A stretch of DNA of 64,000 nt from Sphingopyxis sp. L1A2A (lineage in GTDB: Bacteria; Pseudomonadota; Alphaproteobacteria; Sphingomonadales; Sphingomonadaceae), in NCBI RefSeq assembly GCF_005502465.1, contig NZ_SCOT01000001.1, forward strand, positions 62,001 to 126,000, written 5' to 3'. This document shows positions 1 to 64,000 of this stretch, piece by piece. The notes under the pieces are model-generated. The model did not search any database. It was given only the letters and a program-made list of their open reading frames with translations, and was not told where the DNA came from. The translations under genes were made by a program, and so were the position numbers. Within the stretch, counting starts at the first letter, position 1; each line of letters begins with the position of its first letter.

Positions 1-878
1 TTCGCGTCGCGGGCGCCATATTTATGGCTGTTCTCGCTGTGGATCGTCTCCCCCGCCGCCATATGATAGCGATGTCCGTCGATCGTGAAATCCATGGCGC
101 ACGCGGCGACCAGATGCATTTCGATGCGCGCATGGACATCGTCCCAGACCGCGCGGTGGGTGAAGTTTTCGACCGGAATGTCACCGCCGAGTTCGCGGTT
201 GATCCGTTCGAGCAGGTTGAGGTTGAACGCCGCGGTGACCCCCGCCGGGTCGTCATAGGCGCGTTCGAGTACGCCGACATCCTTGATCCTATCGATACCG
301 ATCAGCAGCAGCGACCCGTCGCCGAGCGCGCCGCGCCAGTGGCGCAGCAGATCGACCGCGGTGCGCGCGACCATGTTGCCGATCGTGCTGCCCGGAAAAA
401 AGCCGAGTTTGGGCAGGTCGGCGATTTCGCCCGGCAATTCGACGCGCTGGGTGAAATCGGCCTCGACCGGATAAACCGGCAACCCCGCAAAGCGCGCCGC
501 GAGCGCGCGCGCGCTGTCGCGCAGGAAGTCGCCCGAAATATCGACCGGCACATAAGCCGCGGGGGCGATCGCGGCGAGGAGCAGCGGGGTCTTGGCCGAG
601 CTGCCCGAGCCGAGTTCGACGACCGCACGCCCCGGACCGATCGCTGCGGCGAGATCGGCGGCATGGCGGATGAGCAGATCGGTTTCGCTGCGCGTCGGAT
701 AATATTCGGGGAGCGCGGTGATATCCTCGAACAGCGCCGATCCGGTCGCGTCGTAGAACCAGCGCGCCGGGATCGCCTTGGGCGTCTGGCTGAGCCCGGC
801 GCGGACGTCAGCGCGAAACGCGATATCGACTCCGGCATGGTCGGCGTCGACCTGACGCAGGCTGCGGACGACCGCCAT
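1..878 (-). CDS. egtD: L-histidine N-alpha-methyltransferase EgtD (3' end outside window)
   Basis: Reading leftward from an ATG at 878 the frame stays open to base 1, so about 292 residues are visible and the C-terminus is missing. EgtD trimethylates histidine to hercynine with S-adenosylmethionine, the first step of ergothioneine synthesis in the cytoplasm. Visible family features are an N-terminal PARWFYD segment, a SAM-binding VVELGSGSSAKT loop near residue 90, a GSTIGN segment, and an IHSENSHKY segment near the end that matches the EgtD histidine-binding region. The start lies two bases after the egtB stop (TAG-AT-ATG), so the genes are surely cotranscribed and probably translationally coupled. 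The cut is caused by the window edge, not by a mutation. Confidence 0.93.
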   Translation of the reverse strand, partial: MAVVRSLRQVDADHAGVDIAFRADVRAGLSQTPKAIPARWFYDATGSALFEDITALPEYYPTRSETDLLIRHAADLAAAIGPGRAVVELGSGSSAKTPLLLAAIAPAAYVPVDISGDFLRDSARALAARFAGLPVYPVEADFTQRVELPGEIADLPKLGFFPGSTIGNMVARTAVDLLRHWRGALGDGSLLLIGIDRIKDVGVLERAYDDPAGVTAAFNLNLLERINRELGGDIPVENFTHRAVWDDVHARIEMHLVAACAMDFTIDGHRYHMAAGETIHSENSHKYGARDA

Positions 879-880
879 AT

Positions 881-2152
881 CTAAAAATCCTTGGCTAAAC
901 GCACGCCGGTGAATTGCCAGCGCTGGTGGGGGTAAAAGAAATTGCGGTAGGCGGGGCGCAGATGGCCGCGCGGGGTCGCGCAGCTGCCGCCGCGCAGCAC
1001 GAACTGGCCGCTCATGAACTTGCCATTATATTCGCCGACCGCGCCGGGGGCGGCGCGAAAGCCGGGATAGGGGCGATAGGCGCTGCCGGTCCATTCCCAC
1101 ACGCTGCCGAACATCTGTTGCAAACCGGCGTCATCGGGGAACGCGGCGGGTTGCACCGGCCCCGCGGTATCGAGCTGCTGTCCCGCGGCCGGATCGAGCG
1201 TGGCCGCCGCGGCCTCCCATTCGAACTCGGTCGGCAGGCGCGCGCCCGCCCAGCTGGCGAACGCGTCAGCTTCGTAGAAACTGATGTGGGTGACGGGGGC
1301 GGCGGGGTCGATCGCCCGCCAGCCCGCCAGGGTGAAGTAGCGGTCACCATCCCAATAGGCGGGCGCGTCGATATTTTCGCCTTGCACCCACGCCCAGCCG
1401 TCGCTGAGCCACAGCGAGGGCGTGTGATAACCGCCGTCGGCGATAAATTGTTGCCATTCGCCGTTGCTGACCGGGCGGCTGGCGAGCACGTGCGGGGGCA
1501 AAAGCGCATCGTGCCGCGGGCCTTCGCAATCGAACGCAAAGCCGTCGCCGCCATGGCCGATCGAGACGATGCCCGCCTTGCCCTCGATCCATTTCATGGC
1601 GGAAAACTGCGCAACTTCACTCGCGATTGCCGTTTCGGCCTTCCACACCGCCGGGCCGAGCGGGTTCTGCGCAAAGAGATGTTTGAGGTCGGTCAGGAGC
1701 AATTCCTGATGCTGCTGTTCGTGCTGAATGCCGAGTTCGATCAATATGTGCGCCGCGGGTGGCAGATCGGGCAGCGCCGTCTGCACCGCAGTATCGACAT
1801 GCGCGCGCCAGATGCAGATGTCGGCGAGCGAGGGGCGGGTCAGCAGACCGCGCTGCGGGCGCGCGTGGCGCGGCCCTTCGGCCTCATAATAGCTGTTGAA
1901 CAGATAGGCGTAGCGATCGTCGAACGGGCGATAGCCCGGCAGATGGTCGCGCAGGATGAAGGTTTCAAAGAACCATGTCGTGTGCGCGAGGTGCCATTTG
2001 GCGGGCGAGGCGTCGGGCATCGACTGCGCGCTGGCGTCGGCGTCGGACAGCGTCGCGACGAGGTCGAGCGACAGGCGGCGGGTGGCAGCGAATCGCTGTG
2101 CGAGCGATTCAAGCGGTTCGGTTGTCGGACGTGCGTCGGTTCGGCTGGCCAT
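881..2152 (-). CDS. egtB: Ergothioneine biosynthesis sulfoxide synthase EgtB
   Basis: 423 residues. EgtB is a non-haem iron enzyme that joins hercynine to a thiol donor using oxygen. The N-terminal DinB-like part shows the three expected iron ligands: a His in KWHLAHTTWFF (about residue 54) and the two in HEQQHQE (about 144 and 148). The C-terminal half is a formylglycine-generating-enzyme fold with FGSVWEWTGSAY and a closing RGGSCATPRGHLRPAYRNFF segment. I do not see egtA or egtC nearby, so whether the donor is gamma-glutamylcysteine or free cysteine cannot be told. The ATG at 2152 has GGGGGA upstream. It is first of the egtB-egtD pair, and a LexA-like site lies about 75 bases upstream of it. 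Confidence 0.93.
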   Translation of the reverse strand: MASRTDARPTTEPLESLAQRFAATRRLSLDLVATLSDADASAQSMPDASPAKWHLAHTTWFFETFILRDHLPGYRPFDDRYAYLFNSYYEAEGPRHARPQRGLLTRPSLADICIWRAHVDTAVQTALPDLPPAAHILIELGIQHEQQHQELLLTDLKHLFAQNPLGPAVWKAETAIASEVAQFSAMKWIEGKAGIVSIGHGGDGFAFDCEGPRHDALLPPHVLASRPVSNGEWQQFIADGGYHTPSLWLSDGWAWVQGENIDAPAYWDGDRYFTLAGWRAIDPAAPVTHISFYEADAFASWAGARLPTEFEWEAAAATLDPAAGQQLDTAGPVQPAAFPDDAGLQQMFGSVWEWTGSAYRPYPGFRAAPGAVGEYNGKFMSGQFVLRGGSCATPRGHLRPAYRNFFYPHQRWQFTGVRLAKDF

Positions 2153-2227
2153 GATGAGACAATCCCCCGCGATGCGATTCGGTTTCGCATGAAGATTGAA
2201 TATGGTTACGCGGTAGCGAAATGTCTA

Positions 2228-2242
2228 GAACATTTAGGGAAC
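2228..2242 (-). promoter_or_regulatory. LexA-like box upstream of egtB
   Basis: Read toward egtB the sequence is GTTC-CCTAAAT-GTTC, which fits the alphaproteobacterial SOS box GTTC-N7-GTTC. It ends about 75 bases before the egtB ATG, in promoter position, and shares 13 of 17 bases (with one flanking base each side) with the box before imuA at 62000-62014. A motif with eight fixed bases is expected about once or twice per strand pair in 64 kb by chance, so this is a candidate only. Confidence 0.45.
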
Positions 2243-2248
2243 AATCTC

Positions 2249-2387
2249 GATCCTCCCTGTCGCGTAGCGATGGCGAGGTGGCAGCGGCGCAGCCGCTGAC
2301 GGAGGGGCTGGGCGCTGACATTGCCGCCCCTCCACCATCCGCTTCGCGGACGGTCCCCCTCCCCATGGCTTCGCCACAGGGAGGATC
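2249..2387. repeat. 139-bp inverted-repeat element (family R6)
   Basis: The ends are perfect 12-bp inverted repeats (GATCCTCCCTGT at 2249-2260, its complement at 2376-2387), and pairing extends to 22 of 25 positions. The inside is G+C rich with several CCCCTCC runs and has no reading frame I would call. It fills the gap between egtB and the adenosyltransferase gene. It looks like a small non-autonomous palindromic element. Confidence 0.7.
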
Positions 2388-2393
2388 ATCAGG

Positions 2394-2975
2394 CTAGCGC
2401 GTCGCGCCCGGCTTCCAAAGGATGTCACCGCCCGCCGCGGCGTTCAGGTGCCGGGTGAGCACGAACAGATGGTCGGACAGGCGGTTGAGATAGGTGAGCG
2501 CGAGCGGGTTGAGGTCGCGATCCGCACCGGCCGCGACCGCCGCCCGTTCGGCGCGGCGCGTAACCGCGCGCGCAAGGTGGAGCCGCGCCGCGGCGTCGGT
2601 GCCGCCGGGCAGGATGAAGCTCTTGAGCGCGTCGAGATCGTCGTTCATGCGGTCGATCTCGTCCTCCAGCCGCGCAATCTGGCTGGGGACGATGCGCAGC
2701 GCCATGTCGTGCGGGCCGAAACCGAACTGGATGTCGGCGGGGGTGGCAAGATCGGCGCCCAGGTCGAACAGCTCGTTCTGGATCCGCGCCAGCATCGCGG
2801 CGGCGTCGCAAGCGGGGTCGAGCGCGGCGGCAGCGATGCCGATCGCGCTGTTCGCTTCGTCGACATCGCCGATCGCCGCCATCAGCGGCGCCGATTTGGC
2901 GATCCGCGAGCCGTCGACCAGCCCGGTGGTGCCGTCGTCGCCGGTGCGGGTGTAGATTTTGTTCAGTTTGACCAT
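2394..2975 (-). CDS. PduO-type ATP:cob(I)alamin adenosyltransferase
   Basis: 193 residues, the normal length for the PduO family. It transfers the adenosyl group of ATP to cob(I)alamin to make coenzyme B12. The N-terminus KIYTRTGDDGTTGL is the family's ATP-binding signature, followed by a helical bundle containing the IGDVDEANS segment and a C-terminal NRLSDHLFVLTRHLN helix. Adenosylcobalamin serves methylmalonyl-CoA mutase, which would handle propionyl-CoA produced by the valine genes at 24-31 kb; that link is inference, because no mutase is in the window. It stands alone between two repeat elements. CobA- or EutT-type enzymes are excluded by the sequence signature. Confidence 0.93.
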   Translation of the reverse strand: MVKLNKIYTRTGDDGTTGLVDGSRIAKSAPLMAAIGDVDEANSAIGIAAAALDPACDAAAMLARIQNELFDLGADLATPADIQFGFGPHDMALRIVPSQIARLEDEIDRMNDDLDALKSFILPGGTDAAARLHLARAVTRRAERAAVAAGADRDLNPLALTYLNRLSDHLFVLTRHLNAAAGGDILWKPGATR

Positions 2976-3010
2976 GTGTGGATAATCCGTAGTGGGACCA
3001 TCACCCTACC

Positions 3011-3090
3011 CCGTTCGTGTCGAGCGAAGTCGAGACACCGGGAAGGCGGGCACGAACGATGGGTGTCTCGACTTCGCTCGACACGAACGG
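3011..3090. repeat. Palindromic repeat, family R1, copy 1
   Basis: Two perfect 29-bp arms (3011-3039 and 3062-3090) flank a 22-base loop. The arm contains TCGAGCGAAGTCGAGACAC. Further copies lie at 8309-8381, 20183-20311 (disrupted) and 21575-21649. RNA from either strand would fold into a very stable hairpin, so the element could act as an mRNA end or processing site for the genes on either side. Confidence 0.9.
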
Positions 3091-3108
3091 AAGAAGAAGC
3101 GTCCCCGA

Positions 3109-3333
3109 TCAGCCGCCTGCGGCGAGCAAGCCGATCAGCACGATCAGGATGATGGTGATCGCCTGCCACTTGACGCGCGACATCATCATCTTGTTCTGCA
3201 TCAGCTGATTTTCCTCGACCGTGCCGTCCATCGCGGCGCGGTGGCCTTGCGAGAAATAAAACAGCCCGCGCGCGAGCGAGAAGAGGACGAAGCCGGCCGC
3301 CACGACGACGCCGATGATGAGCAGGATGTTCAT
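3109..3333 (-). CDS. Twin-transmembrane HIG1-domain protein
   Basis: 74 residues with hydrophobic segments at about 1-20 and 54-73 and a short polar loop between them. The loop carries QNKMMMSRVKWQ, which fits the HIG1 domain signature of small membrane proteins found in alphaproteobacteria and mitochondria, where relatives associate with respiratory complexes. Cellular role here is not shown by the sequence. The gene is followed after nine bases by the end of gluQRS on the same strand, and an R1 element lies upstream. Confidence 0.85.
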   Translation of the reverse strand: MNILLIIGVVVAAGFVLFSLARGLFYFSQGHRAAMDGTVEENQLMQNKMMMSRVKWQAITIILIVLIGLLAAGG

Positions 3334-3342
3334 GGCGCCAAT

Positions 3343-4194
3343 TTAGGGCATCCGCAGCGAATATCCAGTGGGAAGCCGCTGGCCCAGCAAATCACCCGCC
3401 AGCGCCCTGCCATCGATCCCCGCCGCGCGCAGCGACGCGAGCGATGCCGCGGCGTCGCGCTTGGCGAGCCGCTGGCCGTCGGCGCCGCAAACCAGCGGAT
3501 GATGGCGATAGACCGGCGTCGGCAGGTCGAGCAGCGCCTGAAGCAGCCGGTGGACGTCGGTCGCAGCGATCAGGTCGGCGCCGCGAATGACATGGCTGAC
3601 CCCCAACATCGCATCGTCGAGGGTGCTGGCAAGATGATAGCTGGCGGGCGCATCCTTGCGCGCGAGAACGATGTCGCCATGGGCGAGCGGATCAGCGGGG
3701 CGCGGCCCCTGCCCTTGTTCTTCCCACGCCAGATCACCGACAAGCGCCACGGCACCGGCGGTATCGAGGCGCCAGCAATGCGGCTGAGCCACCATCCGTC
3801 GTTCGCGCTCGGCTGCGGCAAGATCGCGGCAGGTGCCCGGATAGATCGCGCCCGACGGGCCGTGCGGCGCCGACAGGCTGGCGGCGATGTCGGCGCGGGT
3901 GCAGAAACAGGGATAGACAAGGCCGCGGGCGCGCAGACGGTCCAGCGCCGCGGCATAATCGCCGCGCCGCGCCGACTGGCGCAGCGGTTCGCCATCCCAG
4001 TCGAGCCCGAGCCACGCAAGGTCGGCGAGCGACGCGCCGACATAGGCTTCGCGCGACCGGCTGCCGTCGATATCGTCGATACGGATCAAGAATTTACCGC
4101 CCGCGGCGCGCGCCGCAGCGTGCGCCAGCACCGCGCTATAGGCGTGGCCGAGGTGCAGGTCGCCGGTCGGGCTGGGCGCGAAACGGGTCAGCAT
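3343..4194 (-). CDS. gluQ: Glutamyl-Q tRNA(Asp) synthetase
   Basis: 283 residues from the ATG at 4194, which opens with MLTRFAPSPTGDLHLGHAYS, the class I synthetase HIGH motif at the position usual for this family. The KMSKS-like element is LAKRDAAASL near residue 247. A Cys pair in CFCTRAD and a further Cys in YPGTCRD fit the zinc site. The protein lacks the C-terminal anticodon-binding domain of glutamyl-tRNA synthetase, as GluQRS enzymes do. It charges the queuosine of tRNA-Asp with glutamate. The frame stays open upstream, but the extra residues do not look like this family, so the shorter start is preferred; a GTG some eight codons earlier is possible. Confidence 0.92.
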   Translation of the reverse strand: MLTRFAPSPTGDLHLGHAYSAVLAHAAARAAGGKFLIRIDDIDGSRSREAYVGASLADLAWLGLDWDGEPLRQSARRGDYAAALDRLRARGLVYPCFCTRADIAASLSAPHGPSGAIYPGTCRDLAAAERERRMVAQPHCWRLDTAGAVALVGDLAWEEQGQGPRPADPLAHGDIVLARKDAPASYHLASTLDDAMLGVSHVIRGADLIAATDVHRLLQALLDLPTPVYRHHPLVCGADGQRLAKRDAAASLASLRAAGIDGRALAGDLLGQRLPTGYSLRMP

Positions 4195-4378
4195 CGGAGT
4201 GGTAAAGAACCCATATACTGTGCCGACGTCATCCGATTCCTTCCATATCTTGCGGCAGATGCCCCCTTGACGCCAGAATCTGATGCGGCATGTAATGACC
4301 CTGTCACTTGGGGAAGGCAGTGGCGCGCCATCCACTTCGCAAGGTGGCGCTCAGCAACGGGGGCAATGTTTCGCAGCC

Positions 4379-4945
4379 ATGTTCCATCCCGATCTTGTCC
4401 GGCATCCCGATAATTGTCCCGCGCTTGTCCTGAATGCCGATTATACGCCGCTCAGCTATTATCCCCTGAGCCTGTGGCCGTGGCAGACCGCGGTCAAGGC
4501 GGTTTTCCTCGACCGCGTCACCATCGTCGAAAATTACGAGCGCGAGATTCACTCGCCGACGCGGACGATGCCGATCCCCAGCGTCATCGCGCTGCGCCAA
4601 TATGTCAAACCGTCGCAGCACCCGGCGTTCACCCGCTTCAACCTGTTCCTGCGCGACCGGTTTTCGTGCCAATATTGCGGGTCGGGCAAGGATCTGACCT
4701 TTGACCATGTTGTGCCGCGCCGCCTCGGCGGGCGCACGAGCTGGGAAAATGTCACCACCGCTTGCGCGCCCTGCAATCTGAAAAAGGGCGGGCGGACGCC
4801 GCAACAGGCGCGGATGCCGATCTATCGCCAGCCGTGGCGCCCGACGAGCTGGCAATTGCAGGACAATGGCCGCGCCTTTCCGCCCGGCTATCTGCATACG
4901 AGCTGGATCGACTGGCTGTATTGGGATGTCGAACTGGAAGGCTGA
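4379..4945 (+). CDS. HNH endonuclease family protein
   Basis: 188 residues from the ATG at 4379 (MFHPDLVRHPDNCPALVLNAD). The upstream in-frame ATG at 4283 would add 32 low-complexity residues and is less likely. The core is an HNH fold with zinc Cys pairs in CQYCGSGK and CAPCNLKKGGRTP and the catalytic TFDHVVPRRLGG segment. This is the widespread chromosomal type found as a single gene in many alphaproteobacteria, not a colicin or homing enzyme. Its substrate is unknown. It is divergent from gluQRS with a gap of about 185 bases. Confidence 0.88.
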   Translation: MFHPDLVRHPDNCPALVLNADYTPLSYYPLSLWPWQTAVKAVFLDRVTIVENYEREIHSPTRTMPIPSVIALRQYVKPSQHPAFTRFNLFLRDRFSCQYCGSGKDLTFDHVVPRRLGGRTSWENVTTACAPCNLKKGGRTPQQARMPIYRQPWRPTSWQLQDNGRAFPPGYLHTSWIDWLYWDVELEG

Positions 4946-5023
4946 CCGACAGGCAGCAAAGCGGACAGACAGGGTTCATCGCGGCGGCGCTACCGGGCCG
5001 CCAGCCAGAACAGGAGAACAACC

Positions 5024-5446
5024 ATGGTCCGTATCGCCCGCGCGCTTGCGCTCAGCCTCGCCACCCTGCCGCTTGCCGCGTGTGCGACGCTGGGGCCGTC
5101 CGAACAGCCGGTGTCGGTGACCGGGCAGATCACCTATCGCGAGCGCATCGCGTTGCCGCCGACGGCGCAGATCGAAATCCAGCTGAGCGATGTCAGCCTG
5201 ATGGATGCACCGTCGCGCACCATTGCGCAGCAAAACTTTACCGCCGACGGGCGTCAGGTGCCCTTCGCCTTTTCGCTGACCGTCGACCAGCGTCCGCTCG
5301 ACCCCCGGCACAGCTATGCGGTTTCGGCACGGATCACCGACGCGTCGGGGCGGCTGATGTTCATCACCGACACGCGCAAAAGCGTGGCGTTCGATGGCCG
5401 GAGCCGGATCGACATGGGGACGCTCAATCTGGTGAAGACGCGCTAG
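5024..5446 (+). CDS. YbaY-family lipoprotein
   Basis: 140 residues. The signal peptide ends in LPLAAC, a lipobox, so the mature protein should be lipid-anchored at Cys20. The rest is the beta-rich YbaY domain, recognisable by VSVTGQITYRERIALPP at its start and the repeated pattern IQLSDVSLMDAPS. Relatives are small periplasmic lipoproteins of uncertain role. AGGAG six bases before the ATG supports the start. An R3 inverted repeat follows the stop within about 12 bases and could serve as its transcript end. Confidence 0.85.
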   Translation: MVRIARALALSLATLPLAACATLGPSEQPVSVTGQITYRERIALPPTAQIEIQLSDVSLMDAPSRTIAQQNFTADGRQVPFAFSLTVDQRPLDPRHSYAVSARITDASGRLMFITDTRKSVAFDGRSRIDMGTLNLVKTR

Positions 5447-5456
5447 GCCTATTCTC

Positions 5457-5533
5457 GTCATCCCGGCGAAGGCCGGGATCTCGACCTCGCGTTTTTTCGA
5501 TACGTTGACATCCGGGCTTTCGCCGGGATGACG
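5457..5533. repeat. Palindromic repeat, family R3, copy 1
   Basis: Arms of about 24 bp (5457-5480 and 5510-5533) pair with few mismatches around the core CATCCCGGCGAAGGCCGGGA. A second copy is at 11163-11244. It separates the lipoprotein gene from ppc and includes a GTTTTTTCG stretch in the loop. Confidence 0.85.
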
Positions 5534-5611
5534 GAAGGTGTGGGCGGCGCATAGCTATGCGCGCACCCTGCCGCTTGACGCTGCGCCTTCGCAGGTGCAG
5601 CAATCGAGCGC

Positions 5612-8290
5612 ATGGGCCCGCCGATCCAGATCTCGCAAAATCCCGACATCCGCTATCTCGGGCGGATCCTGGGGGATGTCATTCGCGCCTATGGCGGCGA
5701 CAAATTGTTCCGGCAGACCGAATATATCCGCTCGTCGAGCGTCGACCGGCACCGCGGGATCGCGGGGGCCGAGGCGATCGATCCGGGGCTCGATGCGCTG
5801 AGCCTCGACGACACCATCGCCTTTGTGCGCGGGTTCATGCTGTTTTCGATGCTCGCCAATCTGGCCGAGGACCGCCAGGGGGTCGCCGCCGAACCCGAGG
5901 CGACGGTGGCGGCAGCGATCGACAAGCTGCGCACCGACGGGATCGACGGCGACGCGATCGCGGCGCTGCTGAGCGCCTCGCTCGTCGCGCCGGTGCTGAC
6001 CGCGCACCCGACCGAGGTGCGGCGCAAATCGGTGCTCGACCACAAGAACCGCATCGCAGAGCTGATGCTGCTGCGCGACAGCGGCGCCGACGAGACGCCC
6101 GAGGGTGACGTCGTCGAGGATGCGATCCGGCGGCAGATCGTGCTGCTGTGGCAAACCCGCCCGCTGCGCATGGAGAAGCTCTTCGTCGCCGACGAGATCG
6201 ACAATGCGCTGACCTATTTGCGCGACGTGTTCCTGCCCGTGGTGCCCAAACTTTACGCGCGCTGGGAAGCCGAGCTGGGGACGCGCCCCGCGAGTTTCCT
6301 GCGCGTCGGCAGCTGGATCGGCGGCGACCGCGACGGCAATCCCTTCGTCACCGCCGAGACGATGGTCATGGCGACCGGCCGCAACGCCGCGGCGGTGCTC
6401 GGCCATTATATCGACGCCGTCCACCGCCTGGGCGCCGAATTGTCGGTGTCGGCCAGCCTTGCGCCGGTTCCGGACGCGGTCGAGGCACTGGCCGAGGCGA
6501 GCGGCGATACCGCGCCGAGCCGCCGCGACGAGCCCTATCGCCGCGCGCTGTCGGGGATTTATGCGCGGTTGTGCGCGACCTATGCGCAGATCGTCGGCAA
6601 GGCGCCGCCGCGTCCTTCGGCGCTCGTCGGGGCGCCCTATGCCACTCCCGCGGATCTGCGCCGCGACCTCGTCATCATCGCGGGCGGGCTGGCGGCGAGC
6701 GGCCAGGGTCAATTCGGCGGCATCGGTGCGCTTGGGCGTTTGATCCGCGCGGTCGAGGTGTTCGGATTCCACCTCGCAACGCTCGACATGCGGCAGAACA
6801 GCGCGGTGCATGAGCGCGTGCTCGCCGAGCTGCTCAAAGTATCGGGGGTCTGCGCCGATTATCTGGCGCTGGACGAAGAGGCGCGCGTCGCGCTGCTCAC
6901 CGCCGAACTGCAAAGCGACCGCCCGCTCGCCGCACCGTGGCACCAGTGGAGCGACGAAACCGCGGGCGAGCTGGCGATCGTCCACGCCGCCGCCGACGTC
7001 CGTGCGCGGTTGGGCGGCGATGCGATCTGCCAATGGATCATCAGCATGGCGCAGACTTTGTCCGACCTGCTGGAGGTCCATGTGCTGGCGCGCGAGGCCG
7101 GATTGTGGCGGAGCGGCGCAGCGGCGGGCCAATCAAACCTGATGGTGGTGCCCCTGTTCGAGACGATCGCCGATCTCGACAAGGCGCCCGACATCATGGC
7201 GCGTTATTTCGCGATGCCCGAAATCGGCCCGCAGATCGGCGCGCGCGGGCATCAGGAAGTGATGATCGGCTATTCGGATTCGAACAAGGACGGCGGTTAC
7301 CTGACCTCGACCTGGGGATTGCATCAGGCGTCGCAGGCGCTGACCCCGGTGTTCGAGGACGCCGACACCGCGATGCAATTGTTCCACGGCCGCGGCGGCG
7401 CGGTCGGGCGCGGCGGCGGCAGCGCCTTTGCCGCGATCCGCGCCCAGCCCGCGGGCACGGTGCAGGGGCGCATCCGCATCACCGAGCAGGGTGAAGTGAT
7501 CGCGGCGAAATATGGCACCGCGGCCAGCGCGGCGACGAACCTGGAGGCGATGGTATCGGCGAGCCTGCTCGCCAGCCTCGAGCCCGAGGCGCTGAGCGAT
7601 GCCGACGCGGCGCGCTTTACCGCGGCGATGGATATGCTGTCGGACGGCGCCTTCGCCGCCTATCGCGGGCTGGTGTACGACACGCCCGCGTTCAAGGATT
7701 TCTTCCGCGCGATGACCCCGATCGCCGAGATCGCGACGCTGAAGATCGGGTCGCGCCCGTCGAGCCGCACCAAGTCGAACGCGATCGAGGATCTGCGCGC
7801 CATTCCCTGGGTGTTCAGCTGGGCGCAGGCGCGCGCGATGCTGCCCGGCTGGTACGGGACCGGCGAGGGATTTGCGGCGTTCAAGGACAAGGCGCTGCTG
7901 GCCGATATGGCCGCGGGCTGGCCCTTTTTCGCCGCGCTGCTCGGCAATATGGAGATGGTGCTGGCGAAATCCGACATGGGGATCGCGGCGCGCTATGCCG
8001 AGCTGGCGGGGCATATCGACGGTCATGAGGCGATCTTTGCGCGCATCCGCGACGGGTGGAACCGCGCGCATGACGGGTTGCTGGGCATCACCGGCCAGAC
8101 GCGGTTGCTCGAAAAGAACCCGGCGCTCGAAGCGTCGATCCGGCTGCGCCTGCCCTATATCGAGCCGCTCAACCTGCTCCAGATCGAACTGATGAAGCGC
8201 CATCGCGCCGGGGAGACCGACCCGCGGATCGCCGAGGGCATCCAGCTGACGATCAATGCGATCGCGACGGCATTGCGGAACAGCGGGTAG
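5612..8290 (+). CDS. ppc: Phosphoenolpyruvate carboxylase
   Basis: 892 residues, full length for the bacterial enzyme, which carboxylates PEP to oxaloacetate and so refills the TCA cycle. All active-site blocks are present: TAHPTEVRRKSVLDH (catalytic His near residue 131), GSWIGGDRDGNPFVT, GYSDSNKDGGYLTS, and FHGRGGAVGRGGG near 590. The C-terminus is ALRNSG, where most family members end in RNTG, a mild variation at the position that contacts effectors. The ATG at 5612 has only a weak ribosome site, but the N-terminus NPDIRYLGRILGDVI agrees with the family. An R1 repeat follows 19 bases after the stop. Confidence 0.97.
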   Translation: MGPPIQISQNPDIRYLGRILGDVIRAYGGDKLFRQTEYIRSSSVDRHRGIAGAEAIDPGLDALSLDDTIAFVRGFMLFSMLANLAEDRQGVAAEPEATVAAAIDKLRTDGIDGDAIAALLSASLVAPVLTAHPTEVRRKSVLDHKNRIAELMLLRDSGADETPEGDVVEDAIRRQIVLLWQTRPLRMEKLFVADEIDNALTYLRDVFLPVVPKLYARWEAELGTRPASFLRVGSWIGGDRDGNPFVTAETMVMATGRNAAAVLGHYIDAVHRLGAELSVSASLAPVPDAVEALAEASGDTAPSRRDEPYRRALSGIYARLCATYAQIVGKAPPRPSALVGAPYATPADLRRDLVIIAGGLAASGQGQFGGIGALGRLIRAVEVFGFHLATLDMRQNSAVHERVLAELLKVSGVCADYLALDEEARVALLTAELQSDRPLAAPWHQWSDETAGELAIVHAAADVRARLGGDAICQWIISMAQTLSDLLEVHVLAREAGLWRSGAAAGQSNLMVVPLFETIADLDKAPDIMARYFAMPEIGPQIGARGHQEVMIGYSDSNKDGGYLTSTWGLHQASQALTPVFEDADTAMQLFHGRGGAVGRGGGSAFAAIRAQPAGTVQGRIRITEQGEVIAAKYGTAASAATNLEAMVSASLLASLEPEALSDADAARFTAAMDMLSDGAFAAYRGLVYDTPAFKDFFRAMTPIAEIATLKIGSRPSSRTKSNAIEDLRAIPWVFSWAQARAMLPGWYGTGEGFAAFKDKALLADMAAGWPFFAALLGNMEMVLAKSDMGIAARYAELAGHIDGHEAIFARIRDGWNRAHDGLLGITGQTRLLEKNPALEASIRLRLPYIEPLNLLQIELMKRHRAGETDPRIAEGIQLTINAIATALRNSG

Positions 8291-8308
8291 CGAATAGCCA
8301 ACCACGTC

Positions 8309-8381
8309 CCGTTCGTGTCGAGCGAAGTCGAGACACGCGAACACCGCGCCAGCGTGTCTCGACTTCGCTCGACACGAACGG
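8309..8381. repeat. Palindromic repeat, family R1, copy 2
   Basis: Perfect 30-bp arms at 8309-8338 and 8352-8381 with a 13-base loop. It lies between the convergent ends of ppc and the lipoprotein gene, so it could act as a two-way transcript end. Confidence 0.9.
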
Positions 8382-8402
8382 AGGTGGGTGTTGGACCGAC
8401 CC

Positions 8403-8909
8403 TCAGCTCTTGACGATCACGACCTCCCCCTTGGCGGTCGCGCCATCGGGGGCGAAGTTGATCCGGAAATCGGCGCCGTCCTTGTCCTTGCCCGCGAGCT
8501 TGTTGCCGGTGCGGGTGATCTTGATGCCCCTTTTCGCGAACTCGGCGCCCATCCAGTCGGCGGCCACCTTGGGCGCGGCGGGTGCGCTGAAGCCGAATTT
8601 CACCGTCGCGGCGTCGGCGCCATTCTTGTCGCTGGCGTCGATGTCCATCGTGTCGATCTTGCTGCCGGGGTAGAGCTTGACCCCGTCGATGTCGAAATCG
8701 GTGGCGATATCCATGTCGCCGAGATCGGGGATGTCGAGGTCGAGCTTCACCCCGTCACTGTTGATCTTCAGCGCGCCACCATCCTTGTCGACGGTGATCT
8801 GGACGTTGCCGTCGGTGCTGACCGAGGCACCGGGACTGTCGGACGCCGGCTTTTCCTGCCCGCAGGCGGCGAGGAGGACCATCGGGGGGATCAGATACGC
8901 AAGACGCAT
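8403..8909 (-). CDS. Putative lipoprotein of unknown function
   Basis: 168 residues from the ATG at 8909, supported by GGAGG with a short spacer. The N-terminus MRLAYLIPPMVLLAACGQ is a lipoprotein signal with lipobox LLAAC. The mature part is acidic and regular, with GNVQITVDKDGGALKINSDG and several alternating strand-like stretches, suggesting a beta-sheet domain; I do not recognise a named family with certainty. A 32-bp dyad overlaps its ribosome site region and points to dedicated control. It is a single-gene unit, convergent with ppc. Confidence 0.75.
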   Translation of the reverse strand: MRLAYLIPPMVLLAACGQEKPASDSPGASVSTDGNVQITVDKDGGALKINSDGVKLDLDIPDLGDMDIATDFDIDGVKLYPGSKIDTMDIDASDKNGADAATVKFGFSAPAAPKVAADWMGAEFAKRGIKITRTGNKLAGKDKDGADFRINFAPDGATAKGEVVIVKS

Positions 8910-8918
8910 GGAGGACCT

Positions 8919-8950
8919 CCTTGGTGCATTAGTTATATAATACACCAAGG
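8919..8950 (-). promoter_or_regulatory. GGTG-N16-CACC dyad operator before the lipoprotein gene
   Basis: Two 13-bp arms, CCTTGGTGCATTA and the complement of CCTTGGTGTATTA, match at 12 of 13 positions around a 6-base A+T-rich centre. The arrangement is GGTG, sixteen bases, CACC. From memory this matches the operator reported for a YtrA-type GntR repressor in Xanthomonas. The A+T-rich middle could hold the -10 element, so a bound repressor would block transcription. The dyad's last two bases form part of the GGAGG ribosome site. Confidence 0.7.
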
Positions 8951-8978
8951 ATCGGAAGGAGTCAATTTGCCCCAATTT

Positions 8979-9051
8979 CGTCATGTCGGACTTGATCCGG
9001 CATCGATGGCAGCGGCGCGGGCATGGGCCCCGGATCAAGTCCGGGGTGACG
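8979..9051. repeat. Palindromic repeat, family R2, copy 1
   Basis: Imperfect arms 8979-9000 and 9028-9051 around the core GGACTTGATCCGG / CCGGATCAAGTCC. Other copies are at 24127-24199, 26055-26118 and 61875-61947. It ends seven bases before the stop end of the SDR gene. Confidence 0.88.
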
Positions 9052-9057
9052 AGGGCG

Positions 9058-9861
9058 TCAGGCGTCGATGCTGGTCCGCAAATCGCCGTGCACCAGCCCG
9101 CCATCGACGGTAATCGTGTCGCCGACGACATAGTCGCCCGCCTTCGACGCGAGGAAGATCGCGGCGCCCGCCATATCCTCGGGCACCCCGATGCGTTTCA
9201 CCGGGATGCTCTGCGCGACCGCGTCGCCATGGTCGCGCGCGGCCTTGTTCATGTCCGACTGAAACGCGCCGGGCGCGATCGCGGTGACCAGAATATGGTC
9301 GTGGACCAGCCGCGCCGCGAGCCGCTTGGTGAGATAGAGGATCGCGGCCTTCGATGCATGATAGCTGTAGGTTTCCCAAGGATTGAGCCGCTGGCCGTCG
9401 ATCGAGCCGATGTTGATGACCTTGGCCGGGCGGTCGTGCGACCCGCCCGCCTTGAGCAGCCCGTGCAGCGCCTGGGTGAGGAAGAAGGGCGATTTGACGT
9501 TGATGTCCATCACCTTGTCCCAGCCCGCCTCGGGGAAACCCTCGAACGGTTCGCCCCATGCGGCGCCGGCGTTGTTGACGAGGATGTCGAGGCGTTCTTC
9601 GCGCGCTTCGAGTTCCTTGGCGAGCGCGCGGCAGCCTTCGACGGTCGCGAGATCGACGGGCAGGCCAATGACCTTGCCCGGATAGCGCGTTTCGAAGTCG
9701 GCAACGGCTTCCTCGATCTGCGCGGTCTTGCGCGCCGAGATGTACACGCGCGCGCAGCCCGCGGCGAGATAGCCCTCGACGATCATCTTGCCGATGCCGC
9801 GCGAGCCGCCGGTGACGAGCGCGATGCGGCCGTCGAGGCCGAACATGTCCTGGAGGTTCAT
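9058..9861 (-). CDS. SDR-family oxidoreductase, RhlG-like
   Basis: 267 residues. Classical short-chain dehydrogenase: TGGSRGIG cofactor loop near residues 17-24, NNAG, the catalytic triad in GSIDGQRLNPWETYSYHASKAA (Ser, YxxxK), and a closing TVDGG. Overall wording (LVTGGSRGIGK, DILVNNAGAAWGEPFEGFP, VINIGSIDG) resembles the RhlG beta-ketoacyl reductase subgroup more than housekeeping FabG. An arginine-bearing ISARK after the second strand predicts NADPH use. It lies downstream of two acyl-CoA dehydrogenase genes on the same strand, so a role reducing or oxidising a 3-oxo/3-hydroxyacyl intermediate is likely but not shown. Confidence 0.88.
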   Translation of the reverse strand: MNLQDMFGLDGRIALVTGGSRGIGKMIVEGYLAAGCARVYISARKTAQIEEAVADFETRYPGKVIGLPVDLATVEGCRALAKELEAREERLDILVNNAGAAWGEPFEGFPEAGWDKVMDINVKSPFFLTQALHGLLKAGGSHDRPAKVINIGSIDGQRLNPWETYSYHASKAAILYLTKRLAARLVHDHILVTAIAPGAFQSDMNKAARDHGDAVAQSIPVKRIGVPEDMAGAAIFLASKAGDYVVGDTITVDGGLVHGDLRTSIDA

Positions 9862-9879
9862 AATATGGGCTCCTTTAAA

Positions 9880-10014
9880 GCCCCTCCCCTTCAGGGGAGG
9901 GGTTGGGGTGGGGTCTCGCGAGGTAGCGCAAGGCCGATAGACCCCACCCCGCTGCGACTAAGGCCCGGCTACGCCGGACCAAGTCTCACTGCCCCTCCCC
10001 TGAAGGGGAGGGGT
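9880..10014. repeat. G/C-run hairpin repeat, family R5, copy 1
   Basis: Each end is itself a hairpin (CCCCTCCCC, short loop, GGGGAGGGG), at about 9880-9903 and 9991-10014, and the inner GGGGTGGGGTCT pairs with AGACCCCACCCC at about 9939-9950. A related element is at 25141-25244. It sits between two genes read on the same strand. Confidence 0.85.
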
Positions 10015-10024
10015 TTTAGGTCAC

Positions 10025-11143
10025 TTAGTACCCGTTCATCCGCGCGACCTGATCGATATGATAATGCACGTCGCCCATATATTCCGCCAGCGCGCGGTCG
10101 CGTTTCATGTACAGGCCGATGTCATATTCGTCGGTCATGCCAATGCCGCCGTGCATCTGGACGCCTTCGCGCACCGCGAGGTTGGCGGCGCGGCCGGCCT
10201 TCGCCTTGGCCACCGAGACCATCAGCCTGGCACCTTCGCTGCCTTCGTCGAGTAGTTGCTGCGCCTTCATCACCGTGGCGCGCGCGACTTCCATTTCGCC
10301 GTAAAGATGCGCGGCGCGGTGCTGGAGGCCCTGGAACTCGCCGATCAGCTTGCCGAACTGTTTGCGTTCCTTGAGGTAGGTGACGGTCATGTCCATCGCG
10401 CCCTGCCCGACGCCGACGAGTTCGGCCGCCGATCCGGCGCGGGTGGCAGCGAGCAAGGCATCGAGGATGTCGCCGCCCGCATCGACTTCGCCGATCACCG
10501 CGTCGGCATCAACCTCGACGCCGTTGAGCGTGACGTGGCTCGCGAGGCTGCTGTCCACCAGACGCCGCGGATCGACGGTAACGCCCTTGGCGTCCTTCGG
10601 CACCGCGAACAACGTGATGCCGCCGTCGGTCTTTGCCGCGACGATGCTCATGTCGGCGACATGGCCGTGGAGCACGAAGCTCTTCTTGCCGTCGAGGCGG
10701 AAGCCGTTCCCGGCGCGCGTTGCGGTGGTGGCGATGCGGTCGGGGCGATGCTTGGCGCCTTCGTCGATCGCGAGTGCGATGATGGCTTCACCGCTGGCGA
10801 TCGCGGGGAGCCAGCGGCCCGCCTGCGTGCCGCCCGCCTTCGCCAGCGCGGCAACCGCGCCGACGCTGGTCGACAGGAAGGGCGACGGGGTCAGGTTGCG
10901 GCCGATTTCCTCGAGCACGATGCCCGCCTCCATATGCCCCATGCCGAGCCCGCCGTGCGCCTCGGGAACGAGCATGCCGGGCAGGCCCATTTCGGTGAAC
11001 TGCGACCACAGGTCGCGTGAGAAGCCGGTGGCGTCGGCGCTGTCGCGGAGTTGGCGCAGATGCGAGACCGGCGCCTGTTCGGCGACGAAGGGCGCGACGC
11101 TGTCCTTGAGCATCGCCTGGTCGTCATTGTGATAGAGTGGCAT
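10025..11143 (-). CDS. Acyl-CoA dehydrogenase, subunit lacking the usual catalytic Glu
   Basis: 372 residues with the normal three-part FAD dehydrogenase architecture: N-terminal helices with LLEEIGRNL-type wording, a beta domain (residues about 120-220), and a C-terminal helical domain with RKQFGKLIGEFQGLQH and EGVQMHGGIGMTDEYDIGLYMKRD. At the position where medium-chain enzymes have YEGTSQ with the base Glu, this protein reads YMGDVHYH, so that Glu is absent. The neighbour at 11250-12431 has it (IEGGTSEV). This matches the alpha/beta heterotetramers known from steroid-type FadE pairs, and I infer the two genes encode one enzyme. The gap between them is about 106 bases and holds an R3 repeat. 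Confidence 0.85.
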   Translation of the reverse strand: MPLYHNDDQAMLKDSVAPFVAEQAPVSHLRQLRDSADATGFSRDLWSQFTEMGLPGMLVPEAHGGLGMGHMEAGIVLEEIGRNLTPSPFLSTSVGAVAALAKAGGTQAGRWLPAIASGEAIIALAIDEGAKHRPDRIATTATRAGNGFRLDGKKSFVLHGHVADMSIVAAKTDGGITLFAVPKDAKGVTVDPRRLVDSSLASHVTLNGVEVDADAVIGEVDAGGDILDALLAATRAGSAAELVGVGQGAMDMTVTYLKERKQFGKLIGEFQGLQHRAAHLYGEMEVARATVMKAQQLLDEGSEGARLMVSVAKAKAGRAANLAVREGVQMHGGIGMTDEYDIGLYMKRDRALAEYMGDVHYHIDQVARMNGY

Positions 11144-11162
11144 GTCTGTCCCAATCTGTTTT

Positions 11163-11244
11163 CGTCATCCCAGCGAAAGCTGGGATCGTTGGCAGCCTGA
11201 ACCGCCCTGTCCCGATAGCGGCCCCAGCCTTCGCTGGGGCGACG
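11163..11244. repeat. Palindromic repeat, family R3, copy 2
   Basis: Arms 11163-11186 and 11221-11244 pair around CCCAGCGAAAGCTGGG-like cores with several mismatches. It lies between two acyl-CoA dehydrogenase genes of the same operon. Confidence 0.82.
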
Positions 11245-11249
11245 TGTTT

Positions 11250-12431
11250 TTACGCCCCCGGCAAATCCAATATCCGCTTGGCGATGACGTTGAGCATGAC
11301 TTCGCTTGTCCCGCCTTCGATCGAATTGGCCTTGGTCCGCAGCCAGCCGCGCGCGCGGGCGCCGCCCTTGGTCTCTTCGCTGTCCCATTCGAGCGCTTCG
11401 CTGCCGCCGCCCGACATGACGAGTTCGTGGCGGCGCTTGTTGAGCTCGGTGCCGACATATTTCATCATGTTCGAGCTGGCCGGATGCGCGCGGCCGGTTT
11501 TCCACATGTCCATGAAACGCTCACCCATCGCGCGGTAAGCAAAGACGTCGACGTCGAACGCCGCCATTTCGGCGCGCAGGATCGGGTCGTCGAGTTCGCC
11601 CGCGGCGTTCTTGCCGAACGCCTTGGCAAAGGCGCCGCCGATGCTGACCATGTCGCCGCCCGCGCCGCCGCCCGAGATCATCTCGCGTTCGTGGCCGAGC
11701 AGATATTTGGCGACGTCCCAGCCGCGGTTGATCTCGCCGATAAACTGCGTCTTGGGCACCTCGACATCGTCAAAGAAGGTTTCGCAGAAAGGCGAGTTGC
11801 CGCTGATCAGCAGGATCGGCTTGGTGGTGACCCCCTTGCTCGCCATGTCGAAGAGCATGAAGGTGATGCCCTGATATTTGTTCGCCTTGTCGGTGCGGAC
11901 AAGGCAGAAAATCCAGTCGGCCTGATCGGCGTAGCTGGTCCAGATTTTCGATCCGTTGACGACCCAATGATCGCCCTTGTCTTCGCCGAAGGTCTGGAGC
12001 GAAACGAGGTCGCTGCCAGATCCCGGTTCGGAATAGCCCTGACACCAGCGGATTTCGCCGCGCGCGATCGGGTTCAGATATTGGACCTTCTGCTCCTCGG
12101 TGCCGAATTGCAGCAGCGCGGGGCCGAGCATCCAGATGCCGAAGCTGTCGAGCGGCGAACGCGCGTGGATGCGCTTCATTTCCTGTTTGAAGATCTTGGT
12201 CTGCTCGGGGGTCAGCCCGGCGCCGCCATAAGCCTTGGGCCAGTCGGGGACGGTGTAGCCTTTGGAAACACAGGCTTCCAGCCACGCTTTCTGGGCGTCA
12301 TTCTTGAACACCCAGTTGCGTCCGCCCCAGCACACATCGCCTTCCTCGCGGATGGGTTCGCGCATTTCGGCGGGGCAGTTCGCCTCTAGCCAGCCGCGCA
12401 CTTCGGCGCGAAAAGCGTCCAGATCGCTCAT
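11250..12431 (-). CDS. Acyl-CoA dehydrogenase, catalytic subunit
   Basis: 393 residues. FAD-binding and substrate blocks are clear: WCQGYSEPGSGSDL (beta domain entry), WVVNGSKIWTSYADQADW, and the C-terminal SIEGGTSEVMLNVIAKRIL, where the Glu aligns with the catalytic base of medium-chain acyl-CoA dehydrogenases. The N-terminus (EVRGWLEANCPAEM) and the long GGAGLTPEQTKIFKQEM insert are typical of the larger partner in two-gene dehydrogenases for bulky CoA thioesters. GAGGAG eight bases before the ATG supports the start. Transcribed first, followed by the partner at 10025-11143 and the SDR at 9058-9861. The promoter gap to the divergent SDR at 12604 holds a palindrome. Confidence 0.9.
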   Translation of the reverse strand: MSDLDAFRAEVRGWLEANCPAEMREPIREEGDVCWGGRNWVFKNDAQKAWLEACVSKGYTVPDWPKAYGGAGLTPEQTKIFKQEMKRIHARSPLDSFGIWMLGPALLQFGTEEQKVQYLNPIARGEIRWCQGYSEPGSGSDLVSLQTFGEDKGDHWVVNGSKIWTSYADQADWIFCLVRTDKANKYQGITFMLFDMASKGVTTKPILLISGNSPFCETFFDDVEVPKTQFIGEINRGWDVAKYLLGHEREMISGGGAGGDMVSIGGAFAKAFGKNAAGELDDPILRAEMAAFDVDVFAYRAMGERFMDMWKTGRAHPASSNMMKYVGTELNKRRHELVMSGGGSEALEWDSEETKGGARARGWLRTKANSIEGGTSEVMLNVIAKRILDLPGA

Positions 12432-12506
12432 GTTTCAGGCTCCTCTTCCAGCCCCAAATCTAGGAGCAGTCGCCTGCTTTACGCAAGCGTCAACTTGGGC
12501 GGCCCG

Positions 12507-12527
12507 ACCTGCCGTTACGGCGCCGTA
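12507..12527. promoter_or_regulatory. CCGTTACGG / TACGGCGCCGTA palindrome in divergent promoter gap
   Basis: A perfect 12-bp palindrome TACGGCGCCGTA (12516-12527) overlaps the sequence ACCTGCCGTTACGGC (12507-12521). The same 15 bases occur at 23828-23842. A TTGACG at 12547-12552 could be a -35 element for the rightward SDR gene. It is a candidate operator shared by the divergent dehydrogenase operon and SDR gene. Confidence 0.45.
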
Positions 12528-12603
12528 GCGTCCGACAGGCCGCCGTTGACGCGTCACCTTTGGCGCCTAAGCTAAGTGGCAAAAGAAAACGGGAGAATGG
12601 GTC

Positions 12604-13461
12604 ATGCGATTCGCAGGCAAGATTGCCGTCGTCACCGGTGCCGCATCGGGCATCGGCAAAGCCACAGTTTTGAAACTGGCGAGCGAAGGCGCGCATGTCT
12701 TTGCCGCCGACATCGACGAGGCGGGCGGCCGCGCCCTCGCTGAACAGTCGAACGGCAAGATCGATTTCATCCGCTGCGACGTGACCAAGCCGTCGGACAT
12801 CGAGGCGCTGATGAACGAAGCGGCCGCGAAAGCCGGCGGCATCGACATTGTCTTTAACAACGCCGCGGCGGGTGGCGACCGCGCCCCGATCGACGAGATT
12901 ACCCCCGAGGGTTGGGACCGCACGATGGATCTGGTGCTGAAATCGGTGGCGATGGGCATCCGTTATGCCAGCCCGCATATGAAGGGGCGCAAGGGCGCGT
13001 CGATCATCAACACCGCGAGCGTCGCAGCGCTCGGCGCCGGCTATTCACCCACCGCCTATGCCGTGGCCAAGGTCGGGGTGCTCCATCTGTCGAAGGTCGC
13101 GGCGACCGACCTGGCGCGCTATGGCATCCGCGTCAACGCGATCTGCCCGGGCTTTATCAACACCAATATCTTTACCGCGTCGCTGGAGGTTCCCGACGCG
13201 ATGAAGGATCAGGCCAATGCGGTCATCGCCGGGATGAGCGCGCAGGCGCAGCCGGTCGCGCGCGGCGGCCAGCCCGACGACATCGCCAATGCAGTCGCCT
13301 TTCTGGCCAGCGACGAATCATCGTTCATGACCGGCACCCATTTGCTCGTCGACGGCGGGCTGACGATCGGTCAGCGCCACGCCTGGGATCCCGAATCGCC
13401 GGGGATGTTCGACGCGCTGGTCGCGATGGAGGAGGCCGCCAAGGCCGGAGCAGCGGCGTGA
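12604..13461 (+). CDS. SDR-family oxidoreductase
   Basis: 285 residues. Cofactor loop TGAASGIGK near residues 13-21, an Asp after the second strand (AADIDEA) predicting NAD(H), FNNAA, and a catalytic Ser-Tyr-Lys set in NTASVAALGAGYSPTAYAVAK. It ends with a 25-residue tail rich in Ala after the usual C-terminus (VDGGLTIGQRHAW). The substrate cannot be named. It overlaps the following transporter gene by four bases (GTGA), so the two are coupled. GGGAG lies before the ATG. Confidence 0.88.
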   Translation: MRFAGKIAVVTGAASGIGKATVLKLASEGAHVFAADIDEAGGRALAEQSNGKIDFIRCDVTKPSDIEALMNEAAAKAGGIDIVFNNAAAGGDRAPIDEITPEGWDRTMDLVLKSVAMGIRYASPHMKGRKGASIINTASVAALGAGYSPTAYAVAKVGVLHLSKVAATDLARYGIRVNAICPGFINTNIFTASLEVPDAMKDQANAVIAGMSAQAQPVARGGQPDDIANAVAFLASDESSFMTGTHLLVDGGLTIGQRHAWDPESPGMFDALVAMEEAAKAGAAA

Positions 13462-14858
13462 CCACAGCGGCGGCGGACCGCGTCCCGACGGCGACCAAAA
13501 TCACATACGGGTTCGGCGCCGTTGCTTATGGGATCAAAGACAACGGCTTTTCGGTCTTTTTGCTAACCTTCTATAACCAAGTGATCGGCTTGCCCGCTGC
13601 GTGGGTCGGACTGGTGCTGCTGATCGCACTGTTGCTCGACGCGCTGATCGACCCCGCGGTCGGGCATTTGTCCGACCGCACGCGCAGCCGATGGGGGCGG
13701 CGCCACCCATGGCTTTATGTGTCGGCAATCCCGATCGCGGTGACCTGGCTGTTCCTTTGGATGCCACCCGCAGGCGAACAATGGTTCCAGCTCGTCTATC
13801 TGCTGATCTTCGCGACGCTTGTCCGGATGAGTATTTCGCTGAACGAGGTGCCGTCGATCGCGCTCGCGCCAGAAATGACCCCCGACTATCACGAACGAAC
13901 CGCGGTGCTCGGCTGGCGCTACCTGTTCGGCTGGACCGGTGGGCTGCTGATGCTCGCTGCTGGATACGGTATTTTCCGCCTGAACGAGGCGGGCAATATG
14001 ACCCAAGCTAACTACGCCAGCTATGCGATCGCCGGATCGGTGCTCATGCTAGTTGCAGTGCTGGCATCGGCGATTGGTACCCATCGCCGCTATGCTCGTC
14101 CGCTACCGGGTGAGCCGCACCAGCCGACGCTGCGCGAGATGGCGGGCTGTATCCGGTTCAAACCGTTCCTACTGCTGTTGCTCGCAGGCTTTTTTGCATT
14201 CGCGAATCAGGGCGTCACCTTCGCGCTGTCAAACTATCTGCTCGGCTATGTGTGGAAACTCGGCACTACGGAGCAGGTGCTCTATGCCTTTTCGCTGTTC
14301 GGCGGGGTCGCGCTTGCGCTGGTCGTGTCGCGCTGGGCAGGGCGGCGGTACGGCAAACCCGCGGCGGCGGTCCGGTTGGCGCTCGTTACCACAACTGTCG
14401 GCATGACTCCCTATTTCTTGTTCCTGATGGGCTGGGTGCCAACGATGACGCCAATGCAGACATTGGGCTTTATCCTGCCCTTCATCACCATTTCGACCGC
14501 GGCGAGCATTAGCGTCATGATCACCGGCGCATCGATGATGGCCGATGTCACCACCGCCAATTTCCGCATCACCGGGCGGCAGCAGGAGGGGGTGTTCTAC
14601 GCCGGATATTTCTTCATGCAGAAATGCGTGACAGGGGTCGGCATTTTTCTGTCGGGCCAGATTTTGGGCGCGATCGGTTTTCCCGAACGCGCCGATCCGG
14701 CGACGATCAACCCTGCCATCGTAGGCAATCTGGCCAGCACCTACCTGGCGATCACGCTGACCCTCGGCCTGCTCACCGCCTGGGCCTTTTCGTTGTCGAT
14801 CCGCGGCGGCGCGCCGGAGCCGTCGCCGCTGGATCAGTCCGCCGCGACACATCCGTAA
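13458..14858 (+). CDS. MFS transporter of the GPH (glycoside-pentoside-hexuronide:cation) type
   Basis: 466 residues from the GTG at 13458; the frame is open far upstream, but that part is antisense-like shadow over the SDR gene. About twelve membrane segments follow. The loop DPAVGHLSDRTRSRWGRRHPWL is the signature of the GPH/MFS_2 group (MelB-like). Known relatives move sugars or sugar glycosides with Na+ or H+, though many alphaproteobacterial members near acyl-CoA genes have unknown cargo. The start codon overlaps the SDR stop. By eye the gene uses more A/T-ending codons (CTA, TTG, AAC/AAT runs) than its neighbours. What it carries in this acyl-CoA setting is open. Confidence 0.85.
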   Translation: MTTAAADRVPTATKITYGFGAVAYGIKDNGFSVFLLTFYNQVIGLPAAWVGLVLLIALLLDALIDPAVGHLSDRTRSRWGRRHPWLYVSAIPIAVTWLFLWMPPAGEQWFQLVYLLIFATLVRMSISLNEVPSIALAPEMTPDYHERTAVLGWRYLFGWTGGLLMLAAGYGIFRLNEAGNMTQANYASYAIAGSVLMLVAVLASAIGTHRRYARPLPGEPHQPTLREMAGCIRFKPFLLLLLAGFFAFANQGVTFALSNYLLGYVWKLGTTEQVLYAFSLFGGVALALVVSRWAGRRYGKPAAAVRLALVTTTVGMTPYFLFLMGWVPTMTPMQTLGFILPFITISTAASISVMITGASMMADVTTANFRITGRQQEGVFYAGYFFMQKCVTGVGIFLSGQILGAIGFPERADPATINPAIVGNLASTYLAITLTLGLLTAWAFSLSIRGGAPEPSPLDQSAATHP

Positions 14859-14862
14859 CGGA
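14852..14862. promoter_or_regulatory. TCCGTAACGGA palindrome at the end of the transporter gene
   Basis: A perfect 11-bp palindrome that includes the transporter's stop codon and lies about 110 bases before the next dehydrogenase gene. It shares the core CCGTNACGG with sites at 12512 and 23833. The gap after it (14863-14970) contains TTGACG at 14872 but no convincing -10. Confidence 0.3.
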
Positions 14863-14970
14863 AAATGTCAGTTGACGACGGAATGAGGTAATAATCGGCC
14901 CGCAGGGGTTGGCAAAACAGGGCGAATCGGTCCAAAGGCTTACGCGAACGTAAACGGAAAGGATGCTCAG

Positions 14971-16260
14971 ATGGATTTCGATCTCACCGACCGGCAGACC
15001 CATTGGCGCGATCGGGTGCGCGAGTTTATCGAGCGCAAGGTCCGCCCCGCGGTACCGACGTACAAGGAACAGGACAAGGCGGGCGACCGCTGGAAGGTCA
15101 TTCCGATCGTCGAGGAGCTGAAGGCCGAGGCCAAGGCCGCGGGCATCTGGAACCTGTTCATGCCGCCGCGCAGCGCCGCGCATCATCATGTCGACGAGAC
15201 GATCGAATTCGAAGGCCCGGGCCTGACCAACCTGGAATATGCGCTGTGCGCCGAGGAAATGGGGCGGATCGGCTTTGCCAGCGAAGTGTTCAACTGCTCG
15301 GCGCCCGACACCGGCAATATGGAGGTGTTCCACCGTTACGGCACGCGCGCGCAGAAAGAGAAATATCTGCTGCCGCTGATGAACGGCGAAATCCGGTCGG
15401 CGTTTTTGATGACCGAGCCCGCGGTGGCGTCGTCCGACGCGACCAATGTCGAGTGCCGGATCGAACGCGACGGCGATGATTATGTCATCAACGGTACCAA
15501 ATGGTGGTCGTCGGGTGCGGGCGATCCGCGCTGCAAGGTCGCGATCGTGATGGGCAAGACCGATTTCGCCGCCAAGCGCCACGCCCAGCAATCGATGGTG
15601 TTGATGCCGCTCGACGCGCCCGGCGTGACGATCCTGCGTCACTTGCCCGTGTTCGGCTATGACGACGCGCCGCACGGCCATATGGAAATCGAGCTGAAGG
15701 ATGTTCGCGTCAACGCCGAGGATGCGATGCTGCTCGGCGAAGGCCGCGGCTTTGAAATCGCGCAGGGGCGGCTTGGCCCGGGGCGTATCCACCATTGCAT
15801 GCGCACCATCGGCACCGCCGAAGAAGCGATCGCCAAGATGGCCAAGCGGCTGCAATCGCGCGTCGCGTTCGGCAAGACGATCGCCGAATACAGCATCTGG
15901 GAACATCGTTTGGCGCGCGCGCGCATCGACATCGAAATGACCCGGCTGCTGTGCCTGAAGGCCGCCGACATGATGGACAAGGTCGGCAACAAGGCCGCCG
16001 CCGCCGAGATCGCGATGATCAAGGTGCAGGCGCCGAACATGGCGCTGAAAATCATCGACGACGCGATCCAGGCACATGGCGCCGCGGGGGTGTCCGAAGA
16101 TTTCGGCCTGGCCAACGCTTATGCCCATCAGCGCACTCTGCGACTCGCCGACGGTCCCGACGAGGTGCATGAACGCGCGATCGCCCGCATCGAATTCGCC
16201 AAGCACAGCGCGGCGAGCGAGCCGGGCTTTTCGTCGGGCGACATCGGCGCTTCGCGCTGA
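14971..16260 (+). CDS. ACAD11-type acyl-CoA dehydrogenase
   Basis: 429 residues, longer than housekeeping acyl-CoA dehydrogenases. The wording is that of the ACAD10/11 group: [64 protein letters not shown], and a C-terminal LADGPDEVH where other families have YEGT. In mammals this domain is fused to an APH-type kinase and acts on 4-hydroxyacyl-CoAs through a 4-phospho intermediate; bacterial levulinate pathways use separate genes. Here the kinase is encoded at 17511-18578, two genes later, so a split ACAD11 system is likely. The substrate chain is unknown. Upstream gap 14859-14970 has no repeat; an R4 element follows. Confidence 0.9.
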
Positions 16261-16274
16261 CATCGCGGGGCTAA

Positions 16275-16370
16275 CGTCATTGCGAGCGAAGCGAAGCAAT
16301 CTCTAGCGTGCAGCATGGCGCAAGGCCGATAGCTGGAGATTGCTTCGTCGCTTCGCTCCTCGCAATGACG
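16275..16370. repeat. Palindromic repeat, family R4
   Basis: Arms at 16275-16303 and 16336-16370 pair around TTGCGAGCGAAGCGAAGCAA and its complement, with a few extra bases in the right arm. Only one copy is in the window, but the sequence type is a very common interspersed repeat in sphingomonads. It lies inside the presumed operon, between the dehydrogenase and the alcohol dehydrogenase. Confidence 0.85.
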
Positions 16371-16422
16371 GGAATGGCGAAGCGGGTCTCGCCACACGTA
16401 GATGGGAAAGGTTCCAGTTCAC

Positions 16423-17514
16423 ATGACCAAAGCCGCGATTCTGATCGAACCGGGCCAGCCGCTGTCGATCGAGACGGTGCAGATCGCCGATTGCGGTCCG
16501 CATGAGGTGCGCATCCGCACCGCCGCGTGCGGCCTTTGCCATTCAGACCTGCATTTTATCGATGGCGCCTATCCGCACCCCCTGCCCGCGATTCCCGGCC
16601 ATGAAGCCGCGGGCATCGTCGAGGCGGTCGGCAGCGAAGTGCGCACGGTCAAGGTCGGCGACGCGGTCGTTACCTGTCTTTCAGCCTTCTGCGGGCATTG
16701 CGAGTTTTGCGTTTCCGGGCGCATGTCGCTGTGCATGGGCGGCGATACGCGGCGCCCCGTTGGCGCGGCACCGCGCATCACGCGCCCCGACGGCTCACCC
16801 GTCAACCAGATGCTCAACCTCTCAGCGTTCGCCGAAACGATGCTGGTCCACGAACATGCGTGCGTCGCGATCGACCCCGACATGCCGCTCGACCGCGCCG
16901 CGGTGATCGGCTGCGCGGTGACCACCGGCGCGGGGACGATCTTTAACGCGTGCAAAGTGACCCCGGGCGAGACCGTCGTCGTCGTCGGTTGCGGCGGCGT
17001 CGGCCTGGCGACGATCAACGCCGCGAAGATCGCGGGCGCGGGGCGCATCATCGCCGCCGATCCGATGCCCGAAAAACGCGCGCTGGCGATGAAGCTCGGC
17101 GCGACCGATGTCGTCGATGCGCTGGACGGCGATGCCGCGAAACAGATCCTCGAGATCAGCAAGGGCGGGGTCGATCATGCGATCGAAGCGGTCGGGCGAC
17201 CGGCGTCGGCGGCGCTCGCCGTCGCGTCGCTGCGCCGCGGCGGCACCGCGACGATCCTGGGCATGATGCCGCTGAGCGAGAAAGTCGGCCTCAGCGCGAT
17301 GGACCTGCTGTCGGGGAAGAAATTGCAGGGCGCGATCATGGGCGGCAACCGTTTCCCGGTCGATATTCCGCGGCTCGTCGACTTCTATCTGCGCGGGCTG
17401 CTCGACCTCGACAGCATCGTCGCCGAAACGATTCCGCTGGAGCGGATCAACGACGGGTTCGACAAGATGAAGAAGGGCGACGCCGCGCGGTCGGTGGTCG
17501 TTTTCGACCAATGA
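16423..17514 (+). CDS. Zinc-dependent alcohol dehydrogenase (MDR family)
   Basis: 363 residues from the ATG at 16423 (MTKAAILIEPGQPLSIE); an ATG seven codons earlier is less like the family. The catalytic zinc site is in CGLCHSDLH and GHEAAG, the structural zinc site is the four-Cys set in CGHCEFCVSGRMSLC (about residues 90-104), and the NAD loop is VVVGCGGVGL. It belongs with the long-chain, class III-like group that includes mycobacterial AdhD-type enzymes. It would oxidise an alcohol to an aldehyde or a hydroxyacyl group to a ketone. Its stop overlaps the kinase start (ATGA), placing it in the ACAD11-like operon. Confidence 0.9.
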   Translation: MTKAAILIEPGQPLSIETVQIADCGPHEVRIRTAACGLCHSDLHFIDGAYPHPLPAIPGHEAAGIVEAVGSEVRTVKVGDAVVTCLSAFCGHCEFCVSGRMSLCMGGDTRRPVGAAPRITRPDGSPVNQMLNLSAFAETMLVHEHACVAIDPDMPLDRAAVIGCAVTTGAGTIFNACKVTPGETVVVVGCGGVGLATINAAKIAGAGRIIAADPMPEKRALAMKLGATDVVDALDGDAAKQILEISKGGVDHAIEAVGRPASAALAVASLRRGGTATILGMMPLSEKVGLSAMDLLSGKKLQGAIMGGNRFPVDIPRLVDFYLRGLLDLDSIVAETIPLERINDGFDKMKKGDAARSVVVFDQ

Positions 17515-18578
17515 CGATCGACGCGCAGAAAGCCTTTAGCGGCACCGTCGCGCCCGAAGGCGCCGATGTGCTCGACGAGGCGAAGCTGACCGCGTGGATG
17601 GAAGCCAATGTGGAAGGCTTTGCAGGCCCGCTGACCCAGCATAAATTCGCCGGCGGCCAGTCGAACCCGACGTACAAGATTGCCGCGCCGTCGGGCAATT
17701 ATGTCCTCCGCCGCAAACCCTATGGTCCGCTGCTGCCGTCGGCGCACGCGGTCGACCGCGAGTATAAGGTCCAGTCGGGGCTGCATCAGATGGGTTTCCC
17801 CGTCGCGCGCCAATATGGGCTGTGCACCGACGACAGCGTGACCGGCAGCTGGTTCTATGTGATGGGGATGGTCGACGGCCACACCATCTGGGACGGCGCG
17901 ATGCCGGGGTCGACCCCCGAAAACCGCCGCGCCACCTATGAAGCGATGATCGACACGCTCGCCGCGCTGCACAAGGTCGATGTCGAAGCGGCAGGCCTGT
18001 CCGATTTCGGCAAGCCGGGCAATTATTTCGGGCGTCAGGTCGACCGCTGGACCAAGCAGTACCGCCTCGCCGAGACCGAGACGATGGACGAGATGGAGCA
18101 GCTGATCGCGTGGCTGCCCGCGACCCTGCCCGAACAGACGCTCACCAGCGTCGTCCATGGCGATTACCGCATCGACAATATGATCTTTGCGAAGGATCGG
18201 CCTGAGGTGTTGGCGGTGCTCGATTGGGAGCTATCGACGCTGGGCGATCCGCTCGCCGATTTCACCTATGTCGCAATGGCGTGGGTGACCGAAAATGGCG
18301 GGCGATCGGGGGTCATGGACCTTGACCGGCAAGCGCTCGGCATTCCCGAACTCGACGAAATGGTCGAGCGTTATTGCGCGGCCACCGACCGCACCGGGGT
18401 TCCCGACATGAACTGGTATTTCGCCTATAATTTCTTCCGCCTCGCGGGGATCATCCAGGGGATCAAAAAGCGCGTGATCGAAGGCACCGCATCATCGCAA
18501 CATGCCAAGGACATGTCCGAACGCGTCCGTCCGCTCGCCGAAAAGGCATGGGATTTTGCCAGGAAGGCCGGGGCATGA
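17511..18578 (+). CDS. APH-fold kinase of the ACAD10/11 (LvaA-like) type
   Basis: 355 residues. Kinase motifs are VVHGDYRIDNMIF (catalytic Asp near 218) and VLDWELSTLGDPLAD (metal-binding Asp near 238), with an ATP-binding N-lobe QHKFAGGQSNPTYKI and YVLRRKP. This wording is that of the kinase half of ACAD11 and of separate bacterial kinases that phosphorylate the 4-hydroxyl of 4-hydroxyacyl-CoA, so that an acyl-CoA dehydrogenase can eliminate phosphate. True aminoglycoside resistance is very unlikely. Both ends overlap neighbours by four bases (ATGA with the alcohol dehydrogenase before and the SDR after), which shows tight coupling in one operon. Confidence 0.88.
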   Translation: MTIDAQKAFSGTVAPEGADVLDEAKLTAWMEANVEGFAGPLTQHKFAGGQSNPTYKIAAPSGNYVLRRKPYGPLLPSAHAVDREYKVQSGLHQMGFPVARQYGLCTDDSVTGSWFYVMGMVDGHTIWDGAMPGSTPENRRATYEAMIDTLAALHKVDVEAAGLSDFGKPGNYFGRQVDRWTKQYRLAETETMDEMEQLIAWLPATLPEQTLTSVVHGDYRIDNMIFAKDRPEVLAVLDWELSTLGDPLADFTYVAMAWVTENGGRSGVMDLDRQALGIPELDEMVERYCAATDRTGVPDMNWYFAYNFFRLAGIIQGIKKRVIEGTASSQHAKDMSERVRPLAEKAWDFARKAGA

Positions 18579-19351
18579 GCCTGTTCGACATGAGCGGCGA
18601 GGTCGCGCTGATCACCGGATCGTCGCGCGGCATCGGCAAGGCGACCGCGGAGGCGATGGCGCAGCAGGGCGCGAAGGTCGTTATTTCGAGCCGCAAGCAG
18701 GATGCGTGCGACGACGCCGCGGCGGAGATCAACGCGAGGTTCGGCGACGGCACCGCGATTGCGGTCGCCGCCAATATCTCGTCGAAGGACGATTTGCAGA
18801 ATCTCGTAGACGCGACGCGCGCGGCGTTCGGCAAGATCACCGCGCTCGTCTGCAACGCCGCATCGAACCCCTATTATGGACCGGGGCTGGGGATCAGCGA
18901 CGACCAGTTCCGCAAGATCATGGACAATAATATCCTGTCCAACCACTGGCTGATTTCGATGGTGGCGCCCGAGATGCTCGAACGCGGCGACGGGTCGATC
19001 ACCATCATCAGCTCGATCGGCGGACTCAAAGGGTCGCCGATCATCGGCGCCTATGGCATTTCCAAAGCCGCCGACATGCAGGTCGCACGCAATTTTGCAG
19101 TCGAATTCGGTCCGCAGGGCGTGCGTGTCAATTGTATCGCCCCGGGGCTGATCCGCACCGACATGGCGCGCGCCTTGTGGGAAAATCCCGAGAATCTGAA
19201 ACGATCGACCGCTGCCTCGACGCTGAAACGGATCGGCGAACCGCATGAAATTGCGGGCGCCGCGGTCTTCCTTGCCAGCAAGGCAGGGGCATTCACCACC
19301 GGCCAGACCATCGTGTGCGATGGCGGGGCCACGATTTCAGGAGGCGCATGA
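18575..19351 (+). CDS. SDR-family oxidoreductase
   Basis: 258 residues from the ATG overlapping the kinase stop. TGSSRGIGK cofactor loop near residues 15-23, ISSRKQD after the second strand (basic, so NADPH favoured), CNAASNPYYGP instead of the usual NNAG, and a catalytic set in SSIGGLKGSPIIGAYGISKAA. The CNAASNPYYGP wording with a Pro-Tyr pair is typical of a subgroup linked to acyl-CoA dehydrogenases. Likely acts on a hydroxyacyl or oxoacyl intermediate of the same pathway. Followed directly by a second SDR gene. Confidence 0.9.
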   Translation: MSLFDMSGEVALITGSSRGIGKATAEAMAQQGAKVVISSRKQDACDDAAAEINARFGDGTAIAVAANISSKDDLQNLVDATRAAFGKITALVCNAASNPYYGPGLGISDDQFRKIMDNNILSNHWLISMVAPEMLERGDGSITIISSIGGLKGSPIIGAYGISKAADMQVARNFAVEFGPQGVRVNCIAPGLIRTDMARALWENPENLKRSTAASTLKRIGEPHEIAGAAVFLASKAGAFTTGQTIVCDGGATISGGA

Positions 19352-20154
19352 TGGGCGCATTGGACGGCAAGATCGCGATTATCACGGGTGCCGGTTCGGG
19401 CATCGGCCGTGCGAGCGCGCTGCGCTTCGCCGCCGAGGGCGCAAGGCTGGTGCTCGGCGACAAGAGTGCGGCGGTGCACGAGACCGCGCAGCTGGTGAAA
19501 GATGCCGGCGGCGCGGCCGTGGCGCTGGAGATCGATGCGGGCGTCGAGGCCGATGTCGTGAGCCTCGTGGCCACCGCAAAAGACAGCTATGGCGGCCTCG
19601 ACATCGCGTTCGCCAACGCCGGGATCATCGGCGACATGGGCGGCATTTTCGATTTCGATCCGATCGCCTGGGCCGAGACGCTGCGCGTCAACCTGATCGG
19701 TCCGGCGCTGATGGTGAAACATGCCGGAAAAGCCATGGTCGATCAGGGCCGCGGCGGCGCGATCGTGCTGACCGCGAGCGTCGCGGGGATCAATTCTGGC
19801 GCTGGTCCCGGGGCTTACTCCGCGTCGAAGGCGGGGGTCATCAACCTCGCCAAGACCGCGGCGCAGCAGCTGACCACCAGCGGCGTGCGCGTCAACGCGA
19901 TCTGCCCCGGGCTGACCGAAACGGGGATGACCAAGCCGACCTTCGACTATGCGAAGGCGAAGGAAGTCACCCACAAGCTGGGCCAGCTCAATCCACTCAA
20001 GCGCGCGGCGCAGCCCGAAGAGCTCGCCAATGTCGCGCTATTTCTTGCCAGCGATCAGGCGAGCTACGTCAATGGACAGGCGATCGCGGTTGACGGCGGG
20101 CTCACCAGTTCGCATCCGGTGACGCGCCAGCTGCTTGGCCAGACTTCGCATTGA
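19351..20154 (+). CDS. SDR-family oxidoreductase
   Basis: 267 residues. Two adjacent ATG codons follow AGGAGG; the second, at 19351, has the better six-base spacing and is chosen, the first is at 19348 inside the previous stop. Cofactor loop TGAGSGIGR, Asp in LGDKSA (NAD favoured), FANAG, and the catalytic set in TASVAGINSGAGPGAYSASKAG. The C-terminal SSHPVTRQLLGQ tail is longer than average and like 3-hydroxyacyl or cyclic alcohol dehydrogenases. It closes the run of coupled genes that begins with the ACAD11-type dehydrogenase; a disrupted R1 repeat follows. Confidence 0.88.
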   Translation: MGALDGKIAIITGAGSGIGRASALRFAAEGARLVLGDKSAAVHETAQLVKDAGGAAVALEIDAGVEADVVSLVATAKDSYGGLDIAFANAGIIGDMGGIFDFDPIAWAETLRVNLIGPALMVKHAGKAMVDQGRGGAIVLTASVAGINSGAGPGAYSASKAGVINLAKTAAQQLTTSGVRVNAICPGLTETGMTKPTFDYAKAKEVTHKLGQLNPLKRAAQPEELANVALFLASDQASYVNGQAIAVDGGLTSSHPVTRQLLGQTSH

Positions 20155-20182
20155 GACAATGGTTTTGATCTGCCTCCTCTCT

Positions 20183-20311
20183 TCCGTTCGCATCGAGCGA
20201 AGTCGAGATGCCCATCAGTCGCGCGCGCCTTCGGGGTGTCTCGACTTCCGGCAATCGCCGGAAGTTTATCCTGAGCGCCTGCAAGGCAGTCGAAGGGCTC
20301 GACACGAACAG
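20183..20311. repeat. Disrupted palindromic repeat, family R1, copy 3
   Basis: The left arm is present at about 20183-20209 with mismatches (CATCGAGCGAAGTCGAGATG). The right arm starts at about 20235 (GTGTCTCGACTTC) but resumes only near 20298 (CTCGACACGAAC). Between them lie about 50 extra bases including a GCAATCGCC hairpin and TTTATCCTGAGCG, the start of another common repeat type. It reads as one element inserted in another. Confidence 0.65.
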
Positions 20312-20355
20312 GAACGAAAGGAAGGCGCGAAGCCTTCACAGTCAAAAGGGATGCC

Positions 20356-21558
20356 ATGACTCACGGTTTCGATACGGCGCGGCTCGACCGCATTCCCGCC
20401 TTTCTCGAGGCCAAATATGTCGGCACCGGCCGCCTGCCGCATGCGGCGACGCTCGTGTCGCGGCGCGGCGAGATCGCGCATCTGTCGTGCGTCGGCGAGG
20501 CGCGGCCGGGCGAAGCGCTGACCGAGGATGCGATTTTCCGCATCGCCAGCATGACCAAGCCGATCACCAGCATCGCGTTCATGATGCTGGTCGAGGAAGG
20601 CAAGGTTGCGCTGTCCGATCCGCTGGTCAAATTTTGCCCCGAGTTCAAGGACACCGGCGTCTTCGTCGCGGGCGGCGGCAATGTGCCGTTCCTGACCCGC
20701 GCGCCGACGCAGCCGATCCGCATGGTCGACCTGCTGCGCCACACATCGGGGCTGACCTACGGGTTTCAGGAGCGCACCCCGGTCGATGCCGCGTATCGCA
20801 AGGCGCGGATCGACGATTTCGACGCCGATTACACGATGGACAGCTTCATCGAAGGGCTAGCGAAAATCCCGCTGCAGTTCGACCCCGGCGCGCACTGGAA
20901 TTATTCGATGGCGACCGACGTGCTCGGCGCGGTGGTCGAGCGGATCGAGGGCAAGCCGTTCGCACAGGTGTTGCAGGAGCGTATCTTTGGCCCGCTCGCC
21001 ATGGTCGACACCGGGTTCAAGGTGCCCGCCGACCAGCAGCACCGGCTGACCGATTGCTATGCGTTCGACCCGGTGGCCAAAATGAAACCCTTTGACGGCG
21101 GCGACAAGAGCCGCTGGGCGAAGGATCGGAGCTTCCATTCGGGCGGGGGCGGGCTGGTTTCGACGTTGGCCGACTATCACCGTTTCTGCCTGATGCTACT
21201 CGGCGGCGGCGCGCTCGATGGCACGCGGATCATCAGCCGCAAGACGCTGGCGCTGATGACCGCGAACCATCTCGTCGGCGGCGGCGACCTGGTCCAGCAC
21301 AGCGTCGGCATATTTTCCGAGGCGGAAAATGCCGGGGTCGGCTTTGGCCTGGGCTTTGCGGTGAACGAGAGTCCCGCGCAGACGATGACCCCCGGGTCGG
21401 TCGGCGATTATTATTGGGGCGGCATGTTTTCGACCGGCTTCTTTGTCGATCCGGTCGAAGCGATCTGCATGGTGTTCATGACCCAGCTCATGCCCTCTTC
21501 CACCTATCCCGTGCGGCGCGAGGTCAAGACATTGGTCCACGCCGCGATCGACGATTGA
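20356..21558 (+). CDS. Serine hydrolase of the class C beta-lactamase fold (EstB-like esterase)
   Basis: 400 residues without a signal peptide, so cytoplasmic. The nucleophile is Ser65 in [10 protein letters not shown] (SxxK), the Tyr element is [12 protein letters not shown] near residue 180, and HSGGGGL near residue 258 stands for the third beta-lactamase motif. Such proteins are usually esterases that split small or bulky esters or lactones rather than penicillins. In this place it could open a lactone or ester to give a hydroxyacid for the neighbouring pathway, which is inference. The ATG is preceded by a weak AAAAGGG. Confidence 0.85.
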
Positions 21559-21574
21559 ATTGAGAACCCACCCA

Positions 21575-21649
21575 CCGTTCGTGTCGAGCGAAGTCGAGAC
21601 ACGCCGAGCGCAGCGCTAGACGCTTCTCGACTTCGCTCGAAGCGAACGG
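21575..21649. repeat. Palindromic repeat, family R1, copy 4
   Basis: Arms at 21575-21599 and 21625-21649 pair with mismatches near the loop. It fills the gap between the esterase gene and the fusion gene on the same strand. Confidence 0.85.
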
Positions 21650-21669
21650 AACCCTTTAAGGAGCCTGAA

Positions 21670-23703
21670 ATGTCCGAAGAAACCCCCGTCAGCGTCACGC
21701 TGGAGAAAGATGGCGACGTTGCTGTCATCATCGTCAACAACCCGCCGGTCAACGCGCTGTCGTGGCACGTCCGCCAGGGGCTGGAGGATCATTTCGCCGC
21801 CGCGCTGTCCGACGATAGCGTCAAGGCGATCGTGCTGCGCTGCGCCGGGGCGACCTTTATCGCGGGCGCCGACATCAGCGAATTCGGCAAGCCGCCGCGC
21901 GGTCCCGATTTTAACGCGGTGCTGAACAGCATCGAAGCCGCATCGAAGCCCGTCGTCGCCGCGATCCATGGCACTGCGCTTGGCGGCGGTCTGGAAACCG
22001 CGCTCGTCTGTCATTACCGCATCGCGGTCCCTTCGGCGAAGCTCGGCGTTCCCGAAGTGAAGCTCGGCCTGCTGCCCGGCGCAGGTGGCACGCAGCGCCT
22101 GCCGCGCGTCGTCGGGGTCGAAGCCGCAGCGACGATGACCTCGACCGGCGATCCGCTCCCCGCTGCCAAGGCGAAGGAGCTTGGCCTCGTCGACGAACTC
22201 GCGGGCGAAGACAGCCTTGCCGCCGATGCGATTGCCTTTGCGCGCGCCAAGATCGCCGACGGCCCGCGCCCGACGCGCGAGCGCCCGGTGTTCGGCGACG
22301 TCGCCGTGATCGAACAGCTCAAGACCGCGAACGCCAAGCGCTGGCGCGGCTTCGAGGCGCCTTATGCCAACCTCGCCTGCGTCGAAGCCGCGACGCGGCT
22401 GCCGTTCGACGAAGGGCTCGCCTTCGAGCGCGAGCAGTTCATGAAGCTGATGTTCGGCAGCCAGTCGGCGGCGCAGCGTCACATCTTCTTCGCCGAGCGT
22501 CAGGCCGCCAAGATCGACGGCCTGCCCAAAGACACCCAGCTGCGCGACGTCAAGAAGGTCGGCGTGATCGGCGCCGGCACGATGGGCGGCGGGATTTCGA
22601 TGAACTTGCTCCAGAAGGGCATCCCCGTCACAATCGTCGAAATGCAGCAGGACGCGCTCGACCGCGGCGTCGGCGTCATTCGCAAGAATTACGATGCATC
22701 GGCCGCGAAGGGCCGCTTCAAGCCCGAACAGGTCGACCAGATGATGGGTATATTGACGCCGACGCTCAGCCTCGACGATCTCGCCGACTGCGACCTGATC
22801 ATCGAAGCCGTCTATGAGAATATGGACGTCAAGAAAGACATCTTTGGCAAGCTCGATAAAATTGCGAAGCCGGGCGCGATCCTGGCGTCGAACACCAGCT
22901 ATCTCGATGTCGACGAGATCGCCACCGCGACGAGCCGCCCCGGCGATGTGCTGGGCATGCACTTCTTCTCGCCCGCCAATGTGATGAAGCTGCTTGAGGT
23001 CGTGCGCGGCGACAAGACCGCGCCCGACGCGCTGGCGACCGCGATGGCGATCGGCAAGAAGATCGGCAAGGTCGCGGTGGTCGCGGGCGTCTGCGACGGC
23101 TTTATCGGCAACCGCATGCTGAAACCGCGCCAGTTCGAGGCGATGAACTTGCTCATGGAAGGCGCCACCCCGGCGCAGGTCGACAAGGTCCATGTCGAAT
23201 TCGGCATGCCGATGGGGCCGTTCCAGATGAGCGACCTTGCGGGCGTCGACATCGGCTGGCACCGCGACCCGAACCGCATCGAAAGCATCCGCGACGCGCT
23301 GTGCGCCGAAGGCCGCTGGGGCCAGAAGAAGCAGGCGGGCTTTTACGATTATGACGAAAAGCGCCAGCCGTCGGAAAGCGCGCGTGTCGCCGAGCTGATC
23401 GAGGAGTTTCGCACCAAGGCCGGAACCCAGAAGCGCGAGATCACCGATCAGGAGATCATCGAACGCACCCTGTATCCGATGGTCAACGAAGGCGCGCTGA
23501 TCCTGTCCGAAGGCAAGGCCCAGCGCGCAAGCGACATCGATGTCGTGTGGATCTATGGCTATGGCTGGCCGGTCTATCGCGGCGGCCCGATGTTCTGGGC
23601 CGGGCTGGAAGGCACCGACAAGATCGTCGCCGCGCTGGAAAAGCACGGGTTCGAGATCGCCCCGCTGCTCAAGGAAAAGGCCGAGGCGAAGAGCGGCTTC
23701 TGA
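21670..23703 (+). CDS. Bifunctional enoyl-CoA hydratase / 3-hydroxyacyl-CoA dehydrogenase (FadJ/FadB-like)
   Basis: 677 residues in three parts. Residues 1-190 are a crotonase fold with the oxyanion blocks [11 protein letters not shown] and [10 protein letters not shown] and the catalytic Glu in [19 protein letters not shown]. Residues about 295-475 are an NAD-binding domain with [13 protein letters not shown]. The rest is a paired C-terminal dehydrogenase domain. It hydrates trans-2-enoyl-CoA and oxidises 3-hydroxyacyl-CoA in beta-oxidation. It is shorter than E. coli FadB (about 730) and has no adjacent thiolase, so it resembles the stand-alone alphaproteobacterial type. A convincing terminator follows the stop. 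Confidence 0.95.
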
Positions 23704-23727
23704 ACCCGCTTTCGAATATGATCAGCA

Positions 23728-23766
23728 GGCCGTCTGTCCCAGCGCGGGGCAGGCGGCCTTTGCTTT
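23728..23766 (+). terminator. Rho-independent terminator after the hydratase/dehydrogenase gene
   Basis: Arms 23728-23740 and 23746-23758 form a 13-bp stem with two G-U pairs and a five-base loop, followed by TTTGCTTT. It starts 25 bases after the stop codon, which is standard placement. Confidence 0.85.
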
Positions 23767-23829
23767 GGTCTGCCGACGCCGCGGGTGGACACAAATAGTT
23801 GCGATTCAGGGTTAAAGTGCTGGTCACAC

Positions 23830-23844
23830 CTGCCGTTACGGCAG
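23830..23844. promoter_or_regulatory. CTGCCGTTACGGCAG palindrome before a small secreted-protein gene
   Basis: A perfect palindrome of two 7-bp arms and one centre base, three bases before the ATG at 23848. It contains the CCGTTACGG core also seen at 12512 and shares 15 identical bases with that site. It may be an operator or simply an mRNA hairpin at the start codon. Confidence 0.45.
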
Positions 23845-23847
23845 AGC

Positions 23848-24081
23848 ATGATTGCCATGTCGTTTCTCGCCCTGTTGCTGCTCACCGGCAGCGTTCCGGT
23901 CACCGCCCCGGTGGAGCCGCCCGCGAGCGCGGTCGGCATCGCCCGGGCACGGATATTGGCGCCCGCCGAGGTGCGGCGGATCGATGGGCGGATCGAGGTG
24001 CGAACGGGCGAGCGCCGCGCGCCGACGCAGGTGCATCGGGGCGAGCGCCGCGATGGGGGCGAGACGGCGGATTTTTACTGA
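23848..24081 (+). CDS. Small hypothetical secreted or membrane protein
   Basis: 77 residues from the ATG at 23848 (a second ATG is at 23857). The first 25 residues are hydrophobic (MSFLALLLLTGSVPVTAPV) and would serve as a signal peptide or membrane anchor. The remainder is short, basic and rich in Arg (RARILAPAEVRRIDGRIEVR), with a final ETADFY. I do not recognise a family. No clear ribosome site is seen, and a palindrome lies just upstream. It may be a real small gene or a chance open frame in G+C-rich DNA. Confidence 0.45.
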   Translation: MIAMSFLALLLLTGSVPVTAPVEPPASAVGIARARILAPAEVRRIDGRIEVRTGERRAPTQVHRGERRDGGETADFY

Positions 24082-24126
24082 CGCAATCAGTGACCGTGAG
24101 AAACGCCAGTCCGATCTTTCCGTCAT

Positions 24127-24199
24127 CGTCATCCCGGATTTGATCCGGGATCCCCAGCCGCACTGTCGTCATGGATCCCGGATCAAGTCCGGGATGACG
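24127..24199. repeat. Palindromic repeat, family R2, copy 2
   Basis: Arms of 27 bp at 24127-24153 and 24173-24199 pair almost perfectly (core CCCGGATTTGATCCGGGATC). It lies between the convergent ends of the small gene and mmsB. Confidence 0.9.
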
Positions 24200-24258
24200 A
24201 AGGTGGGTTAGAGCTTGTCCGCTTCCCAGCGCATCGCCACGTTTCCGCGAGACGCCGG

Positions 24259-25134
24259 TCAGCCCTGCAACGTCTGGATAATCGCCGAAAAGTCGCGGCC
24301 GTCCTGATCGGCGGCGACAAACACCTCGTACAACTCGCGCGCCTTCGCCCCCATCGGGACATCGGCATCGACGCTCGCTGCGGCCTCCATCGCGAGGCGC
24401 AGGTCCTTGAGCATCAGCGCCGCGGCGAACCCGCCCTTGTAATCATTGTCGGCGGGGGTGGTCGGACCCACGCCCGGAAGCGGCGCGTAGCTGGTCAGCG
24501 ACCAGTTCTGCCCCGACGATACGCTGGCGATGTCGAAGAATTTTTGCGGATCAAGCCCAAGCTTCAGCGCCAGCGCAAGCGTCTCGCACGTCGCGACCAT
24601 CGAGGCGCCGAGCAGCATGTTGTTGCAGATCTTCGCGCCCTGCCCCGCGCCCGCATCGCCGGCGTGGATCACCGCCTTGCCCATTTGCGCGAGGATCGGC
24701 TGGGCGCGCGCAAAGCCTTCGTCGGTGCCGCCGACCATGAAGGTCAGCGTCCCGGCATTGGCGGCCGCGATGCCGCCCGACACCGGCGCATCGACCGCGA
24801 CGAGGCCCGCGTTGGCGGCGGCTTCGATGTTGCTCCGCGCGGTTGCGACGTCGATTGTCGAGCAATCGAGCAGCAGGGTGTCGGGGGTGGCGTTCGGATA
24901 GACGTCGCCTTCATACACAGACGCGACATGCTTGCCCGCCGGGAGCATGGTGACGACAGCCTCGGCGCCGGTGACCGCTTCGGCGGCAGAGGCAGCGCGG
25001 GTGCAGCCCGCCGCGACGGCGCGCGACAACGCCTCTTCGCTGAGGTCGAAGGCGCGTACCTCGTGCCCCGCTTTCGCCAGATTCGCGGCCATACCGCCGC
25101 CCATGTTGCCGAGTCCGATAAAGGCGATTTTCAT
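24259..25134 (-). CDS. mmsB: 3-hydroxyisobutyrate dehydrogenase
   Basis: 291 residues from the ATG at 25134. It oxidises 3-hydroxyisobutyrate to methylmalonate semialdehyde with NAD in valine breakdown. The N-terminal Rossmann signature is FIGLGNMGGGMAANL (residues 4-18), the substrate loop is DAPVSGGIAAANAGTL near 120, the catalytic Lys is in GAGQGAKICNNMLL near 170, and NDYKGGF is near 240. It is last of the valine run on this strand. An R5 repeat separates it from the hydratase gene upstream, which could uncouple its expression. Confidence 0.95.
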   Translation of the reverse strand: MKIAFIGLGNMGGGMAANLAKAGHEVRAFDLSEEALSRAVAAGCTRAASAAEAVTGAEAVVTMLPAGKHVASVYEGDVYPNATPDTLLLDCSTIDVATARSNIEAAANAGLVAVDAPVSGGIAAANAGTLTFMVGGTDEGFARAQPILAQMGKAVIHAGDAGAGQGAKICNNMLLGASMVATCETLALALKLGLDPQKFFDIASVSSGQNWSLTSYAPLPGVGPTTPADNDYKGGFAAALMLKDLRLAMEAAASVDADVPMGAKARELYEVFVAADQDGRDFSAIIQTLQG

Positions 25135-25140
25135 TAATCT

Positions 25141-25244
25141 CCCCTCCCGCTTGCGGGAGGGGCCGGGGGAGGGCCTGTCCCGAATATTGCACTGGCGGGG
25201 AGGGAACAGGCCCTCCCCTAACCCCTCCCGCAAGCGGGAGGGGG
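25141..25244. repeat. G/C-run hairpin repeat, family R5, copy 2
   Basis: Each end is a hairpin: CCCCTCCCGC, TTGC, GGGAGGGG at 25141-25162 and its near copy at 25222-25244; inner GGCCTGTCCC and GGGAACAGGCC also pair. It lies inside the valine operon between the hydratase and mmsB genes. Confidence 0.85.
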
Positions 25245-25251
25245 ACTGGGC

Positions 25252-26034
25252 TCACCGCCCCTTCCACACGCCTTCGCGTTTCTCGATGAAGGCGGCCATG
25301 CCTTCGGCCTTGTCCTCGGTCGCCGCCAATATCTGGAACAGGCGGCGTTCGTAGATCAGCCCCTGATCGAGCGTCGTTTCAAACGCGGCGTTGACCATGT
25401 CCTTGTTCACCATCGCGGCCATCGGCGGCATTGCGGCGATCAGCGTCGCGGTCTTCACCGCTTCCTCGACCAGCGTGTCGTGCGCGACGACGCGCGCGAC
25501 CATGCCCGATCGTTCGGCCTCGGCGCCGTCCATCATCCGGCCGGTCAGGCACATTTCCATCGCTTTCGCCTTGCCGACCGCGCGGGTCAGCCGCTGCGAC
25601 CCGCCCATGCCCGGCGCGACGCCGAGCTTGATTTCGGGCTGGCCAAATTTCGCCTTGTCCGATGCGATGATGAAGTCGGCCATCATCGCCAGCTCGCAGC
25701 CGCCGCCGAGCGCGAAGCCATTGACCGCGGCGATCCACGGCTTGCGGATCTTCTTCACGAAGTCGCTCGTCCATTTCGCGAAGAAATCCTCGAGATAGAA
25801 ATCGGACGCCGGCTTGTCGGCCATTTCCTTGATGTCGGCGCCCGCGGCGAACGCCTTGTCGCCCGACCCGGTGAGGATAGCGCAGCGTTGGCCGGGGTCG
25901 GCTTCATAGGCGGCGAAGGCCGCGATCAAATCGTCGAGCACCCGGCTGTTCAGCGCATTGAGCGCCTGCGGGCGGTTGAGCGTCACCAGCGTGACGGCAC
26001 CGCGCTGTTCGACGAGGAGGGTTTCGTAGGTCAT
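25252..26034 (-). CDS. Enoyl-CoA hydratase (methacrylyl-CoA hydratase role)
   Basis: 260 residues from the ATG at 26034; an ATG two codons earlier (26040) lies too close to GGAG, while 26034 has a nine-base spacing and gives the usual start MTYETLLVE. It is a crotonase with oxyanion blocks [10 protein letters not shown] and [12 protein letters not shown] and both catalytic Glu residues, in [11 protein letters not shown] and in [15 protein letters not shown]. In the valine run it would hydrate methacrylyl-CoA to 3-hydroxyisobutyryl-CoA. By sequence it is a general short-chain hydratase; the specific role comes from its neighbours. Confidence 0.93.
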
Positions 26035-26054
26035 TCTCATGATCTCCAGATATT

Positions 26055-26118
26055 CGTCATGCCGGACCTGATCCGGTATCCATGACCGCGGGGACCCCGG
26101 ATCAAGTCCGGGGTGACG
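26055..26118. repeat. Palindromic repeat, family R2, copy 3
   Basis: 27-bp arms 26055-26081 and 26092-26118 with a few mismatches and a ten-base loop. It lies inside the valine operon, three bases from the end of the hydrolase gene, so it could protect or end the upstream part of the message. Confidence 0.88.
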
Positions 26119-26121
26119 AAG

Positions 26122-27180
26122 CTAAGTGAGCGGGGTCCATGTCTCGTTTTCAGGCAAGGGCGCAAAGATCGCGTCGATCCAGTCGTCAGTGACGGCCTCC
26201 GGCGTCGCGGGATCCCATTGCGGACTGTTGTCCTTGTCGACGATCAGCGCGCGGACGCCTTCGAGGAAATCATGCATCGCGACGACGCGGCTGCCGATCG
26301 CATATTCCTGCGTCATCTGCGCGGCGAAGTCGTGCATCTCGCTGCCTTCTTTCAGCTGGCGGAGCGCGACCTTGCACGTCTGCGGCGATTTGCTATGCAG
26401 CGCCGCGAGTTCCTTTGTCGCCCATTCGCCGCCATCGGCTTCGAGCGCGGCGAGGATGTCTTCATAGGTGTCGCTGGCGAACAGCCGGTTGATCTTGTCG
26501 ATCTGATGCGTGATCGCGGCGGGCGGCGCGGTGACCGCCAGATCGCCCAATATGCCGCCGATGCGGTCGGGATGCGCGGCGATGCGCGCCTTCGCTTCGG
26601 CCAGATGTTCGGACGGCAGATAATGGGTCGCGAGGCCGAGCGCGAGGCAATCGGCGCCGTCGAGCCGCGCCCCGGTGAGCGCAAGGAACACCCCGACGCG
26701 GCCTTCGAGGCGTGGCAGATACCAGCCGCCGCCGACATCGGGGAACAGGCCGATCCCGGTCTCGGGCATCGCAAAGCGCGTATGTTCGGTCGCGACGCGA
26801 TATTTCGCCGGCTGCGAAATGCCGACCCCGCCACCCATCGTGATGCCGTCCATGAAGGCGGTGACCGGCTTGGGATAGGTGAAGAGTAGATGGTTGAGGC
26901 GATATTCGGTGTGGAAGAATTGGCGCGCTTCGGTCCCGTCCTTCGCGCCGCTTTCCGCGAGCATGCGGATGTCGCCGCCGGCGCAGAAGCCGCGGCCTTC
27001 GCTATGGTCGATGATGACCGCTTCGATCGCATCGTCATCGCGCCACGCCAGCAACGCGGCGATCATCGCTTCGCACATGGCGAGGTTCAGCGCGTGGATC
27101 GCCTTGGGACGGTTGAGCGACAGGCGGCCGACACGACCGTCGGTTGAAATCAGGACGTCTTCGGTGAGATTGGGGGTCAT
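26122..27180 (-). CDS. 3-hydroxyisobutyryl-CoA hydrolase
   Basis: 352 residues, the length of the hydrolase rather than hydratase branch of the crotonase family. It removes CoA from 3-hydroxyisobutyryl-CoA, a step special to valine breakdown. Diagnostic blocks are GRGFCAGGDIRML, MDGITMGGGVGIS, FAMPETGIGLFPDVGGG (with the catalytic Glu and Asp) and the C-terminal FLEGVRALIVDKDNSPQWDP, which is the hydrolase hallmark. Its ATG overlaps the stop of the upstream dehydrogenase gene (ATGA). Confidence 0.95.
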   Translation of the reverse strand: MTPNLTEDVLISTDGRVGRLSLNRPKAIHALNLAMCEAMIAALLAWRDDDAIEAVIIDHSEGRGFCAGGDIRMLAESGAKDGTEARQFFHTEYRLNHLLFTYPKPVTAFMDGITMGGGVGISQPAKYRVATEHTRFAMPETGIGLFPDVGGGWYLPRLEGRVGVFLALTGARLDGADCLALGLATHYLPSEHLAEAKARIAAHPDRIGGILGDLAVTAPPAAITHQIDKINRLFASDTYEDILAALEADGGEWATKELAALHSKSPQTCKVALRQLKEGSEMHDFAAQMTQEYAIGSRVVAMHDFLEGVRALIVDKDNSPQWDPATPEAVTDDWIDAIFAPLPENETWTPLT

Positions 27181-28322
27181 TGGCGCAGCAAGTCCCTTCC
27201 GACGATCATCCGCATCACCTGGTTGGTGCCTTCGAGGATCGAATGGACGCGCAGGTCGCGCCAGAAACGCTCGATCGGATAGTCCCTCAAATAGCCGTAG
27301 CCGCCGAACAATTGGAGCGCGTCGTTGACGATCTTGCTGCCATTATCGGTCGCCAGCCGCTTCGCCATCGCCGAGAAGCGCGACTTGTCGGGGGCGTTCG
27401 CGGTGACCTTGGCCGCCGCCATATAAAGCAACGCGCGCGCCGCCTCGAGGTCGGTCGCCATGTCGGCGAGCATGAACTGGGTGTTCTGGAAATCGGCGAT
27501 CGGCTGGCCGAATTGCTGGCGGTCCTTGGTGTAAGCAACGGCTTCGTCGAGACAGCGTTGTGCGCCGCCCAGCGAGCAGGCGCCGATGTTGAGCCGCCCG
27601 CCGTCGAGCCCCGCCATCGCGAAGCGAAAGCCGTCACCCTCGGCGCCGACCAGATTTTCGATCGACACCCGGCAATCCTCGAAAATCACCTGCGCCGTGG
27701 GGGATGCATTCCAGCCGAGCTTTTTCTCGGGCGCACCAAAACTAAGGCCCGGGGTGTCCTTTTCGATGACGAGGCAGCTGATCCCCTTCGACTTTTCCTC
27801 GCTGGTGCGAACCATACAGACATAGATGTCGTTATAGCCGGCGCCCGAGATGAACTGCTTGGTGCCGTTCAGCACATAATGGTCGCCGTCCCTTTTGGCG
27901 GTCGCTTTGAGCGCCGCGGCGTCGGACCCCGAACCCGGTTCGGTCAGGCAATAGCTGGCGATCTTCTCCATGCTGACGAGGTCGGGCAGAAAGCGCGCCT
28001 TGACCTCAGCGCCGCCGAAGCGGTCGATCATCCACGTCGCCATATTGTGGATCGAGATATAGGCGCTGGTCGCGGGGCAGCCATAGGCCATCGCCTCCAT
28101 GATCAGCGCCGCCTCCATCCGGCCGAGCCCGATCCCGCCCGATTCCTCCGCGACATAAATGGCGCCGAAACCCAGTTCGCCCGCCGCCTTCCACACATCG
28201 ACGGGATAATGATGCTTCTCGTCCCATTCGGCCGCGAAGGGGGTGATGCGGTCGGCGGTGAATTTGCGCGCCATATCCTGAATGGCAAGCTGGTCGTCGG
28301 TAAGCTGGAACTGGTCGGTCAT
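27177..28322 (-). CDS. Isobutyryl-CoA dehydrogenase (acyl-CoA dehydrogenase)
   Basis: 381 residues from the ATG at 28322. Full acyl-CoA dehydrogenase: YCLTEPGSGSDAAALK, YVLNGTKQFISGAG, DRQQFGQPIADFQNTQF, LFGGYGYLRDYPIER and ILEGTNQVMRMIVGR with the catalytic Glu in the medium-chain position. The sequence is close in wording to human ACAD8 and alphaproteobacterial isobutyryl-CoA dehydrogenases, and the genes around it complete the pathway, so isobutyryl-CoA to methacrylyl-CoA is the likely reaction. It overlaps by four bases both the RidA gene before it and the hydrolase after it. Confidence 0.92.
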   Translation of the reverse strand: MTDQFQLTDDQLAIQDMARKFTADRITPFAAEWDEKHHYPVDVWKAAGELGFGAIYVAEESGGIGLGRMEAALIMEAMAYGCPATSAYISIHNMATWMIDRFGGAEVKARFLPDLVSMEKIASYCLTEPGSGSDAAALKATAKRDGDHYVLNGTKQFISGAGYNDIYVCMVRTSEEKSKGISCLVIEKDTPGLSFGAPEKKLGWNASPTAQVIFEDCRVSIENLVGAEGDGFRFAMAGLDGGRLNIGACSLGGAQRCLDEAVAYTKDRQQFGQPIADFQNTQFMLADMATDLEAARALLYMAAAKVTANAPDKSRFSAMAKRLATDNGSKIVNDALQLFGGYGYLRDYPIERFWRDLRVHSILEGTNQVMRMIVGRDLLRQ

Positions 28323-28738
28323 ACACTCTTCTCGATGATGATGGCTTCGGCTTCGATTTCGACTTTCCACTCGGGGCGGATCAGCGCGGGAATGACGAGC
28401 ATCGTCGACGCCGGGCGAATGGCCCCGAACACCGCGCCATGCGCGCGGCCGACCAGATCGGCATCGGCAGCATCGGTGATGTACATGCGGGTGCGCACGA
28501 CATCGGCGAAGCTGCCGCCGAGCGCGTCGAGCGCTTCGCCGATGATCGCCAGGCAGCGCGCGGCCTGCACCCCGGCGTCGCCGGGGGTCGATGTTCCATC
28601 GGCTTCGATCGGCGCGCAACCCGCGACGTCGATGCGGTCGCCGACGCGAACCGCGCGGCTGTAGCCGTAGATCGCCTCGAACGGTGATGCCGAGCTGTGG
28701 TTGCGGCGGCTGGCCCCGCCGATGCCCGCGTCAGCCAC
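28319..28738 (-). CDS. RidA (YjgF/YER057c/UK114) family protein
   Basis: 139 residues from a GTG at 28738 with AGCGGA upstream; an ATG at 28771 would overlap the preceding gene by 41 bases and has no ribosome site. RidA proteins hydrolyse reactive enamine/imine intermediates. The conserved Arg is in VVRTRMYITD and the closing Glu in VEIEAEAII. Longer-range relatives in catabolic operons may act on other substrates. It sits within the valine run, which yields no obvious enamine, so its task here is unclear. Start and stop both overlap neighbours. Confidence 0.85.
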   Translation of the reverse strand: MADAGIGGASRRNHSSASPFEAIYGYSRAVRVGDRIDVAGCAPIEADGTSTPGDAGVQAARCLAIIGEALDALGGSFADVVRTRMYITDAADADLVGRAHGAVFGAIRPASTMLVIPALIRPEWKVEIEAEAIIIEKSV

Positions 28739-29057
28739 AGCTGATCCGCTCGATCTTGAGCGCATCGTCATAGGAAACGGTCAGCCGGTCGGGGCGGAAA
28801 TCCATCGTCACCGCGGTGCGCGGCGGCACCCAGCGCAGGGTGCGCGCGCCGCTGCCCTTGAGCAGCTGCGCCCCGACATCGGCGGTCGCGGTCTGGCCGA
28901 TCAGCGATTGCACGGCATCGGCGCTGCACACCGCTTCGGCGGGCGGCGGCGGCGCGGTTTCGGCGGGGGCCTCGCTGGCGGCGCAAGCCGCGAGTGGCAG
29001 GGTGGCGGCAAGGGCCAAGATGCGAACGTCCAATGTGAGTCTCCCTTTCAAAACCAT
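28731..29057 (-). CDS. I78-family peptidase inhibitor, lipoprotein
   Basis: 108 residues. The N-terminus (LALAATLPLAACAAS) is a lipoprotein signal, so the inhibitor would sit in the periplasm. The rest matches the I78 inhibitor family: CSADAVQSLIGQTA, then LRWVPPRTAVTMDFRPDRLTVSYD, ending RISCG, with two Cys. A TTG eight codons in (29033) has AAGGGAG at good distance and may be the true start, while the ATG at 29057 overlaps the previous stop (TGATG). It inhibits serine proteases in known cases. It has no evident link to valine breakdown. Confidence 0.85.
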   Translation of the reverse strand: MVLKGRLTLDVRILALAATLPLAACAASEAPAETAPPPPAEAVCSADAVQSLIGQTATADVGAQLLKGSGARTLRWVPPRTAVTMDFRPDRLTVSYDDALKIERISCG

Positions 29058-29623
29058 CAGGCGCAGCGGGTATAGCGCATCGGACCGGCGGCGGCACCCT
29101 CGCCCGCAGCCCCTTCGCCATAGTCGCGGCGGATCAGGGTCTTGCCGTCATCCTGCGCGTCGAGCACCATCAGGCGATCCCACGCCATGCCTTCGCCGCT
29201 GAACTTGTAATCGGCAACGATGCGGCTGGCATCGCGCTCGCGAATCCGGGCCAGCTCGCCGTGCGATTCGTGAAAGCGCAGATTCGCCGCGTCGATCACC
29301 AGCGCGGTCAGATCGGTCCCGGGACGCTTGGGGCAATCGGCCGGGTCGAGCGCCCAGCGGCCGCGGATCGCCGCGGGGATCGCCTTGTCACCGATCCCGA
29401 TTCCGGGCTCGGCGCGCTTCAGCGGCGGTTCGGACGGATCGGGCTCATAGCCGCGATCCTCTTGCCAGCGCGCCATCGCGTCCTCGTCATCCGCTGGCGC
29501 GACCAGCTCGGCTGCCGCGCGCGGCGCCGCCGCCTTGTTTTCGGGTGCGGCGGGCGCCTTGTCCTCAGTGCCGCCGCACGCAGCCAGCAGCAGCATCGCG
29601 GCAGGCATCGTCCATCGCATCAT
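29057..29623 (-). CDS. Hypothetical lipoprotein
   Basis: 188 residues from the ATG at 29623, with AAGGGAGA five bases upstream. The signal peptide ends in LLLAACGG (lipobox). After an Ala/Pro/Glu-rich linker of about 40 residues comes a domain with AIPAAIRGRWALDPADCPKR, a form seen in small secreted proteins of sphingomonads, and a closing RDYGEG...MRYTRCA with a Cys that may pair with the one in DPADCPK. Function unknown. It follows mmsA by 64 bases and leads into the inhibitor gene with a one-base overlap. Confidence 0.8.
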   Translation of the reverse strand: MMRWTMPAAMLLLAACGGTEDKAPAAPENKAAAPRAAAELVAPADDEDAMARWQEDRGYEPDPSEPPLKRAEPGIGIGDKAIPAAIRGRWALDPADCPKRPGTDLTALVIDAANLRFHESHGELARIRERDASRIVADYKFSGEGMAWDRLMVLDAQDDGKTLIRRDYGEGAAGEGAAAGPMRYTRCA

Positions 29624-29687
29624 CGTCTGTCTCCCTTGCGAGGAGCAATGCGCAATGGCCGATGCCGGTTTCACGAAATGCGCCCGA

Positions 29688-31181
29688 TCAACCCATTGTC
29701 GGGATGACGAAGGCGTTGCCGCCGTCAGGCGACCCATCCGGCCAGCGCTGGGTGATCGTCTTGACCTTGGTCCAGAATTTCACCCCCTCCATGCCGTGCT
29801 GGTTGGTGTCACCGAATGCCGAACGCTTCCAGCCGCCAAAGCTATGATAGGCGACGGGGACCGGGATCGGTACGTTGATGCCGACCATGCCGACATTGAC
29901 CCGCGCCGCAAATTCGCGCGCCGCATGGCCGTTGCGGGTGAAGATGGCGACGCCATTGCCGTACTGATGCTTCGACGGCAGTTCGAGCGCCTCTTCGAAA
30001 TTGGCGGCGCGGACGATCTGGAGCACGGGACCGAAGATTTCTTCCTTGTACGATTCCATGTCGGTGGTGACATGGTCGAACAGGGTCGGGCCGATGAAGA
30101 AGCCCTTTTCATGCCCCTGAAGCGAGAAGCCGCGGCCGTCGACGACCAGTTCGGCGCCTTCGTCAGCGCATTTCTGGATCCAGCCTTCGACCTTTTCCTT
30201 GTGCGCCTGCGTCACAACCGGGCCGTAATGCGCCTCGGCATCGGTCGACACGCCGACGCGCAGCGCCGCGATCGCCGGGATCAGTTTCTCGCGCAGGCGG
30301 TTGGCGGTGTCTTCGCCGACCGGCACGACGACGGGCAGCGCCATGCAGCGTTCGCCCGCTGACCCGAAGGCGGCACCGGTGAGGTCATTGACGACCTGAT
30401 CGAGGTCGGCGTCGGGCATCACGATCCCGTGATTCTTCGCGCCGCCCATCGCCTGGACGCGCTTGCCGTTGGCGACGCCGCGATTGTAAACATAATGGGC
30501 AATGTCCGACGAGCCGACGAAGCTGACCGCGCCGATATCGGGATGGTCGAGGATCGCATCGACCATTTCCTTGTCGCCATGCACGACCTGACAAATGCCT
30601 TCGGGCAGTCCGGCTTCGCGGAACAATTCGGCAAGGCGCACCGGGACCGATGGGTCGCGTTCGCTGGGCTTGATGATGAAAGCATTGCCGGTCGCGATCG
30701 CGACGCCCGACATCCACAGCGGGATCATCGCCGGGAAATTGAACGGGGTGATGCCGGCGCCGATGCCGATCGGCTGGCGCATCGAATAGACGTCGATGCC
30801 GGGGCCGGCGCCCTGAGTATACTCACCCTTCAGCACATGCGGGATGCCGCAGCAAAATTCGATGACTTCGAGCCCGCGCTGGATATCACCCTTGGAATCG
30901 GCGATGACCTTGCCATGCTCGCTCGACAGCATATGCGCGAGTTGGTCCATATTCGCTTCAACGAGACGTTTGAATTCGAACATCACGCGGGCGCGGCGCT
31001 GCGGATTGGTTGCCGCCCAAGCGGGCTGCGCTGCCTTTGCCGCGGCGACGACGCGATCGAGCAAGGCCGCATCGCCCAAGGCGACCTGCGCCTGCACGCT
31101 GCCATTATTGGGGTCGAACACGTCGCCCTGGCGGGCGCTGCCGCCGGCCCCGCCGACGATATGGTGATCAATCTGTCGCAT
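29688..31181 (-). CDS. mmsA: CoA-acylating methylmalonate-semialdehyde dehydrogenase
   Basis: 497 residues, the family length. It converts methylmalonate semialdehyde to propionyl-CoA with NAD and CoA, the end of valine breakdown. Blocks: GAGITPFNFPAMIPLWM, IIKPSERDPSVP, FVGSSDIAHYVY, GGAKNHGIVMPDADL and the catalytic Cys in GSAGERCMALPVVV near residue 285, which is wording special to MmsA and not general aldehyde dehydrogenases. The ATG at 31181 gives the usual MRQIDHHIVGG start. It is first in the leftward valine run and is divergent from lysR, with paired dyads between. Confidence 0.97.
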   Translation of the reverse strand: MRQIDHHIVGGAGGSARQGDVFDPNNGSVQAQVALGDAALLDRVVAAAKAAQPAWAATNPQRRARVMFEFKRLVEANMDQLAHMLSSEHGKVIADSKGDIQRGLEVIEFCCGIPHVLKGEYTQGAGPGIDVYSMRQPIGIGAGITPFNFPAMIPLWMSGVAIATGNAFIIKPSERDPSVPVRLAELFREAGLPEGICQVVHGDKEMVDAILDHPDIGAVSFVGSSDIAHYVYNRGVANGKRVQAMGGAKNHGIVMPDADLDQVVNDLTGAAFGSAGERCMALPVVVPVGEDTANRLREKLIPAIAALRVGVSTDAEAHYGPVVTQAHKEKVEGWIQKCADEGAELVVDGRGFSLQGHEKGFFIGPTLFDHVTTDMESYKEEIFGPVLQIVRAANFEEALELPSKHQYGNGVAIFTRNGHAAREFAARVNVGMVGINVPIPVPVAYHSFGGWKRSAFGDTNQHGMEGVKFWTKVKTITQRWPDGSPDGGNAFVIPTMG

Positions 31182-31201
31182 GGTCGAGTCTCCCGTGTCT
31201 G

Positions 31202-31277
31202 GTTGCCGTTGCAACAGACGATGTGCGCGCCATTTGCAAGGGATAGACTTGCAGCAATAACCTGCATATTTGCAGGT
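31202..31277. promoter_or_regulatory. Divergent mmsA-lysR control region with two dyads
   Basis: Within the 97-base gap lie GTTGC-CGTT-GCAAC (31202-31215) and ACCTGCA-TATT-TGCAGGT (31260-31277), with TTGCAAG and TTGCAGC in between. All share a TTGCA core. One dyad lies 21 bases before the mmsA ATG, the other directly before the lysR ATG. The pattern fits a LysR protein that controls mmsA and its own gene. Confidence 0.6.
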
Positions 31278-31278
31278 C

Positions 31279-32163
31279 ATGGATTGGGATAACCTGCAAA
31301 TATTCCTGACCGTCGCCAGACAGGGGACCGTCGCGCGCGCCGCCCAGGCGCTGCACATCGACGCCACAACAGTCAGTCGCAGGGTGAGCGCACTGGAAAG
31401 CGCGTTGCAACAGACATTGTTCGAACGCGCGCCAAGCGGTTTCATTCCGACGGCGGCTGGCCGCGCGCTGGTCCCGCATGCCGAGGCTATGGCGGCGGCG
31501 GCGGCGCGCATTCACCTGGCCGAGAGCGGCGCGGGATTGTCGGGACAGTTGCGGATCAGCGTGTCCGAAGGGTTCGGGAACAGCTTTATCGCGCCGCGCC
31601 TGGCGCGTTTCACCACCGCCCACCCCGAAATCGAGATCGATCTGGTGGCCTCTTCTGGCTTTTTGAACCCGTCGCGGCGCGAGGCCGACATGGCGGTGCT
31701 GCTCGCGCGGCCCAGAAAAGGCCCGCTGATCACCCGCATACTGTCGGACTATAGTCTGGGCATCTATGCCCCCGCCGATCGGCGCGACTGGCAGGACGCG
31801 GTCGCCGCCATGCCACTGTCCCGTGCCGGAATTCCGGTGATCGGCTATATGCCCGACATTCTTTATGCCCCCGAACTCGATTATCTGGGCGAAATCGAGC
31901 CGGGGCTGCGCGCCAATATCCGCTCGTCGTCGATCTTGGCGCAGCGGCGGATGATCGCGGGCGGCGGGGGGGTCGGCGTGCTCCCCTGCTTCCTCGCCGC
32001 GGGCGATCCGGCGCTGGTCCGGGTGCGCCCCGATCAGGCCATCGGCCGCAGCTTCTGGCTCGCGCTCCACCGCGACGTCGCCCCGCAGCCGCGGATCAGG
32101 GCGTTCATCGACTGGCTGGATGGAGAGGTGCGCGAGAGCCGCGGGTTGTTGGTGCCGAGCTAG
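31279..32163 (+). CDS. LysR-family transcriptional regulator
   Basis: 294 residues from the ATG at 31279 (MDWDNLQIFLTVARQGTVARAA). The N-terminal winged helix-turn-helix spans about residues 1-60 (TTVSRRVSALESALQQTLFERAPSGF). The effector domain follows, with GQLRISVSEGFGNSFIAPRLARF opening its first lobe. The usual inducer of such divergent regulators is a pathway intermediate. Divergence from mmsA and the dyads between them make control of valine breakdown likely. Its stop overlaps the stop of the opposing reductase gene (CTAG). Confidence 0.9.
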   Translation: MDWDNLQIFLTVARQGTVARAAQALHIDATTVSRRVSALESALQQTLFERAPSGFIPTAAGRALVPHAEAMAAAAARIHLAESGAGLSGQLRISVSEGFGNSFIAPRLARFTTAHPEIEIDLVASSGFLNPSRREADMAVLLARPRKGPLITRILSDYSLGIYAPADRRDWQDAVAAMPLSRAGIPVIGYMPDILYAPELDYLGEIEPGLRANIRSSSILAQRRMIAGGGGVGVLPCFLAAGDPALVRVRPDQAIGRSFWLALHRDVAPQPRIRAFIDWLDGEVRESRGLLVPS

Positions 32164-33479
32164 GCCGGATGCCAGTCGGAAGCGATCAGGCCGCCATTGC
32201 CGAACAGTCTGTCCATCGCGTCCGGTCCCGCGGCCGCGGCGCGCAGCTTATCCGCCAGCGGATCATCGATCACCACGCCGCTGCGCAGAAACGCGATCCA
32301 CGCCGCCACGGCCGCTTCGAGCGACGGGCAGCGGGCGCCGCGCGCCTGATGCCATACCAGCGTTTCGAGCCAGCGCTGCGGAATCTTCTGGCTGCCGTCC
32401 ATCGCGATCTGGATCAGCCGGTGATCGAGCGCCGGATTGGCGAAACGGTCGAGCAAGGCGTCAGCATATGCGGATAGATCCTGCCCCGCCGCGGCGGCGA
32501 TCGTCGGCGCCGCCTCGTCCAGCATCAATCGCTCGATCACCGGCCGGATGTCGGGATCGGCGATGGCCTGATGGACATAGTCATGCCCGCGCCCCAGCCC
32601 GATATAGGCGAGCGCCGAATGGGCGCCGTTGAGCATCCGCAGCTTCGCGGTTTCATAGGGCGCGACGTCGGCGACCAGCTGCGCCCCGACAGCTTCCCAG
32701 CGCGGGCGCTGGCCGGCGAAATCATCTTCGATCACCCATTGGCTGAAGCGTTCGGTGACGACCGCGCCCTCGTCGCGCACGCCGAATTTGGTTTCGATTG
32801 CCGCGCGGTCGGCGTCGGTGGTCGCGGGAACGATGCGGTCGATCATCGTTGACGGACAGCGGCATTCGGTGTCGAACCAGTCCACAAGGTCGGGGTGTGC
32901 GGCGGCGAGATATTGATCCATCAGCGCGTTCAGCACCGCGCCATTGCCCGCGAGATTGTCGCAGCTGAGCAGGGTCAGGCCGGTGAGCCCCGCCGCGCGG
33001 CGCGCGGCGAGGCCTGCACCGACGAAGCGATAGAGGCTCGAAGGCGCCTTCGCCGCAACTAGGTCGAGCGTGCCGCCGGGTCCGCGCAAATAGCCCTTCT
33101 CGGTCACGGTGAAGCTGACGATATGCGTCGTGGGCGCGGCGATCGCATCGATCACCGCTTGCGGATCGTCCGCCGCGACCAGCACCCGCCGCACCGCGCC
33201 GATGAGACGCAAATCGGTTCCCGCGGCGCTGCGGGTGCTGACCGTATAAAGCCCGTCCTGCGGATTCAGCTGCGCCGCGACGTCGCCCGAGCGCAGCGAC
33301 ACGCCGATGATGCCCCAATCGCGGTCGCCCGCGGTCATCGCATCGTCGGTATAGACCGCCTGATGCGCGCGGTGGAAGGCGCCGATGCCGATATGGACGA
33401 TCCCGACGGCCTGGGCCGAGCGGTCGTAGCCCGGCGCCTGCACCGACGCCGGGAGCGGCGTGTCGGGACCAAGCCTCAC
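32160..33479 (-). CDS. Mannitol dehydrogenase-family hexuronate reductase (fructuronate or tagaturonate)
   Basis: 439 residues from a GTG at 33479 that overlaps the uxaC stop (GTGA). The N-terminus IVHIGIGAFHRAHQAVYTDDAM and the catalytic KLRMLNGAHS (Lys, Asn, His) near residue 285 place it in the long-chain mannitol dehydrogenase family, with wording closer to UxuB than to UxaB. It would reduce a 5-keto- or 3-keto-hexuronate to the aldonate. Since the only dehydratase here is altronate-type UxaA and there is no UxuA, it may actually serve as the tagaturonate reductase. No symbol is given because the substrate is undecided. Confidence 0.85.
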   Translation of the reverse strand: MRLGPDTPLPASVQAPGYDRSAQAVGIVHIGIGAFHRAHQAVYTDDAMTAGDRDWGIIGVSLRSGDVAAQLNPQDGLYTVSTRSAAGTDLRLIGAVRRVLVAADDPQAVIDAIAAPTTHIVSFTVTEKGYLRGPGGTLDLVAAKAPSSLYRFVGAGLAARRAAGLTGLTLLSCDNLAGNGAVLNALMDQYLAAAHPDLVDWFDTECRCPSTMIDRIVPATTDADRAAIETKFGVRDEGAVVTERFSQWVIEDDFAGQRPRWEAVGAQLVADVAPYETAKLRMLNGAHSALAYIGLGRGHDYVHQAIADPDIRPVIERLMLDEAAPTIAAAAGQDLSAYADALLDRFANPALDHRLIQIAMDGSQKIPQRWLETLVWHQARGARCPSLEAAVAAWIAFLRSGVVIDDPLADKLRAAAAGPDAMDRLFGNGGLIASDWHPA

Positions 33480-34888
33480 AGTCTGTAGGCCGCCTTGGCG
33501 AGGTTGTAGCTGAGGTCGGCGGCGATCTCGGCCGCCTCCCATTCCTCCATGCGATGCTCGGCCACCAGCTGCGCGAGAAAGCCGCAGTCGATACGGCGCG
33601 CGACGTCGTGGCGCGCCGGGATCGACAGAAAGGCGCGGGTGTCATCGTTGAAGCCGACACTGTTGTAGAAACCCGCGGTCTCGGTCATCTGGTTCCTGAA
33701 CCGCCGCATCCCTTCGGGGCTGTCGTGGAACCACCAGGCGGGGCCGAGCTTCAGCACCGGATAATGACCCGCGAGCGGCGCCAGTTCGCGCGCATAGCTG
33801 GTCTCATCAAGCGTGAAGAGGATGATCGTCAGCGCGGCTTCATTGCCATATTTGCCGAGCAGCGGACGCAGCGCATGGACATAGTCGGTGCTGGTCGGGA
33901 TATCGGCGCCCTTGTCGCGGCCATAATGCTCGAACAGCCAGCGATTGTGGTTGCGGAAGGCGCCGGGGTGGATCTGCATCACCAGCCCGTCGTCGAGGCT
34001 CATCCCCGCCATCACCGTCAACATATGGGCGCGGAACAGTTCGGCATCGGCGGCACTGACGGCGCCGCCGGTGACGCGCGCGAACAGCGCCTCGGCCTCG
34101 GCGTCGGACAGGTCGGCGGTTGCTGCGGTCGGATGGCCGTGATCGGTCGAGGTCGCGCCCATTTCGGCGAAGAAGGCACGGCGGCCCCGATGCGCGGCAA
34201 GATAGCCCGCATAGCTGTAGGCATCCTCGCCGCTAAGGTCGGAGAAGCGCGCCAGGTTGTCGCGAAAGCCCTCGAAATCGGGATCGACGACCGGATCGGG
34301 GCGATAGGCGGTGATCACCCGCCCGCTCCATTCGCCGCTGTCGTTCGCGGCGCGGATCGCGGCGTGATGATCGAGGGTGTCGAGCGGGCTTTCGGTTGTC
34401 GCGATCACTTCGATCCCGAAGCGGTCGAACAGCGCGCGCGGACGGAAGGCGTCGGTCGCCAGCGCCTCGGTGATGCGGTCGTAATAGAGGTCCGATGTCG
34501 CCGCTGCGAACTGCACGTCGATCCCGAACGCTTCGGCGAACACCCAGTCCATCCACATCCGCGACGGGGTGCCGCGGAACAGGTGGTAATTTTGCGCGAA
34601 TATCCGCCAACTCTCGCGCGGGTCGGCCTCCGGATTGCGAATACCCAATGCGTCGAGCGACACGCCCTGCGAATAGAGCATGCGGAACACATAATGATCG
34701 GGGTGGAGCAGCAGCTCCGCCGCATTGCCGAACGGCGCATTGCCGGCAAACCAGCTGGGATCGGTATGCCCGTGCGGGCTGATGATCGGCAGGTCCGCGA
34801 CTTCCGTGTAAAGCCGCCGCGCGATGGCACGCTGGTCGGGATCGGACGGGAACAGCCGGTCGGGATGCAGGATCAACGGCCGGGTCAT
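33476..34888 (-). CDS. uxaC: Glucuronate/galacturonate isomerase
   Basis: 470 residues from the ATG at 34888. It interconverts D-galacturonate with D-tagaturonate and D-glucuronate with D-fructuronate. The metal-binding segment is SPHGHTDPSWF near residue 38, with further blocks NYHLFRGTPSRMWMDW, TTESPLDTL, and the C-terminal GPAWWFHDSPEGM and GFYNSVGFNDDTRAF. All are standard for UxaC. Both ends overlap partners by four bases (exuT before, reductase after), so the three genes form one tight operon. Confidence 0.97.
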   Translation of the reverse strand: MTRPLILHPDRLFPSDPDQRAIARRLYTEVADLPIISPHGHTDPSWFAGNAPFGNAAELLLHPDHYVFRMLYSQGVSLDALGIRNPEADPRESWRIFAQNYHLFRGTPSRMWMDWVFAEAFGIDVQFAAATSDLYYDRITEALATDAFRPRALFDRFGIEVIATTESPLDTLDHHAAIRAANDSGEWSGRVITAYRPDPVVDPDFEGFRDNLARFSDLSGEDAYSYAGYLAAHRGRRAFFAEMGATSTDHGHPTAATADLSDAEAEALFARVTGGAVSAADAELFRAHMLTVMAGMSLDDGLVMQIHPGAFRNHNRWLFEHYGRDKGADIPTSTDYVHALRPLLGKYGNEAALTIILFTLDETSYARELAPLAGHYPVLKLGPAWWFHDSPEGMRRFRNQMTETAGFYNSVGFNDDTRAFLSIPARHDVARRIDCGFLAQLVAEHRMEEWEAAEIAADLSYNLAKAAYRL

Positions 34889-36201
34889 GCAGGCGCCGCC
34901 GCGCTTTCCACGCGCACCGGCGCCAGTTTCGGGCTGAGCAGGTGCACGGCAAGTACCGCGAGGAAATAGACCGTCGTGCACGCGGCAAAGATCAGCGTAT
35001 AATTGCCGCCGGTGGCATCGAGCACCAGCCCGGTCGATTTCGCCATGATCATCCCGCCGATGCCGCCCATGAAACCGCCAAGCCCGATCACCGACCCGAC
35101 CGCGCGTTTGGGGAACATGTCGGGCGGGATCGACAGGATCGTCGACGAGAATGCCTGATGCCCGGCAAGCGCGACGCCGATCAGCACCACCGCGAGCCAC
35201 ATATTGTCAAGGCCGGTGACGAACAGCAACGGCAGGACGCACAGCCCCGCGCCGATCATCGTGATCTTGCGCGCAAAATTGACGCTGTGGCCGTTCTGGA
35301 TCAGCTTCGACGACGTCCAGCCGCCGACGATGCTGCCGACGTCGGACAGCAGGTACATGATGATCATCGGCAGCAGCACGATCTTGAGGTCGACGTCATA
35401 GGTCGAGGCGAAATATTTGGGCAGCCAGAACAGCATCAGGAACCACACCGGGTCGGTCAGGAATTTGGCGATCGCAAACGCCCAGGCTTCGCGCTTCGTG
35501 ACGATTTTCGACCAGCCGAGGCGCTCGACCTGCTCGGGCGGATCATGTTCGATCCACGCCAGTTCGGCCTCGCTGACCTTCCCGCTTTCACGCGGGTTGC
35601 TGTAGAGCCACAGCCACAGGATCAGCAGGACGACCCCGAAAGCGCCGCTGTAGATAAAGGTCTGGCGCCAGTCGAACCCCATCCAGACCATGAACAGCCA
35701 GATCGTCGGCGCGGTCAGGATCACCCCGATCGTCGTCGCGCTGTTGACCCAGCCGATCGCGTAGGAGCGCTCCTTTTGCGGGAACCATTCGCTGCTGGCG
35801 CGGACGACCGACGGGAAATGCCCCGCCTCGCCGACCCCCAATATGACGCGCGCCGCCATGAACGAGGCGACCGACCCGGCAAAGCCGTGCGCAATATGGC
35901 CGATCGTCCAGATGGTGATCGCAATCGAATAGCCGATCTTGGGACCGAAGCGGTCGATCAGCCAACCCATGAGGAGGAAACCGAGCGCATAGGCGGCCTG
36001 GAACGCGGTGACGATATTGCCATAGTCATTCTCGCTCCACCCCAGCTCGTCGCCAAGCACCGGCGCGAGCAGGCCCAGCATCGTGCGGTCGATATAATTG
36101 ACCGTCGTCGCGGCAAACAGCAGCGCGATGATCAGCCAGCGGTAGCGACCCGCGCGCGGCACCGGCGGCGCCGCACCTCCGTTCGCATATGCCTGTGCCA
36201 T
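34885..36201 (-). CDS. exuT: Hexuronate MFS transporter (ExuT-like, ACS family)
   Basis: 438 residues with about twelve membrane segments. The first helix region TVNYIDRTMLGLLAPVLGDELGW and the loop GWLIDRFGPKIGYS are typical of the anion:cation symporter family that includes ExuT. It would import galacturonate or glucuronate across the inner membrane with protons. GGGAGAG six bases before the ATG supports the start. It overlaps uxaC and follows the hydratase gene by 20 bases. Confidence 0.93.
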   Translation of the reverse strand: MAQAYANGGAAPPVPRAGRYRWLIIALLFAATTVNYIDRTMLGLLAPVLGDELGWSENDYGNIVTAFQAAYALGFLLMGWLIDRFGPKIGYSIAITIWTIGHIAHGFAGSVASFMAARVILGVGEAGHFPSVVRASSEWFPQKERSYAIGWVNSATTIGVILTAPTIWLFMVWMGFDWRQTFIYSGAFGVVLLILWLWLYSNPRESGKVSEAELAWIEHDPPEQVERLGWSKIVTKREAWAFAIAKFLTDPVWFLMLFWLPKYFASTYDVDLKIVLLPMIIMYLLSDVGSIVGGWTSSKLIQNGHSVNFARKITMIGAGLCVLPLLFVTGLDNMWLAVVLIGVALAGHQAFSSTILSIPPDMFPKRAVGSVIGLGGFMGGIGGMIMAKSTGLVLDATGGNYTLIFAACTTVYFLAVLAVHLLSPKLAPVRVESAAAPA

Positions 36202-36221
36202 CCAGTCTCTCCCATATGGCT

Positions 36222-36998
36222 TTAGTAGCCGGTAATCGAGCAGCCGACGCGGATTTTTCCGTCGAACAGCGCTTCGGCGCGTTGGCCGACCGTAATTTCA
36301 TGCACCCCGGTGATCGCGCCCGCCGACACCCAGGTGCCGGGCGCAATCGCGATGCCGCGCGCGCGCAGGGTGCGAATCAGGAACAACGCCGATCCGAATG
36401 GCCCGTCGAGCATGGTTTCCATCGTCGCCCCTCCTACCGATACGCCGTCGATCGTCATTTCGACCGGCATGGCGATCAGGTCGCGGTCGCGCCAGTCGGC
36501 GATCGGCGGCCCGAGCACCAGTCCCTTGTTATTGCCATAGTCCGATGCGGTGACCGCGGGGCCATGACGGTTGATATCGGGAAAGGGCGAGCTGGCGATC
36601 TCGATCCCGGTGCGAACGTCGAGGATGCAGTCGCGGACCGATGCGATATCATGGTCGCGGTCGCCGACGTCGCCCAGACAGAGCAGCACTTCGGCCTCGG
36701 CCGCGGCAAAGCCGCGCGCATAGACCGGCATGGCAGCGCCGTCGGCAGCAATCTCGTCGGCAAAAATCGGTCCGGCGATGCGCTCGCCGCCAAAGCGCTC
36801 GACAAGGTCGGGGGCGATCCGCCCGACCTTCCAGCCGCCGATCTGCCGGCCGTCGAAATCGATCGCCGCGCTCTGGATCGCATAGGCATCGGCCATGCTT
36901 TGCGGCATCGCGCCCGGATACAAGGTAAGCGGTGTCTTTTCGGCGCGAGCGGCCAGAAAGGCGCGGGCGATATTTTCTTGTTCAGGGGTTGCCAGCAT
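36222..36998 (-). CDS. 2-keto-4-pentenoate hydratase-like protein (FAH superfamily)
   Basis: 258 residues. Sequence blocks IGGWKVGRIAPD, GPIFADEI, AEAEVLLCLG (metal-binding Glu pair) and the C-terminal GTWVSAGAITGVHEI match the MhpD/hydratase-decarboxylase branch of the fumarylacetoacetate hydrolase superfamily. Known members hydrate 2-keto-4-pentenoates from aromatic breakdown. Here it leads the hexuronate operon, directly behind an operator, so a sugar-acid substrate such as a 2-keto-3-deoxy acid is more likely; I cannot say which reaction. AGAGGGAAA precedes the ATG. Confidence 0.85.
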   Translation of the reverse strand: MLATPEQENIARAFLAARAEKTPLTLYPGAMPQSMADAYAIQSAAIDFDGRQIGGWKVGRIAPDLVERFGGERIAGPIFADEIAADGAAMPVYARGFAAAEAEVLLCLGDVGDRDHDIASVRDCILDVRTGIEIASSPFPDINRHGPAVTASDYGNNKGLVLGPPIADWRDRDLIAMPVEMTIDGVSVGGATMETMLDGPFGSALFLIRTLRARGIAIAPGTWVSAGAITGVHEITVGQRAEALFDGKIRVGCSITGY

Positions 36999-37034
36999 CT
37001 TTGTGATTTCCCTCTTCCGCGAAACCGTCTAAGA

Positions 37035-37046
37035 GACACCGGTGTC
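37035..37046. promoter_or_regulatory. LacI-type operator A
   Basis: Perfect palindrome GACACCGGTGTC, 37 bases upstream of the hydratase ATG and 124 bases upstream of the uxaA start, so it can serve both divergent units. It is the most symmetric of six related sites (others at 43242, 43386, 50186, 50233, 55872). Confidence 0.8.
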
Positions 37047-37169
37047 AAAAGCAAGCGAATAGCTGGTGGCAATGATAAAATGACGGCTGGTGGCGGTGGG
37101 CGAGCCGCATGCAGGTCGCGCGCCAGACGCAGCGAATATGGCGCGATGAACGAGGATGGAAAACGGCAG

Positions 37170-38651
37170 ATGACCGATGCGATCCGAATCCATGTGGCCG
37201 ACAATGTCGCCACCGCGCTTGCCGACCTGGCCGCTGGCAGTGCGGTGGCCGTCGGCTCGCAGCGCCTGACGATCAGCGAAGCAATAGGGCGCGGGCACAA
37301 GCTGGCGCTGGCCCCAATCGCCCGCGGGACCAGTGTGATCAAATATGGCTTTCCGATCGGCATCGCGACCGCCGACATCGCCGGGGGGGCGCATGTCCAT
37401 AGCCACAATCTGGCAACCGCGCTGACCGGCCGCGACGATTATGCCTATACGCCGTCCGCCGCCGACCCCCGGCCCGCGCAGCCCCCGCACCACTTCATGG
37501 GCTATGCCCGCGCCGATGGGCGTGTCGGTACACGCAACGAGATCTGGATCCTGCCGACCGTCAGCTGCGTCGGCAATCTGGCGGCGCGGGTCGCGCGGAT
37601 CGCGGGTGTCCGCCATGCCGGGCGCGTCGATGGTATCCATGCCTTCAAGCATCCGTTCGGTTGCTCGCAGCTCGGCGACGATCTGGGCCACACGCGCGGG
37701 CTGCTCGCGGCGCTGGCGCAGCATCCCAATGCGGGCGGGGTGCTGATTGTCGGGCTAGGCTGTGAGAGCAACCAGCTCGCCGCATTGCTCGACACTATTC
37801 CCGAGGGTCGCCGCCGCCACGTCCGCAACCTGTCGGCGCAGGCGGTCGAGGATGACGAAGCGGCATGTCTGGCGCTGGTGGACGAACTGGTTGACGCTTG
37901 CGCCGACACCCCGCGCACCGCGGCGCCGCTGTCGGCGCTCGTGCTCGGGGTCAAATGTGGCGGATCCGACGGATTGTCGGGGCTGACCGCCAACCCGCTG
38001 GTCGGGCGGATGGCCGATGCCGTTGCCGCGGCCGACGGCAAGGTGATCCTGACCGAAATTCCCGAAATCTTTGGCGCCGAACAACTGCTGATGGACCGTG
38101 CGGCGTCGCATGACGTCTTTGACCGGACGGCGCAGCTGGTGCAGGATTTCAAGGCCTATTTCACCCGCAACGGCGAGCCGGTGAGCGAGAATCCCTCGCC
38201 GGGCAATATTGCTGGGGGGATCACGACGCTGGAGGAAAAGTCGCTCGGCGCGGTGCAGAAGGGCGGCCAGGTTCCGCTGGTCGATGTCCAGCGTTACGGC
38301 GGCGAAGCGAGGCTGCCCGGGCTGACGCTGCTCGAGGCGCCGGGTAATGACGCGGTGTCATCGACCGCGCTGACCGCGGCGGGCGCGACGGTCATCCTGT
38401 TCACCACCGGCCGCGGCACCCCGCTCGGCTTCCCAGCGCCGACGCTGAAAATCGCCTCGAACCACGAACTGGCCGCGCGCAAGACGGGATGGATCGACTT
38501 CGACGCCGGGATGGTAATCGGCGACGGTTTCGATGCGGCGTCGGACGCACTGCTCGACCTGATCGTCGCCACCGCGTCGGGCCAGCCGACCAAAGCCGAG
38601 GTCAACGAGGAGCGCGACATCGCGATCTGGAAATCGGGCGTGACGCTTTAA
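37170..38651 (+). CDS. uxaA: Altronate dehydratase
   Basis: 493 residues from the ATG at 37170 (MTDAIRIHVADNVATAL), which aligns with the E. coli UxaA start; an ATG eight codons earlier is possible and the frame is open much further without coding character. The N-terminal SAF domain includes RGHKLALAPIARGTSVIKYGFPIG and HVHSHN, and the main domain has GYARADGRVGTRNEIW, FKHPFGCSQLGDD and KCGGSDGLSG, with metal-binding His and Cys. It dehydrates D-altronate to 2-keto-3-deoxygluconate. Its TAA overlaps the TAA of the opposing GH43 gene. Confidence 0.97.
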   Translation: MTDAIRIHVADNVATALADLAAGSAVAVGSQRLTISEAIGRGHKLALAPIARGTSVIKYGFPIGIATADIAGGAHVHSHNLATALTGRDDYAYTPSAADPRPAQPPHHFMGYARADGRVGTRNEIWILPTVSCVGNLAARVARIAGVRHAGRVDGIHAFKHPFGCSQLGDDLGHTRGLLAALAQHPNAGGVLIVGLGCESNQLAALLDTIPEGRRRHVRNLSAQAVEDDEAACLALVDELVDACADTPRTAAPLSALVLGVKCGGSDGLSGLTANPLVGRMADAVAAADGKVILTEIPEIFGAEQLLMDRAASHDVFDRTAQLVQDFKAYFTRNGEPVSENPSPGNIAGGITTLEEKSLGAVQKGGQVPLVDVQRYGGEARLPGLTLLEAPGNDAVSSTALTAAGATVILFTTGRGTPLGFPAPTLKIASNHELAARKTGWIDFDAGMVIGDGFDAASDALLDLIVATASGQPTKAEVNEERDIAIWKSGVTL

Positions 38652-40255
38652 CCGAGCGCGCGGAAGGTGAAATTGCGGAACCGCGCCTCGCCTTCTCCCG
38701 CCGAATAAAGGCCGGGGCGTAGCATCAGAAAACCGCCGCGGACATTGTGGTGATACCCCGACACCTCCATGCCGCGGTCGAAGCGGACCCACGTCTTCCC
38801 GCCGTCGCCGCTGGTGTCATAGGTGACGATATGGCGGTCGTTGGTGACGCGCATCCGCATGCTTCGACCATGCGGGTTGGTCGGGCGGGCGCGTTCGATG
38901 CCATATTGGTGGGTGACGAACCGCTCGCCGTCGAAGCCGAGCCCGCAATAGAGCCGGTCGTCGTAAAAGAGGATCAGCCCCGCGGTGCCGCCGGGCGCGA
39001 TCGCGATATCACATTCGAAGCGATACGCCTGATCGCCCGCGATCAGCAGCAAGGGCGACGAATCGACCGGCGCCTTGCCACGCGCCGTCAGCACCAGCAC
39101 CCCATCCTCGGCCCGCGCGCGGCTGCGTTCGTCGACAGCGGGTTTGAAGAAATTCCACTTCGCGCCGAGCGCCAGCGTGCTGAAATCGTCCGACAACGCC
39201 ATGCCGTGCGGCCCGGCCGTGCCACCCTTCGGCTTCGCGATCGGCTGCGACAGATCGCCGCCGGTCATCCGGAACCAGCCGTCATCGGTCCATTCGATCG
39301 GATCGAGCAGCGCCTGGCGGCCCAAGGTCCAATAGCCATTCTCAAACCCGTGATAGACGCTCCACCAGTCGCCCGCCGGTCCCTCGACCAAGGTCGCATG
39401 GCCGCGCGACCACCATTTTTCGGTCGCCGAGGTGGTGCGGACAAGCGGGTTCGCCGGGCAATTTTCCCATGGCCCGTGGATCGATGTCGACCGCGCCGCG
39501 ATCACCATATGGCCGGTGGGCGGGCCTGCGGTGCCGCCGACCGCGGTGATCGTGTAATAATGGTCGCCGTGGCGGGTGATCTTTGGCCCTTCGGGCGCGA
39601 AGCCCTCGACCACCCAGTCGGCGGGGTAGCGCCACGGATCATAGACATGTTCGGGTTCGCCGATCCGGCCGAGCCCGTCGTCGGACAGGCGGACGCGGTC
39701 GCCGCCCGACAGAAACAGCCAGCGCGACCCGTCTTCGCCGACCGCATGACCGGGATCGATATGGTGCGGCAGATCGAGGTCGACCGGATCGCTCCACGGT
39801 CCCTCGATCTTGTCGGCCCAGATTACCCAGCTCGTGTTCGGACCCTTGGTCGGGATGTAGAGGAAGTAGCGGCCGCCATGCTTGCATAGCTCAGGCGCCC
39901 ACACCGATCCGATGTTGCGGGTGAGCGCGGGGCCGATCGGGCGCCAGTTCACCAGATCGCGCGAATGCCAGATGACCAGCCCCGGATAGGAATCAAAGGT
40001 CGAGAAGGTCATGTAATAATCGGCGCCGTCCTTCAGGATCGACGGGTCGGGATGGTCGCCGGCCATGATCGGATTGAGGAAACACCCGTCGCCCAGATCG
40101 GCCTGGCGCTGGCCGTCGAAGCCCTTCGCCCAAGCTGGTGCGGCGGCGACCGGTTTCGGTTGCGCGGCCGCGGCTCCCGCCAGCCCCAGCCCGCCGACCA
40201 TCGCACCGGCCAGACCCGTCCCGGCCAGTTTCAGCATATCGCGGCGATCGGTCAT
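38648..40255 (-). CDS. Glycoside hydrolase family 43 protein
   Basis: 535 residues. The N-terminus TDRRDMLKLAGTGLAG is a Tat-type signal, so the enzyme is exported folded. The five-bladed propeller shows the catalytic base Asp70 in GDHPDPSIL, the general acid Glu in VVEGFAPEGPKI near 216 and IDPGHAVGEDG between them. From about residue 350 a second beta-sandwich domain follows (DDFSTLALGAKWNFF to the end), as in GH43 beta-xylosidases and arabinofuranosidases. In this locus it probably trims arabinan or xylan side chains of pectin. It follows the TonB receptor gene, with an intrinsic terminator between. Confidence 0.92.
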   Translation of the reverse strand: MTDRRDMLKLAGTGLAGAMVGGLGLAGAAAAQPKPVAAAPAWAKGFDGQRQADLGDGCFLNPIMAGDHPDPSILKDGADYYMTFSTFDSYPGLVIWHSRDLVNWRPIGPALTRNIGSVWAPELCKHGGRYFLYIPTKGPNTSWVIWADKIEGPWSDPVDLDLPHHIDPGHAVGEDGSRWLFLSGGDRVRLSDDGLGRIGEPEHVYDPWRYPADWVVEGFAPEGPKITRHGDHYYTITAVGGTAGPPTGHMVIAARSTSIHGPWENCPANPLVRTTSATEKWWSRGHATLVEGPAGDWWSVYHGFENGYWTLGRQALLDPIEWTDDGWFRMTGGDLSQPIAKPKGGTAGPHGMALSDDFSTLALGAKWNFFKPAVDERSRARAEDGVLVLTARGKAPVDSSPLLLIAGDQAYRFECDIAIAPGGTAGLILFYDDRLYCGLGFDGERFVTHQYGIERARPTNPHGRSMRMRVTNDRHIVTYDTSGDGGKTWVRFDRGMEVSGYHHNVRGGFLMLRPGLYSAGEGEARFRNFTFRALG

Positions 40256-40267
40256 TTTGCATTCCTT

Positions 40268-40308
40268 GAAAAAGAAAGGCCCGGCCCCCGCAAGCGAAGA
40301 CCGGGCCT
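40268..40308 (-). terminator. Rho-independent terminator between the TonB receptor and GH43 genes
   Basis: Read leftward, AGGCCCGG and CCGGGCCT (40301-40308 and 40277-40284) form a stem with a 16-base loop, followed by TTCTTTTTC. It lies 23 bases after the receptor stop and 13 before the GH43 ATG. It should end most transcripts after the receptor, giving much less GH43 message. Confidence 0.8.
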
Positions 40309-40330
40309 CACCGGGACTACCCTGTATGCG

Positions 40331-43195
40331 TCAAATCTTGACGCGCGCGCCGAACAGGAAGGTGCGGCCGAAATGATTATTCTCGTAATTACGGTTCGCG
40401 TCGATGTCCGTGAAGCGATAGCGATATTCGTCGGTCAGGTTGATGCCCTCGACCGACAATTCGATATTGTCGGTGATCGCATAACGCATCGACGCATCGA
40501 CGTTGATCGTCGAACCATAGCCTTCGAACACATTGCCGGTGCCGCTGTTGGCGTCGGCATAACGGCTGCGATAGCTGATCGAGGCGCGGGCGCTGAACTT
40601 GCCGTCGTCATAATAGAGCGTGCCGTTGTAAGCGCGCTTCGACAGGTTGAAGAGCGTGCCGTTACGTGTTGCGCCAATCAGCGGGCCGCCCGGCACGATG
40701 GCGGGGCCAGCAACCGAATAATCCGCCTCCGAGTCGATGAAGGTTGCGTTGGCGATGCCGCCGAAGTTCGAGAGGAAGCCTGGCAGGAAGCTGAACGGTG
40801 CCTGCAGCGACACTTCGATGCCCTTCAGGCTGGCGCCTTGGCCATTACCAATCGAGTTGATCGTCCATAGCTGACGTTCGGGATCGATCGCGGCCGGGCT
40901 GCTCGGAGGGATGATCGACAGCGGCAGGCCCGTCGAGGCAAAGGTGCCGCTGGTCGTCGTCGACACCGGGAAGCTCGCGATATCCTTTTTGAACAGCGCG
41001 ATCGAAAAGATCGACTGCGGCGCAAAATACCATTCGATCGCGACATCATAGGCGGTGGCACGGAACGGATCGAGGAACGGATTGCCGTAATTGATCCGAT
41101 AGTTGAAGCCGTCGACCGAACCGCCAGGGGTCAGGTTGCCAAGCGTCGGGCGCGTCATCACATCGGCCACCGCGGCGCGGATGATGATGTCGTCGTGGGG
41201 GAACAGCGCGAGGTTCATCGACGGCAGCCAGTCTTCATAGCTGCGCTCGACCGTCACTGCGGCGCCGCTGCTGAGCCCGCTCGACGTCTGGTCGGTATGG
41301 ACGTAGCGGATACCGGCGTTGAGCGCATAGCGCAGGCCGCCAAGCTCGCCCTTGGCATCGAACTGCAGATAACCACCGGTCACCTCTTCGCGCACGCTGC
41401 GGTTGTTGCCGGCATCGAGCGCAGGCGTGCGGTTGTAAAGGCCGGTGAAGGTCGTTCCTGCCGCCAGATTGGGGACGAGCCATTCGGTGGTGGTCCCTGC
41501 CGGCTGACCCGCCTTGCCCAGCGTGAATAGCTCGGCGAGCGACGATGTCACCGGGAAGCCATAGACAGCAGTCGGGCCGAACGCCGACGACGGCGAACAG
41601 GTCAGCGTGCCGAGGACGCGGTCGACCCCGCCATTGCCGCACACCACGGTGTCGCGGGTGAAGGCAATGCTGCTGAAGTCGAAGCGGCGATAGACGCCGC
41701 CCGCCTTGACCGTGAAACCATCGGCGATGTCCCATTCGGTGCGCAGCTGTGCGGTGCGGAACTTGTTTTCGACCTCCGACGGGCGGTCGCGGATTTCGGC
41801 AAGCTGGAAATTCGCCGGGTTGGTGACGCTGGTACCAAAGGTCAGCACCGGGCTTGCCATGTCGGTGTAATCATAGCGGTAGCCCTGCGCATCGCGATCG
41901 TCGAAGACGAGCGTCGTTTCGAGCGGGATCGACGCGGTCGATTTCGACAGGCCGCCGAGCAGGGTGAAGCGGAAATTGTCGCTGACGTCCTGGTCCCAGC
42001 TGCCGCCGAACTGATAAAATTCGGTCTTTGCCTGGCGCAGATAATGTTCGGTGCGCACCCACGCGTCGTCGAGCGTCGCCGAGATCAGATTATTGTCGCC
42101 GTCGATCACATAGTCGCGGACATTGATCGAGCGTTCGTTGCTGCGCAGCAGCACCTCGGCCCAGCGCTCGCGGCGCTGATGCTTGAAGCTGGAAAAGAGC
42201 GCGTCGAGCGAAATCTTGGTCGCGTCGGTCGGCGCGAACTGGATCGACCCGGTGACCCCCAGCCGTTTTTTGTCGTGCGCGATCTCGCCATAGCGCGGGA
42301 TGCGCGGGTGAAAGGCTAGCGCGACCGAATCGCATGCGGCGGAGCGGCCATTGGTATAAACGCCGCCCGAATTGGCAACCCCGATGCCGCTCGTTGCGGT
42401 GGTGGTAAAGCACGGGGCGCCATTGACCGAATCGAAGCGCGCCTGCGCCCAACGCACCGTATTGTTGCCGAGTTCGAGCGTCTTCTGGTCCGAATAGGCC
42501 GCCGACACCGCGAAGCCGAGCGTCCCGGCGTCATTCACCCAGCTGAGCAACCCGGCAACGCGCGGACCGGCCTTTTCGGACAGGTCGTTGTAGCTCGCCT
42601 GCGCCGACAGCGCCGCGGTAAAACCGCTCTTGCCAGCCAGCGGATTGCCCGTGTTGAGATCAACCACCGCGCCGAGCGAGCCTTCGTCGAGTTCGGCAGA
42701 CGCGGTCTTGTGGACGACGATCGAGCTGAACAATTCGGAGGCAAAGACGTTGAAGTCGAAGGCGCGGTCGCGGTTGGCCGAGGCGCCGTCGGTCGAGGTG
42801 GCGACGGTTTCGAGCCCGTTGACGCGAACGCGGGTGAATTGCGATCCCAGACCGCGCACCGTGATGCCGCGGCCTTCGCCGCCGTCGCGCTGGATGGTGA
42901 TGCCGGGAATACGCTGGAGCGATTCGGCCAAGTTCTGATCGGGGAATTTGGCGATATCTTCGGCGACGATCGCATCGACCGCGGCGACCGACTCGCGCTT
43001 GACGTCGAGCGCCTTGTCGAGCGAGGCGCGGAAGCCGGTGACGACGATTTCGTCTTCGGCCGCGACCGTTTCGCCCGCCGTTTCAGCCGCTGCCATGTCT
43101 TGAGCATAGGCCGGCGACACCGCCAGCGCGGCAAGCGAAGCGCCGCACGCCAATTGTGTCAAAGCGCGAAGGCCCCGCGTTGCATGAATAGCCAT
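40331..43195 (-). CDS. TonB-dependent receptor, pectin-locus transporter 1
   Basis: 954 residues. The start is the second of two ATG codons (43195), six bases after AGGGAGG; the first directly abuts it. A signal peptide ends in SPAYAQD, a TonB box-like DEIVVTGFRASL follows near residue 50, the plug domain has DIAKFPDQNLAESLQRIPGI and VRGLGSQFTRVRVNGLE, and the barrel ends in RTFLFGARVKI with a final Ile rather than Phe. Such receptors import oligosaccharides across the outer membrane with TonB energy. Operator B lies 47 bases upstream. GH43 is next on the strand. Confidence 0.95.
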   Translation of the reverse strand: MAIHATRGLRALTQLACGASLAALAVSPAYAQDMAAAETAGETVAAEDEIVVTGFRASLDKALDVKRESVAAVDAIVAEDIAKFPDQNLAESLQRIPGITIQRDGGEGRGITVRGLGSQFTRVRVNGLETVATSTDGASANRDRAFDFNVFASELFSSIVVHKTASAELDEGSLGAVVDLNTGNPLAGKSGFTAALSAQASYNDLSEKAGPRVAGLLSWVNDAGTLGFAVSAAYSDQKTLELGNNTVRWAQARFDSVNGAPCFTTTATSGIGVANSGGVYTNGRSAACDSVALAFHPRIPRYGEIAHDKKRLGVTGSIQFAPTDATKISLDALFSSFKHQRRERWAEVLLRSNERSINVRDYVIDGDNNLISATLDDAWVRTEHYLRQAKTEFYQFGGSWDQDVSDNFRFTLLGGLSKSTASIPLETTLVFDDRDAQGYRYDYTDMASPVLTFGTSVTNPANFQLAEIRDRPSEVENKFRTAQLRTEWDIADGFTVKAGGVYRRFDFSSIAFTRDTVVCGNGGVDRVLGTLTCSPSSAFGPTAVYGFPVTSSLAELFTLGKAGQPAGTTTEWLVPNLAAGTTFTGLYNRTPALDAGNNRSVREEVTGGYLQFDAKGELGGLRYALNAGIRYVHTDQTSSGLSSGAAVTVERSYEDWLPSMNLALFPHDDIIIRAAVADVMTRPTLGNLTPGGSVDGFNYRINYGNPFLDPFRATAYDVAIEWYFAPQSIFSIALFKKDIASFPVSTTTSGTFASTGLPLSIIPPSSPAAIDPERQLWTINSIGNGQGASLKGIEVSLQAPFSFLPGFLSNFGGIANATFIDSEADYSVAGPAIVPGGPLIGATRNGTLFNLSKRAYNGTLYYDDGKFSARASISYRSRYADANSGTGNVFEGYGSTINVDASMRYAITDNIELSVEGINLTDEYRYRFTDIDANRNYENNHFGRTFLFGARVKI

Positions 43196-43241
43196 TATCA
43201 TCCTCCCTTGATCGGCCGTCCTTCTCGCTTTGGCAAGAAAT

Positions 43242-43253
43242 GACACCGGTTAC
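43242..43253. promoter_or_regulatory. LacI-type operator B
   Basis: GACACCGGTTAC, 47 bases before the receptor gene start, in the 260-base gap between the divergent receptor and pectate lyase genes. It is the inverted form of sites C, D and F. Confidence 0.78.
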
Positions 43254-43385
43254 TTTGCGAGACCAGACAAATCGGCGCGATCGCCTGGCCAGAAATTTTT
43301 GAGAGTGATGGCGGGGCCGTCGTCGGTTGCGACTGGCCCGGCAATAACCCTCTCCCTTGGACTATTTTCTCGTTGACCGATTGGG

Positions 43386-43397
43386 GTAACCGGTGTC
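43386..43397. promoter_or_regulatory. LacI-type operator C
   Basis: GTAACCGGTGTC, 59 bases before the pectate lyase ATG. TTGACC at 43373-43378 could be the -35 element, in which case the operator lies in the promoter spacer; no clear -10 is seen. Confidence 0.78.
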
Positions 43398-43455
43398 AGG
43401 AAGATAGAGGGATTGGATCAACCGTGTCAATACCCCAAAGAAATGGAGAGACGGG

Positions 43456-44832
43456 ATGCCCAAAAAGCCTTGGCTAGCCGCGCTTTTTCTGGCGCTGGCG
43501 CTGCCCGCAAGTCCGGCGCTCGCCGCCGATGCCGCGCCGCTGGCGTTTCCCGGCGCGGTCGGTCCCGCCGCCCACACGGTCGGCGGACGCGGCGGTCAGA
43601 TCCTGCGCGTCACGACGCTCGCGCCCGATGGCCCGGGATCGCTGAAGGCGGCGATCGAAACCCCGGGGCCGCGCATTATCGTGTTCGAGGTCGGCGGCGT
43701 CATCGACATGGGCCGCCAGACGATCAGCGTCACCCATCCGTTTCTGACAATCGCCGGCCAGACCGCGCCCGGACCGGGGATCACCCTGATCCGCACCGGC
43801 ATCGACGTGAGGACGCACGACGTCGTAATCCGCCACCTGCGTGTCTATACCGGGGTCGATGGCCAGCCGAAGCGCAGCGGCTGGGAAGCCGACACCTTCT
43901 CGACCGTCGCGGCGCATAATGTCATCGTCGATCATTGCACGCTCATGTGGGGGATCGACGAAAATATGTCGGCGTCGGGGCCGCGCTTTACCGGCAAGAC
44001 CGTCGAAGAATGGCGCGCGGGGACGAGCCGCAACATCACCTTTTCGAACAACCTTGCCGCCGAAGGCCTCGCCGATGCGAGCCATCCCAAGGGCGAGCAT
44101 AGCAAGGGGTCGCTGATCCACGACAATGCGACCGGGATCGTTTTCTACCGCAACGTCTGGGCGCATAACGTCGAGCGCAACCCGCTGATCAAGGGCGGCG
44201 CGCAGGCGCTGATGATCAACAATCTGATCTATAACCCGCAGCACCGCGCGGTGCATTATAACCTGATGAACCTCGAATGGGTCGGCCAGCCCTATGTGAT
44301 CGGCGAAATTACCGCGGTCGGCAATGTGATGCGCGGCGGCAACGATACCGACCCCGGCCTGCCCTTCCTGATGCTCGGCGGCGACGGCGATCTGGCCTAT
44401 TATGGCAAGGACAATCTGCTGGTCGACCGTCACGGCCAGCCGCTGCCGGAATTCGGTCGTTATGGCGAAACGCGCGCGCAACTGATCCGCGCCAAGGCTC
44501 CGCTCGCGCCGCTGGCGGGATACCAGATCCTGCCGGTGCGCGACGTCGAAACATCGGTGCTCGCCAGCGCCGGGGCGCGGCCGTGGGCGCGCGACGCCGA
44601 AGAAATTCGGGTGCTGTTTTTCGTCGCCGAAGGGCGCGGCGAAGTGATCGACGACGAGAAGGAGGTCAGCGCCTATCCCAAAGTCGCGCCGCCGGTGCGC
44701 GCGCGCTTTGTCGACGCCGACTGGGATCTGGCGACGATGGAACCGCGATCGGGGCTCTATCCCGGCCAGACGGCGCCGATGCCGCAGGAAATCCTCTCAC
44801 CGCGCGACCGCGCGTCGCGGACGGGCCAGTGA
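43456..44832 (+). CDS. Pectate lyase, family PL1-like
   Basis: 458 residues with a Sec signal peptide ending in PALAAD. It splits polygalacturonate by beta-elimination in the periplasm or outside. The right-handed beta-helix wording is clear: FPGAVGPAAHTVGGRGGQILRVTTL, the ladder motif NVIVDHCTLMWGIDEN, NITFSNNLAAEGL, and an Arg-rich RNVWAHNVERNPLIKGG. The N-terminal GAVG...HTVGGRGG and the VDHCTL motif point to PL1. GGAGA before the ATG supports the start. It opens the unit with the cupin and esterase genes, behind operator C. Confidence 0.9.
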   Translation: MPKKPWLAALFLALALPASPALAADAAPLAFPGAVGPAAHTVGGRGGQILRVTTLAPDGPGSLKAAIETPGPRIIVFEVGGVIDMGRQTISVTHPFLTIAGQTAPGPGITLIRTGIDVRTHDVVIRHLRVYTGVDGQPKRSGWEADTFSTVAAHNVIVDHCTLMWGIDENMSASGPRFTGKTVEEWRAGTSRNITFSNNLAAEGLADASHPKGEHSKGSLIHDNATGIVFYRNVWAHNVERNPLIKGGAQALMINNLIYNPQHRAVHYNLMNLEWVGQPYVIGEITAVGNVMRGGNDTDPGLPFLMLGGDGDLAYYGKDNLLVDRHGQPLPEFGRYGETRAQLIRAKAPLAPLAGYQILPVRDVETSVLASAGARPWARDAEEIRVLFFVAEGRGEVIDDEKEVSAYPKVAPPVRARFVDADWDLATMEPRSGLYPGQTAPMPQEILSPRDRASRTGQ

Positions 44833-44834
44833 CG

Positions 44835-45230
44835 ATGTGGCTCGCCGCGCTCCTCCTCGCGGGGGCCGATGCGCCCGCGATGGTCGTGATCGACGAAGCC
44901 GACACGGTGCGCGAGGAGGCGCCGCCGCACGGCGCGATCGGCCTGTCCACCGCCTACCGGATCAGCGACCGCGTCCCCGCCCCACGCAGCTTTGAATTTC
45001 GCAAGCGCGCACTGCACGTCGGCGCCGCGATCGGCGTCCACCCCATCGATCATGATGAAATCTACTATGTCCTGTCGGGGACTGGCGTCGTCCACTCGGA
45101 CGGCGACGAAAAGGCACTGAAGGCGGGCATGGCGGCGTGGCTCTACAAAGGCGCGAAAGTCGGTATCCGCCAGACCGGTGACGAACCGTTGGTGCTGATC
45201 ATCGCTTATCCCAACAAGGTGCCTGAGTAG
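44835..45230 (+). CDS. Secreted cupin-domain protein
   Basis: 131 residues from the ATG at 44835; a GTG two codons earlier overlaps the lyase stop. The first 18 residues (MWLAALLLAGADAPAMVV) look like a short signal peptide. The rest is a single cupin: a His-bearing HPIDHDEIYYVLSGTG motif and GMAAWLYKGAKVGI with an Ile/Gln-rich second half. Cytoplasmic KdgF, which linearises unsaturated uronates, is also a small cupin, but wording and export signal differ, so I do not call it KdgF. It is translated with the lyase and the esterase. Confidence 0.8.
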   Translation: MWLAALLLAGADAPAMVVIDEADTVREEAPPHGAIGLSTAYRISDRVPAPRSFEFRKRALHVGAAIGVHPIDHDEIYYVLSGTGVVHSDGDEKALKAGMAAWLYKGAKVGIRQTGDEPLVLIIAYPNKVPE

Positions 45231-46202
45231 GTGGCGGTCGGGCGCCGCGACCTGCTCGCCGCCAGCCTCGCGCTGCCGTTCGCGAGCACGGCCGTACAGG
45301 CGGCGTGGACACGGCCCGCCGGCCTCGCCCCTGACGCGAGCATCCCCCTCTGGCCCGCGGGTCGTTTGACGCCGCCGCCCGGCCTCGTCGAACAAGTCGT
45401 CCAGCGCAGCGACGATCCAAACGCCAGCGACCGGATGCTGCAAGGCATCGCCCGCCCTCGGCTCGACATCTTCCGCCCCGCCAAGCCCAATGGCGCCGCG
45501 GTCATCCTCGCTCCCGGCGGCGGCTATCGTTATGTCGTGATCGACAAGGAAGGCTATGAGCTGGCGCGCTGGCTGCGCGACCGCGGCGTCACCGTTTACG
45601 TGCTGTTCTACCGCTTACCGGGCGACGGCTGGACGAACAGGGCCGACGTCCCGCTCGCCGATGCGCAGCGCGCGGTGCGGCTCGTCAGGAGCCGCGCCAA
45701 GTTTGACGGCATCGACCCAGCACGCGTCACCTTCGGCGGTTTTTCGGCGGGCGGGCAGGTTGCGACCAGCCTGCTCACGCGCTTCGATGCCGGGGTTTAT
45801 GCGCCGGTCGATGCCGCCGATGCGCTGTCGGCGCGTCCCGACGCGCTCGCCGCCATCTACCCGGTGGTGTCGATGGACCCCGCGATCGCGCATGCGGTGA
45901 GCCGCGAGAAGCTGATCGGCGCCAACCCCGACGCCGCGCGCGAGAAACTTTATTCGCCCGAATTGAATGCCCGGGCCGACCAGCCGCCGCTGTGGCTGCT
46001 CCACGCCGAGGACGACAGCGTCGTCAAAATCGCGAACAGCGTCCGGCTGCGCGAGGCGACCCGCGCGGTCGGGGCGCCATGCGAGGCGCATTTTTTCGAG
46101 CGCGGCGAGCATGGTTTTGGCTTGATGAAGACGGCGGGTCTGCCGGTTGCGATCTGGCCCGAGTTGCTGTGGAACTGGCTCGCCGACCGGAAGATGGTCT
46201 AG
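45231..46202 (+). CDS. Exported alpha/beta-hydrolase, probable acetyl esterase
   Basis: 323 residues from a GTG directly after the cupin stop. The N-terminus VGRRDLLAASLALPF is Tat-like. The fold is the BD-FAE/acetyl-esterase type: APGGGYRYVVIDKEG (oxyanion), the nucleophile in GGFSAGGQVATS near residue 168, an acid in LLHAEDDSVVK and the His in RGEHGFGL. It probably removes acetyl groups from pectin or hemicellulose so that the lyase can act. Its stop overlaps the stop of the opposing carboxylesterase gene (CTAG). Confidence 0.87.
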   Translation: MAVGRRDLLAASLALPFASTAVQAAWTRPAGLAPDASIPLWPAGRLTPPPGLVEQVVQRSDDPNASDRMLQGIARPRLDIFRPAKPNGAAVILAPGGGYRYVVIDKEGYELARWLRDRGVTVYVLFYRLPGDGWTNRADVPLADAQRAVRLVRSRAKFDGIDPARVTFGGFSAGGQVATSLLTRFDAGVYAPVDAADALSARPDALAAIYPVVSMDPAIAHAVSREKLIGANPDAAREKLYSPELNARADQPPLWLLHAEDDSVVKIANSVRLREATRAVGAPCEAHFFERGEHGFGLMKTAGLPVAIWPELLWNWLADRKMV

Positions 46203-47725
46203 CTTCCGGGCTGGATATAGGGCACCCGCGCGAACAGCTCGCGTTCCCATTGCCGCGGATCATTTTCGACCCGGCTCGCCGTATCGAAAATCATCGTCGG
46301 CCGCCGCTGCAGATCATAAGCGGGCCAGCCCGGATCGCCGGTGCGCGCGAAGCGGACGAAAGCGTCCATCAGCCTGTCGCTCATCGCCTGTTGTGCCGCC
46401 GTCGGATCGGGAATCGTCCCGAAGCTGAGCCCGATGTCGTCGGTGTGTTTGGCCGCCTCGAAATCGAGCTGATAGACGAACGCCGGCGCGCCCGCGCGTG
46501 CGCGCGCCTCGGCCTCTTCGATCTGCCCGCGCCAGCTGCGCGCCGCGGTGACGATGCGGTGGAACAGGTCGAGCGGCGCGGCCCCCGGATAGCGCGCGCG
46601 GAATTCGCCGACCACCCATTCGGGATGCGCGTCGATCCGCATTTCGGGCGCGATGCGGGCGGCGAGATTGTCGAAGTTTAGTCCCGCAAGCTGCTTGCCG
46701 TCGGGCGCATAAAAGGCGCGCGTCTCCAGCACCGTGTTGCCGAGCATCAGCGGGATGCCGTTCGATTGCGGCGCCGCGTCGGGCCAGAAGGGGTGGCGCG
46801 TCAGGTGCCGCATGTCGAGCACCGGCCCCATATACACCCCGCCGCCAAGGATTGGGTCGGTTGCCGAGAGCGCCGCAACCAGTTGCTGGACCGGCGCGGT
46901 CGCGGGATCGACTGCTTCGCCCAGCTTCGCGAGAAACGCCTGCGCGCGCTTCGTCGCGTTGAGCGGCCCCGAGGCGGTGACCTGCTGCCCGCTCATCGTG
47001 ATCGCCTTGTGGAACAAGCCTTTCGCCGCGGGCATCGCCATCAGCGTCGCGATCTTGGCGCCGCCGCCCGACTGGCCGAACAGCGTGACATTGGCGGGAT
47101 CGCCGCCGAACGCCGCGATATTACGCCGGACCCACTGGAGTGCGACGATCAGGTCGAGCTGTCCGGCATTGCCGCCGTCCGGAAAGCGCGGGTCGAGCCG
47201 CGCGAGATAGAGATAGCCGAGCGCGTTGAGGCGGTGATTCACGGTGACGACCACGACATCGCCGCGCGCAGCAAGCGCCGCGCCATCGTTGACCGGGTCG
47301 GTCACACTGCCGGTCGAATAAGCGCCGCCGTGGAAATAGACCATCACCGGGCGCTTGCGCTTACCCGCAATGTCGGGCGTCCAGACGTTGAGGAACAGGC
47401 AATCCTCGCCCTGCGGTTGGTAGCGGTCGCCGCTCTGCGGGCAGGCCGGACCGAAGCTGTCGCCTTTCAACTGCTCAGCCTTGGTCACCGCAACCGGCGC
47501 CGCAAAGCGCGCGGCGCGCGCATAGCGGATGCCGGTGAAGGCCCAGGCCTTGCCGTCCGACCCAAAGCCGCGGAAGCGGCCCGATCGGTAGGCGCCGTCA
47601 TGCGCCTTGACGCTGCCGACATGCGTTATCGGCGTAAAAATCTCTGCCTTCGCGACCATGGGCAACAGCAACGACGCTGCGATCGCGGCGAGCAGGCCGC
47701 GCCGCGTCAGCTTAGCGCCGGACAT
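46199..47725 (-). CDS. Carboxylesterase type B, exported
   Basis: 508 residues from the ATG at 47725, which lies inside the end of kdgK (14-base overlap). The N-terminus LTRRGLLAAIAASLLLPMVAKA is a Tat signal. Type B hallmarks are EDCLFLNVWTPD, the oxyanion block VYFHGGAYSTGS, and the nucleophile in LFGQSGGGAKIATLMAMP near residue 217. Such enzymes cleave feruloyl, acetyl or other esters. In this locus a pectin ester is likely. It is last in the isomerase-kduD-kdgK unit. Confidence 0.9.
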   Translation of the reverse strand: MSGAKLTRRGLLAAIAASLLLPMVAKAEIFTPITHVGSVKAHDGAYRSGRFRGFGSDGKAWAFTGIRYARAARFAAPVAVTKAEQLKGDSFGPACPQSGDRYQPQGEDCLFLNVWTPDIAGKRKRPVMVYFHGGAYSTGSVTDPVNDGAALAARGDVVVVTVNHRLNALGYLYLARLDPRFPDGGNAGQLDLIVALQWVRRNIAAFGGDPANVTLFGQSGGGAKIATLMAMPAAKGLFHKAITMSGQQVTASGPLNATKRAQAFLAKLGEAVDPATAPVQQLVAALSATDPILGGGVYMGPVLDMRHLTRHPFWPDAAPQSNGIPLMLGNTVLETRAFYAPDGKQLAGLNFDNLAARIAPEMRIDAHPEWVVGEFRARYPGAAPLDLFHRIVTAARSWRGQIEEAEARARAGAPAFVYQLDFEAAKHTDDIGLSFGTIPDPTAAQQAMSDRLMDAFVRFARTGDPGWPAYDLQRRPTMIFDTASRVENDPRQWERELFARVPYIQPGS

Positions 47726-48722
47726 CAAGCCCGCCGCCGTGGAAGGCATCGATATCCGCCTGCCCAAAGCGGCTGGCATCGCCCGGCAGCGAATGTTTGA
47801 GCGCGGTGAGCGCGAGGCCCGATTCAGCCATCGCCCGCGCATCGCCGCCCGCGAGATGCGCGTGGAGCACCCCAGCGGCAAAGGCGTCGCCCGCGCCGAT
47901 GCGGTCGACGATGCCGGTCACGTCGATCTCGTCGGTCTGATGACCGCCGCCGCGCAGGTCGACGCGCGCCGCGATGCGGTGGTGATCGGCGGTGACGGTG
48001 TGGCGGGCGGTCGAGGCGATCAGTTTGAGGCCCGCGAAAGCGGCAAAGCCCGCTTCGGCGGCTTCGCGCCGCCGGTCCTCGCCCTCGCCGCTGAATTCCT
48101 GACCCAGCACCAGCGACAGGTCGCGATGATTGCCGAACAAGATGTCGGTGAGGCCGATCAGTTCGGACAGGATCGCGCGCGGGTCGCTGTCCCATGCCTC
48201 CCACAGCATCGCGCGATAATTGCCGTCGAAGCTGACCGGTACACCGCGCCGCTTTGCCGCCCGCGCCGCGGCCAGCGCCGCTTCGGCCGAACGCGGCCCG
48301 AGCGCGGGGGTGATCCCCGACAGGTGGAGCAGGCGCACACCGCCGAGCAACGTGTCCCAATCATAATCGTCGGCGCCGGTTGCCGCAAAGCTCGACCCGG
48401 CGCGGTCATAGACGATTTCGGACGACCGCAGCCCCGCCCCGACGCTGAGGAAATAGAGCCCCATACGCCCGGGGCCGCTGGTGACCGCGGCGCAGTCGAC
48501 ACCGCCGCCACGCACCGCCGCCACCGCGCCGCGGCCCAGTGCGTTGGCGGGAACATGGCTCACCATCGCGCAATCATAGCCGAGATGCGCGAGGCCGATC
48601 GCGACATTTGCCTCGGCCCCGCCGACATGGAGCGCCAGCGACGGCGACTGCATGAGCAGCTCGTTGCCTGGCGCGGTCAGGCGGATCAGCAGTTCGCCGA
48701 AAAAGACGAGGCGTCCGGTCAT
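47712..48722 (-). CDS. kdgK: 2-keto-3-deoxygluconate kinase (PfkB family)
   Basis: 336 residues. The PfkB signatures are LHVGGAEANVAIGLAHLG near the N-terminus and DRIGAGDAFAAG near residue 283 with the catalytic Asp. It phosphorylates KDG, the product of both the UxaA route and the KduD route, to KDPG. The following KDPG aldolase is not in the window. It follows kduD by nine bases and overlaps the carboxylesterase gene. Confidence 0.93.
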   Translation of the reverse strand: MTGRLVFFGELLIRLTAPGNELLMQSPSLALHVGGAEANVAIGLAHLGYDCAMVSHVPANALGRGAVAAVRGGGVDCAAVTSGPGRMGLYFLSVGAGLRSSEIVYDRAGSSFAATGADDYDWDTLLGGVRLLHLSGITPALGPRSAEAALAAARAAKRRGVPVSFDGNYRAMLWEAWDSDPRAILSELIGLTDILFGNHRDLSLVLGQEFSGEGEDRRREAAEAGFAAFAGLKLIASTARHTVTADHHRIAARVDLRGGGHQTDEIDVTGIVDRIGAGDAFAAGVLHAHLAGGDARAMAESGLALTALKHSLPGDASRFGQADIDAFHGGGLDVRR

Positions 48723-48731
48723 CGCGCGATG

Positions 48732-49487
48732 CTAGCGCGCGAGCCAGCCGCCGTCGACGGCGAGGATGTGGCCCTGGACATAGTCCGACGCGCGCGACGC
48801 CAGGAACACTGCGGCACCGCCGATGTCGCCGGGGTCGCCCCAGCGCCCCGCCGGGATACGCTCCATGATCTGGCGGTTGCGCGTCTCGTCCGACTGCAAC
48901 GCCGCGGTGTTGTTCGTCGCGATATAGCCGGGCGCGATCGCGTTGACCTGCACCCCCTTTGCCGCCCATTCGTTGGCGAGCAGCTTGGTGAGCCCGCCGA
49001 CCCCCGCTTTCGACGCGGTGTAGCTCGGCACGCGAACACCGCCCTGAAAGGTCAGCATCGAGGCGATGTTGATGATCTTGCCGCTGCCGCGCGCGATCAT
49101 GTGCTTGCCCGCCGCCTGACACAGGAAAAAGAGCGTCTTGAGATTGGTGTCCATCACCGCGTCCCAGTCGGCTTCGGTGAAATCGACCGCGTCGGCGCGG
49201 CGAATGATGCCGGCGTTGTTGACCAATATGTCGATCCGCCCGAATTCGGCGAGCACCGCGTCGACGAGCGGTTGCACCGCGCCGACACTCGACAGGTCGG
49301 CAGCAAAATTCTCCGCCCGGCGCCCCAGCCCGCGCACCTTGCCGACCGTATCGTCGGCGGGCGAGCGACCCGCGGCGGCAATGTCGGCGCCCGCTTCGGC
49401 GAGCGCGAGCGCAATCCCTTGTCCGATGCCGGTGTTCGCACCGGTGACCAGCGCGACTTTGGCCGTTAGGTCAAACAGTCCGGACAT
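48732..49487 (-). CDS. kduD: 2-dehydro-3-deoxy-D-gluconate 5-dehydrogenase
   Basis: 251 residues. SDR with TGANTGIGQG (15-24), NNAGIIRRADAVDFTEADWD and the catalytic set in NIASMLTFQGGVRVPSYTASKAG, the wording that marks KduD among SDRs. It reduces 3-deoxy-D-glycero-2,5-hexodiulosonate to KDG. It could equally be called DhuD-type, since its partner is an RpiB-fold isomerase. The gap to the isomerase gene upstream is one base. Confidence 0.93.
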   Translation of the reverse strand: MSGLFDLTAKVALVTGANTGIGQGIALALAEAGADIAAAGRSPADDTVGKVRGLGRRAENFAADLSSVGAVQPLVDAVLAEFGRIDILVNNAGIIRRADAVDFTEADWDAVMDTNLKTLFFLCQAAGKHMIARGSGKIINIASMLTFQGGVRVPSYTASKAGVGGLTKLLANEWAAKGVQVNAIAPGYIATNNTAALQSDETRNRQIMERIPAGRWGDPGDIGGAAVFLASRASDYVQGHILAVDGGWLAR

Positions 49488-49488
49488 G

Positions 49489-50142
49489 TCAGGCGAGCGC
49501 CCGCTCCGCCGAAACGCTCTTCAGATAGGCGCTGATCGCGTCGTCCTGCGAATTGGCGTAGAAATAGTCCGCGAATTTCTCGCCCGCGATCGCCGCGCGA
49601 AGCAGATCCTGATCGACAGTCTTCAGCACCGTCAGCATGTCGTGGCACGATGCGGCCTTGAGATCTTTCAAGATGCCGCGGTTCGTCCGCATGATTTCGG
49701 CGCGCTCCTTGGGGTAGCCCAGACCGCGCTCGCCATCGAACAGCTTACGATAGACATCCTGCAGGTTGAGCTCGGCGGCCCAGCCGAAGCCCTTGGCATA
49801 GGGCATCGACATGGCGTTGCCATCATTGATCTGGCCGAACAGAAACGCATCGGTCGGATCGATCACCAGCCCGCAGAAAACGCCCGGCATCGCGTTGCAG
49901 GCGAGCATCGACCCCATGCCGGTGCCGCAACCGGTGACCACGAAATCGGCGGCCTTCGAATTGAGCAGGATGCCGGCCAGCAGCCCGTTCATGACATAGG
50001 TTAGCGACGCCTTGTCGTCCGCCGAGTACATCCCATAATTGAACACCTCATGGCCCAGCGGTTCGGCGACCGTCGTTAATGCGTCGTGGATGATGGCGTT
50101 TTTGGCGGCCTGGCTGTTTTCGGTGATCAGCGCGATCTTCAT
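49489..50142 (-). CDS. RpiB/LacAB-family isomerase, probable DhuI-type unsaturated-uronate isomerase
   Basis: 217 residues from the ATG at 50142. The RpiB/LacA/LacB fold is seen in MKIALITENSQAAKNAIIHDAL, the DFVVTGCGTGMGSMLACN anion loop with the catalytic Cys, and GFGWAAELNL. It is longer than RpiB (about 150) with an extra C-terminal helical part. Streptococcal DhuI, of this fold, isomerises 4-deoxy-5-hexosulose uronate in place of KduI. With kduD one base downstream and no KduI in the locus, the same function is inferred here. It is first of its unit; operator D lies 44 bases upstream. Confidence 0.87.
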   Translation of the reverse strand: MKIALITENSQAAKNAIIHDALTTVAEPLGHEVFNYGMYSADDKASLTYVMNGLLAGILLNSKAADFVVTGCGTGMGSMLACNAMPGVFCGLVIDPTDAFLFGQINDGNAMSMPYAKGFGWAAELNLQDVYRKLFDGERGLGYPKERAEIMRTNRGILKDLKAASCHDMLTVLKTVDQDLLRAAIAGEKFADYFYANSQDDAISAYLKSVSAERALA

Positions 50143-50185
50143 GATCCGGTTCCTTTGCTGGTTTTGCGACAAGCTAGTCATTTTG

Positions 50186-50197
50186 GTAACCGGTGTC
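50186..50197. promoter_or_regulatory. LacI-type operator D
   Basis: GTAACCGGTGTC, 44 bases before the isomerase ATG, in the gap shared with lacI. Confidence 0.78.
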
Positions 50198-50232
50198 AAT
50201 ATTGCCTTTCCTCGGGACCGGCAGGTGATCTG

Positions 50233-50244
50233 GACACCGGTATC
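50233..50244. promoter_or_regulatory. LacI-type operator E
   Basis: GACACCGGTATC, 109 bases before the lacI start. Centres of D and E are 47 bases apart, so a tetrameric or paired repressor could bind both. Confidence 0.75.
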
Positions 50245-50352
50245 AGTTTTCGCCAGATGGCGGTTGTCGCGGTTGATTTCAGGGCGCCGAACGCCCATCA
50301 CAAAAGACGAATGGCGGGACGGCGACCCGAACCCGCAGAGGATAAGACGCAT

Positions 50353-51405
50353 ATGACGGCACAGAAAAAGGGGGCGGGCGGCAAGCAGCCGACGATCAAC
50401 GATGTCGCCGCGCTCGCCGGGGTATCGAAAAAGACCGTCAGCCGGGTCATCAACCGCTCCGAATTCCTCACCGAAAAGACGCGCAAGGCGGTCGAGCAGG
50501 CGATCGAGACGCTGGGCTTTGTCCCCAACCCGCAGGCGCGCGCGCTGGCGTTCCGGCGCAATTTCCTGATCGCGCTGCTCCACGACAACCCCAACGCCCA
50601 AACGGTGCTCAATTTTCAGCAGGGCGTGCTCGACGCGATCAAGGACAGTGACCTGGCGCTGCTCGTTCGCCCGGTCGATCGCGGGTCGGACGGCATGCTC
50701 GGCGATGTCCGCACCTTCCTCGAAAAACAGCGGCCGATCGGCGCGCTGCTGTTGCCGCCGATTTCGGAGAATGACGATCTCGCGGCGCTCTGCGAAGATC
50801 TGGGGGTGCGTTATGTCCGCATCGGTTCGGCGCCGCTCGACGATGCCAAGCATTGCGTGTCGTCGAACGACCGCGAAGTCGTTGCCGAGGCGGTGCGCGC
50901 GCTGATCGCACTCGGCCATCGCCGCATCGGCTTTGTGCGCGGGCCGGTCGGCTTTCGCTCCGCTGCCGAGCGCGAAAAGGGGTTCATGGAGGCGCTGGCC
51001 GAAGCCGGGCTCGACCTGCCTGCGTCCTTCAACGCGCCGGGCAATTATCGCTACACCGCCGGGATCGAGGCGGGTGAGGCTTTGCTGTCGCTGCCCGAGC
51101 CGCCGACCGCGATCTTCTGTTCGAACGACGAGATGGCCGCCGGGGTGATGAGCGTTGCGCACGCCAAGCGCATCGATGTCCCCGGCGCGCTGTCGATCAT
51201 CGGTTTCGACGACAGCCCGACCGCGACGCATATCTGGCCCGCACTCAGTACGGTGCGCTGGCCGATCCGCGAGATGGGGGTGCGCGCCGCCAAGACGCTC
51301 GTCCCCGACTTCCTGCCGCTCGCGACCAAAGTCGATGAGCGCGATAACGGCGTGCTGAACTCGACCTTCATCCAGCGCCAGTCAGTCGCACCGCCCCAGT
51401 CCTGA
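50353..51405 (+). CDS. LacI-family transcriptional regulator of the pectin locus
   Basis: 350 residues from the ATG at 50353, preceded by GAGGATAAG. The DNA-binding headpiece is TINDVAALAGVSKKTVSRVIN (residues about 14-34) followed by the hinge helix region with NPQARALAFRRN. The effector domain has the periplasmic-binding-protein fold, with RIGFVRGPVGFRSAAEREKGF, FCSNDEMAAGVM and IIGFDDSPTATHIWP. LacI proteins repress until a sugar or sugar acid binds. Six similar operators across this locus, two in its own promoter gap, make it the likely master regulator. Confidence 0.93.
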   Translation: MTAQKKGAGGKQPTINDVAALAGVSKKTVSRVINRSEFLTEKTRKAVEQAIETLGFVPNPQARALAFRRNFLIALLHDNPNAQTVLNFQQGVLDAIKDSDLALLVRPVDRGSDGMLGDVRTFLEKQRPIGALLLPPISENDDLAALCEDLGVRYVRIGSAPLDDAKHCVSSNDREVVAEAVRALIALGHRRIGFVRGPVGFRSAAEREKGFMEALAEAGLDLPASFNAPGNYRYTAGIEAGEALLSLPEPPTAIFCSNDEMAAGVMSVAHAKRIDVPGALSIIGFDDSPTATHIWPALSTVRWPIREMGVRAAKTLVPDFLPLATKVDERDNGVLNSTFIQRQSVAPPQS

Positions 51406-51410
51406 GGCGA

Positions 51411-53090
51411 TCAGCGGCGCCGCCGGGCGAGCTGATAGTCGTACAGCGACGGCGCCGCGGCGACCGCCTGCCCGGTTCCCGCGATATAGGGTGCCGGGGT
51501 GTAATGAACGTCGATCGCGCGGTTGGCGTGCAGCCCGACGATCCGTTCGCCAGGGCCCTCCAGCCCGCTGGTGATCCGCACCGTTGCGCCGGCCGGGACA
51601 TCGTCCGGCATCACCAGCCGCGCGTTCCATATCGTGTTGTAAAGTCCGTGACCCGGCTTCCAATAGGGCGCGCCGCCGCCGACCCACAGTTGATAGTCCC
51701 AAACGCCTTTTGCCTGTTTCGGATCGATGTGCATCACGATCTGGTCGAACAGATTCTGATGGTTCGACCCGCTGTGCTGATCGATGATCGCGTCGCGGGT
51801 GACCACCGAGCGCAGGAACACCGACCGCGTCGAGCGGGTGTTGACGCTGAGCGGATGGATCACCGGATTTTCGACCTTCAGATCCTTGACCAGCACATTG
51901 TGCACCGCGCCGACATGCACCGAATAATGGGCGCGGCGGTCGCCGGTCGTGGTGACGTCGGCGATGGTCAAATTCGCGGCATTGTCGGTCAGGATGCCGC
52001 TGTCCGACCGGTCGATCACCAGGTCCTTGATCCAGCCGTCGAACACCCCGGTCATATAGATGCCGTTATACCCCTGCTCCAGATGATGGCCGAACGAGGG
52101 CGATTCGGGAAATTGCAGCCGCAGATTCTGGATGCCGACGTTGGTCAGATGTTTCCAGTTGGCGAGCACGGCGGGCTGGTCGGCGCGGACGTCGTGGAGC
52201 AAGGGGTCGCCCAGCGTCACCATGCGCCCGCGGATCGCCGCAATGCGCGTCATCTGCGCGACCACCGGGCGTTTGGGCGAGGTCCAGTGATGCGATCCTA
52301 TCGGCAAGTCGGTGTCGCCATAGAGCGACTTCAAAATCTGGCTGCGCGGGCCATCGACAGAAAACCATTGCAGCTGCACGACGTCGCCGACGCGCAGCTT
52401 CGCGGGATCATCGACGGTCAGGGCGCGGCCAAACTGCTTCCCCGATACGCCATTGGCCAGCAGCGGGTCGCGAACATCCTTGCTGCCGTCATAGGACACC
52501 GGCCGGGTGGTTTCGGGCCGGACGACGATCATCCCCCCGGCCCAGCTATATTCGGTGAACAGATAGTCGATATTCTGCTCGGGCTCGACCTGCCGCTTCT
52601 TCTCGCGCACCAGATAGTCGCGCAGCTCGTCGAAATCGCTGCTGTTGTCGATGATCTTGAGCGGGCGCGGGAACCACAGCTCGCTGCCGCCCGGGCCGCT
52701 GCCCGCGCCGTCGAGGACGATGTCGCTGCGCGTGATCCGCAGCACTTCGGTGATCTGCGTCCGCCCTTTGGGAAAACGCAGCGTCACCTTGCCCGTCACC
52801 GCATTCGCCGCCGCCAGCGCGCGCAGCACCGCCTTGCTGTCGTCGAGTCCGTCGTCGGCAACCGCGCCATGGTCGGTGACATCGACGATCGTCCCGCGAT
52901 CGGCGGGGATGGTCGCGAGGCCAAAGCCATAGCCGGCATAGCTGAAATCGGGCAGCGGGTTGGCCGCCGATACCGTGCGGTCGGACAAGATGGCGGGCAG
53001 CTGCTGCGCTTTCGCATATGCCGGAACCACCAGCATCGCGCCGAACAGCCATCCCAAAGCCCGGCACCCGCGTCGATTGCCCGACATCAT
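51411..53090 (-). CDS. Exported right-handed beta-helix protein, putative polysaccharide lyase
   Basis: 559 residues from the ATG at 53090 (a second ATG follows), signal peptide ending in AYAKAQ. The N-terminal half matches the pectate_lyase_3 type (VDVTDHGAVADDGLDDSKAVLRALAAAN, DIVLDGAGSGPGGSEL). The second half carries long single-strand repeats (IQNLRLQFPES, IKDLVIDRSDSGI, VKDLKVENP) and a C-terminal WDYQLWVGGGAPYWKPGHGLYN segment of the DUF4955 type, I believe. The enzyme's target is unknown; the place beside TonB receptor 2 suggests a pectin or related uronan. It follows that receptor gene by 32 bases. Confidence 0.8.
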   Translation of the reverse strand: MMSGNRRGCRALGWLFGAMLVVPAYAKAQQLPAILSDRTVSAANPLPDFSYAGYGFGLATIPADRGTIVDVTDHGAVADDGLDDSKAVLRALAAANAVTGKVTLRFPKGRTQITEVLRITRSDIVLDGAGSGPGGSELWFPRPLKIIDNSSDFDELRDYLVREKKRQVEPEQNIDYLFTEYSWAGGMIVVRPETTRPVSYDGSKDVRDPLLANGVSGKQFGRALTVDDPAKLRVGDVVQLQWFSVDGPRSQILKSLYGDTDLPIGSHHWTSPKRPVVAQMTRIAAIRGRMVTLGDPLLHDVRADQPAVLANWKHLTNVGIQNLRLQFPESPSFGHHLEQGYNGIYMTGVFDGWIKDLVIDRSDSGILTDNAANLTIADVTTTGDRRAHYSVHVGAVHNVLVKDLKVENPVIHPLSVNTRSTRSVFLRSVVTRDAIIDQHSGSNHQNLFDQIVMHIDPKQAKGVWDYQLWVGGGAPYWKPGHGLYNTIWNARLVMPDDVPAGATVRITSGLEGPGERIVGLHANRAIDVHYTPAPYIAGTGQAVAAAPSLYDYQLARRRR

Positions 53091-53122
53091 CACGGCTTCC
53101 CTCCTGCGACCCGGTCGATATT

Positions 53123-55732
53123 TCAAAACTTCGCCCTCACCCCGATCGAAAAGCGCCGTTCGGACAGGGCATAGCTGTTGAGCGCGGTCGGGTTGAAGTT
53201 GCTATATTCGGTGGTCGCCGATTTTTTCGGCATCAAATTCTGCGCTTGCAGCGACAATGCGATATTCTTGGTGATGTCGATGCCGATCTGGGCGTCGAGC
53301 TGCGAGCGCGAACCCACGAAGCTCGGCCGTCCTTCGGAAAATTCGAACACCGCCTCGTCACGGTAGTTATAGGCGAGGCGCGCCGAGAACGGGCCCTTTT
53401 CATAGAGACCGACCAGATTATAGCTGTTCTTGGACACCGCCACCAAGGGGAAACCGGCGTTATCCTCCGAATCCGAATAGGTGTAGTTGGCGATCACCCC
53501 CAAGCCGTCGAATGGCGAGGGCAGGAAGTCGGCAAACTGCTGGATGCCGATTTCAAACCCCTTGATCTTGGCGCTCGCCAGATTTTCGGGCCGCGAAAAG
53601 GTCAGCTCGCGCCCCTGCGGGTCGAGATTGGTATCGACCCCGGTGGTGACGAAGCTCGCGATGAAATCCTTCACATCCTTGTAAAAGACCGCGCCCGAAA
53701 TCAGCGAAGTCTTGCCCATATAATATTCAAAGCTGATGTCGGCCTGGGTCGAGATCGGCGGCTGGAGATTCACATTGCCGCCGGTGACCGACAGATTGGT
53801 GGCGTTGAAAAAGGTCGATGGGGCAAGGTCGGCGATCGAGGCACGCTGCATCGTCTGCGACCCCGAAATGCGGATCAGGAAATCGTCGCTGACATTGAAC
53901 GCGATATTCGCGCTGGGCAGCACATTGGTATAGCGGTTCTTGTCGGTGACCAGCGCGCTGACCGTCCCGACGTTGACATAGCTATCGACCGACAGCCGCG
54001 TGCTGGCGATCCGCACCCCGGCGTTGGCGCGATACGGGATGCCGGCAATTTCGCCCTCGCCCGACACCATCAGATAGGCGGCCAGCGTCTTTTCGCTGAA
54101 ATCATAATCGCGCTGCAAATTGGGCAGCAACGTCGATTTGTCGTTCGGGTTGGGATTGGGCTGCGCCGCCTGCGCGCGGGTGAAGACATAGTCAAAGGTC
54201 GGCGCGGTGCTGAGGAAGCTGCGCGGAAAGGTGCCGGGCAGATCGGCCAGGAAATCGCCGGCGCCCACCAGCCTCAGATAGGGCTCGATCTCGGTCCGCG
54301 TCGGGGTCACCTGGCTGCGATAGGCGTTCGACCGCGCGTGCAGGTCGGTATAGCGCGCCCCGGCCGAAATCGTCACGCCGCCGGCGGTTTCGTAACTGAC
54401 GTCGACTTTGCCCGTCCATTCCTCGAGCAGGCCGATCAACCGGTTGCTGCGCACGCCGTTGGTCGCGGGGTTGTATGAGGCATAATTGGCCGGGTTGAAC
54501 GGGCCGGTCAGGGTCAGCGACGGGATCGTCGTATCGCGGAAATCGAACGCGCCCGGGACCAGCGCGGTCCCCTGCAGCGTGATGATCTGGATCGTCTGGT
54601 CGATCGTGCCCTTGCTGTAATAGCCGTCGGCCTCGATCGTCAGCCCGCCGCTCTCATATTTCCCGTTGAGACCATAGAGAAAACTCTCGGTCGGCTCGTT
54701 GCGGATCTGGCCCGCGGTCGTGACGGTGCCATTGGCGTTGCCCGCGACGACGACGCCGTCCTCGACCACCCGGTTGGTGACCGGATTGGTGCCGGTGGGC
54801 ATGCGAAAGGCAAAAAAGTCCTGCTTCCGGCCGGTGGTCAGCTTGGAATAAAGCGCATCGGCGGTGACCGTAAATTCGGGGGTGACCTCGAACTGGACCG
54901 CGCCGTTCAGCCCGAGGCGCGAGCGATCGACGGTGAACTGCTCATATTGCAGCAGCACCGGGGTCTGGAACACCCCGCCGCCGGTTCCGGTGTAGGTGCG
55001 GTTCAGGAAATTGTTGCGCTCGAACGTCTGCGTCGTCGAGGTGCGCTTCTGATATTCGCCGGCAATCATGATGCCGATCCGGTCATCGGCGAATTTGGTC
55101 GTCGCAAAACCGGTGATTGCGGGCTCGAACTTGTCCGAATTTTCCGAATAGACCCCCTGGACGCGCAGCGAGGCGGTCGGCTCCTTGAAGCTCAGCGGTT
55201 TGGGGGTGACGAGGTTGACGGTGCCGCCCAGCCCGCCTTCGGCCTGGCTGGCGAGCGGGGATTTGCGCACCTCGAGCCGCCCGAACAGGCTGGAGGGCAC
55301 CGAGTCGAGCCCCGACGAGCGGCCAAGCTGGTCGTTTTCGGGCGGCGACAGCCGCGCCGACCAGCCGAGCAGGGTGCGACCATCGACCTCGACGCGCACC
55401 TGTTGCAGGCCGCGCACCGACACCGACTGGCCTTCGCCAAAGACGCGGGTGATCTGGACGCCGGTGACGCGTTGCAGCGCCTCGGCGACATTGGCATCGG
55501 GCAGCTTGCCGACGTCTTCGGCGGTGATGACGTCCATCACCTGCTCGGCGTCGCGCTTGATGTCGGCCGCCTGTTCCAGCGAGGCGCGAATCCCGGTGAC
55601 GACGATTGCGTCTTCCTCCGCCGGTGCCGCTGCATCCTGTGCATAGGCCGGCGACAGCGCATAGGCGGCGAGCGACGCGCCGCCTGCCAGCCTGGCCAAT
55701 ATGCGGACTCCGCCCTCTGCTCGAATAGCCAT
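53123..55732 (-). CDS. TonB-dependent receptor, pectin-locus transporter 2
   Basis: 869 residues from the second of two ATG codons (55732), six bases after GGGAGG. Signal peptide ends in SPAYAQD, then DAIVVTGIRASLEQA as TonB box region, plug blocks DVGKLPDANVAEALQRVTGVQI and VRGLQQVRVEVDGRTL, and a barrel ending RRFSIGVRAKF with the C-terminal Phe needed for outer-membrane assembly. Its first 34 residues resemble those of receptor 1. It probably imports the products of the beta-helix protein encoded next to it. Operator F lies 140 bases upstream. The open frame continues upstream without coding character. Confidence 0.95.
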   Translation of the reverse strand: MAIRAEGGVRILARLAGGASLAAYALSPAYAQDAAAPAEEDAIVVTGIRASLEQAADIKRDAEQVMDVITAEDVGKLPDANVAEALQRVTGVQITRVFGEGQSVSVRGLQQVRVEVDGRTLLGWSARLSPPENDQLGRSSGLDSVPSSLFGRLEVRKSPLASQAEGGLGGTVNLVTPKPLSFKEPTASLRVQGVYSENSDKFEPAITGFATTKFADDRIGIMIAGEYQKRTSTTQTFERNNFLNRTYTGTGGGVFQTPVLLQYEQFTVDRSRLGLNGAVQFEVTPEFTVTADALYSKLTTGRKQDFFAFRMPTGTNPVTNRVVEDGVVVAGNANGTVTTAGQIRNEPTESFLYGLNGKYESGGLTIEADGYYSKGTIDQTIQIITLQGTALVPGAFDFRDTTIPSLTLTGPFNPANYASYNPATNGVRSNRLIGLLEEWTGKVDVSYETAGGVTISAGARYTDLHARSNAYRSQVTPTRTEIEPYLRLVGAGDFLADLPGTFPRSFLSTAPTFDYVFTRAQAAQPNPNPNDKSTLLPNLQRDYDFSEKTLAAYLMVSGEGEIAGIPYRANAGVRIASTRLSVDSYVNVGTVSALVTDKNRYTNVLPSANIAFNVSDDFLIRISGSQTMQRASIADLAPSTFFNATNLSVTGGNVNLQPPISTQADISFEYYMGKTSLISGAVFYKDVKDFIASFVTTGVDTNLDPQGRELTFSRPENLASAKIKGFEIGIQQFADFLPSPFDGLGVIANYTYSDSEDNAGFPLVAVSKNSYNLVGLYEKGPFSARLAYNYRDEAVFEFSEGRPSFVGSRSQLDAQIGIDITKNIALSLQAQNLMPKKSATTEYSNFNPTALNSYALSERRFSIGVRAKF

Positions 55733-55871
55733 AATCATCCTCCCACCTCGCGGCAGAACGGTTCGTGCGAACCGCCTGCCAGGAATATTCCGGAGGGTTT
55801 TCCGTCCGGCCGTCGCCTTCGCGGTCGACCGACACATACCCTCGCCTGTCATTGGTTTGTTGCCGATATTG

Positions 55872-55883
55872 GTAACCGGTGTC
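55872..55883. promoter_or_regulatory. LacI-type operator F
   Basis: GTAACCGGTGTC, 140 bases before TonB receptor 2. Identical in its 12 bases to sites C and D. Confidence 0.78.
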
Positions 55884-55924
55884 ACGAATGATGGAAGACT
55901 TGCCACCCCCCTGTCAAGCCCTAA

Positions 55925-55955
55925 TTGTATGACAACTCCCCCACTTGTATGACAA
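55925..55955. promoter_or_regulatory. Two direct TTGTATGACAA repeats 20 bp apart
   Basis: Copies at 55925-55935 and 55945-55955, on the same face of the helix. Each is an imperfect palindrome (TTGTNNNACAA-like), which resembles sites of GntR-type regulators of uronate or sugar-acid genes. It could act on the receptor gene or on the efflux operon. Confidence 0.5.
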
Positions 55956-56096
55956 ATAGGCCGGGCAGGTGCAGCGGAAGAAAATTGTCGTAGTTTGTCG
56001 CAATTTCCGCATTGCGCTTGCATGGACCAATCCAATCGGTTGAATAGGCGCAATTCTTCCCCCGCCGCTCGGCGAGCCGATACGAGAAACATCCTT

Positions 56097-57278
56097 ATGC
56101 CGCAGAAGAGGTCGCTGTTGCTGGCCGGACTATGGTGCGCCGCGACCTTGTCGCTGGGCGCCTGTTCGGGGCAGGATGACGCAAACAAGAACGGCCGCGG
56201 CGCGCCGCAGGTTGGCTTTGTCGTCGTCAAGGTCGAAGCGGTGCCGGTCACCACCTCGCTCGGCGGACGCACCGTCGCGTTCGAGACCAGCGAAGTGCGG
56301 CCACAGGTCAATGGCCTGATCCGGCGGCGATTGTTTACCGAGGGCGGTTTTGTGCGCGCCGGGCAGCCGCTCTACCAGATCGATGCCAGCCTGTATCAGG
56401 CCGCGGTCGACCAGGCGTCGGCAAACCTCGCCAGCGCCCGCGCCAGCGCGCAGGCCGCCGACGAGCGCGTCCGCCGCTTCGCGCCGCTGGCCAAGATGCA
56501 GGCGATCGCCGAGCAGGATTATACCGACGCGCTGGCCGAGGCGCGCGTCGCGCGCGCCGCCGTGGCGCAAAACAATGCCGCGCTGGAAACCGCGCGGATC
56601 ACCCTGCGCTACGCGACGATCACCGCGCCGATCAGCGGCCGCATCGGCCGCAGCCTCGCCACCCCCGGGGCGCTGGTCAGCGCAAGCCAGGCGAGCCCGC
56701 TCGCGGTGATCCAGCAAACCGACCCGATCTATGTCGACATGCAGCAATCGAGCGCCGAACTCACCACCTTGCGCCAGGCGCTCGCCAGCGGCGGCGTCGC
56801 CGCGGGCAGCACGTCGGTGCGGCTGCGGCTCGAGGACGGCAGCGCCTATGGCTTTGCCGGCACGGTCCAGTTTTCCGACATCACGGTCAGCGAAGCGACC
56901 GGCACCGTCACCCTGCGCGCGCGCTTTCCCAATCCCAAGGGGGTGCTGCTGCCCGGCATGTTCGTGACCGCGCTGTTCGATCAGGCGGTCAACCCGCGGG
57001 CCATGTTGGTGCCGCAGGCGGCGCTCCAGCGCGATTTCGACGGGTCGGCATTTGTCTATCTGGCAGGCTCGGACAACAAAGCGATCCGCCGCAAGGTGAC
57101 CGCCGATCGCACGATCGGCGCCAATTGGGTGGTCACCGACGGGCTGAAAGCCGGCGAGCGCGTCATCACCCAGGGGGTCGGCAATCTGAAACAGGGCGCG
57201 CCGATCACGCCGGTGCCGGCCAGCAGCGTGCAGCGGGTGGGGGCGCCCGCGGCCAAGACAGCAGAAAAGAGTCCATAG
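56097..57278 (+). CDS. RND efflux periplasmic adaptor (membrane fusion lipoprotein)
   Basis: 393 residues from the ATG at 56097; the frame is open 34 codons further but those residues precede the signal peptide. The signal ends in LSLGACSG, a lipobox. The lipoyl halves are TSEVRPQVNGLIRRRLFTEGGFVRAGQPLY and ATITAPISGRIGRSLATPGALV, around a helical hairpin rich in Ala. It joins the inner-membrane pump to the outer-membrane channel, as AcrA does. The three efflux genes follow one another with gaps of six and minus four bases. No local regulator gene is present. Confidence 0.93.
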   Translation: MPQKRSLLLAGLWCAATLSLGACSGQDDANKNGRGAPQVGFVVVKVEAVPVTTSLGGRTVAFETSEVRPQVNGLIRRRLFTEGGFVRAGQPLYQIDASLYQAAVDQASANLASARASAQAADERVRRFAPLAKMQAIAEQDYTDALAEARVARAAVAQNNAALETARITLRYATITAPISGRIGRSLATPGALVSASQASPLAVIQQTDPIYVDMQQSSAELTTLRQALASGGVAAGSTSVRLRLEDGSAYGFAGTVQFSDITVSEATGTVTLRARFPNPKGVLLPGMFVTALFDQAVNPRAMLVPQAALQRDFDGSAFVYLAGSDNKAIRRKVTADRTIGANWVVTDGLKAGERVITQGVGNLKQGAPITPVPASSVQRVGAPAAKTAEKSP

Positions 57279-57284
57279 CCCCTC

Positions 57285-60200
57285 ATGTCCCGCCTGTTCA
57301 TCAACCGTCCCATCTTTGCCTGGGTGCTGGCGATCATCGTGATGCTGGGCGGGGTCGGCGCACTGTTCGCGCTGCCGATCGAGCAATATCCCGACATCGC
57401 CCCGACCCAGGTCAATATCCGCGCCAGCTACCCCGGCGCCTCGGCCGAGGCGATCGAGAACAGCGTCACCCAGGTGCTCGAACAACAGCTTACCGGCGTC
57501 GACGGGCTGCTCTATTTCAGTTCGCAATCCAGCTCGCGCGGGCAGGCGAGCATTACCGCGATCTTTGCCAAGGGGATCGATCCCGACATCGCGCAGGTCC
57601 AGGTGCAGAACAAGATCCAGTCGGCGATCTCGCGCCTGCCGGCGCAGGTGCAGCAGCAGGGGGTGCGCGTCACCAAGTCCAATTCGGACACGCTGCTGCT
57701 CGTCGGCGTCTATGACGAGACCGACACGCGCGCCAATGCCGACGTGTCCGACTTTATGACGTCGAACATCCAGGATCCGTTGTCGCGGGTCGAGGGGGTG
57801 GGCGACGTCAACATCTTTGGCGCCCCGCACGCGATGCGGATCTGGCTCAACCCGCAGCGGCTCGCCGCGGTGGCGCTGATGCCGAGCGATGTGATCGCCG
57901 CAATCACCGCCCAGAACAGCGAGGTCGCTGCAGGCGAGGTCGGCGGCCTGCCGTCACCGCAGGGCCAGATGCTCAACGCCACGGTCACCGCCCAGTCGCG
58001 CCTGCAAACCGTCGAACAGTTTGAAAATATCGTCCTCAAGACCGAGTCCGACGGATCGAGCGTGCGGATCAAGGACATCGCGCGGGTCGAAATCGGCGCC
58101 GAAAATTACAGCGTCATCAGCCGCATCAACGGCCACCCGGGCGCCGGCATGTCGATTTCGCTGTCGCCGGGGTCCGACGCGCTGGAAACCGCCGACCGCG
58201 TCAAGGCGCGGATGGCGGAGCTGGCCGCCGATTTCCCCGATGGCCTCGCCTATAGCTATGCCAATGATTCGACCGCTTTTATCAAATTGTCGGTTAGCGA
58301 AGTGCAGAAGTCGCTGTTCGAGGCGATCATCCTCGTCATCTTGGTCATGTTCGTGTTTCTGCAAAGCTGGCGCGCGGTGCTGATCCCGGCGATTGCGGTG
58401 CCCGTGGTGCTGCTCGGCACCTTTGCCATTTTCTATATCGCGGGGTTCAGCATCAACACTCTGACCCTGTTCGGGCTGACGCTGGCGATCGGGCTGCTCG
58501 TCGACGACGCGATCGTCGTGGTCGAAAATGTCGATCGATTGATGGAAGAAAATCCGGGGATGTCGGCGCGCGACGCGACGATCCAGTCGATGAAGGAATT
58601 GCAGGTCGCGCTGGTCGCGATCGGGCTGGTGCTGTCGGCGGTGTTCCTGCCGATGGCCTTTTTCGGCGGTTCGACGGGGGTCATCTATCGCCAGTTTTCG
58701 GTCACCATAGTGTCGGCGATGGCGCTGTCGGTGCTCGTCGCGCTGATCCTCAGCCCGGCGCTGACCGCGACGCTGCTCAAACCCAAAACGCATGGCGAAG
58801 CACCCACCGGCGGACGCTTGCCGCGCGCGCGCGCGCTGCTGGAACGCGCCAAGACCGGCTTCAACACCCGCTTCGACCATATTGTCGAACGCTATGTCGG
58901 CAGCGTCACCAAGGTCGTCGATCGCAAATGGCTGTTCCTGGGGATTTACGCGATCATATTGGTCGTGCTGGCCGTCCTGTTCCTGCGCCTACCCAGCGGC
59001 TTCCTGCCCGGCGAGGATCAGGGGCGCGTCCAGGTCCAGTTCCGCCTGCCCGCCGGCGCGACGCAGGCGCGGACCCTGGAAGTGCGCGACGCGGTCGAAA
59101 AATATATGCTGACCCAGGAAAAGGCGAATGTCGGGACATTGTTCCTCGTCGCCGGCGGCGGCGGCGGCGGCGCGGTGGGCCAGAACACCGGCCAGGGCTT
59201 CGTCAACCTGACCCATTGGGACGATCGCGAGGGCGCACAGAACACCGCCGACGCGATCGCCGAACGCGCGCGCAAGGCGTTCAGCGGGCTGCGCGATGCC
59301 CAGGTGTTCGCGCTGGTTCCGGGCGCGGTGCGCGGGCTGGGCGACAGTTCGGGTTTCACCATGCAGTTGCAGAATCGCGGCGGGATGAGCCGCGCGGATT
59401 TTGTCGCGGCGCGCGACCGCCTGCTCGCGATGGCCAATGCCAACCCCAAGCTGACCTCGGTGCGCCTCAGCGATTTGCCCGATGTCGCGACGCTGAAAAT
59501 CGACGTCGATACGCAGCGGCTGACCGCTTATGGCATCAACAACAGCGATGTGAATGCGACCCTGGCGACCGCATGGGGCGGCCGTTACGTCAATGATTTC
59601 ATCGACGAAGGCCGCGTCAAGCGCGTCTATGTCCAGGGCGACGCGCCCTATCGCGCCAAGCCCGAAGACCTGTCGCAATGGTATGTGCGCTCGGCCGATG
59701 GCGAGATGTCGCCCTTCTCGGCCTTTGCCCGCACCGGCTGGGCGACGACGCCCAGCAGCACCTCACGTTTTCAGGGCGTGCCCGCGTTTGAAATTTCGGG
59801 CCAGCCGTCGCCGGGCACCAGCTCGGGCGAGGCGATGGACGAAATGGAAGCCATGGCAGGGCAGATCGCCGGCACCAGCGTCGCCTGGTCGGGGTCATCG
59901 TTCCAGGAACGGCTGTCGTCGGGACAGGCGCCGTTGCTCTATGGCATCTCGCTGCTCGTCGTCTTTCTGTGCCTCGCGGCGCTTTACGAAAGCTGGACGA
60001 TCCCGCTCGCGGTCATCCTGATCATCCCGCTCGGGCTGATCGGCGCGGTCTGCGCGGTGTCGCTGCGCGGGCTGGAAAACGACGTCTATCTGCAGATCGG
60101 CCTGCTCACGACGATGGGACTCGCGGCGAAAAACGCGATCCTGATGATCGAATTCGCCGAACAGGAAGAACGCAAGGGCAAGCGCGTGATCGAGGCGGCG

Positions 60201-60476
60201 ATCGCCGCGGCGCGCATCCGCCTGCGCCCGATCTTGATGACCAGCTTCGCCTTCATCTTTGGCGTGCTGCCGCTGGCGATCGCGACCGGCGCCGGGGCCA
60301 ACAGCCGCGTCGCGATCGGCACGTCGGTGATCGGCGGCATGCTGACCGCGGCCTTCCTCGCGATCTTTTTCATCCCGCTGTTCTTTGTCCTCGTTCGCCG
60401 CGGGGTGCGTGACGGCATCGCCGCGGTTCGCGCGCGCTTTGGCAAGGATAAAGGCGCCGCCCAGGTGCCGGCATGA
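57285..60476 (+). CDS. RND efflux pump permease (AcrB/MexB-like, HAE1)
   Basis: 1063 residues. Start MSRLFINRPIFAWVLAIIVML is the family's first membrane helix. The proton-relay pair is in GLLVDDAIVVVEN near residue 405, and the porter domain has SAEAIENSVTQVLEQQLTGVDGL. A Gly-rich stretch VAGGGGGGAVGQNTG near 620 fits the switch loop region. It exports drugs, bile acids or solvents using the proton gradient. The pump type is multidrug HAE1, not metal HME, since the metal-site Asp/Glu pattern is absent. Confidence 0.96.
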   Translation: MSRLFINRPIFAWVLAIIVMLGGVGALFALPIEQYPDIAPTQVNIRASYPGASAEAIENSVTQVLEQQLTGVDGLLYFSSQSSSRGQASITAIFAKGIDPDIAQVQVQNKIQSAISRLPAQVQQQGVRVTKSNSDTLLLVGVYDETDTRANADVSDFMTSNIQDPLSRVEGVGDVNIFGAPHAMRIWLNPQRLAAVALMPSDVIAAITAQNSEVAAGEVGGLPSPQGQMLNATVTAQSRLQTVEQFENIVLKTESDGSSVRIKDIARVEIGAENYSVISRINGHPGAGMSISLSPGSDALETADRVKARMAELAADFPDGLAYSYANDSTAFIKLSVSEVQKSLFEAIILVILVMFVFLQSWRAVLIPAIAVPVVLLGTFAIFYIAGFSINTLTLFGLTLAIGLLVDDAIVVVENVDRLMEENPGMSARDATIQSMKELQVALVAIGLVLSAVFLPMAFFGGSTGVIYRQFSVTIVSAMALSVLVALILSPALTATLLKPKTHGEAPTGGRLPRARALLERAKTGFNTRFDHIVERYVGSVTKVVDRKWLFLGIYAIILVVLAVLFLRLPSGFLPGEDQGRVQVQFRLPAGATQARTLEVRDAVEKYMLTQEKANVGTLFLVAGGGGGGAVGQNTGQGFVNLTHWDDREGAQNTADAIAERARKAFSGLRDAQVFALVPGAVRGLGDSSGFTMQLQNRGGMSRADFVAARDRLLAMANANPKLTSVRLSDLPDVATLKIDVDTQRLTAYGINNSDVNATLATAWGGRYVNDFIDEGRVKRVYVQGDAPYRAKPEDLSQWYVRSADGEMSPFSAFARTGWATTPSSTSRFQGVPAFEISGQPSPGTSSGEAMDEMEAMAGQIAGTSVAWSGSSFQERLSSGQAPLLYGISLLVVFLCLAALYESWTIPLAVILIIPLGLIGAVCAVSLRGLENDVYLQIGLLTTMGLAAKNAILMIEFAEQEERKGKRVIEAAIAAARIRLRPILMTSFAFIFGVLPLAIATGAGANSRVAIGTSVIGGMLTAAFLAIFFIPLFFVLVRRGVRDGIAAVRARFGKDKGAAQVPA

Positions 60477-61870
60477 TCCGCACCCGCGACGTCCTGCTCG
60501 CGAGCACGCTGTTGCTCGCCGGCTGCTCGCTGGCCCCCAAGACGGTGCTGCCGACGCCGCCGGTGCCGCAAAGCTGGCCGGTCGGCGACGCCTATCTGCT
60601 CCAGAGCGAGGCGGCGCTGCCGATCCTCTCCTACCAAAGCGTGTTCACCGATCCGCGGCTTCAGGCGCTGGCCGCGCAGGCGTTGACCAACAACCGCGAC
60701 CTGCGCGTCGCTTACGCCAATGTCGCCGCGGCGCGCGCGCAAGCGCGCGTCACCCGCGCCGGGCAGTTCCCCGCCATCGGAATCAGCGGCGGCGCGGGCT
60801 ATGCAGACAGCAACGGTGCGGGCGGCAGCGGCGATTTCTCGCTCCGCGGCGGGGTCACCGCCTTTGAACTCGACCTGTTCGGCAAGCTCGCCAATCTGGC
60901 CGAGGCCGACCGCAACCGCGCGCTGGCGACCGAGGCCGCGTCGCGCACCGTGCGCCTCGCGCTGATCGCCAATCTGGCCGAAGTCTGGGCGACCTATGGC
61001 GCCGACCGCGACCTGCTCGCCATCGCCCAGGACACCGCGGCGAATGCGCGCGAAAATGTCCGGCTGACCCGCGCCCGGCTCGACGGCGGGGTCGCGCCGC
61101 GCACCGATTTGCGCCAAGCCGAACAGATTCTCGCCACCGCCGAGGATGCGATCGCGGCGCAGACGAGCGCGCTGGCGCAGGACGAGAATCTCATCCGCCT
61201 GCTCGTCGGCGGCGATATCGACCGCGCGCTGCTCCCGGCCGGTCTGGGCGAAGTGACGCCTGCGATCGCGGCCTTGCCCGCCGGGGTGAACTCGCAAATC
61301 CTGCTCCGCCGCCCCGATGTGATCGAGGCCGAATATGGCCTGCGCGCCGCCAATGCGAACATCGGCGTCGCGCGCGCGCAGCTGTTTCCGTCGATCTCGC
61401 TCACCGGATTGCTCGGCTTTGCCAGCAACGCGTTGTCCAGCCTGTTCGACAGCGGATCGTTCAATTGGTCGGCGGGCGGCGACGTCACCGCGCCGATTTT
61501 CGACGCCGGGGGCCGCCGCGCCGGGGTCGCGGTCAGCGAAGCGCAGCGCGACGCCGCGCTGGCAGGCTATGAGGGCGCGATCCAGACCGCGTTTCGCGAG
61601 GTCGCCGACGCGCTCGCGGTGCAGGGCACGATCGCCGAACGGGTGCGCGCCGCCGCGGCGAACACCGCCGCCGCCGCCGACACCGCGGTCCTCACCGATG
61701 CGCGGTACAAGGGCGGGATCGACAGCTTCCTCGCCAGCCTCGACGCCCAGCGCAGCCTGTATGCGGCGCGGCGCAGCGAAATCGCGACCCAGCTGCTGCT
61801 CGTCCAGACCCGCATCGCGCTGTTCCGCGCGCTCGGCGGGGACAGCGGCGCGGGGGCGACGGCGCCGTAA
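60473..61870 (+). CDS. RND efflux outer-membrane lipoprotein channel (NodT family)
   Basis: 465 residues overlapping the permease stop by four bases (ATGA). The signal ends in LLLAGCSLAPK, so the protein is lipid-anchored. Two OEP repeats are visible, with LRVAYANVAAARAQARVTRAGQFPAIG in the first and VARAQLFPSISLTGLLGF in the second, and DLRQAEQILATAEDA helices between. It forms the TolC/OprM-like trimeric channel of the pump. An R2 repeat follows four bases after the stop and may end the transcript. Confidence 0.94.
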   Translation: MIRTRDVLLASTLLLAGCSLAPKTVLPTPPVPQSWPVGDAYLLQSEAALPILSYQSVFTDPRLQALAAQALTNNRDLRVAYANVAAARAQARVTRAGQFPAIGISGGAGYADSNGAGGSGDFSLRGGVTAFELDLFGKLANLAEADRNRALATEAASRTVRLALIANLAEVWATYGADRDLLAIAQDTAANARENVRLTRARLDGGVAPRTDLRQAEQILATAEDAIAAQTSALAQDENLIRLLVGGDIDRALLPAGLGEVTPAIAALPAGVNSQILLRRPDVIEAEYGLRAANANIGVARAQLFPSISLTGLLGFASNALSSLFDSGSFNWSAGGDVTAPIFDAGGRRAGVAVSEAQRDAALAGYEGAIQTAFREVADALAVQGTIAERVRAAAANTAAAADTAVLTDARYKGGIDSFLASLDAQRSLYAARRSEIATQLLLVQTRIALFRALGGDSGAGATAP

Positions 61871-61874
61871 CCTT

Positions 61875-61947
61875 CGTCATGCCAGACTTGATCCGGCATC
61901 CACCGCAACGTCGGCAAGATGGACCCCGGATCAAGTCCGGGGTGACG
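61875..61947. repeat. Palindromic repeat, family R2, copy 4
   Basis: 27-bp arms 61875-61901 and 61921-61947 with a few mismatches, in the gap between the efflux operon and imuA. Confidence 0.88.
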
Positions 61948-61999
61948 AAGAAGGCATGGCGGACTCACCTTGACAATCCCCCTCGCTCGCGCGCTAATA

Positions 62000-62014
62000 G
62001 AACAAATCAGGAAC
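62000..62014 (+). promoter_or_regulatory. LexA (SOS) box before imuA
   Basis: GAAC-AAATCAG-GAAC fits the alphaproteobacterial LexA site, and imuA is a known SOS gene in this class. It ends four bases before the ATG and includes the AGGA ribosome site, so bound LexA would cover the transcript start. Confidence 0.85.
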
Positions 62015-62018
62015 ATAT

Positions 62019-62807
62019 ATGCGCGAGTCGTCTCAACCTCTCGCCGGGCTGCGCCAGCGCATCGCCCGGCTGGCCGCCACCGGTGGTCCCGCAAGCCGCC
62101 CGGCCGAGGGCTGGCTGGCGACGGGGCATGGCGCGTTCGATTCGGCGCTTGGCGGCGGACTGGCAGTCGGGCGCACGCATGAATTTTTCGCCGCCGACGC
62201 GCTCGACGGCGCCAGCGCCGCTGCCTTTGCGGCGCTGCTGGCGCTGCGCGGCGGCGGCGATGCGCCGCTCCTGTGGCTGCGCACCGTCGATGCCGGACGC
62301 CGCACGGGGCATATCTATGCCCCCGGCATCGCCGAACTCGGCGGCGATCCCGATCGGTTGCTGCTGATCGAGACCGCCGACCCCAAAATGCTGCTCGCCT
62401 GCGCCAATGATGCGGTGCGCTGCGCCGGTTCGGCGGCGGTGATCGTCGAAAGCTGGGGCAAATTCCCCTTGCTTGACCTGACCGCGGGCCGCCGCCTGAC
62501 GCTCGGCGCGCGCGATGCGGGGACGACGCTGTTGATGCTGCGGCTGAATGCTGCGCCGACGCCGAGCGTCGCCGAAACGCGCTGGAGCATCGTCGCCGCG
62601 CCGTCGCGCGCGCTGGCCGCCGACGCACCGGGCGCGCCCGCTTTCGACCTTGAACTGCTGCGCTGGCGCGGCGGCCCTGCCGGAACGCGCTGGCGACTCG
62701 ATTGGGATAAAGATGAGCAAATTTTCCGGGACACGGCGCTATCTGGCGCTGTTCTTCCCCTGGCTGCCCGCCGAGCGGTTCACCCGTTCGGCGCCGAAGC
62801 CGCCTGA
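62019..62807 (+). CDS. imuA: ImuA, SOS mutagenesis accessory protein
   Basis: 262 residues. A RecA/SulA-like core is visible with WLATGHGAFDSALGGGLAVGRTHEFFAADA near residue 30, but without a true Walker A lysine, as in other ImuA proteins. ImuA works with ImuB and the error-prone polymerase DnaE2 in damage-induced mutagenesis. The ATG has AGGA six bases upstream inside the LexA box. The end of the gene overlaps imuB by 95 bases in another frame, an unusually long overlap. Confidence 0.88.
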   Translation: MRESSQPLAGLRQRIARLAATGGPASRPAEGWLATGHGAFDSALGGGLAVGRTHEFFAADALDGASAAAFAALLALRGGGDAPLLWLRTVDAGRRTGHIYAPGIAELGGDPDRLLLIETADPKMLLACANDAVRCAGSAAVIVESWGKFPLLDLTAGRRLTLGARDAGTTLLMLRLNAAPTPSVAETRWSIVAAPSRALAADAPGAPAFDLELLRWRGGPAGTRWRLDWDKDEQIFRDTALSGAVLPLAARRAVHPFGAEAA

Positions 62808-64000
62808 CCTCCCGCTCGTCTTTGCCGAGAAGCAGCGCGGGGCGCTGCGTCTCGCGAGCGTCGATGCCCACGCGCAGGCGCTGGGGCTGCGCCCCGGCAT
62901 GCCGCTCGCCGACGCGCGGGCGCAGGTGCCCGACCTCGCGATCGTGGCGCACGATCCCGTGCTCGACCTGCATTGGCTCGACCGGCTGGCGCAGGGCTGC
63001 ACGCGCTACACCCCGCTCGTCGCGCTCGATGCGCCCGACGGGCTGATCCTCGACATCACCGGCTGCACCCATTTGCTGGGTAGCGAGGCGGCGCTGATCG
63101 ACGACATCGACCGGCGGCTGACCCGGCTTGGCATGACGCTGCGCCATGCGCTCGGCCCCACCGCCGACGCCGCGCGGGCACTGGCGCGCTACCAGACGCG
63201 GCCCGCCCCCGACGAGGCAAGCGCGATCCGCCGCCTGCCCGTCGCCGCGCTCGAACTCGACGCCGAGGCGACGACCGCGCTGGTCCGCGCCGGGCTCAAG
63301 ACGATCGGCGACCTCGCGAGCCGGCCGATGGCCAATATCGCCGCGCGCTTTGGCGCCGACGCCGCGACCGCGCTGCGCCGCCTGCTCGGCGATGCGCCAA
63401 GCCCGCTCGACCCGCGCGTCACCCCGCCGCCGGTCGCCACCGAACGGCGCTTTGCCGAACCCGTCGCCAGCATGCCCCACGCGACCCAAATCCTGGCCGA
63501 ACTGGTCGGCGAGGCGATCGTCGAGCTTGCCGAGCGCGGCAAGGGCGGGCGCCATTTCCGCGCTACCTTTTTTCGCAGCGACGGCCTGGCGCGCAGCATC
63601 GAGATCGAGACCGGCCATGCGACGCGCGACGCGGGGCTGGTCATGCGCCTGTTCGCCGAACGGATGGATGCTTTGCGCGATCCGCTCGACCCCGGTTTCG
63701 GGTTCGACATGATGCGGCTGGCGGTGCCGCGGCTCGAAGCCCTCGCCGCGACCCAGCTCAAGCTCGAGGGCGGCACGGTGCGCGCGGCCCATCAGGGGGC
63801 GGCGATGGCCGAACTGGTCGATCGACTGGCGACCCGGCTCGGCCGCGGGCGGGTGTGCAAATTCGCCGCCGTCGACACCCATATCCCCGAACAGGCGCAG
63901 CTCGCCTTGCCCGCGATCGACGCCGCGCCGCCCACGCCCTGGCCCGCCCCCGACCCCGGCGAGCCGCCGCTGCGCCCCTTTTACCTCTTTGATCCGCCGC
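62713..64000 (+). CDS. imuB: ImuB, Y-family polymerase-like protein (3' end outside window)
   Basis: From the ATG at 62713 (MSKFSGTRRYLALFFPWLPAERF) about 429 residues are visible and the frame runs off the window. The palm and finger wording is Y-family (LFFPWLPAERF, RPGMPLADARAQVPDL, LILDITGCTHLLG, LTRLGMTLRHALGPTADAARALARY). ImuB proteins lack the catalytic acids of true polymerases: where DinB has an SIDE-type pair, no such motif is seen here. ImuB links DnaE2 to the sliding clamp. dnaE2 is expected downstream, outside the window. Confidence 0.92.
   Translation, partial: MSKFSGTRRYLALFFPWLPAERFTRSAPKPPDLPLVFAEKQRGALRLASVDAHAQALGLRPGMPLADARAQVPDLAIVAHDPVLDLHWLDRLAQGCTRYTPLVALDAPDGLILDITGCTHLLGSEAALIDDIDRRLTRLGMTLRHALGPTADAARALARYQTRPAPDEASAIRRLPVAALELDAEATTALVRAGLKTIGDLASRPMANIAARFGADAATALRRLLGDAPSPLDPRVTPPPVATERRFAEPVASMPHATQILAELVGEAIVELAERGKGGRHFRATFFRSDGLARSIEIETGHATRDAGLVMRLFAERMDALRDPLDPGFGFDMMRLAVPRLEALAATQLKLEGGTVRAAHQGAAMAELVDRLATRLGRGRVCKFAAVDTHIPEQAQLALPAIDAAPPTPWPAPDPGEPPLRPFYLFDPP

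Follow-up and report, generated by a model that had tools for sequence, protein, structure and literature searches.

In the 64,000-nt stretch of the Sphingopyxis sp. L1A2A genome analysed here, referred to as the window, the sequence GTTCCCTAAATGTTC at positions 2228-2242 of the minus strand is in all likelihood a LexA operator that places the ergothioneine genes egtB and egtD in the SOS regulon, with LexA acting as the repressor and DNA damage as the inducing signal. The identification as a LexA (SOS) box draws on an exact match to the motif, on its conservation throughout the genus and on its rank of 12 among the 80 matches scored in the genome, whereas the binding of LexA, its action as a repressor and not as an activator, and the biological role of the control are inferred. 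Judged from the sequence comparisons, the egtBD operon is a predicted new target of the known LexA/SOS system, and ergothioneine is probably made as part of the response to damaged DNA. SOS regulons are usually described in terms of DNA repair, mutagenesis, division control and mobile elements; if the proposed control is real, a redox-thiol operon behind a site conserved to the same degree as the recA and lexA boxes would extend the SOS response of this large and common family of environmental bacteria by a metabolic, antioxidant branch.

The two genes downstream of the site are clearly assigned. The egtB gene for the sulfoxide synthase of ergothioneine biosynthesis (881-2152, minus strand) encodes a protein that scores 577.9 bits against NCBIfam TIGR03440, for which the cut-off is 360, and that contains the Pfam domains FGE-sulfatase and DinB_2, while the product of egtD, the histidine N-alpha-methyltransferase (3-878, minus strand), reaches 342.8 bits against TIGR03438 with a cut-off of 290.9. 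In the same profile scan of the locus proteins the SenA and OvoA models stayed below their cut-offs, and with both proteins above the curated thresholds egtB and egtD are, as far as sequence profiles tell, ergothioneine pathway genes. The egtD reading frame extends beyond the window start; in L186 it is complete, with 328 aa. The operon is probably limited to egtB-egtD, because the next gene, on the 3′ side of egtD, encodes what we take to be a 3-hydroxyacyl-CoA dehydrogenase-like protein. On the other side, the gene upstream of egtB encodes a PduO-type cobalamin adenosyltransferase (2394-2975, minus strand; NCBIfam TIGR00636, 178 bits) and neighbours egtB in 68 of the 73 loci of the family and in all 36 loci that carry a box. 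Since this gene lies on the same strand as egtB and is not divergent from it, the box can serve only egtB, and a function as operator of a divergent neighbour is excluded. The intervening stretch at 2250-2392 is GC-rich and has the look of inverted repeats; similar pieces are present between pduO and egtB in loci L114, L127, L136 and L139, and the stretch is perhaps a dispersed repeat.

The site itself was recovered in the motif search of the window as an exact GTTC-N7-GTTC match, the motif given for alphaproteobacterial LexA in PMC8565304, and reads along the egtB coding strand 76-90 nt upstream of the ATG at 2152. The promoter position ascribed to it in the preliminary description is borne out, as the site lies just upstream of a sigma70-like promoter, P1, which consists of a -35 hexamer TAGACA (2222-2227, minus strand) and a -10 hexamer CATATT (2199-2204, minus strand), the latter being CATAAT in many relatives. 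The promoter scan gives TAGACA-N17-CATATT 9 of 12 matches with a 17-nt spacer, an arrangement expected 0.1 times in shuffled sequence. The box directly abuts the -35 hexamer, the box ending at 2228 and the hexamer starting from 2227, and occupies approximately the positions -50 to -36 relative to the predicted start site rather than lying across the -35 and -10 elements. The resemblance that had been reported to a second LexA box in the window, GTTCCTGATTTGTTC (62000-62014, minus strand), located just 5′ of a gene for which we retain the earlier name imuA, was reproduced by a hand count of 13 identical positions out of 17, including one flanking base on each side. The earlier estimate of one or two chance matches was likewise accurate, with 2 found and 1.47 expected from shuffles, and the statistics of the window alone therefore carry no weight.

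Across the whole genome, GTTC-N7-GTTC occurs 80 times as compared to 51 times for the reversed pattern. The genome also encodes a LexA protein, which scores 160.2 bits against TIGR00498 (cut-off 110.95) and contains the PF01726 and PF00717 domains. When the 80 matches were sorted by their surroundings and the proteins beside promoter-placed boxes were named by profile models, the neighbours included lexA, recA, uvrA, a UvrD/PcrA-type helicase, radA, an SRAP protein and the ribonucleotide reductase large subunit (nrdA), along with a radical-SAM repair protein (TIGR03916) and a PA0069-type radical SAM protein; a second imuA-like gene is boxed as well, its protein scoring 55.4 bits, under the model's cut-off of 150. 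A weight matrix was trained on 11 of the genome's boxes that lie at SOS/DNA-repair-type genes, and with it the egtB box scores 20.4, the 12th highest value among the 80 matches, compared with 15.9-22.5 for the 11 training boxes in leave-one-out scoring. The box is thus in the score class of the boxes at lexA, recA, uvrA, the uvrD-like gene, radA, the SRAP gene, nrdA and the radical-SAM repair genes.

The conservation of the site within the genus was assessed in a set of 80 genomes, of which 76 had some EgtB match at E ≤ 0.001 and four (G012, G044, G058 and G075) had none. Genomes G052, G074 and G079, with weak matches to proteins other than EgtB, and G065, in which the N-terminal part of the gene is missing from the contig, were left out, resulting in a sample of 72 genomes and 73 loci, with two full copies in G067. 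In this sample the upstream DNA of L145 and L146 (G004 and G003) looks identical, and L182 (G063) is a gene with an in-frame stop. Two paralogues, L184 (G071) and L185 (G049), were excluded from the count; each is a divergent second copy of EgtB that shares 64-67% identity with the protein of the window and has no LexA box.

The alignment of the genus loci contains five conserved blocks, namely the box, T(A/G)GACA at the -35 position, CATA(A/T)T after 17 nt, CGAAACCGAATCG, and GGGGGATTGTCT before the ATG. Conservation of the box in close relatives, which the preliminary description had proposed as a check, is nearly complete: 72 of the 73 loci carry the exact box, at -88 to -91 from the ATG apart from a single case at -103, and the sole exception, L178 from a fragmented MAG, is without both the P1 region and the box and retains the last two blocks. 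On a tree of egtB codons from the 72 box-containing loci, with a total length of 8.53, the eight bases of the two GTTC half-sites require zero Fitch steps, as opposed to means of 8.0 for the box spacer, 31.0 for the 30 nt upstream, 13.5 for the -35/-10 spacer and 11.2 for third codon positions, the test being a comparison of flanks and spacer with the box and not of box frequency. The flanks of the box are saturated with substitutions. As positive controls, the box was found in front of lexA in 30 of 30 loci and in front of recA likewise in 30 of 30, these being the best 30 of 80 and the best 30 of 76 matches, respectively, and in each of the 80 genus genomes a single LexA match reaches E ≤ 1e-30. 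Conserved like the lexA and recA controls and scoring among the SOS boxes, the site appears to be correctly described as LexA-like.

The box is also not confined to the genus. EgtB was found in 309 of 397 genomes of the Sphingomonadaceae, and the upstream regions were compared for 110 non-genus loci from the approximately 301 non-genus genomes with EgtB, consisting of the 30 best matches and 80 of the next listed, which were ranked by similarity to the Sphingomonas pruni protein and are not a random sample. An exact N7 box is present at 23 of these 110 genes (7 of the 30 best and 16 of the 80 further ones) and absent from the other 87 regions, and a restriction of the box to the genus can be rejected. 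The spacing is sharply defined, with other spacings between N0 and N20 giving 0-9 of the 110 loci and permuted half-sites at N7 giving 0-7, and a matrix score of at least 13 is reached in 33 of the 110 loci versus 0.8 in letter shuffles. Among 73 loci (13 from the genus and 60 from outside it), for which the EgtB tree was also constructed, boxes are about 57 times as dense in the egtB promoter region as in the rest of the loci, with 36 boxes in 22,630 nt versus 8 in 285,011 nt.

The boxes outside the genus are found in several different settings. First, four named loci of Sphingomonas (L034-L037), with S. pruni and S. azotifigens among the species, have a box in the reverse orientation, GAAC-NNN-ATG-N-GAAC, that runs across the egtB start codon, and a start-codon-spanning box is also present in five of the ten loci (L307, L308, L312, L313 and L314) of g91, the group to which Sphingomonas pruni belongs by similarity; in these boxes the operator and the coding sequence use the same bases. 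Next, in g87 (3/3 loci) and g68 (1/1) the box, as read from the sequences, lies on the -10 element of a TTGAC promoter. Finally, seven of the eight loci in g74 have it approximately 150-200 nt before the start, just 3′ of the pduO stop codon. Among the 80 further non-genus loci, no exact box is present in groups g2 (0/6), g43 (0/7) and g76 (0/8). When mapped on the 73-row EgtB tree, the box must have been gained or lost 14 times or more, 13 of these changes being forced by well-supported branches, and this turnover within the family reflects either repeated gain or an ancient control whose sites have shifted or disappeared.

Since the box abuts the -35 hexamer of P1, a LexA dimer bound there should obstruct RNA polymerase. 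From a position upstream of the -35, activation is also possible, and LexA might instead serve as an activator in undamaged cells, with damage then lowering egtB expression. A place next to the -35 hexamer is one that activators use, and the LexA of Rhodobacter sphaeroides reportedly both optimises and represses recA, as worded in a title cited elsewhere; however, the boxes on the -10 element in g87 and g68 and those across the start codon in Sphingomonas are situated where repression would be expected, and in six loci of the genus an additional base separates the box from the -35 hexamer with the box kept intact, which makes activation an unlikely mode of action. Somewhat less probable still is that a regulator other than LexA uses GTTC-N7-GTTC at egtB, or the overlapping inverted repeat AAATGT-CTAGA-ACATTT that can be seen by eye in the window. 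The dyad is broken in L160, L171 and L172, where the spacer becomes TTCTTTT or TTTGTTT while both GTTC half-sites are retained, and is rejected as the true operator, and the GTTC motif is the same one that fronts lexA and recA in all control loci. A functionless chance match inherited among close relatives, which the window count taken alone would allow, is hardly credible, as neutral conservation is ruled out by the column test, with eight unchanged columns beside neighbouring columns of about 30 changes (unless the alignment anchor misleads), and by the N7 spacing peak outside the genus together with the half-site controls.

With LexA as a repressor, the control of the operon would proceed as follows. 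In the undamaged cell, a LexA dimer on the box, positioned against the -35 hexamer of P1, would keep the expression of egtB-egtD low. DNA damage would activate RecA, the ensuing self-cleavage of LexA would open P1, and from the open promoter the levels of EgtB and EgtD would rise and more ergothioneine would be formed.

A second promoter, P2, may lie closer to the gene. The block CGAAACCGAATCG...GATT (2161-2187, minus strand), located near the ATG and strongly conserved in the genus, is a candidate EcfG-type promoter, and the last two of the five conserved blocks read GAAAC-N17-GATT as compared to the EcfG consensus GGAAC-N16-CGTT, with the invariant AAC kept and the other positions differing. 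The plain GGAAC-N16-CGTT pattern shows no excess in the genome, with 27 occurrences versus 44 for the reversed pattern, and so lends no support by itself. According to PMC7083833, the EcfG general stress regulon of Sphingopyxis granuli TFA includes egtB and egtD; this is the operon studied here, probably in the same genus, and its membership fits the presence of a second conserved block before the ATG. In view of the partial match and of the S. granuli regulon, two promoters are proposed, P1 controlled by LexA and P2 by EcfG. P2, whose sequence agrees with the consensus in part, is probably used by the EcfG general stress sigma factors, in which case the operon would be responsive to both DNA damage and general stress, although the block may also be an RNA element or a further operator. 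The main text of PMC7083833 does not mention SOS, and the LexA box would represent an additional input. The sequence CGAAACCGAATCG has exactly two copies in the genome, the second one at G000:C55:146474 (L298).

With the alphaproteobacterial SOS regulon the egtB box has in common the motif, the score class and the conservation of the lexA and recA boxes, in genomes with one LexA each, whereas egtBD differs from the regulon in encoding thiol biosynthesis and not DNA repair, mutagenesis or cell-cycle control. The SOS system evidently works in the genus of S. granuli, since in that organism the lexA, recA, radA, dinG and SRAP genes and the imuA operons are co-induced in anoxia according to PMC6472365, the main text of which does not name egtB among the induced SOS genes. 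The same article reports two imuAB-dnaE2 operons in S. granuli, one of which has SRAP genes with adjoining locus numbers, an arrangement that resembles the present genome, where the boxes of L003 and L004 lie 3.2 kb apart. In PMC10693628, egtB is presented as one of the exceptions to the non-response of the DinB superfamily to genotoxic agents, with the strongest rise after diamide. In the open-access literature covered by our search, none of the papers describes egt genes under LexA control, and the preliminary description likewise referred to SOS control of an antioxidant thiol as not known to be described.

A link between DNA damage and ergothioneine genes as such has a precedent in mycobacteria, where it runs through PafBC and not through LexA. 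The review PMC8223512 places mycobacterial egtABCDE in the PafBC DNA-damage regulon, independent of LexA, and lists EgtC and EgtD as pupylation substrates during DNA stress. There, likewise, DNA damage drives the ergothioneine genes, yet PafBC is described as a WYL activator of Actinobacteria that functions without dependence on LexA or RecA, whereas the present site is a predicted direct LexA operator, and a separate evolution of the link is therefore suggested. The recurrence of the box outside the genus, combined with the PafBC connection in mycobacteria, suggests selection for coupling ergothioneine to damage. We lean, by a narrow balance of the evidence, towards a history in which LexA gained control of ergothioneine synthesis on several independent occasions in the Sphingomonadaceae, through non-homologous sites within the pduO-egtB-egtD locus, and PafBC did so separately in mycobacteria. 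Should this be the case, the bacterial DNA-damage response would have in ergothioneine a metabolic arm that recurs, perhaps one that shields DNA, nucleotides or repair enzymes from oxidation during repair and error-prone synthesis. The interest of the site rests on the strength of its conservation, its recurrence across the family and the mycobacterial parallel, and the LexA-egtBD link offers a concrete test of the purpose of bacterial ergothioneine.

Several other boxes in the genome have unusual surroundings. One of the two top-scoring boxes, L013 (G000:C6:52792), is identical to the box beside imuA and lies at least approximately 130 nt upstream of the rpsB reading frame for ribosomal protein S2, an unexpected SOS target. 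Strong LexA-type boxes are also found before a glyoxalase-family protein (L217, G000:C51), between glutathione-transferase-like and MoCF/CinA-like genes (L022, G000:C11:46536), before a DUF6771 protein (L214, G000:C44) and between a Na+/H+ exchanger and another ORF (L005, G000:C2), and these four are possible further SOS targets outside DNA repair. In the lexA promoter (L237), the box GTTCCACTATCGTTC is followed by an overlapping near-box, GTTCTCATTATGTCC.
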